Positions 1 to 21,685 of a stretch of 21,685 nt of DNA are shown here, piece by piece (position 1 is the first letter of the stretch; every line of letters starts with the position of its first letter). The notes beneath the pieces are model-generated. The model did no database searches, was not told the DNA's origin, and saw only the letters and a program-made list of their open reading frames with translations. The stretch comes from a virus. The position numbers and the translations under genes are program-made. The stretch is from IMG/VR virus record IMGVR_UViG_3300013006_000145, positions 1 to 21,685 of that record. One strand, given 5' to 3'.

Positions 1-69
1 CAATGTTTCTACTTCTGAATATGCTGATTAAGTTAACATCACAGCAGGAAGTTCATTTTCGTCTGCTTC

Positions 70-366
70 TCATTTTTTATTTTTTAATAATTGTGATTTT
101 TCTTTATACCATTCTATTGCTTCTTCCCAAGTATTTTCAAATAAATTAGAATCTTGATATTTACTACTTCTTTTTATTGCTTCTGATTGTATTTCCTTAT
201 CTGATATTTCTTCCCTATGACCTTGATTAAAAGCATTCATTTCTTCTTGTTTGTGCATTTCTATTGCATTTCTTACAATTTCATTATACTTCTTCACACC
301 TACTGCTCTTGCAATTATTGAGAAACTACCTTCTAATTGTTCTATTAGATATTCTACTGATGTCAT
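70..366 (-). CDS. Small phage protein of the MTxVEWL/KQQI family, copy 1
   Basis: A 98-aa soluble, charged protein with no signal peptide. Its N-terminus (MTSVEYLIEQL) and the later EMHKQEE...AFNQG stretch match the 76-aa protein at 3308..3538 (MTPVEWLFEKL, ELEKQQIEITDA) and the middle of the protein at 369..557 (EMHKQEIIEACNLG). I infer one paralogous family. From memory, short proteins opening MTxVEWL and carrying a KxQI motif are common in Bacteroidota phages and have no assigned role. The gene follows 369..557 by two bases, so it is in the same operon. The ATG start is supported by the conserved MTxVE opening. The C-terminal half is lysine/glutamate rich. The 69 bases beyond its stop hold no gene I can support. 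Confidence 0.75.
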   Translation of the reverse strand: MTSVEYLIEQLEGSFSIIARAVGVKKYNEIVRNAIEMHKQEEMNAFNQGHREEISDKEIQSEAIKRSSKYQDSNLFENTWEEAIEWYKEKSQLLKNKK

Positions 367-368
367 AA

Positions 369-557
369 TTAATCGTTTTTAAATGTTTCTTGATAATATT
401 CTTCTGCATTTTCTACAAAGTATCCCAAATTACAAGCCTCTATTATCTCTTGCTTGTGCATTTCTTTGACTTGTTCAAATGCTTTTAATAAATCATTACC
501 AATAAAGTAATGCCGTAAGTGTCTTACCTGTTCTAACTTGCATTGATAAGTAGGCAA
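369..557 (-). CDS. Small phage protein of the KQQI family, copy 2, TTG start
   Basis: A 62-aa protein whose only plausible full-length start is TTG: an in-frame TAA lies 12 bases upstream and the next in-frame ATG falls in the middle of the conserved part (EMHKQEII). It shares EMHKQEIIEACNLG and the following acidic/aromatic stretch (NAEEYYQETF) with the neighbouring 98-aa protein and with 3308..3538, but lacks the MTxVEWL opening. It may therefore be a shortened or diverged copy. Function is unknown. A start at the internal ATG would give a peptide of about 30 residues and cannot be excluded. The 78 bases upstream hold only a weak 6-bp hairpin. Confidence 0.6.
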   Translation of the reverse strand: MPTYQCKLEQVRHLRHYFIGNDLLKAFEQVKEMHKQEIIEACNLGYFVENAEEYYQETFKND

Positions 558-635
558 TTTTGTGCTTAGTTAATAAGTCACAAGCTTTGGTCGACAAGTC
601 AACCTGGTAGTCTCGTAGTATCAAAAGTTGTAAAT

Positions 636-1079
636 TTAGAAAGTTATGATAATGAAATAAATGTAACCTAGTACATCTTTAACTCGAAATGTGTATGTTG
701 TATTTCTGCGATTTTCAGTCCAACGAGTTTTATTCAATGACCATGTTGTAGTAGAGTTTCTGCTAAATGAATATGGTGGCTTTCCTCCAGTAGCTTTAAA
801 TGTAACAGTATTGGCTGTTTTACTTAATACATCCATTTTTACATTGGTGTACATGGTGCAATTAGATGTTTTTACGCAGTTTTTTGCATCCTTAGTGTTT
901 ACGATATGTTGACCTGCAGAAACATTAAAAAAGGTATCTTTTGTTTGATATGCGCCACCATCTATAGAAAATGTGTATGGTGGTGTACCTCCAGTACCTT
1001 TTACTTTAATAAATCCGCCTTCAAACTCTTGAGCGTAGCATGTTCCTGACATCAGGAAAACGATAAGTAATAATCTCAT
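636..1079 (-). CDS. Secreted protein with two SprB-like repeats
   Basis: A 147-aa protein with a clear signal peptide: MR, then a hydrophobic stretch LLLIVFLM, then SGTCYA-Q, most likely cut after residue 16. C14 is not in a good lipobox because T, not G/A/S, precedes it. Residues 26-70 read GTGGTPPYTFSIDGGAY...FFNVSAGQHIV...DAKNC. This is the pattern of SprB repeats (Pfam SprB family) found in Bacteroidota gliding and surface adhesins. A second, diverged copy (KATGGKPPYSFS...) covers about residues 92-138. There is no recognisable type IX secretion C-terminal domain. The start overlaps the stop of the upstream membrane-protein gene by four bases (ATGA). A secreted adhesin-like mini-protein in a phage early region is unexpected; a host-surface or exclusion role is only inference. 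Confidence 0.75.
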   Translation of the reverse strand: MRLLLIVFLMSGTCYAQEFEGGFIKVKGTGGTPPYTFSIDGGAYQTKDTFFNVSAGQHIVNTKDAKNCVKTSNCTMYTNVKMDVLSKTANTVTFKATGGKPPYSFSRNSTTTWSLNKTRWTENRRNTTYTFRVKDVLGYIYFIIITF

Positions 1080-1300
1080 GATAGTATCAATTTTAAAATT
1101 AATAATGGCATTGCCCCATAGATTGTGTAAAGTATATCATTGACATCCGGTGTACCTTTGCCACTTACATAATCGTAAACTTCCTTACCTGTTGCAATAG
1201 CTATTACTAGTATGATTGCAGGTATTGGTTGCATAAATAACTGTGCAATAATGTAGATGCAGAACCCTGCAAGAAAATGGTATTGTTTATCTATTGGCAT
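1076..1300 (-). CDS. Small membrane protein with DKxxHF...KExxD motif
   Basis: A 74-aa protein with two hydrophobic segments, about residues 10-36 (AGFCIYIIAQLF...AIILVIAIA) and 58-73. Conserved-looking polar residues flank them: DKQYHFLAG at 4-12, GKEVYDYVSGKGTPDVND at 38-55, then YTIYGA. This DKxxHF / KExxDxxxxxGxxDxxD layout recalls small membrane proteins of the YfiM/DUF2279 or VanZ-like type; that assignment is from memory and tentative. The start lies inside the end of the upstream 50-aa gene and the stop overlaps the start of the SprB-like gene, so translation is probably coupled. Confidence 0.7.
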   Translation of the reverse strand: MPIDKQYHFLAGFCIYIIAQLFMQPIPAIILVIAIATGKEVYDYVSGKGTPDVNDILYTIYGAMPLLILKLILS

Positions 1301-1439
1301 TGTTTATGTCATTATGATAATGTAATACTGTTTCAATTGCTTTTGTAACTTCGGATGGTTTTTGCATGTGTACCTCGTCATCACCTATGCGCCAAGCGTG
1401 AAAGGTTTGTAAAATCAAAAGTGCTTCTTGTAGTGTCAT
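1287..1439 (-). CDS. Small soluble protein, 50 aa
   Basis: A 50-aa ORF opening MTLQEALLILQTFHAWRIGD and ending ...YHNDINNANR. It fills a gap in the gene chain and overlaps the start of the next gene (1076..1300) by 14 bases, as expected in this tightly packed operon. The composition is that of a soluble, helical, mildly acidic protein. From memory, short proteins pairing an early W-R with a KAIE-type helix are frequent in Bacteroidota phages, with no known role. The bases before the ATG (TTACAACAAA) are A-rich, as at neighbouring starts. Confidence 0.6.
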   Translation of the reverse strand: MTLQEALLILQTFHAWRIGDDEVHMQKPSEVTKAIETVLHYHNDINNANR

Positions 1440-1499
1440 TTTGTTGTAAGTTTATAAGTTTACATTTATTGTTTAGTTGTCAGTTTTTACGCTTACTTT

Positions 1500-1589
1500 T
1501 TAATTGTTATTTACAATCTTATCAAATAGCTTATTTATTGCCCATTTAAGCAACTCATAGGCAATAAGAATAACTATTAATTTAAACAT
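1500..1589 (-). CDS. Tiny membrane peptide, 29 aa
   Basis: A 29-aa ORF (MFKLIVILIAYELLKWAINK...) whose ATG overlaps the last codons of the 89-aa membrane protein gene by eight bases. It is one hydrophobic segment followed by a basic amphipathic tail, so probably a single-pass membrane peptide. Similar tiny membrane ORFs sit at 1838..1942 and 4961..5047, which favours a real gene. The evidence is position and composition only. The 60 bases between its stop and the next start hold nothing I recognise. Confidence 0.45.
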   Translation of the reverse strand: MFKLIVILIAYELLKWAINKLFDKIVNNN

Positions 1590-1851
1590 AAAGTGTAGCC
1601 CATAATAAGTTAGCAACAGCCCCAATAAAAAACATCATCCACACCTGGTTGATTACTGGCATTGATTCGGCATTTCCGATTTTCTTCGGACCAACTGCAT
1701 AACCATTAAAACCAAAGATTAAACCTGATCCAATGAACGCAGCTGCCATGCCGGCAAACCCTTGAAACCAATATTGTTTATCGGGGAAAAATACTGGATG
1801 TATAAACCCAACAAGTAAAGCCATCCCTATTAAATTTTTAATTGTCTTCAT
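1582..1851 (-). CDS. Membrane protein, 89 aa, unknown
   Basis: An 89-aa protein with three probable membrane segments: about residues 7-22 (LIGMALLVGFIHPVFF), 30-50 (GFAGMAAAFIGSGLIFGFNGY) and 68-88 (QVWMMFFIGAVANLLWATLYV). The glycine- and alanine-rich middle segment suggests tight helix packing. I do not recognise the family. It sits in a run of small membrane proteins (1076..1942) whose genes overlap one another. Such clusters in phages often contain superinfection-exclusion or host-takeover factors, but nothing in this sequence demonstrates that. Confidence 0.7.
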   Translation of the reverse strand: MKTIKNLIGMALLVGFIHPVFFPDKQYWFQGFAGMAAAFIGSGLIFGFNGYAVGPKKIGNAESMPVINQVWMMFFIGAVANLLWATLYV

Positions 1852-1942
1852 TGTAGTTATTATTTTTATGATTTATCAAATGTACATAAAGTATGGATAC
1901 AATTATTACTATAACAAATTCAAATATTAAAGCTATCCACAT
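1838..1942 (-). CDS. Tiny membrane peptide, 34 aa
   Basis: A 34-aa ORF with a long N-terminal hydrophobic stretch (MWIALIFEFVIVIIVSILYV) and an Asn-rich polar tail. It begins three bases after the stop of 1946..2188 and overlaps the start of 1582..1851 by 14 bases, so it exactly fills the gap between two accepted genes. It is likely a single-pass membrane peptide of unknown role. Confidence 0.5.
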   Translation of the reverse strand: MWIALIFEFVIVIIVSILYVHLINHKNNNYNEDN

Positions 1943-1945
1943 AAG

Positions 1946-2188
1946 TTAAGATTTATAGTTAAAACCTTTTGCAATACCATCTTTAACACCAGCAGAATAC
2001 ATTTTTAATAAAGTCAAGCTATTAACTTTAAATGTTACTAAATATAAAATATCATTAGGATCAACTGTACTGTTGTGTAATTCTTTAGATAATATTTGTA
2101 TACCAGCCTCTTCTATATATTTTATTCTACTTTCAAATAGAACTAAAGTAGTTGTAAATTCTCCAAAGTAATCGATTTCTTTTGACAT
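1946..2188 (-). CDS. Hypothetical protein, 80 aa
   Basis: An 80-aa soluble protein (MSKEIDYFGEF...) with no signal peptide, membrane segment or motif that I recognise. The composition (isoleucine, leucine, lysine, glutamate) suggests a compact mixed alpha/beta domain. The ATG is preceded by an A-rich leader (ATAAATAAAAAAAC). It follows the SSB-like gene after a 74-bp gap, the largest gap on this side of the operon, where I see no promoter or terminator. Confidence 0.65.
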   Translation of the reverse strand: MSKEIDYFGEFTTTLVLFESRIKYIEEAGIQILSKELHNSTVDPNDILYLVTFKVNSLTLLKMYSAGVKDGIAKGFNYKS

Positions 2189-2262
2189 GTTTTTTTATTT
2201 ATTTGATGATGATGAATAATTTAAAATGTGCGTTGATAGCTGGTCGCACCCCCATATTGGAT

Positions 2263-2823
2263 TTAAAACGGAACGTCTAAGTCATCTTGTTTGCTGTTTG
2301 CAAACTTAGATTTAACCATTGCTTCAAGATGCTCCATCATGTCGGAGTCATCCCAAACATCAACGCCTTTAACTTTGATTTTTTTCATAGATGGTAAGCC
2401 GTTAGGGTTATCTTTTGTGTAGGCCCACTTGATAGCTTTGCCATCTTGTTTGATAAACATTGTGGTCTTAGTTTTGCCGTCTGTAGTCTCAGATTTAGGC
2501 ATTAATTCTACATCTTTTGACAAGTCAACATTTGGCAATGTCTTTAGAAATGCAGATGCATAACCACTGCTGTACTTCATTTGCAAAGATGCTTTAGTGT
2601 CACCATCTTCAATGGTTACGTTCCACTCTTTACCATAATCAGTCTGCCTGGTGGCAATGTCGGTAATCTTACCACTCCAGCCGTGATACTGCTCTTCATG
2701 GATAAGCTTACCATCTTTTGTTTGTCTCATTTTTGATGTCGCTGTTGGAAATTGCACACGTCTGCAGATTTTACCATCCGAAATGGTAAGGTAGATAGCA
2801 GAATTTTTAATTATTGATCCCAT
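2263..2823 (-). CDS. ssb: Single-stranded DNA-binding protein, phage SSB-like
   Basis: A 186-aa protein probably made of one OB-fold-like beta domain (residues about 1-135) followed by a charged region (residues 136-180) and a short acidic tail ending DDLDVPF. A C-terminal D-x-P-F tip is the hallmark by which bacterial and phage SSBs recruit replication and repair partners. The N-terminal part has alternating beta-type segments (IYLTISDGKICRRVQF, YGKEWNVTIEDG). Similar SSBs occur in Bacteroidota phages. It lies two genes beyond a PD-(D/E)XK nuclease, consistent with replication or recombination. The ATG context (CAACCAATGG) resembles the two preceding genes. The reading frame is also open upstream of the ATG, back to an A10 run at the end of the zinc-ribbon gene. 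Confidence 0.75.
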   Translation of the reverse strand: MGSIIKNSAIYLTISDGKICRRVQFPTATSKMRQTKDGKLIHEEQYHGWSGKITDIATRQTDYGKEWNVTIEDGDTKASLQMKYSSGYASAFLKTLPNVDLSKDVELMPKSETTDGKTKTTMFIKQDGKAIKWAYTKDNPNGLPSMKKIKVKGVDVWDDSDMMEHLEAMVKSKFANSKQDDLDVPF

Positions 2824-2840
2824 TGGTTGTATTATAGTGT

Positions 2841-3041
2841 TTACGACACTAGCGTTAAATTTTTTTTTTGTTCGGTTGATAAATGTTTAATCCACTTAAA
2901 ACAATCTATACAATAAGCTGATATGTGTGGTCCATTGGTAGCACCATACCATCTATTTTCTTTATCACAATGTTTACAAAAAAGTAAATCATCATTATAA
3001 TTAGATTCGTAATATGGTGTAGTTTCTGTAAATAATTCCAT
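2841..3041 (-). CDS. Zinc-ribbon-like protein, CxxC...CxxC, 66 aa
   Basis: A 66-aa protein with C22-K-H-C25 and C44-I-D-C47, eighteen residues apart, a spacing suited to one structural zinc ion. Aromatic residues (W31, Y32, F48, W50) surround the site. The N-terminus is acidic and the C-terminus lysine-rich. A nucleic-acid or protein-binding adaptor role is inferred from the fold type alone. The last codons run through ten consecutive A residues before the TAA. The SSB start lies 17 bases past the stop, in the -1 frame. The start shares the AAACCAATGG context with the gene upstream. Confidence 0.7.
   Translation of the reverse strand: MELFTETTPYYESNYNDDLLFCKHCDKENRWYGATNGPHISAYCIDCFKWIKHLSTEQKKNLTLVS
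2860..2869 (-). other. A10 homopolymer, possible slippage site between zinc-ribbon and SSB genes
   Basis: Ten A residues on the coding strand near the 3' end of the zinc-ribbon gene. A one-base slip into the -1 frame here (or one extra A in the mRNA) avoids the zinc-ribbon stop. It leads through twelve open codons directly into the SSB reading frame, so a zinc-ribbon/SSB fusion is possible. It could equally be chance, or a sequencing-sensitive run. Confidence 0.3.
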
Positions 3042-3065
3042 TGGTTTAATTGTGATAGTAAGGTA

Positions 3066-3275
3066 TCAGCTTTTAATATTGTAATTTATAAATTCTAGAT
3101 TTTGATTAATTTCTTTTAATGTATTAGCAATATTGATAAGTACAGTTAACTTATAAGTTTCAATGTCTGTTTTTAACATATCTGTAAAATTAATTTGTTC
3201 AGTTGGTTTAGTTAAATTAACCGAAATCATACTGAATAATTCATCAGATTCATTTATTAATTGTGTAATGTCCAT
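3066..3275 (-). CDS. Hypothetical protein, 69 aa
   Basis: A 69-aa, mostly helical protein (MDITQLINESDELFSMIS...). The second half (LTVLINIANTLKEINQNLEFINYNI) has heptad-like spacing of I/L residues and could form a short coiled coil. No family is recognised. It lies between the KQQI-family gene 3308..3538 and the zinc-ribbon gene, with gaps of 32 and 24 bases. Its ATG lies in the context TTTAAACCAATGG, almost identical to that of the next gene. Confidence 0.65.
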   Translation of the reverse strand: MDITQLINESDELFSMISVNLTKPTEQINFTDMLKTDIETYKLTVLINIANTLKEINQNLEFINYNIKS

Positions 3276-3307
3276 TGGTTTAAATATGGCTGTATCGGTG
3301 CCACCGT

Positions 3308-3538
3308 TTATGATTTATTATTTATTTTTTCTATAGTCCATCGAATACCTGCAATAAAAGCTGATTTTTGTCCAAAATCTGTAATATTATATCTAGTTAA
3401 ACATTTTTTTATATCAGCATCAGTAATTTCTATTTGTTGTTTTTCTAATTCTTTTGCTTCATCTAATATATTACGCCATGACCATTTATCTTTTGGTTCA
3501 ATCCATAATTTTTCAAATAACCATTCTACTGGTGTCAT
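3308..3538 (-). CDS. Small phage protein of the MTxVEWL/KQQI family, copy 3
   Basis: A 76-aa soluble protein opening MTPVEWLFEKLWI, with ELEKQQIEITDADIKKC in the middle and a C-terminal helix (FIAGIRWTIEKINN). The opening and the KQQI segment match the proteins at 70..366 and 369..557, so these are three diverged paralogues in one operon. From memory this is the most typical member: MTxVEWL proteins are widespread in Bacteroidota phages, of unknown role. The ATG follows the nuclease stop by two bases, so translation is probably coupled. Confidence 0.75.
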   Translation of the reverse strand: MTPVEWLFEKLWIEPKDKWSWRNILDEAKELEKQQIEITDADIKKCLTRYNITDFGQKSAFIAGIRWTIEKINNKS

Positions 3539-3540
3539 AT

Positions 3541-4293
3541 TTACAATTTATGTGTTAATGAATAAGTTTTAATTCTAGGCTTCATGTCGCTATTTTGCGC
3601 ATCCCATAAAAGCTTAGTTGCGTTAAATAGTTTTAAGTCATTTGCACGCTCAGCATCTTCACGTATTATCAACTGCCAACCTGCACCTTGAATGGCACCA
3701 TTTTTACCGGCTGTACGTGTTTTAGCATTTAGCCAAAGTATTGCGACATGGTCGATAACATTGATTGATTTGTAGGCATCAATCATAAGCTGATTGTAAG
3801 CCGCTAATTGTAGCCAGTAATGGTCGTAGATAGTATTTGATGTCTTAATATCAATAAGGTAGTTTTTGCCGTTTATTTGCGTTACACGGTCAACTGTTCC
3901 AGCGTAGCCTAATTGCTCACTAATAAAGTTAATCTCAGAATACATTATTTCCTGATCTACTTGTTGCCTGTACTCTACATAACGCTCGAACATGGTCCAC
4001 TCGGACATTTTAAAATTGATGTTGCCTCCGTTATCTAATAAGTTAACCTCTTCACCTGCATCATAACGCTCAGTAAGGCTGTGTACGATAGAACCGCGTC
4101 TACCTGCCTCATCTCTGATTGTGTCAGCCTCTTCGCCAACTTGTTTTAGCCAACTGAAAAAATGTGCATCTTTAGGATAAGCTTGTAGAATAGTTGTAAC
4201 TGATGGGATAAATGCCCCTGATTCTGCAGTGTAGAATCTGTTGTCGGTAAATGTAATTTGACGCTGATTAGTGTCGATAAAGAAGTTGCTCAT
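3541..4293 (-). CDS. PD-(D/E)XK nuclease, RecB/Cas4-like exonuclease
   Basis: A 250-aa protein with the ordered motifs of the RecB/Cas4/lambda-exonuclease-like nuclease fold: GSIVH71, E120 in YSEINFISEQLGYAGTVDRV with D135, then the core LID148-I-K150-TS, and Q162-L-A-A-Y-N. D135, D148 and K150 would bind the metal and activate water; H71 and the Q-xxx-Y motif fit the RecB/Cas4 subgroup. There are no clustered cysteines for an iron-sulphur site, which argues against true Cas4. The likely role is processing of DNA ends during phage replication or recombination, alongside the SSB-like protein downstream. No annealing protein of the RecT/Erf type is visible in the window. The start is the first ATG in frame, after an AT-rich leader. 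Confidence 0.8.
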   Translation of the reverse strand: MSNFFIDTNQRQITFTDNRFYTAESGAFIPSVTTILQAYPKDAHFFSWLKQVGEEADTIRDEAGRRGSIVHSLTERYDAGEEVNLLDNGGNINFKMSEWTMFERYVEYRQQVDQEIMYSEINFISEQLGYAGTVDRVTQINGKNYLIDIKTSNTIYDHYWLQLAAYNQLMIDAYKSINVIDHVAILWLNAKTRTAGKNGAIQGAGWQLIIREDAERANDLKLFNATKLLWDAQNSDMKPRIKTYSLTHKL

Positions 4294-4304
4294 GTTGTTT
4301 TAAT

Positions 4305-4451
4305 TTAGTTTTTGGAATTTGGTTTATGATTCTTGATTGTCGGTGTTGTTTGACTAGAATGTCTATTATAGAACTCCACTCTTTTAATTTCTGCGATTTC
4401 TTCTCGCGTCTTGAATATTTTGTCATACAATTTTTTTAAGTATTTTACCAT
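4305..4451 (-). CDS. Small basic protein, 48 aa
   Basis: A 48-aa ORF opening MVKYLKKLYDKIFKTREEIAEIKR, then a polar Thr/Asn/Lys-rich tail. The ATG overlaps the end of the upstream gene by seven bases (ATGGTAA) and the stop is 11 bases before the nuclease start, so it fits the chain exactly. It is strongly basic, with a predicted amphipathic helix at residues 1-27. Function unknown. Confidence 0.55.
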   Translation of the reverse strand: MVKYLKKLYDKIFKTREEIAEIKRVEFYNRHSSQTTPTIKNHKPNSKN

Positions 4452-4795
4452 ATGTAATGTTGCTTTTGTAGGTTCAATTGTATCATGTCAATAGCTTTGG
4501 TAAAATCAACACAAGTACAAATAATAAAATCGTAGATATCCTGCTCTTTATAATCACGCTCCATCTCATCCCAGTAGTTGTCAAATGTAAGATGGTAAGT
4601 TTTAGTAACTAAGGTACCAGTACTTATATCTTGAGTCTCAAAATATAGACGGTCATGTCTAAGTAGAAACTGAATAAAAGCATGAATAGGGATAGTTAAT
4701 GAGTTTTCAATGTAATTGTTTTCATGAATCTGCACAATGATAGTATCATGTCTAAGTACAAAGTCATGAATTTGGAATAGTCTCTTTTTTTGCAT
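4445..4795 (-). CDS. Hypothetical protein, 116 aa
   Basis: I start this gene at the ATG giving MQKKRLFQIHDF. Upstream in-frame codons would push it 92 bases into the AT-hook gene, against 32 bases with this start. The product is a soluble beta-rich domain with two similar segments, DFVLRHDTIIVQIHE and QFLLRHDRLYFET, encoded by a 13-bp direct DNA repeat (4653-4665 and 4746-4758), then an acidic helical end (YWDEMERDYKEQDIYDF). The duplication could reflect an internal symmetric fold or chance. No family is recognised. It is translationally linked to the 48-aa gene that follows. Confidence 0.65.
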   Translation of the reverse strand: MQKKRLFQIHDFVLRHDTIIVQIHENNYIENSLTIPIHAFIQFLLRHDRLYFETQDISTGTLVTKTYHLTFDNYWDEMERDYKEQDIYDFIICTCVDFTKAIDMIQLNLQKQHYIW

Positions 4796-4955
4796 TTTGT
4801 TTGATTTTGAATAATGAATAATCTTGTAAAATGTTTTTAGCCGCTGATGGGCCACCGAGTAAACTTATTTGATCATCTGATAAATAAATTAAAACGGGTT
4901 TCTTTTTTTGATTGTCTGGAATAGGCTTCCGCCCTCGCTTTTTTGTTTCTGTCAT
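4764..4955 (-). CDS. AT-hook DNA-binding protein, 63 aa
   Basis: A 63-aa basic protein with an N-terminal RGRKP (residues 7-11), the core of an AT-hook that binds the minor groove of AT-rich DNA. It is followed by KKKPVLIYLSDDQISLLGG, a pattern of beta strand then helix resembling small ribbon-helix-helix repressors. It is the second gene after the promoter at 5067..5098, a usual place for an early regulator. Regulation of this operon, perhaps through the palindrome near 5149, is inference. Its start is five bases after the stop of the 28-aa membrane peptide. Confidence 0.65.
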   Translation of the reverse strand: MTETKKRGRKPIPDNQKKKPVLIYLSDDQISLLGGPSAAKNILQDYSLFKIKQNAKKETIPNS

Positions 4956-4960
4956 GTCTT

Positions 4961-5047
4961 TTAGATTTGGTTAAATAATGAATCGGCTAATAATGCCAAA
5001 ATTATACAGATGGTTACTGTGATTGTGTCTTTAGTTGATTGCTTCAT
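4961..5047 (-). CDS. Tiny membrane peptide, 28 aa, first gene of the left operon
   Basis: A 28-aa ORF (MKQSTKDTITVTICIILALL...) with a short polar start and one hydrophobic segment, residues 9-22. Its ATG lies 20 bases downstream of the promoter -7 box, after a run of nine A residues including the start A. Its stop is five bases before the AT-hook gene. Position as the first ORF after the promoter supports translation; the function is unknown. It may act as a leader peptide as much as a membrane protein. Confidence 0.5.
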   Translation of the reverse strand: MKQSTKDTITVTICIILALLADSLFNQI

Positions 5048-5066
5048 TTTTTTTTGGTTTAGAATT

Positions 5067-5098
5067 CAAATGTAAAATTAGTTTTTTAATTAACCAAA
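5067..5098 (-). promoter_or_regulatory. Bacteroidota-type promoter for the left operon
   Basis: On the minus strand TTTG (5098-5095) is followed after exactly 20 bases by TACATTTG (5074-5067), matching the Bacteroidota housekeeping sigma consensus TTTG-N19/20-TAnnTTTG. It lies after the late-operon terminator and 20 bases before the first ORF of the left operon, so position and sequence agree. It is the only match of this quality among the gaps I inspected. Confidence 0.75.
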
Positions 5099-5140
5099 TA
5101 TTTATAGAATATTTTTTATTTTTTTTATTATATCCTAAAT

Positions 5141-5157
5141 GTCAGGTTAAACCTTAC
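5141..5157. promoter_or_regulatory. Possible operator palindrome upstream of the promoter
   Basis: An 8-1-8 inverted repeat, GTCAGGTTAAACCTTAC, with one mismatched pair; the core AGGTT-A-AACCT is perfect. It sits about 43 bases upstream of the -33 box of the left promoter, where an activator or repressor could bind. There is no second copy in the inspected gaps, so it stays a weak candidate. Confidence 0.25.
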
Positions 5158-5168
5158 AAAATAGATAT

Positions 5169-5204
5169 AAAAAGAAACCCCCAATGTAGAAACATCAAGG
5201 GGGG
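5169..5204 (-). terminator. Rho-independent terminator ending the late operon
   Basis: On the minus strand a C5/G5 outer stem and an ATGT/ACAT inner stem separated by a small internal loop close a TTCT loop. TTTCTTTTT follows at once. It lies about 80 bases past the endolysin stop and just before the left-operon promoter, so it separates the two transcription units. Confidence 0.7.
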
Positions 5205-5233
5205 AAAAAATGAAAATCAACCCAATTTACAAA

Positions 5234-5256
5234 GCTCTAATGTAGACACATTAAGC
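5234..5256 (-). repeat. Hairpin related to the adjacent terminator
   Basis: A perfect 6-bp inverted repeat TAATGT-AGAC-ACATTA with weaker outer pairing. Its sequence AATGTAGACACATTAAG is a near copy of AATGTAGAAACATCAAG inside the terminator 55 bases away, suggesting duplication. It lacks a good T-run on the minus strand, so I do not call it a terminator by itself. Confidence 0.45.
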
Positions 5257-5281
5257 CGATTATTCACTAAACTAAAAAAAA

Positions 5282-5731
5282 CTATAATTTAAAATACATT
5301 TCAGCTTCTGCAGTTCTGCGCCTGGTGAGTCCTTTAAGCTCCATTAATTCGCCACCAACTCTAGCTTTGTTCCATCTCATAAACTCCGCTTTTATTGCAG
5401 GATCATTAGGATTAGCTAAAATCTTTTTTCTTAAGGTTGAATTGGCAAAAGCACCAATACCAAGATTATAAATAAATGATAAGCACGAATCAAACTGATT
5501 CTGATTAAGATTTAAACCATACAAAGCATTGGATTTATTTTTTAATTCCCACATTAATAATTCCTCAGCTTGTTGCTCATTTATTGTATCACTTAATTTA
5601 ACTTTTCTACCATCTTTATGCATGGTGCTACCATATCCAATGGTAGGAACATTTGCCGGACATAAATAAGCCTTTGCTTTGTATCCTTCAAACATCTTAA
5701 TCAAGTTTATGCAATTCTTTGATGCTATCAT
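5282..5731 (-). CDS. Endolysin, GH24 lysozyme (T4-type muramidase)
   Basis: A 149-aa, full-length single-domain lysozyme that cuts the glycan strands of peptidoglycan. The catalytic signature is E15-G-Y-K-A-K-A-Y-L-C24-P-A-N-V-P-T30-I-G-Y-G. The spacing E-x8-C-x5-T equals E11-D20-T26 of T4 lysozyme. The middle residue is cysteine instead of aspartate, a known variation in GH24 endolysins. The later motif QFDSCLSFIYNLGIGAF is the family's second conserved block, and the C-terminal GLTRRRTAEAEMY is typical. There is no signal peptide, so release to the periplasm depends on a holin. The ATG overlaps the spanin stop (ATGA). It is the last gene of the late operon. Confidence 0.93.
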   Translation of the reverse strand: MIASKNCINLIKMFEGYKAKAYLCPANVPTIGYGSTMHKDGRKVKLSDTINEQQAEELLMWELKNKSNALYGLNLNQNQFDSCLSFIYNLGIGAFANSTLRKKILANPNDPAIKAEFMRWNKARVGGELMELKGLTRRRTAEAEMYFKL

Positions 5732-6216
5732 TTTTTAAGTTGTATTAAATTACCAATTATGCTTAATAAAAATGCTATTATAAGCCACATTATCCAACGA
5801 TTTTTTGTGGTTACTTTATTTTGAAGCTTTCTATTTTGTTCTAACAAATCATTGCATTTATTGTTACAAGAAATTAAATCTAGCTCACATGATCTGATTG
5901 CTGCACTATCTTTTATAGTTTTTGTAATGGTATTTATCTTGTATTCAGTTGCTACAATTGCAGAACCGGTCACAAATTGTGTTTTGTTTTTAGTAATCCA
6001 AATCGTATCATTTTTTACATTGTTAATACCCGGACATTGTATCTCAATAAAATCATACTCAACCCTTGTTACCGTATCAATTTTATTGGTAACACATGGA
6101 AAGGTGTCCATGCAGAATTTGGCAAGGAGTTCGGGATGTTTTGCGTTTAATTTGTCAAGTTTTCGGCTTGGATTACAACTGATCAGTAGTATCAGCACTG
6201 GTATCAAATATCTCAT
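5728..6216 (-). CDS. Candidate unimolecular spanin (lipoprotein with C-terminal membrane segment)
   Basis: A 162-aa protein with a lipoprotein signal peptide (MRYLIPVLILLISC14), whose L-I-S-C is a good lipobox. A periplasmic region follows, the last part of which (residues 110-138: SCELDLISCNNKCNDLLEQN...) could be a coiled coil. A C-terminal transmembrane segment (W141-IMWLIIAFLLSIIGNLIQL) ends in KK. An outer-membrane lipid anchor at one end and an inner-membrane helix at the other is the architecture of one-piece spanins such as phage T1 gp11, which fuse the two membranes in the last step of lysis. The gene directly precedes and overlaps the endolysin gene, the expected place. Family membership is inferred from architecture and context, not sequence similarity. 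The start overlaps the upstream gene by 44 bases. Confidence 0.75.
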   Translation of the reverse strand: MRYLIPVLILLISCNPSRKLDKLNAKHPELLAKFCMDTFPCVTNKIDTVTRVEYDFIEIQCPGINNVKNDTIWITKNKTQFVTGSAIVATEYKINTITKTIKDSAAIRSCELDLISCNNKCNDLLEQNRKLQNKVTTKNRWIMWLIIAFLLSIIGNLIQLKK

Positions 6217-6430
6217 TGTAAATGTTGTTTATAGATTCGCTTATAATAGCTATTGCTTGAAATTGTATTGTGTTTATAACCTCTTTTTGCTCATCATTCA
6301 TAAGCCCAGTATCTAACATATCAATAGCACCTAACGAATTAAATGCAGCTGCTATAAATTCACCATCTCTAGAATCAAACTCAATATCAATAGACTCATC
6401 CTCAAAAATTACTTTCTCTTTGTTTAGCAT
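6173..6430 (-). CDS. Acidic hypothetical protein, 85 aa
   Basis: An 85-aa strongly acidic protein (MLNKEKVIFEDESIDIEFD...) with a hydrophobic helix-forming middle (VINTIQFQAIAIISESINNIYNEIF) too short and polar to be a clear membrane segment. No family is recognised. It overlaps the metallophosphoesterase gene by seven bases and the spanin gene by 44, so it is part of the lysis block. A regulatory role such as an antiholin is possible but unsupported. Confidence 0.65.
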   Translation of the reverse strand: MLNKEKVIFEDESIDIEFDSRDGEFIAAAFNSLGAIDMLDTGLMNDEQKEVINTIQFQAIAIISESINNIYNEIFDTSADTTDQL

Positions 6431-7425
6431 AATTTACCATTTATGATTGAATAATTTTTTACCGTATAATCACCATCCTTAGACAATTCTATGTGAGCAA
6501 AGCCATGCATTGTATTGCCTACTAGTGGTGAGTAATCTGCCCTAAGCTCACATAAACATCCTGTACTCCAACAGCTAATTATTTTGCCGTCTAAATCTGT
6601 TTCGGGATGGTGGGAAGGTCTATGTAGGTGTCCAACAATTAACGACTGCTTTGCCCTTAAGAATGCGCCACGTGATGGGTTTACAGGTGTGAACGCTCCT
6701 TTAAAAATGTGATGGCCATGAGTAATAGATAATTTACCTGCTTTGACCAAAACTTTGTCATCTAATATCTTAACACCTACTGAATTTAATTGCAATCTTT
6801 CCTCTAAGAAAAAGTAATCATCATCCCAAATTTCTCGGACTTTAGAGTATAAAAATTTTTCCCATCTAATGCAATGGTTACCCTTTAGCCAATAGATAGA
6901 TGCCTTTGGAAATGCTTTTCTAAGTTGTGTCAAAAATTCACGAGTTGCATCAAACTCTTGCTTAATTGACCTTTTTTTAGGATTCGATTCGAATTTTGAC
7001 ACAACATGGCAATCTATTAAATCACCATTTATAAAGATAGTATTTACCTTTTCTTTTTTGCCGTAATCTAGGGCTATAGTGACTGCAGAAATATTGTGAT
7101 AAGGAATGTGGAGATCAGATATAAGCAGAATATTGTCACAACATACAGGCAATACATAAGGTTCTCTTTGTTCTTCATAAGATTCAGGTAAATTGTAAGG
7201 ATTTAAAGGGCGTGATTCTTTCATAACACAATCTTTATTTTTTAACCAACTTAAATTACGTTTCCCGCTTTTACCTTCTATGTATCTCAACTTTGTTCTG
7301 CATACCTCAACATTATTAAAAAGCAAATTGTTTTCCGCATACATTATCCGCGCCAACTTTAATGTTGGGTAATCAGGGTATTTTTTCCTGTACTCAATTG
7401 CAATATCAATTTTGTTCTTTTGCAA
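6424..7425 (-). CDS. Calcineurin-like metallophosphoesterase
   Basis: A 333-aa protein with the full set of metallophosphoesterase motifs: D104-L-H106, G134-D135, G182-N-H184 (followed by C, where D or E is usual), H236-G-H238 and G265-H-L-H268. These residues bind the two metal ions and the phosphate. Residues 1-57 form a separate basic, helical domain (IAIEYRKKYPDYPTLKLARI...CRTKLRYIEG) that looks like a winged or helix-turn-helix DNA-binding unit. That suggests a nuclease or phosphatase acting on nucleic acid. It lies between the holin-like genes and the spanin, an unusual place for such an enzyme. The start overlaps the upstream gene by 20 bases. The substrate cannot be told from sequence. 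Confidence 0.85.
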   Translation of the reverse strand: MQKNKIDIAIEYRKKYPDYPTLKLARIMYAENNLLFNNVEVCRTKLRYIEGKSGKRNLSWLKNKDCVMKESRPLNPYNLPESYEEQREPYVLPVCCDNILLISDLHIPYHNISAVTIALDYGKKEKVNTIFINGDLIDCHVVSKFESNPKKRSIKQEFDATREFLTQLRKAFPKASIYWLKGNHCIRWEKFLYSKVREIWDDDYFFLEERLQLNSVGVKILDDKVLVKAGKLSITHGHHIFKGAFTPVNPSRGAFLRAKQSLIVGHLHRPSHHPETDLDGKIISCWSTGCLCELRADYSPLVGNTMHGFAHIELSKDGDYTVKNYSIINGKLC

Positions 7426-7633
7426 ATAACTTACCTGTTGAATTGGTAAATAAATTTTTCATGATGTAGGCAAGTGCTGTAGTTAATGCCATAGTGCCGA
7501 TTGCTTTCCAATCAAATACTAAACTACCAGCTTCAACGGTTTGATACACTACGGTTATAACTGTTGATAATACCGCCATAATAAGACCTTTTAAAAAGTC
7601 GCTAGAATTCAATGTTAAAAATGTACTGTTCAT
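7406..7633 (-). CDS. Probable holin, 75 aa
   Basis: A 75-aa protein with two hydrophobic segments, about residues 14-30 (LKGLIMAVLSTVITVVY) and 44-59 (AIGTMALTTALAYIMK), a polar turn between them, and a basic tail (...KLFAKEQN). Size, two membrane helices, charged C-terminus and position a few genes before the endolysin fit a class II holin, which forms the inner-membrane lesions that let the endolysin out. Small proteins of this form are annotated as holins in other Bacteroidota phages. The 49-aa neighbour upstream is an alternative candidate, and the two may act as a pair. Confidence 0.6.
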   Translation of the reverse strand: MNSTFLTLNSSDFLKGLIMAVLSTVITVVYQTVEAGSLVFDWKAIGTMALTTALAYIMKNLFTNSTGKLFAKEQN

Positions 7634-7636
7634 AAT

Positions 7637-7786
7637 TTACTTTTTTGATTTTTTATAAATTGAATATACTCCACTTATAATGGCAATTAAAGACGCGATA
7701 AAAGTTAATACAGGTTGTATGTCTGTAATAGATACAACCGCACAAATTCCGCTAATAGCCGTTAATGGTGGGTTATGTTGATTCAT
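7637..7786 (-). CDS. Small membrane protein, 49 aa, holin-like
   Basis: A 49-aa ORF (MNQHNPPLTAISGICAVVSI...) whose ATG shares one base with the upstream stop (TAATG) and whose stop is three bases before the probable holin. It has two hydrophobic stretches, residues 8-20 and 27-43 (VLTFIASLIAIISGVYS), and ends in a strongly basic tail (IYKKSKK). Exact fit into the gap and coupled start make it a real gene in my view. A two-helix membrane peptide beside a holin could be a holin, antiholin or pinholin; which one is not decidable here. Confidence 0.65.
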   Translation of the reverse strand: MNQHNPPLTAISGICAVVSITDIQPVLTFIASLIAIISGVYSIYKKSKK

Positions 7787-7968
7787 TAATTATATTTTAA
7801 AAATTGTGCGTTATCTGGTATTTCATCTTCTGTAATTTCAAACAAATCGGGGTGTTCTAGAATAGACGGATGCTCATTTAAAGGCAAGGTCCAATCCGTT
7901 GTAATTACAACCGTGTAAGCAATTTCACTTGCTTTATTTGTTACGTCTATTTTTTGTCTTATGTGCAT
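7786..7968 (-). CDS. Hypothetical protein, 60 aa, next to tail fibre
   Basis: A 60-aa acidic soluble protein (MHIRQKIDVTNKASEIAYTVV...) with a predicted strand-rich N-terminus and an acidic end (FEITEDEIPDNAQFLKYN). It starts four bases after the fibre stop and is coupled by TAATG to the 49-aa membrane protein. Small genes directly after a fibre gene sometimes encode fibre-assembly chaperones, but nothing in this sequence proves that. No family is recognised. Confidence 0.65.
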   Translation of the reverse strand: MHIRQKIDVTNKASEIAYTVVITTDWTLPLNEHPSILEHPDLFEITEDEIPDNAQFLKYN

Positions 7969-7972
7969 AAAA

Positions 7973-9604
7973 TTAGTTTGTCCAATATTGTACGGTTACA
8001 CCTAATTGACCAGGTGCTATACTACCAAAATTTAATAAAATATCAAATGCATTACCTACTGCGTTATTTCTCAAAAAGCCTCTAGATGCAGCTGATAAAA
8101 TAGAATTATTTGCTGAACTTGCCAACTGACCATTTACAGGGTACATATTAGATGATGCGCTTGTTAATCCTGTTGGTTGTACAGGTGTAGGTGCGCCACT
8201 CGGTAACGTAAGTGTAACCGCTGTTAATGCAGCACCATTTGAAGCATAAACCAAAGCAATATGAAGTGTAACACATTTACCAACTTGCGTAAGCCTATAA
8301 GTGTGAGTTGTAGCCCCTGAAGGTGCGGTTGTACCTGTCCAAGTTATTGTTCCAGAATAAACGCCCGAAGTGTCTCTAAATTGTTGAGCCGTTGCGTTTG
8401 CCGTTGCGCTTGTATTGTTAGCCATTATTGTATTTGCCGACAAAGATTTGCGCTGAAATACTGTTGTGTCACCAATTGTAAGCTTACCATTAATACGATT
8501 AGAAAGACTTGCAGTGTCACTAGAACTTAATTTAGAATTTATACGATTAGATAAGCTTGCAGTATCTGTAGCGTTTAGCTTAGTATTAATGCGGTTAGAA
8601 AGGCTTATTGTGTCAGATGTTAATGCAAATGTTCCACTTGCATTAGGTAAAGTATGATTTCTAGTTTGCGTTAAACTGGTAGTAAAAATATTTGATTGTA
8701 TTGTATCATTAAGATGCAATTGCATAAAACCATCTTCTATGACTAATAACTTATGATTGTCGGCATCCTCAACATGGAAATCTCCATCTGTATAATGAAT
8801 ACTTCCGTAATTATCATTAGGTTCATCATACAAATAAACTTTGTTTGTAAACAAATCGTGAGTACCTATGTTTACATCTTTTGTTGCACCCGTGTATGGA
8901 ACTTTTGTAGTATCATTTGCACCACCACCCCCAACCCAATATGGAAATCTTTGAATATTATTATCTGTTCCTATTACTAAAGGTTTATAAAAAGATGTAT
9001 CTATTTGTGAATTTAAACCTTCAATTTTATATGCACCTCCTTGCAAACTAAAATTATAATCTACTGCATTTATTGCAAATGTTTTTAATTCATCATCAAT
9101 CCCAGCAAATTGTATTGAATTGTCGCTTCTAATTTGTACATTATTTGTTAAACTTGTAAAGTCACTTGTCTTCCAAAAATCCCCACCACCGCTTCCAACA
9201 CTATCTGTAAACTGAAATACTCTTGTGCCATTTATCCACGCGTAAACACTATCATTGCTACGTTTTAATGAATCAATTTTTAAGTTAATTCTGTTGCTAA
9301 GTGATGTTGTGTCTGTTGATGATCCACCACCACCCGAAGTGTTAACCGTATCCCATCCTGCAGTCCTAGTCCACATATAAAGTAACCCACCACACGTATC
9401 TATTGCCAATGCTCCCTCTTTTGCTACACTACCACGAATAGTGGGAACACCACAAAAACTCGGTAGATGTAGTGTTGAGTCTACTTTTAGCCTCTTCATC
9501 TGATAGCCTGCAGCTGTCATTGGTGTATACTGTGCTGGTTGAGCAAATGTAGTAACTGCAAATAGTGTAATAATTAACGTTAGTATGTATTTATATTTCG
9601 CCAT
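7973..9604 (-). CDS. Tail fibre / receptor-binding protein with signal peptide
   Basis: A 543-aa protein. Residues 1-21 (MAKYKYILTLIITLFAVTTFA) look like a signal peptide cut before QPAQ, odd for a virion protein. Residues 22-90 resemble the N-terminal attachment part of Bacteroidota phage fibres (...GGLLYMWTRTAGWDTVNTSGG). A glycine-rich hinge and a DTTSLSNRIN element (98-107) follow, then a beta-rich middle with a fibre-like PYTGATKDVNIG segment (236-247). Three perfect-length 16-residue repeats (331-378) and a threonine/glycine-rich C-terminal head domain (about 415-543) complete it, probably trimeric. It is the last structural gene before the lysis block. The start overlaps the upstream gene by 14 bases. 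Host recognition by the head domain is inference. Confidence 0.75.
   Translation of the reverse strand: MAKYKYILTLIITLFAVTTFAQPAQYTPMTAAGYQMKRLKVDSTLHLPSFCGVPTIRGSVAKEGALAIDTCGGLLYMWTRTAGWDTVNTSGGGGSSTDTTSLSNRINLKIDSLKRSNDSVYAWINGTRVFQFTDSVGSGGGDFWKTSDFTSLTNNVQIRSDNSIQFAGIDDELKTFAINAVDYNFSLQGGAYKIEGLNSQIDTSFYKPLVIGTDNNIQRFPYWVGGGGANDTTKVPYTGATKDVNIGTHDLFTNKVYLYDEPNDNYGSIHYTDGDFHVEDADNHKLLVIEDGFMQLHLNDTIQSNIFTTSLTQTRNHTLPNASGTFALTSDTISLSNRINTKLNATDTASLSNRINSKLSSSDTASLSNRINGKLTIGDTTVFQRKSLSANTIMANNTSATANATAQQFRDTSGVYSGTITWTGTTAPSGATTHTYRLTQVGKCVTLHIALVYASNGAALTAVTLTLPSGAPTPVQPTGLTSASSNMYPVNGQLASSANNSILSAASRGFLRNNAVGNAFDILLNFGSIAPGQLGVTVQYWTN
8471..8614 (-). repeat. Three 48-bp tandem repeats in the fibre gene (DTxSLSNRINxKL)
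   Basis: Residues 331-378 of the fibre are three consecutive 16-residue units with consensus DT-x-SLSNRIN-x-KL-xxx. A fourth, separate copy (DTTSLSNRINLKIDSL) is at residues 98-113. Spacing of L/I residues suits a trimeric coiled coil or repeated stalk. Such units can expand or contract by recombination and alter fibre length. Confidence 0.85.
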
Positions 9605-10406
9605 AAGTTATAGTTGGTGCGCCATTCCCTTTAAATTCCGCTGTAAATGTTACCATATTATCAAATGATGAAGTCTCATTTATTGACTCAATGTAGACAT
9701 TACACTCCTTTTGTAAATAATGATTATCATCATCTGTCTCGTAATATTTCAATTGTATTATTTCGCCACTTAAAATCTTATCATAAAACCATCCAATCCC
9801 TAATCTATCGGGATAAAAACCATTTGTACCACCTGCAAAGGTTCCAGTAATTGTACCTGTATTACCATCAATATCATAATTGCAATGTGTTGTAAACCCA
9901 TTTATATCAGCTCCTAAAGATGTAGGTGCTGTAATTATTATTGTATTACCACTGATTACACATGAATATTGAGTAGTTGATGTAAAAAAGTTAATATAAT
10001 TTCTTACATCAATTAAAAACTGACCGATATTAAAATCTACAGCATTTGTAAATAAACCTAATAAAAGAGCTTCAAATGTTGGATAATCAGAGTATACAAA
10101 AGCATCTGAAGCTGTAGCAGGAAAAAACCCAGCTAAACTTGAAAAGTCTAGTACTGCTGTAGCTGGTGTATTTTCTCCAGTTTCGGGCTTATTTAAAAAC
10201 ACCAACCCCTCTATATTACCGCTGTATTGTTTGCCTGATGGAATAAATGTTTTAAAATATCCCGACTCAGTTACTGATGTTTCTATGAAGTCTGTAGAGA
10301 TGTCAAACGTCACTGATCTAGCACAGCCAAAAGGAACAGGCACAACAGTGCCATCTTGATTTATTAAAGCACTAAGTATTACATCTTCGCCACGTACTAA
10401 TCCCAT
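9591..10406 (-). CDS. Second tail-tube-like protein with inserted domain
   Basis: A 271-aa protein. Residues 30-70 (ARSVTFDISTDFIETSVTESGYFKTFIPSGKQYSGNIEGLV) and 200-267 (ILSGEIIQLKYYETDDDNHY...SFDNMVTFTAEFKGNGAPT) form the split pattern of tail tube proteins of the TP901-1 major tail family: sensitive-substrate strand, GxxxYxGxI, and a closing FTAxFxGxGxPT. Between them (about 108-197) is an insertion with a helix pair and a threonine-rich beta segment. Placed after the hub rather than before the chaperones, it may be a distal adaptor ring or a tube-tip protein. The assignment rests on motif pattern. It follows the hub by three bases. Confidence 0.6.
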   Translation of the reverse strand: MGLVRGEDVILSALINQDGTVVPVPFGCARSVTFDISTDFIETSVTESGYFKTFIPSGKQYSGNIEGLVFLNKPETGENTPATAVLDFSSLAGFFPATASDAFVYSDYPTFEALLLGLFTNAVDFNIGQFLIDVRNYINFFTSTTQYSCVISGNTIIITAPTSLGADINGFTTHCNYDIDGNTGTITGTFAGGTNGFYPDRLGIGWFYDKILSGEIIQLKYYETDDDNHYLQKECNVYIESINETSSFDNMVTFTAEFKGNGAPTITYGEI

Positions 10407-10409
10407 TGC

Positions 10410-12668
10410 TTAATTGTTTTCATAAAGATAATTAAATTGATAGAGAATATTAAATAAATAACTTGTAAAATCAAGGTAATTATCTGATGGTGCAGCTTGA
10501 GTTTTATTAAATACTTCCCACATAGTAAACTCAGCTGAATCATTTTTGTAATCAATTGCAAAACTGCCTAATAGCATTTTATTATATAATAATGAACCAG
10601 TAAATTCATTGGTAAATATTGCTAAATTGCTCATTACTCCATTTTGGTTTCTGATGTATAAAAGATTGCCATTGTATTTGGTTCTAGGGATGTAACGCTG
10701 AAACATGTAAGTCTGTGTTACTAATTGCCCTAAATTATCAAATATTTCATCAGGTACCCCAAACTTCCATGTAGTGCATTTGTCCTGTAGTATGCCTGTT
10801 TGTGATGTTAAAAATAATGTACCAGATATTGATGAACCAAAACTATTATCAATAAATATTTCAACATCATTGACATTATTTAATGTTTTAGTTTGAGTTG
10901 CTGTATGTGTATGACCATTTATTTGTGGCTGTCCAGCTATTTCATTTGTAACATCTAATTTTAAATCTTTATACCATGTTTGATCTGATGACGAAGATGT
11001 CACTTCGGCTAAAAATACATTCATTACACAATTAAATGGTATTTGTTTTGATTTCATTTGTACATTATGCCAAACATTAGTATTATCACCTGATGGAACA
11101 TTAAATGTCCATCCTGTAGAAGCATCCCATGTACCATCATTATTTAAATAATAAGTTGTAGTGCCATCTGAAATTCTAATATCAAAAATACAATTAACAT
11201 TACCTGGTTGACTTACATCTGTTCTAAATTGAAAAGTAAAATTAATTATGTCATTTTGCTTTAATTCTATATTATTAGATTGTACACTTTTTGAATCATC
11301 AAAATTAGCACCTGTAACAATAGCATATCTATCAACCTCTTGATCATCTGCATCATATACAACTCTTATAAATCTATCAGGATAAGGACTGCCACCATCA
11401 TAATTATACCAACATGGTAAATCATATTCTCTATTAGTAAAGCCTCCACCAGTTGTTACTTGTCTTAAAGGCCCTAAATCAGTAAATTGACTATTACATA
11501 ATAAACTTTCAGGTATTACATAATTAAATGTTTCTAGTGTTCTTCTGTACGGTCTAATGATAGATTTTAGTAATCCTGTTTCAACATAGCCATTTGTAGT
11601 TATTATAAATGATTTGTTTATTGTAAATTTATCTAAGTATGTGAAAGTTGTTTCCTCGTATTTGTAATAATTAATTACTGTCTCACCTTGCTGGTAATCC
11701 AAAAACATATCCGGTGTTCTTACAATCCACCAACTATTAATTGATTGGAAACATGTCATGTTAAAACGCTTCATAATTATCTCTAAAACATCATAACAGC
11801 TCATGTACATATTATTCTTTAAAAATGTATTGCCTAACAAGGTTACATCTTCAAGCATTCTAGTTTCACCTGTATCAACAAATATCTCACCATCGGTGGG
11901 AGTAATGTGTCCATAAAAAGACAAAGGCAAATTTAAATAAGTAGAACGCAAACATAATTTAATAAAAGTTATTAATGGAATGTAACCATCTAACGATTCT
12001 ACTTCTTTATAGCCTATGTCATAAGAACCTACAACAAATGTTGTTATTTCCTGTACTATCTGTATACACCATCCATCATAAACAGTATCAATTTCACCTA
12101 AATTTGTTACCATTGTAAATGGTGTTCCATCTATCGTAAATGTTTGACCAGGTTGCACAACCCAAGTAGGAGTATCAATTACTAAGTAATTTTCAGATGG
12201 TAAAAAAGCAATCGGCACATCTGTTAATGTAATTGTATCACCAAATAACTCAGCTGCTTTACCTAATGTAATATCTTTTATTGTACCTAAGTTATCACTT
12301 GCCGTTAGTGTGATTGTATGTACAAAATCTACTTGCACCTCACTACAATCATCTTGTAAAATATACCCTTCAAATAATACAGTATTAGTTCCTGTTACAT
12401 CATCACCTATTAACCTCACTAAATACTCATTGTCATTATCACTATAAAAATCTAATAACTCTAATCCACCTGATGTAGTAAGATTTATTGTTAGTGTACT
12501 TCCTTTTATTGGTGCCAATGGATCATCTTCCTGCCACTCTTGTACAACTGGTGTAGCAGCTAATATAAAAGGAATAGGAGTACTATCATAACTTTCTTGA
12601 TAGATATTTACAATGTATGTACTTTCTGTCCTAATCGAATCAAATGAGCTAGTGTATTTTAATCCCAT
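10410..12668 (-). CDS. Tail-tip / baseplate hub protein
   Basis: A 752-aa protein directly after the tape measure, the position of the distal-tail or hub gene in siphoviruses. The N-terminal 140 residues are beta-rich (YIVNIYQESY..., LTINLTTSGG, YLVRLIGDD, LFEGYILQDDC, HTITLTASDNLGTIKD), as in gp27/Tal-like hub domains. Around residues 295-325 a helix and strand read DVLEIIMKRFNMTCFQSINSWWIVR, typical of the hub proteins of Bacteroidota phages. Residues 395-570 look like an inserted beta-sandwich, possibly carbohydrate-binding (DIRISDGTTTYYLNNDG). The role as central tail-tip ring and adsorption platform is inferred from order and fold pattern. The start overlaps the tape measure stop by one base. 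Confidence 0.7.
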   Translation of the reverse strand: MGLKYTSSFDSIRTESTYIVNIYQESYDSTPIPFILAATPVVQEWQEDDPLAPIKGSTLTINLTTSGGLELLDFYSDNDNEYLVRLIGDDVTGTNTVLFEGYILQDDCSEVQVDFVHTITLTASDNLGTIKDITLGKAAELFGDTITLTDVPIAFLPSENYLVIDTPTWVVQPGQTFTIDGTPFTMVTNLGEIDTVYDGWCIQIVQEITTFVVGSYDIGYKEVESLDGYIPLITFIKLCLRSTYLNLPLSFYGHITPTDGEIFVDTGETRMLEDVTLLGNTFLKNNMYMSCYDVLEIIMKRFNMTCFQSINSWWIVRTPDMFLDYQQGETVINYYKYEETTFTYLDKFTINKSFIITTNGYVETGLLKSIIRPYRRTLETFNYVIPESLLCNSQFTDLGPLRQVTTGGGFTNREYDLPCWYNYDGGSPYPDRFIRVVYDADDQEVDRYAIVTGANFDDSKSVQSNNIELKQNDIINFTFQFRTDVSQPGNVNCIFDIRISDGTTTYYLNNDGTWDASTGWTFNVPSGDNTNVWHNVQMKSKQIPFNCVMNVFLAEVTSSSSDQTWYKDLKLDVTNEIAGQPQINGHTHTATQTKTLNNVNDVEIFIDNSFGSSISGTLFLTSQTGILQDKCTTWKFGVPDEIFDNLGQLVTQTYMFQRYIPRTKYNGNLLYIRNQNGVMSNLAIFTNEFTGSLLYNKMLLGSFAIDYKNDSAEFTMWEVFNKTQAAPSDNYLDFTSYLFNILYQFNYLYENN

Positions 12669-14548
12669 TATGTTGTACGTGCATAAGTAGCACTATATTT
12701 TTTGTTACTAAAATAAATATCTTGACCACGTAAAATGCCATAAATCTCTACAGCTGCACCAACACCACCCATCATGTTTGCGGTTTGCGCTGCAGGCAAT
12801 ACTTGACTGCCTCTTGGTAAGCTTATCATTTCCGGTCCACGCTCACCTACTAAAGCCATGCCACCAGGCGCATTACGTGTACCAACTGCAAATCTATTTT
12901 GTGATGTAGCACTTTTTATAAGTGATCCTAATGCTACCAATGCCACACCTGCTGCAATTACTAAAAATGGATTTGCTAAGGCTTGTGCTATTGCAGCCTG
13001 TGCATTTAATGCAGCCGCACCTATTGCAATTATCTGCTCTCCTAATGTAGCAACAACACCGCCCAATGCATTAAATATACTTTGAAAAATATCACCAAAA
13101 TTAGCAGTACCATTTATTGCAGCAGCTAAACCTTCACCTAATCCGACACCAATAGCTGCTATAGATGATTCTAATGCAGCTGATAAATTTGATGTAATAT
13201 CTGTTGTTTGCTTTTTTAGATTATTAATAGAACCTTGTGGTATGTCAAATGGTATTGCAATAGGTGTAAGATTAATTTTCTCTTGTAAAGAGCTAACTAA
13301 ATCTTTTGGCTTTACTGCATCTAATGACCTTTTTAATGCGTTTAATTCTACAACTAATGGTAAAGTAAATGTCCCACTAGCTTTAAACTTAGTTATAGCA
13401 GTTTCAATAAATGAAGTGTAAGCTTGTATGTTAGCTTTTGTTGATGGTTCATTAAAAGCTAAAGCTATTCTTTGATTAGCTGTTATTTGTGCTACAAATG
13501 ATTTGTATGCATCTGCTAATGTTTCTACATCTTTTGTTGCTTTTTTTACTTTGCCGCCTTTATCAGGTTTTATTTCAGGTAAATCTATAGCTTGACTTAA
13601 TTTACTCAACTCAGCTGTTAATGCAGCTATCTTAGCTTTTGAAGCATCAATGTTAGATTGTTTTTTCCTATCAAAAGCACTATTAATTTCTTGTACTTTT
13701 AACGCTGCATTAGCTCCCTCACTTCCGAATTGTTTTAAATTATTAACAACACCTGAATTAATAGCTTTACCAATATTTAAAATGCCTTTTTCTGATTCGG
13801 TTAAAGCACCACCTTGAATAGTTATTAAATTATTTAATTCTTTTTCTATTCTGCCCTGTAATAATTTTGCTGTAATAGTACTTTGTAATGATGATATGTA
13901 AGCATCATAAGCTGTAGTTAATCCTTCAACTTTACCTTTTTCTAAATCTAAATCTCCAAATATTTGAGGATTAATTTTCTTTAATTCTTGTAATGCTGAT
14001 AGCTTTCTATCTCTACTTTCAGTCTCATTATCTAAAACTGCAATTAATGAAGTTACATTTGTTGCCTCTTTAGCTAAAGATTGTGTAATTGATTCTAAAG
14101 CTTTTGCTGTTTCATCAGCTATATCTTTAGTTTCTTTTGCCTTTCTATTCCATGCGCTAAATCCAATCTGTGCAAAACTTATAGCTGCCGTTACCACACC
14201 AAATGCCAAACCTAAACCTGCAGGACCAGTAAGTCCACTCGCTAACGCTTTTAACGCTCCACCTGTACTGCCAGTCTCAGCCTTTAATCTGCCAAATGAT
14301 TCAACTAATGGGTTAATGTTGTTTGCAATACCTATAAAGCCAAATGGAGCATCTTGTGCAATCCTAGATAAGTTAGTAATAGATTGCCCTGCTTGTGCAG
14401 CACCATTGTTTAAATTGCTCTTTAAAGCATCACCGGTTTTCTTAGCCTCAGTAGCTGTAGTCTTTAATGCATCAGTTGTATTCTTAAGCCCTGTGCTGAC
14501 CTTGTCAAACCCGGTTGCCGTGACTATTATCTCAATCTCTTCTGCCAT
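12668..14548 (-). CDS. Tail tape measure protein
   Basis: A 626-aa protein rich in alanine and long helices. The N-terminal quarter (TGFDKVSTGLKNTTDALKTT...) is coiled-coil like. A hydrophobic segment at about residues 105-135 (LTGPAGLGLAFGVVTAAISF) and a second at about 495-550 (AIAAIGVGLG..., NPFLVIAAGVALVALGSLI) are typical membrane-active parts. The C-terminal FAVGTRNAPGGMALVGERGPEMISLPRGSQVLP is a motif shared by many tape measure proteins. It follows the G/GT chaperone genes, joined by TAATG. If the usual 0.15 nm per residue applies, the tail is about 90 nm long. Together with the absence of a sheath gene this implies a siphovirus. Confidence 0.92.
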   Translation of the reverse strand: MAEEIEIIVTATGFDKVSTGLKNTTDALKTTATEAKKTGDALKSNLNNGAAQAGQSITNLSRIAQDAPFGFIGIANNINPLVESFGRLKAETGSTGGALKALASGLTGPAGLGLAFGVVTAAISFAQIGFSAWNRKAKETKDIADETAKALESITQSLAKEATNVTSLIAVLDNETESRDRKLSALQELKKINPQIFGDLDLEKGKVEGLTTAYDAYISSLQSTITAKLLQGRIEKELNNLITIQGGALTESEKGILNIGKAINSGVVNNLKQFGSEGANAALKVQEINSAFDRKKQSNIDASKAKIAALTAELSKLSQAIDLPEIKPDKGGKVKKATKDVETLADAYKSFVAQITANQRIALAFNEPSTKANIQAYTSFIETAITKFKASGTFTLPLVVELNALKRSLDAVKPKDLVSSLQEKINLTPIAIPFDIPQGSINNLKKQTTDITSNLSAALESSIAAIGVGLGEGLAAAINGTANFGDIFQSIFNALGGVVATLGEQIIAIGAAALNAQAAIAQALANPFLVIAAGVALVALGSLIKSATSQNRFAVGTRNAPGGMALVGERGPEMISLPRGSQVLPAAQTANMMGGVGAAVEIYGILRGQDIYFSNKKYSATYARTT

Positions 14549-15179
14549 TATTTAATCTTTATATTGTGTCGCTCTAATATAGCTTTGTACTCTTCTGATG
14601 TCAATGGTTGTATCTGCTTTCTCTCTTCTTGTTCCATCGGCCAGAATCTATCTATTTTACCTATTGCTTTACTTCCTGCCATTGCTTCTGCTACACGAAA
14701 AGAGGCAAAACGAATGACCATAGCCGATTCCTTTTGCCTCTCTTGATACCCTTCACAAGCCGCATAAAACTCATGAGGCATTGAACAGTAATATTCATCT
14801 ACACTCCATCCTAATTTTCCTAAAGCAAACTTGAGGTTGTCGTAGCACTGTTCTCTATGGCTTTTTTTTTCTCCTCATTTTCTCTTATCTCTTGACCTTG
14901 CTTAATCAAGTCATTCCAAACCTTTGTCTCATTTAATAATACAGTAACAGCTTGAATCTGCTCATTCTTATTCTCCATATCATCAACCCATTCACATACT
15001 AACTCCCATGTGTAATCGACATCCTCACGCTTTAATCTGCTGTAACCAATCATACCACCGTACACCATCGCATACATAAACCCTGATGTAGTCTCACCAT
15101 CATTAAACTCGTGTAATTTCTCAATGGCTAATTGATTAAATTTAATTCCGTACTCTTTGCCGTTTAGTTTGATTTTCAT
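14548..15179 (-). CDS. Tail assembly chaperone GT, made by -1 frameshift
   Basis: The frameshifted product joins the first 106 residues of the G protein to a 104-residue T domain. The G frame reads GAG-AAA-AAA-AAA-GCC; a -1 slip on the A9 run re-reads one A and continues AGC-CAT-AGA with no stop until TAA at 14548. The T frame has no start before the ATG at 14781, but the coding match begins well upstream (FALGKLGWSVDEYYCSMPHEFYAACEGYQ). This is the conserved G-W-x-x-x-E...P-x-E-F motif of T domains, so the ATG there is internal rather than the true start. In lambda-like phages G coats and GT recruits tube subunits onto the tape measure. Position between tube and tape measure is diagnostic. 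The stop overlaps the tape measure start. Confidence 0.85.
14820..15179 (-). CDS. Tail assembly chaperone G
   Basis: A 119-aa acidic helical protein (MKIKLNGKEYGIKFNQLAIEKL...) made when no frameshift occurs. The opening strand pair and the helix ...LAIEKLHEFND are typical of siphovirus chaperones following the major tail gene. Residues 107-119 (AIENSATTTSSLL) are read only in the zero frame. It lies after a hairpin in the 71-bp gap from the tail tube gene and shares its first 106 residues with the GT product. Confidence 0.85.
   Translation of the reverse strand: MKIKLNGKEYGIKFNQLAIEKLHEFNDGETTSGFMYAMVYGGMIGYSRLKREDVDYTWELVCEWVDDMENKNEQIQAVTVLLNETKVWNDLIKQGQEIRENEEKKKAIENSATTTSSLL
14862..14870 (-). 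other. A9 slippery sequence for -1 ribosomal frameshifting
   Basis: Nine A residues directly preceded by GAGGAG on the coding strand (14876-14871). The run allows tandem slippage A-AAA-AAA in the -1 direction. It is placed 13 codons before the G stop and inside the overlap with the T frame. I see no strong downstream stem or pseudoknot by eye, so the run alone may drive slippage. Confidence 0.8.
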
Positions 15180-15198
15180 TTTGTTTGTTTTAGAAATA

Positions 15199-15238
15199 GT
15201 TAATTTGATTGACTCAATAACAAGCCAATCAAATTAAC
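15199..15238 (-). promoter_or_regulatory. 13-bp hairpin after the major tail tube gene
   Basis: A perfect inverted repeat: GTTAATTTGATTG at 15199-15211 and its complement at 15226-15238, separated by 14 bases. It occupies most of the 71-bp gap between the tail tube gene and chaperone G. On the minus strand it is followed by TATTTCTAAAA, not a clean U-run, so it is more likely an mRNA-stabilising or attenuating element than a full terminator. Confidence 0.6.
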
Positions 15239-15250
15239 CTATGTTATAAA

Positions 15251-15682
15251 TTATGCTTGAATAGTCAATGAAGGTGTTCCTATTGGCTGTATAGTTCCAG
15301 TAAAGGTCCCGATAGAGTCGAATGCATATGTTGAGCTTAATTCAGAAAAGAATCCTGTACCTGTTTCAATCTCATCACCAGTTACTGGTGATACAGGTGC
15401 AATCTTCCAACCAAAAAAAGTTTTAGCTCTCAATAATAATCTTAAATCTGTACCGCTTATTTTACCACTATCAGGATCTTGTAAATGTTGACCTTCAAAG
15501 CTATAAGATAATTCAACAGTACCAGGACTCTTATCAGGTCCACATGCACTAGATGCATCTACAACAGTTACTGAATCAGCTTTACTTACTGAAGTCAAAC
15601 AAACTACAGTATCATAAGATGTACCACCTGCAGGATCAATGAATAATAACATTGTACCACCTGCTACTTTGTGTTCTGCCAT
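15251..15682 (-). CDS. Major tail tube protein
   Basis: A 143-aa beta-rich protein (MAEHKVAGGTMLLFIDPAGGTSY...). Its pattern fits siphovirus major tail proteins: short N-arm, VSKADSVTVVDASS strand, VELSYSFEGQHLQDP, a central LLLRAKTFFGWKI, and a closing strand set TGTGFFSELSSTYAFDSIGTFTGTIQPIG. It stacks as hexamers to form the tail tube. The place between the tail completion gene and the chaperones is the standard one. A-rich leader (AATTTAAATAAA) precedes the ATG. The hairpin right after it may protect or attenuate its mRNA, consistent with high demand. Confidence 0.85.
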   Translation of the reverse strand: MAEHKVAGGTMLLFIDPAGGTSYDTVVCLTSVSKADSVTVVDASSACGPDKSPGTVELSYSFEGQHLQDPDSGKISGTDLRLLLRAKTFFGWKIAPVSPVTGDEIETGTGFFSELSSTYAFDSIGTFTGTIQPIGTPSLTIQA

Positions 15683-15702
15683 TTTATTTAAATTTTAATT
15701 TG

Positions 15703-16128
15703 TTATGAAATTACGAAAATATCTTGTTTAAATATCAATATCCTTGAAATAAATACTTTGCCACCCAAATTACCAAATCTTTCTGTCCTATCCGTTTGTA
15801 GCGTTAAATTTAGCATTTGTAATCCATATGCTGATAAATCTATGTTATCAACTCCTTGTGGCTTAATTGCGCTTATAATCGCTCCACAAGCTGTATTTAA
15901 TGTTTTGCTGTTGTTGTATTTGTATTCCCAACTATGTACAGATAATTGTACGGTCAATTGTACATCTGAGCTATTAAATGTACTTGTCTCAGTTGATGTT
16001 GCATCATTAATGACACAATAAATCTTATGCTTTACGTCATCCGGTTCCTCACCCTCATAAACAGGAATATCCAACCCATCCACTATTTCATAGTAAGCTT
16101 GTAATATTGCACTGTTTACATCTCTCAT
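15703..16128 (-). CDS. Tail completion / terminator protein (DUF3168-like)
   Basis: A 141-aa protein (MRDVNSAILQAYYEIVDGL...) with the layout of the DUF3168 / gpU-like family: N-terminal helix, IPVYEGEEPDD, a strand IYCVINDATSTE, VQLTVQLSVHSWEYKY, a long helix NTACGAIISAI and two closing strands (LQMLNLTLQTDR, KVFISRILIFKQDIF). Members cap the end of the tail tube that joins the head. It overlaps the gp10-like gene by four bases (ATGA) and precedes the tail tube gene by 20 bases. Confidence 0.8.
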   Translation of the reverse strand: MRDVNSAILQAYYEIVDGLDIPVYEGEEPDDVKHKIYCVINDATSTETSTFNSSDVQLTVQLSVHSWEYKYNNSKTLNTACGAIISAIKPQGVDNIDLSAYGLQMLNLTLQTDRTERFGNLGGKVFISRILIFKQDIFVIS

Positions 16129-16652
16129 AACTTAAATATTGCTCTTAAATTCTTTCTTAATACTGGTAATGTTTTTTGTACAGATGGGTAAATAAATGGT
16201 CTCGCTTTTACACCTTCTCTTAATATTTTTAATGCTGTGACATAAGCATACTTAGGATCCATTTTACCCGTTCTATTTGCCCACCCGATAAGTGACTCTA
16301 CAAACTGCTCAAACGTTGCACCTGTACTACCTTTAAATGTTGCTGCATAAGCTTGCCAATCTGCAGGTAAACTACTTACATATGCTGCTGCATACTTTCT
16401 AGTTCCAAATTCTACATATGCACCATATTTAGCAGCCACTCTTACACTCGCTGAACCTTGCCCATAATATGGCTTAATTGAATTCTTTAATAAACCCTCA
16501 TCACTACTATTTGCACTTACTAATTGTATTGCGTTTTGTGATGTCTGATCAGCCCAATCATTAAGCTCAGCCTGTACCTCTTTTTGTACATCCTTAGCTA
16601 ACTTATCCATTTTCTTAATCAGCGTATCTAAGCCTTTTACTTCTAATTGCAT
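16125..16652 (-). CDS. HK97 gp10-like head-tail joining protein
   Basis: A 175-aa protein. The N-terminal helix (LDTLIKKMDKLAKDVQKEVQAEL) followed by DQTSQNAIQLV, GLLKNSIKPYYGQGSASVRVAAKYGAYVEFGTRKY, and ending ARPFIYPSVQKTLPVLRKNL, is the pattern of the HK97 gp10 family; YGAYVEFGT and A-R-P-F are its key motifs. A loop of about 50 residues between VEFGT and the APF-type motif makes it longer than the usual 110-140 aa. It forms part of the neck or tail-completion ring. Its ATG shares one base with the upstream stop. Confidence 0.88.
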   Translation of the reverse strand: MQLEVKGLDTLIKKMDKLAKDVQKEVQAELNDWADQTSQNAIQLVSANSSDEGLLKNSIKPYYGQGSASVRVAAKYGAYVEFGTRKYAAAYVSSLPADWQAYAATFKGSTGATFEQFVESLIGWANRTGKMDPKYAYVTALKILREGVKARPFIYPSVQKTLPVLRKNLRAIFKL

Positions 16653-17233
16653 TAGTAATAAAGTATTGTTGCGACCTCGTTAACTTCGAAAAATGCACCC
16701 CATGTAAACTCACCTGTAGCACTATTATACAACACCTCTTTGCCTACTAGACTGCCTGCAGTAATTACCATGTATTGTACACCATCCTTAAACGCACCAA
16801 AAACATTCTTACCAATCAACCCATTGTAAGTAAATTGATACTCACCACCATCAGCTATGTAGTTGTATACTTTTATGTTTCCTGTGTCCATTGGTGCATC
16901 TGAATTTATTGATTCATCTAACTTAGTAGCCTTTATGTATTCAAAAGACTTCGCGCCCTCATTTCTTATCTGTATTGAATTAATCTTGTAAAATTGCGAC
17001 TCATACTCTATCACATCGTTACTCCTTGTTGGTCTTTCACGCTCAAACCTTAAAATAAAGTTTTGGTCATAAGTCCACTGGTTCTGATCATAACTCTTAG
17101 CTGTTGCCCCATCTCTTTGCTCCACATCTGCCCACTTTGACCAACTACCAGTTAATAGACTAACCAACCCACCAAACTCATTCAAGCTCGTTGTGTATCG
17201 ATTTATAGTAACTCTACGATTTAATTTATACAC
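16652..17233 (-). CDS. Head closure / head-tail adaptor with C-terminal extension
   Basis: A 193-aa protein. Residues 1-110 fit the head closure family (SPP1 gp16 / HK97 adaptor type): LNRRVTINRYTTSLNEFGG, WSKWADVEQRDGA, NFILRFERERPTRSNDVIEYESQFYKINSI, EYIKATKL. Family members are usually about 100-120 aa. Here residues 118-193 (NIKVYNYIADGGEYQFTYNG...) add a beta-rich domain of about 75 residues that I do not recognise, perhaps a decoration or stabilising domain on the neck. It overlaps the connector gene by eight bases and the gp10-like gene by one. Confidence 0.8.
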   Translation of the reverse strand: MYKLNRRVTINRYTTSLNEFGGLVSLLTGSWSKWADVEQRDGATAKSYDQNQWTYDQNFILRFERERPTRSNDVIEYESQFYKINSIQIRNEGAKSFEYIKATKLDESINSDAPMDTGNIKVYNYIADGGEYQFTYNGLIGKNVFGAFKDGVQYMVITAGSLVGKEVLYNSATGEFTWGAFFEVNEVATILYY

Positions 17234-17744
17234 GCTTAAATAGGTTTAAAATTATCTTAGCTATTGGACTAATGTCATCTGTTGCAACCGCTCTATTATC
17301 GTACAAATAATACACCTGGTTAAGTAATGCTGTTTTTAAAATCTCAGGTAGTGTTGTGTAACCTGTTGTGTAATCAATGGTGATGTTGTTGTTATGTGGT
17401 GTCCTAAGTCTCTTAAACTCATTGCCACCTAACGTATAATCCAAATCTAATACCAACACTCTGCCGTTATCATCCTCAACACTATTTATAGCTATCATTG
17501 GACCATATGGTATGTATATGTCTCCGTTGCTATTGTTCAGCACTGCTACAACATCATGCTCTACAAACCCTACACCAGTATAAGCTTCACACATCTGCCT
17601 TGCTGCAGTAATTAACACATTAATCAAATCATCATCAGTACTTATGTCTATCTTACAGAAATTTTTAGCCTCAGTTAATGTAACTGGTTCTGTTATTACC
17701 CCATCTTGAAATTGAACATCTAAGACACTGTTATACTCTACCAT
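17226..17744 (-). CDS. Head-tail connector protein (gp6-like adaptor)
   Basis: A 172-aa protein with the HK97 gp6 / SPP1 gp15-type layout: EPVTLTEAKNFCKIDISTDDDLINVLITAARQMCEAYTGVGF at residues 19-60, then beta segments (DIYIPYGPMIAINSVED, ITIDYTTGY) and a C-terminal helix set (PEILKTALLNQVYYLYDNR). The motif L-T-E-A-K...D-D-x-L-I-x-x-L-I-x-A-A-R is characteristic. It forms the ring under the portal. It is the first gene after the capsid terminator, so it depends on readthrough or on a promoter I cannot see. Confidence 0.9.
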   Translation of the reverse strand: MVEYNSVLDVQFQDGVITEPVTLTEAKNFCKIDISTDDDLINVLITAARQMCEAYTGVGFVEHDVVAVLNNSNGDIYIPYGPMIAINSVEDDNGRVLVLDLDYTLGGNEFKRLRTPHNNNITIDYTTGYTTLPEILKTALLNQVYYLYDNRAVATDDISPIAKIILNLFKRV

Positions 17745-17758
17745 GATTTATTTATTTT

Positions 17759-17789
17759 AAAAAGCCCCACCCCGTAGGGTAGGGCCTTT
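17759..17789 (-). terminator. Intrinsic terminator with UACG tetraloop after the capsid gene
   Basis: On the minus strand AAGGCCCTACCC and GGGTGGGGCTT pair over about twelve base pairs (two G-U) around the loop TACG. C-UACG-G is one of the exceptionally stable tetraloops. The 3' side runs straight into TTTTT. It starts 32 bases after the capsid stop, inside the structural operon. It probably acts as a partial terminator or mRNA 3'-end shield that raises capsid mRNA over the downstream genes. Confidence 0.85.
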
Positions 17790-17820
17790 ATCATCATCAA
17801 ACGAAACAAACTAACCGATA

Positions 17821-19023
17821 TTATACGTTTCCTAAATCAGCAAATAATGCAGATGTTGGTAACATCAAGTTTACATCTTCAAGACACTCAATACGCGCAG
17901 TAATTAAGTTCTTAGTAAAGTTGTCTTGATCTTCCATTGAGAATTCAACTGTGATAGCCTCAGTCTCAACACGCTCAAGATAATCTCTATCAATAATCAA
18001 AATCTTGTCATCAGTTACCCAAGATGCAGGCAAGATTGGTGTTCCACTAATTGCAACATTACCATTGCTCATAGACAAGATACCACCCGATCCTTGATAG
18101 TAACCGTTAGTGTATAACAACTTGTTTAAACGTGCTAATTGCAAATGAGATACTAAAGCATAAGATGCATTGAAGTTAGCTTGCATTTGTGCTGCAATAC
18201 AATCAACGATAAACTTGATATCATCAGTTTCTGCAGATGTAGTAGCACCAGTTGCAGCAGTACTTACAGTAGTAAAGAATGTGCTATTCTCAACCTTGTA
18301 AAAATCTCTCAATAACAATCTTGGTAAGGTTGTTTGCATGAATGGTAATTGCTTAGCCATTTGCTTTGAGAAACGCGCAAAACCTGCGATGTAATCTTCT
18401 ACAATCTTGATTTCTGATAAATCGTAATCAATCTGACCTTTGCTAGCACCCTCAGTCTGAACTGCGATATTTCCCTCACCGCCAGTCTCACGATACTGAA
18501 CATACAAACCTGTACCGCTAATTGCAGTAGGCATCAAATCACGGAAGTTTATCTTTTGACTAGGTAAGATAGCTTGTGTAGCTGCATAAGTTGCAACACC
18601 ATCACCAGTTAAGTTATTACCCAATGTCATGTTACCAACAGCCTTTAACTCCATTCTAAATGGCTTACCCTTCTTTACGTTTTGGATGTTGTCAAAATTC
18701 TCTTCTAATCCTTCGCTAAATAATTGACCAAAAGATTTGTTCTCCATCTTAGATGTAGATGCAGACTTTACTCTTGTTTGTAACAAATCAAATCCCTTTA
18801 AGATTGCAGCTTGCTCAGCCTTTAATTTGTTAAACTCTTCAGTCATAGCTTTTACAGCCTCAGCTGAATCACTACCGTTACCAAATGCGTTGATTTTCTC
18901 ATCAACCGCTGTTACTACTGATTTCAATTGATCAGCAATCTCAGACTTAGTTTTCTCAGATATTGAAGTTTCAAGTGTTGACTTTAACGCTTCCAATTCT
19001 GACATTAATTCTTTCTTTTCCAT
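17821..19023 (-). CDS. Major capsid protein, HK97 fold
   Basis: A 400-aa capsid precursor. Residues 1-90 are a charged helical scaffold-like delta domain (MEKKELMSELEALKSTLETS...), with the maturation cleavage probably somewhere around residues 90-130. The mature part shows the HK97-fold family pattern: INFRDLMPTAISGTGLYVQYRE (long E-loop/N-arm), a spine helix with KMAKQLPFMQTTLPRLLLRDF, then the P and A domains ending AITVEFSMEDQDNFTKNLITARIECLEDVNLMLP. It follows the protease by 22 bases, as usual. Codon use is less AT-biased than in the early genes, fitting high expression. A strong terminator follows. Confidence 0.93.
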   Translation of the reverse strand: MEKKELMSELEALKSTLETSISEKTKSEIADQLKSVVTAVDEKINAFGNGSDSAEAVKAMTEEFNKLKAEQAAILKGFDLLQTRVKSASTSKMENKSFGQLFSEGLEENFDNIQNVKKGKPFRMELKAVGNMTLGNNLTGDGVATYAATQAILPSQKINFRDLMPTAISGTGLYVQYRETGGEGNIAVQTEGASKGQIDYDLSEIKIVEDYIAGFARFSKQMAKQLPFMQTTLPRLLLRDFYKVENSTFFTTVSTAATGATTSAETDDIKFIVDCIAAQMQANFNASYALVSHLQLARLNKLLYTNGYYQGSGGILSMSNGNVAISGTPILPASWVTDDKILIIDRDYLERVETEAITVEFSMEDQDNFTKNLITARIECLEDVNLMLPTSALFADLGNV

Positions 19024-19045
19024 GTCTTATGGTTTTTGTAATTTA

Positions 19046-19789
19046 TTAAATGTTATTTCTAAACGCTCTTATAATATCCAATGTTTCATCTACTGGCTCA
19101 ATGGTTGTTACCGGTTGAGTAGTGTTAGATTTCATATCTAGAATTAATTGAGCCAATTGTTTGCTGTGTAACAACAACATCTGTATTGTGTCATCTGTTG
19201 CCGTTGTGTTTCTGCAGAACTTATCAATAGCCGCACTCTTTGCAACTATCATGTCTACATCAAGATTGTTATCACCCTTAAGTGATGTGATTGGTGTTAA
19301 TGCATTAGCACCCCATGCAGTAAGTGAACTACCTTCATATAACTTAACCTCTGTAATTTCAAACTGACCTAATGATGGATTGCGTAAATAGTTTTCATAG
19401 GATTGGACCTGATTACGCTTTATTATTTTAAACCCGATTGAATGCTCAGTTATTAATCCACTTTCAACCATCTTTATAAAATCCTCACCGCCTTCATGCG
19501 TTCCTACTTGACTCTCATAATATAATCCGTACTCATCCTCTCTTAAGGTCAATAATTTCCCTAATGGTTGTGATGGATCATGATTAAGTAGATGCTTTAT
19601 TCTTGGTTGTGCTGATGCTGGTCCCTGCTCATTTATCGTCTTAGTAAATGCACCAGGCTTCATTATATCACCATCACTATCCACATTATTGAACTTGCTA
19701 AAATAACCTGTAACAATACCCTGAACCGGATTCATATCCATTATCTCAGATACTATTGATACATCCTTTATGTTGTATATGCTGTTCAT
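19046..19789 (-). CDS. Prohead maturation protease, HK97 family
   Basis: A 247-aa serine protease that cuts the capsid scaffold domain. Motifs in order: VTGYFSKFNNVDSDGDIMKPGAF (residues 26-48), HLLNH70DPSQPLGK with the catalytic histidine, EHS117IGF with the catalytic serine, and FEITEVKLYEGSSLTAWGAN (family E-x-S-x-V/L-x-x-P/W-A-N motif). The last 70 residues are a helical tail that may be removed or act as scaffold. The start is the only reasonable ATG, about 45 bases after the tRNA-like element and in an AT-rich leader. Confidence 0.92.
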   Translation of the reverse strand: MNSIYNIKDVSIVSEIMDMNPVQGIVTGYFSKFNNVDSDGDIMKPGAFTKTINEQGPASAQPRIKHLLNHDPSQPLGKLLTLREDEYGLYYESQVGTHEGGEDFIKMVESGLITEHSIGFKIIKRNQVQSYENYLRNPSLGQFEITEVKLYEGSSLTAWGANALTPITSLKGDNNLDVDMIVAKSAAIDKFCRNTTATDDTIQMLLLHSKQLAQLILDMKSNTTQPVTTIEPVDETLDIIRAFRNNI

Positions 19790-19836
19790 TGATATAAAGT
19801 TACTAATTTATTTTAAATATAAAACCAAATATTTTG

Positions 19837-19926
19837 CACCTGGTAAGGGACTCGCACCCTTATCTCCCTACTATGTAAGGGCGTTTCCTAATGTTGGTAT
19901 TCATTCCCAATTACGCCAACCAGGTG
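19837..19926 (-). ncRNA. tRNA-like structured RNA between head genes
   Basis: On the minus strand CACCTGGT (19926-19919) pairs perfectly with ACCAGGTG (19844-19837). The 3' half is exactly tRNA-like: a 5-bp arm AAGGG/CCCTT with a 7-base loop TGCGAGT directly abutting the acceptor strand, as a T-arm does, with one change from TTCGAGT at the position of psi55. TGGCGTAATTGG (19918-19907) matches the A-box/D-arm consensus. The centre is not canonical: GGCGT can pair with ACGCC 28 bases on, TTGG with CCAA inside, and CCC(T)TAC with GTAGGG around ATA. I find no regular anticodon arm. The element starts two bases after the MuF stop and no CCA is encoded. It could be a degenerate tRNA, a divergent tRNA or a processing signal. 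Confidence 0.6.
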
Positions 19927-19928
19927 TA

Positions 19929-20720
19929 TTATCTTCTAATTATTCTGCCGTTCCTATCTCGCTTAGCATTGAAAGCAACCGTACACCTGCAATTAACTAC
20001 CTCCTCAGCTGGAACTGGCAACCCGTTAGGCTGTGTCCTTACACCCGGTTGCATCATTCCAATATCTCCTAGCTTTGCATTGGTTAATTTAAATGGTGTC
20101 TCAATTGGTAACCTTGTACCATCTACCATCTTATGATCGTGCCTTGTACGTTTATCCTTTACCGCTATCCATACTTTCTCCATTACATTACCTGATTCAT
20201 TTGCATAAATCATAGCCGCACCATTTGCACTGGTAACAGTCTCTGTCCTTGCTATCCTTCTAGCCCTCATTGCATTAAATGCCGGACTAACTAACAACTG
20301 CCTTACAATATCATCAAATGAGGCACCTGTTACTGCTGCATCACTTAACACCCTTTGTATAAATGCCGTGCTGTAGTTGGTCATTAGGTTTGCATCGTTT
20401 AACAAATCTATGCCGTAGTATTGATTCATTAACTCTACAATTCGCTCATTAAAACCCATCTGACCACTTACAAAGTTATCATCTGCCTTTATTGATTCAA
20501 CCCTTGTAACTCTTGCCCATGCCGGCCCAACCGTCTTATACAATGATACCAACACATCATAGATGGGGAATACTGGTAACATCATTGGGTCCTGTGTTTT
20601 TACAAACGCATCCAATTGTATTTTTAAAGCCTTATGGAACTTAGGCGCATACAACTTCTCGTACCTTTGTTGGAACTTACTCCACCTATTAAAATATGCT
20701 GTTTGTTCCTGTTGTGTCAT
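19929..20720 (-). CDS. MuF-like minor head protein
   Basis: A 263-aa protein with an N-terminal helical part (residues 1-140) and a C-terminal Mu gpF-type domain: RARRIARTETVTSANGA, VWIAVKDKRTRHDHKMVDGTRLP, then GLPVPAEEVVNCRCTV. The R-T-E-T, D-x-R-T-R-x-x-H and N-C-R-C motifs define the family. These proteins bind the portal or capsid inside and are often co-injected or needed for head assembly. It overlaps the 63-aa gene by four bases (ATGA). No toxin domain is fused to the C-terminus, unlike some MuF proteins. Confidence 0.9.
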   Translation of the reverse strand: MTQQEQTAYFNRWSKFQQRYEKLYAPKFHKALKIQLDAFVKTQDPMMLPVFPIYDVLVSLYKTVGPAWARVTRVESIKADDNFVSGQMGFNERIVELMNQYYGIDLLNDANLMTNYSTAFIQRVLSDAAVTGASFDDIVRQLLVSPAFNAMRARRIARTETVTSANGAAMIYANESGNVMEKVWIAVKDKRTRHDHKMVDGTRLPIETPFKLTNAKLGDIGMMQPGVRTQPNGLPVPAEEVVNCRCTVAFNAKRDRNGRIIRR

Positions 20721-20908
20721 AAACTAACGGTTATACTTAACCCTTGTGAACCTAACTTATTTGCTAATGCTTTCTTTACTTGCTCTACCTTCCACTCCCT
20801 CTGCTGTTTCTTTAACGGACAAGATGGCACTGGTAACTCACTGATTAACATCAATGAGACTTTACTGTGTATCATCTGTGTAATTTGCTCAATACTTTTT
20901 TCCATCAT
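20717..20908 (-). CDS. Small hypothetical protein between portal and MuF, 63 aa
   Basis: A 63-aa protein (MMEKSIEQITQMIHSKVSLM...) with helix-rich N-terminus, a PVPSCPLKKQQREWKVEQVKKAL middle and beta-like end. It starts inside the portal stop (TAATG) and ends inside the MuF start (ATGA), so it is translated with both. Small linker ORFs here are usual in Bacteroidota siphoviruses, but no function is known to me. A role as a portal or head-assembly accessory is possible. Confidence 0.65.
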   Translation of the reverse strand: MMEKSIEQITQMIHSKVSLMLISELPVPSCPLKKQQREWKVEQVKKALANKLGSQGLSITVSL

Positions 20909-21685
20909 TACAAAGGTAAATCATCAATACTGATGGTTAAATCCGTTATTAATTGTTTGCCTGAATCAATAATAATCTGATTCATTGCATCCTCTTCTAT
21001 CATCTCAAAGTCCTGTATCTCACGCTTCTCATTAGGTGTTATCCACCACATTGCATTCAATGCATCAGCTTGCGTCTTCATGTCTTCCTGCATTGCTGGT
21101 ATGTCGCTAATGTCTATCTCTATCGTTCTTTGAATTCCATCAGTATACATCGGAAGTATACCCCTTATCAATGCATCCCTAAATAAATGTATGTTCGGAA
21201 GTATTGAGTTTGTATACAACATCTTTAATGCTGTGTTCATGTTGTTGTATGTACTGCTATCTGTATTATTAAGCAATACCTCAGGGAACTTATATGCATT
21301 GCAAATCTTTGTGAAGTCTATCTTTTGTAAATCCGATACCTCCATATCTGCAAGCTTCAACCCTAGCTCTAAGTATCCCATTTCACCAGCTGCGAAGTAT
21401 GGCGCACCTTTGTTACTGCTATTCTTTAGATACTTAGCAAAGTCATTCTTACGCTGTCCTAATTCCTCAACCCCAAAATCTGCCTTTTCATACACAATAC
21501 CTGGTATGCCACCATTCTGCATTTGAGCAACTGATGCATTCATTCCAGCATCCAATCTAGTCACACGCTTAGTCAAAACCTGCAATGGGCTAAGGCCTCT
21601 GAACTGCTGACCATTGGTAATCGTAGGGTTGTAATACTTCACATGAATAATATCATCTGTTGTAAACGTACCTTTAAAGCCTACA
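20908..21685 (-). CDS. Portal protein, HK97 family (5' end outside the window)
   Basis: The C-terminal 258 residues of a portal protein, the dodecameric ring through which DNA passes. The frame is open to the window edge (...GFKGTFTTDDIIHVKYYNP), so the GTG at 21642 is internal, not a start. Family features: IIHVKYYNP...RGLSPLQ, a long helix RVTRLDAGMNASVAQMQNGGIPGIVY, KNSSNKGAPYFAAGEMGYLELGL, and the VLLNNTDSSTYNNMNTALKMLYTNSILPNI block typical of the HK97 type. The end is an amphipathic acidic tail. Terminase genes should lie further right. Confidence 0.92.
   Translation of the reverse strand, partial: VGFKGTFTTDDIIHVKYYNPTITNGQQFRGLSPLQVLTKRVTRLDAGMNASVAQMQNGGIPGIVYEKADFGVEELGQRKNDFAKYLKNSSNKGAPYFAAGEMGYLELGLKLADMEVSDLQKIDFTKICNAYKFPEVLLNNTDSSTYNNMNTALKMLYTNSILPNIHLFRDALIRGILPMYTDGIQRTIEIDISDIPAMQEDMKTQADALNAMWWITPNEKREIQDFEMIEEDAMNQIIIDSGKQLITDLTISIDDLPL

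Follow-up and report, generated by a model that had tools for sequence, protein, structure and literature searches.

What kind of element lies between the MuF and protease genes of this phage genome, and what might it do? The window, by which we mean the whole 21,685-nt stretch analysed, is a 21.7-kb viral record in which the portal, MuF, S78 protease and capsid genes all lie on the minus strand, and the best relatives of its tape-measure-like gene are in Flavobacterium and Cellulophaga phages. The MuF–protease gap spans 139 bp (19790–19928), and the 90-nt element that an earlier note described as filling most of it agrees with our coordinates. That note left three options, namely a decayed tRNA, an RNase P/Z decoy that splits the message before the protease gene, and a new structured RNA. 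In our reading, which draws on sequence comparison and to which we assign a probability of roughly 0.6, the locus would encode a small tRNA-like RNA of the phage that acts in trans and does not decode. The window record holds one copy.

On the minus strand, the 90 nt are predicted to fold at −27.1 kcal/mol into a four-arm cloverleaf, which is the outcome of a folding check that the earlier note had suggested. The predicted arms (Table 1) are an 8-bp acceptor stem, a GCGU/ACGC D stem around a UUGG/CCAA hairpin, a bulged triloop hairpin and a T arm with a 5-bp stem and a 7-nt loop. The acceptor-like stem and correctly sized T arm pointed out earlier are both found in this fold and both covary, and the triloop and bulge of the apparent anticodon hairpin are likewise present. 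The sequence previously called an A-box is there as well and is simply conserved D-arm sequence, and the enlargement of the D region is real and corresponds to a conserved hairpin inserted in the D-loop. With respect to stability, the minus-strand z-score is just −1.8 (10 of 200 shuffles were equally stable), and the plus strand of the same stretch gives −2.8. Because the folding energy only mildly beats that of shuffles, the case for the element rests on comparison. ARAGORN, also proposed earlier as a check, reported no tRNA or tmRNA in the window, and Rfam 15 yielded no non-tRNA family at gathering score and nothing for the window stretch at E up to 10.

Table 1. Positions of the putative tRNA-like RNA gene, its predicted parts and its neighbours in the window
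Feature	Position	Strand	Evidence and remarks
MuF-like head protein, upstream of RNA	19929..20720	minus	PF04233, E 7e-15; stop codon 2 nt before RNA
Putative tRNA-like RNA gene, 90 nt	19837..19926	minus (= operon coding strand)	Covariance model R1, 100.4 bits, E 1.3e-22 (rough, from a short calibration); fold; alignments A1, A3
Acceptor stem 5′ strand CACCUGGU, nt −1 to 7	19919..19926	minus	All 7 canonical pairs covary, 88 sequences
D stem 5′ strand GCGU	19913..19916	minus	After U8 (19918) and G9 (19917); then A14 A15 (19911-19912); U8-A14 and A15-U48 in 88/88
D-loop inserted hairpin UUGG-GAAUGAAUA-CCAA	19894..19910	minus	Stem covaries; loop N-AAURAAUA is family signature
D stem 3′ strand ACGC	19881..19884	minus	Preceded by D-loop part CAUUAGGAA (G18/G19 region, 19885-19893)
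Variable hairpin in place of anticodon arm, CCUUACAUAGUAGGG	19866..19880	minus	Stem covaries; no conserved anticodon
Conserved GAU just 5′ of T arm	19862-19864	minus	
T arm AAGGG-UGCGAGU-CCCUU	19845..19861	minus	U54 and A58 present; U54-A58 in 88/88; 4/5 stem pairs covary
Acceptor stem 3′ strand ACCAGGUG, CCA not encoded	19837..19844	minus	CCA encoded in 1/88
S78 prohead protease, downstream of RNA	19046..19789	minus	PF04586, E 9.7e-23; start codon 47 nt after RNA

A search pattern based on the D region recovered this RNA from unrelated phages, and some of these members lie within tRNA arrays. Further members were collected, among the matches listed, with a pattern joining the hairpin loop and the T arm. 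A covariance model built from 24 diverse members gave one clear match of 47–102 bits in each of about 90 contigs and recognised 32 of another 35 loci; the scores of ordinary tRNAs with the same model stay under 37 bits. Altogether, well over 100 IMG/VR phage contigs, forming about 50 sequence groups, carry the RNA, with one copy in each genome; the breadth and loop-sequence spread of this set are only partly sampled, as the collecting patterns were selected. Exactly one copy was found in each of 30 whole records of 7–180 kb. The element is not peculiar to the head operon in which it was first noticed. Some carriers are related to Bacteroidota phages, some are probably phages of Verrucomicrobia and some have tRNA arrays; with hosts read from protein relatives and contigs that are mostly fragments, the RNA probably occurs in phages of at least two bacterial phyla.

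Support for the fold comes from 88 distinct sequences fitted to the covariance model (alignment A3), where pairing is found at 98.4% of pair positions and both sides have changed in 21 of the 24 pairs. Covariation scores 0.81 in this set, as compared with 0.23 in shuffles and at most 0.15 with slid partners, and 24 sequences aligned independently by MAFFT (alignment A1) give the same answer, with 17 of 24 pairs covarying. Covariation among homologues, the lack of which the earlier note had named as one of two results that together would count against the element, is found in the stems, and its option of a new structured RNA is supported. Specifically, the acceptor and T arms (helices 1 and 6) have canonical size, are 99% paired and covary at 11 of 12 pairs. 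The elbow contacts U8-A14, A15-U48 and U54-A58 occur in all 88 sequences, G19-C56 in 78, G18-U55 in 68 and A18-G55 in 12, the latter including the window group. An additional −1:73 pair is seen in 65 of 88 sequences, versus 33 expected. We also observed that all 12 members with G55 have A18 in A3 and that the others are mostly G18-U55; nucleotides 18 and 55 possibly form a covarying tertiary contact, on the strength of few independent events.

These data bear directly on the proposal of a decayed tRNA gene or pseudogene. The RNA does lack an anticodon and is missing from some close relatives, as decay would predict, but compensatory changes are found in every helix across about 50 groups and the non-canonical parts, including the unusual loop, are among the most conserved. 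This option is refuted, and we give it a negligible probability.

One of those parts is the hairpin inserted between nt 15 and 16 of the D-loop, whose stem varies as UUGG/CCAA, CCGG/CCGG, UCGG/CCGA and GUGG/CCAC. Since several search patterns required its loop, two loop-free patterns were run; all true members that they returned keep N-AAURAAUA, with the loop-closing pair changing among G-C, A-U and a U-G wobble. Two members found by the covariance model alone (L298 and L300) keep it as well. A peptide or tmRNA-like coding function for the D-loop (AUG AAU ACC) was rejected, as AUA replaces AUG in about one quarter of members.

The arm at the anticodon position, by comparison, has a covarying stem and little else in common. 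It measures 10–34 nt in most members (range 10 to more than 30), has loops of 3 nt and more, and shows no common loop residue, no shared anticodon and no tRNA-type arrangement of 5 bp, a 7-nt loop and U33. In nine members the arm is long (31–36 nt; L141:12417-12524, L144:3305-3412, L206, L228, L307, L329, L403, L409 and L418) and contains a nested module, NNN-AU-AGN-AU-NNN-(C/U)UUAA, with a chance expectation of about 1e-4 per arm. The stem of this module covaries (GGA/UCC, GUG/CAC, AGA/UCU, GAG/CUC), and removal of the inner hairpin leaves a 7–8-nt loop, UUAANNN(N).

Could these RNAs nonetheless be genuine, if odd, tRNAs that decode with the triplets assigned by ARAGORN (Lys CTT, Glu CTC, Leu CAG, Met CAT, Gln)? 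ARAGORN does name some members in this way, and Rfam, which has no such family, labels three members tRNA at 31.6–41.9 bits with RF00005. The assigned anticodon, however, is part of the D-loop (the CUUGG region ahead of the D stem 3′ strand), the supposed anticodon stem has no complementarity in many members, and the covarying D stem and inserted hairpin exclude the ARAGORN fold, so that we regard a decoding role as very hard to credit. Moreover, the lack of an anticodon, together with acceptor and discriminator bases that vary freely among members, argues against decoding or a single aminoacylation identity. What the sequences indicate is a tRNA fold of four arms in which the elbow is canonical, the D-loop carries a conserved hairpin and a variable arm replaces the anticodon arm.

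With respect to genomic context, relatives of the protease are encoded at 62 IMG/VR loci, and within the window clade (at least 89% protease identity) the MuF–protease gap contains either the element, at about 100 bp, or about 40 bp only. In the protease gene tree, the 19 occupied sites all fall, with 7 empty ones, into a single well-supported clade of 26; over all rows, occupancy must have changed at least three times, and the sites of more distant relatives are all empty. Already within the window clade the stems covary (CACCUGGU/ACCAGGUG, CACCUAGU/ACUAGGUG, UACUUGGU/ACCAAGUA and others), and in four relatives of the window phage that lack the element at the MuF–S78 site, one copy lies at another locus. 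Two further features of these loci were observed. A conserved AACTTTATA-like motif just 5′ of the protease start (window 19790–19800) is present at nearly all protease loci, in occupied and empty sites alike and with TTTTTG ahead of it in many, and may be a Bacteroidota-type promoter or translation signal. In L011, L012 and L017, the MuF gene has tandem-like TTTAAGAGACA repeats inserted at its end, adjoining the RNA.

Presence or absence at one site among close relatives, along with loci that differ between phages, is what might be expected of a selfish or mobile element that uses the tRNA fold, for instance as a recombination hotspot or attachment site. We consider this explanation very unlikely, as there is a single copy per genome, no flanking recombinase was seen, the fold is conserved as RNA and the orientation bias is strong. 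That bias is seen in 47 of 51 groups, where the upstream gene is co-directional (P ~2e-10 versus random orientation). In about half of the groups no more than 9 nt separate the upstream stop codon from the RNA, individual gaps being approximate, as they derive from simple ORF calling. The neighbours encode DNA helicases, RecT, exonuclease, lysozyme, a DNA polymerase subunit, terminase, MuF and lambda-type portal. In L178, L181 and L166, which are probably Verrucomicrobia phages, the RNA is antisense to both neighbours, portal and S49 protease, so not every member can be co-transcribed with the upstream gene. The RNA 3′ end in these three (L178:3917-4035) abuts the portal stop, and the D-loop contains an extra hairpin of about 28 nt. 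An apparent integrase beside a tRNA, suggested by a gene ending next to the RNA in L171/L178, was rejected, the gene being portal.

The same arrangement has a bearing on the idea that the element acts in cis, as a tRNA-like RNase P/Z cutting signal that separates adjacent messages and sets their stability. Co-directional placement right after stop codons and a canonical elbow are consistent with such a signal. Nevertheless, the genes next to the RNA are unrelated in different phages, its locus is another one in relatives, there is one copy per genome, the L178/L181 copies are antisense and the extra D-loop hairpin would be superfluous for cutting, all of which makes this an improbable account. 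In particular, since neighbours differ, one lineage is antisense and four relatives carry their copy elsewhere, a cis role tied to the head operon is unlikely as a general function, and splitting of the message before the protease, as first proposed, is not supported as the function of the element. Differing neighbours, and loci that differ among relatives, point instead to a trans-acting RNA gene able to sit in any operon.

Searches beyond the IMG/VR contigs were negative within their scope. Short blastn queries, of limited sensitivity, gave no family match in 50,697 phage records. Such BLAST matches as isolated phages did give proved to be T-arm matches to ordinary tRNAs or short chance matches. 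Plasmids likewise contained no family match. A host gene or attachment site was rejected, 395 Bacteroidota genomes being free of matches by pattern or by model, the latter scoring just ten candidates per genome. Two GTDB contig matches from one exact-pattern scan (L164, L165), as well as L177 and L183, were set aside as apparent chance matches in coding sequence with poor acceptor and T-arm scores. The lack of isolate carriers is a limit of the collections and not a demonstrated rarity. No description of such an RNA was found in the open-access literature, and this is apparently a large phage RNA family that has so far gone undescribed. Two neighbouring RNAs were seen in passing. In L363, a tRNA with anticodon TTA, which reads the stop codon UAA and is a possible suppressor tRNA, lies at 646-720, directly beside the family member at 545-638; and L200, a phage contig with the RNA, has a tmRNA gene as well (5604-5962), whose tag is ANMNKVFSLIREEVAVAA.

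In terms of mechanism, we picture a non-decoding RNA that would be transcribed together with the upstream gene and then excised. Given the canonical elbow, the simplest maturation route would use RNase P and RNase Z (or 3′ exonucleases), whose recognition of the elbow and acceptor stem would free a stable RNA about 90 nt long. In the window, such excision would also give the protease/capsid mRNA a separate 5′ end lying 47 nt ahead of its start codon. Local cleavage of the transcript would probably be a by-product of maturation. The released RNA might then bind a partner able to recognise tRNA elbows and to read the exposed N-AAURAAUA loop; as elbow and loop both stay constant, the target should recognise both. 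By analogy with other phage tRNAs, which counter tRNA-targeting defences (PMC10264068, PMC11555353), our first, tentative choice is that the RNA acts as a decoy, drawing off a tRNA-binding or tRNA-cleaving factor of the host.

Ranked second, and somewhat more doubtful, is a small regulatory RNA that uses the tRNA chassis for processing and stability, with the AAURAAUA loop pairing to a UAUUYAUU-type site in host or phage RNA. The loop is single-stranded, nearly invariant and exposed, its R, whether G or A, would go well with a target U, and the RNA is found in arbitrary operons. On the other hand, an 8-nt seed that stays the same in phages of different hosts presupposes a target that is conserved universally, and a chassis alone needs no strict keeping of A14, A15, U48 and the D-loop/T-loop contact residues. 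Antisense pairing to rRNA was rejected, E. coli 16S and 23S rRNA having no UAUUYAUU-type site and no exact complement of the loop.

Comparison with known systems helps to place the family. The element shares with tRNA (RF00005) the acceptor stem, 5/7 T arm, D stem, U8-A14, A15-U48, G19 and U54-A58, and a few members pass the RF00005 threshold. Unlike tRNA, it has the hairpin between nt 15 and 16 and a frequent −1:73 pair (8-bp acceptor), and it lacks a conserved anticodon, a 7-nt anticodon loop and an encoded CCA. Like tmRNA, it combines the upper half of a tRNA with the absence of a decoding anticodon arm, but it has no mRNA-like domain or tag peptide, keeps its D stem intact, bears an extra conserved hairpin and is only 90 nt as a whole. 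Plant-virus tRNA-like structures and mascRNA-type RNAs mimic tRNA for non-decoding ends; the present element differs in belonging to DNA phages, in its internal genomic position and in its separate architecture. The T4 stable RNAs C and D are stable phage RNAs of a tRNA cluster whose function is not known; they are longer than the element. Phage tRNAs that evade defence (PMC10264068, PMC11555353) are likewise phage-encoded and tRNA-shaped, and some members of our family lie in tRNA arrays, but those tRNAs decode and the element has no usable anticodon.

As it is widespread, conserved and present once per phage genome, the RNA must serve its phages usefully. We put forward, at less than even odds, that it represents a new class of trans-acting phage RNA in which the elbow is a platform for presenting an invariant N-AAURAAUA hairpin. 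This hairpin would sequester or inhibit a tRNA-interacting factor of the host, such as RNase P, a tRNA-modifying enzyme or a defence nuclease that attacks tRNAs, and the class would have been hidden from annotation or misread as odd tRNA-Lys, tRNA-Glu or undetermined genes. tRNA finders overlook or misname these RNAs, and some phage "tRNA" calls are not tRNAs. The invariant loop offers a direct handle for fishing out the target. Judging from their sequences, phages seem to make a tRNA look-alike without a readable anticodon for a non-decoding purpose and, if it is a true tRNA decoy, this would be a counter-defence or takeover strategy that needs no decoding.
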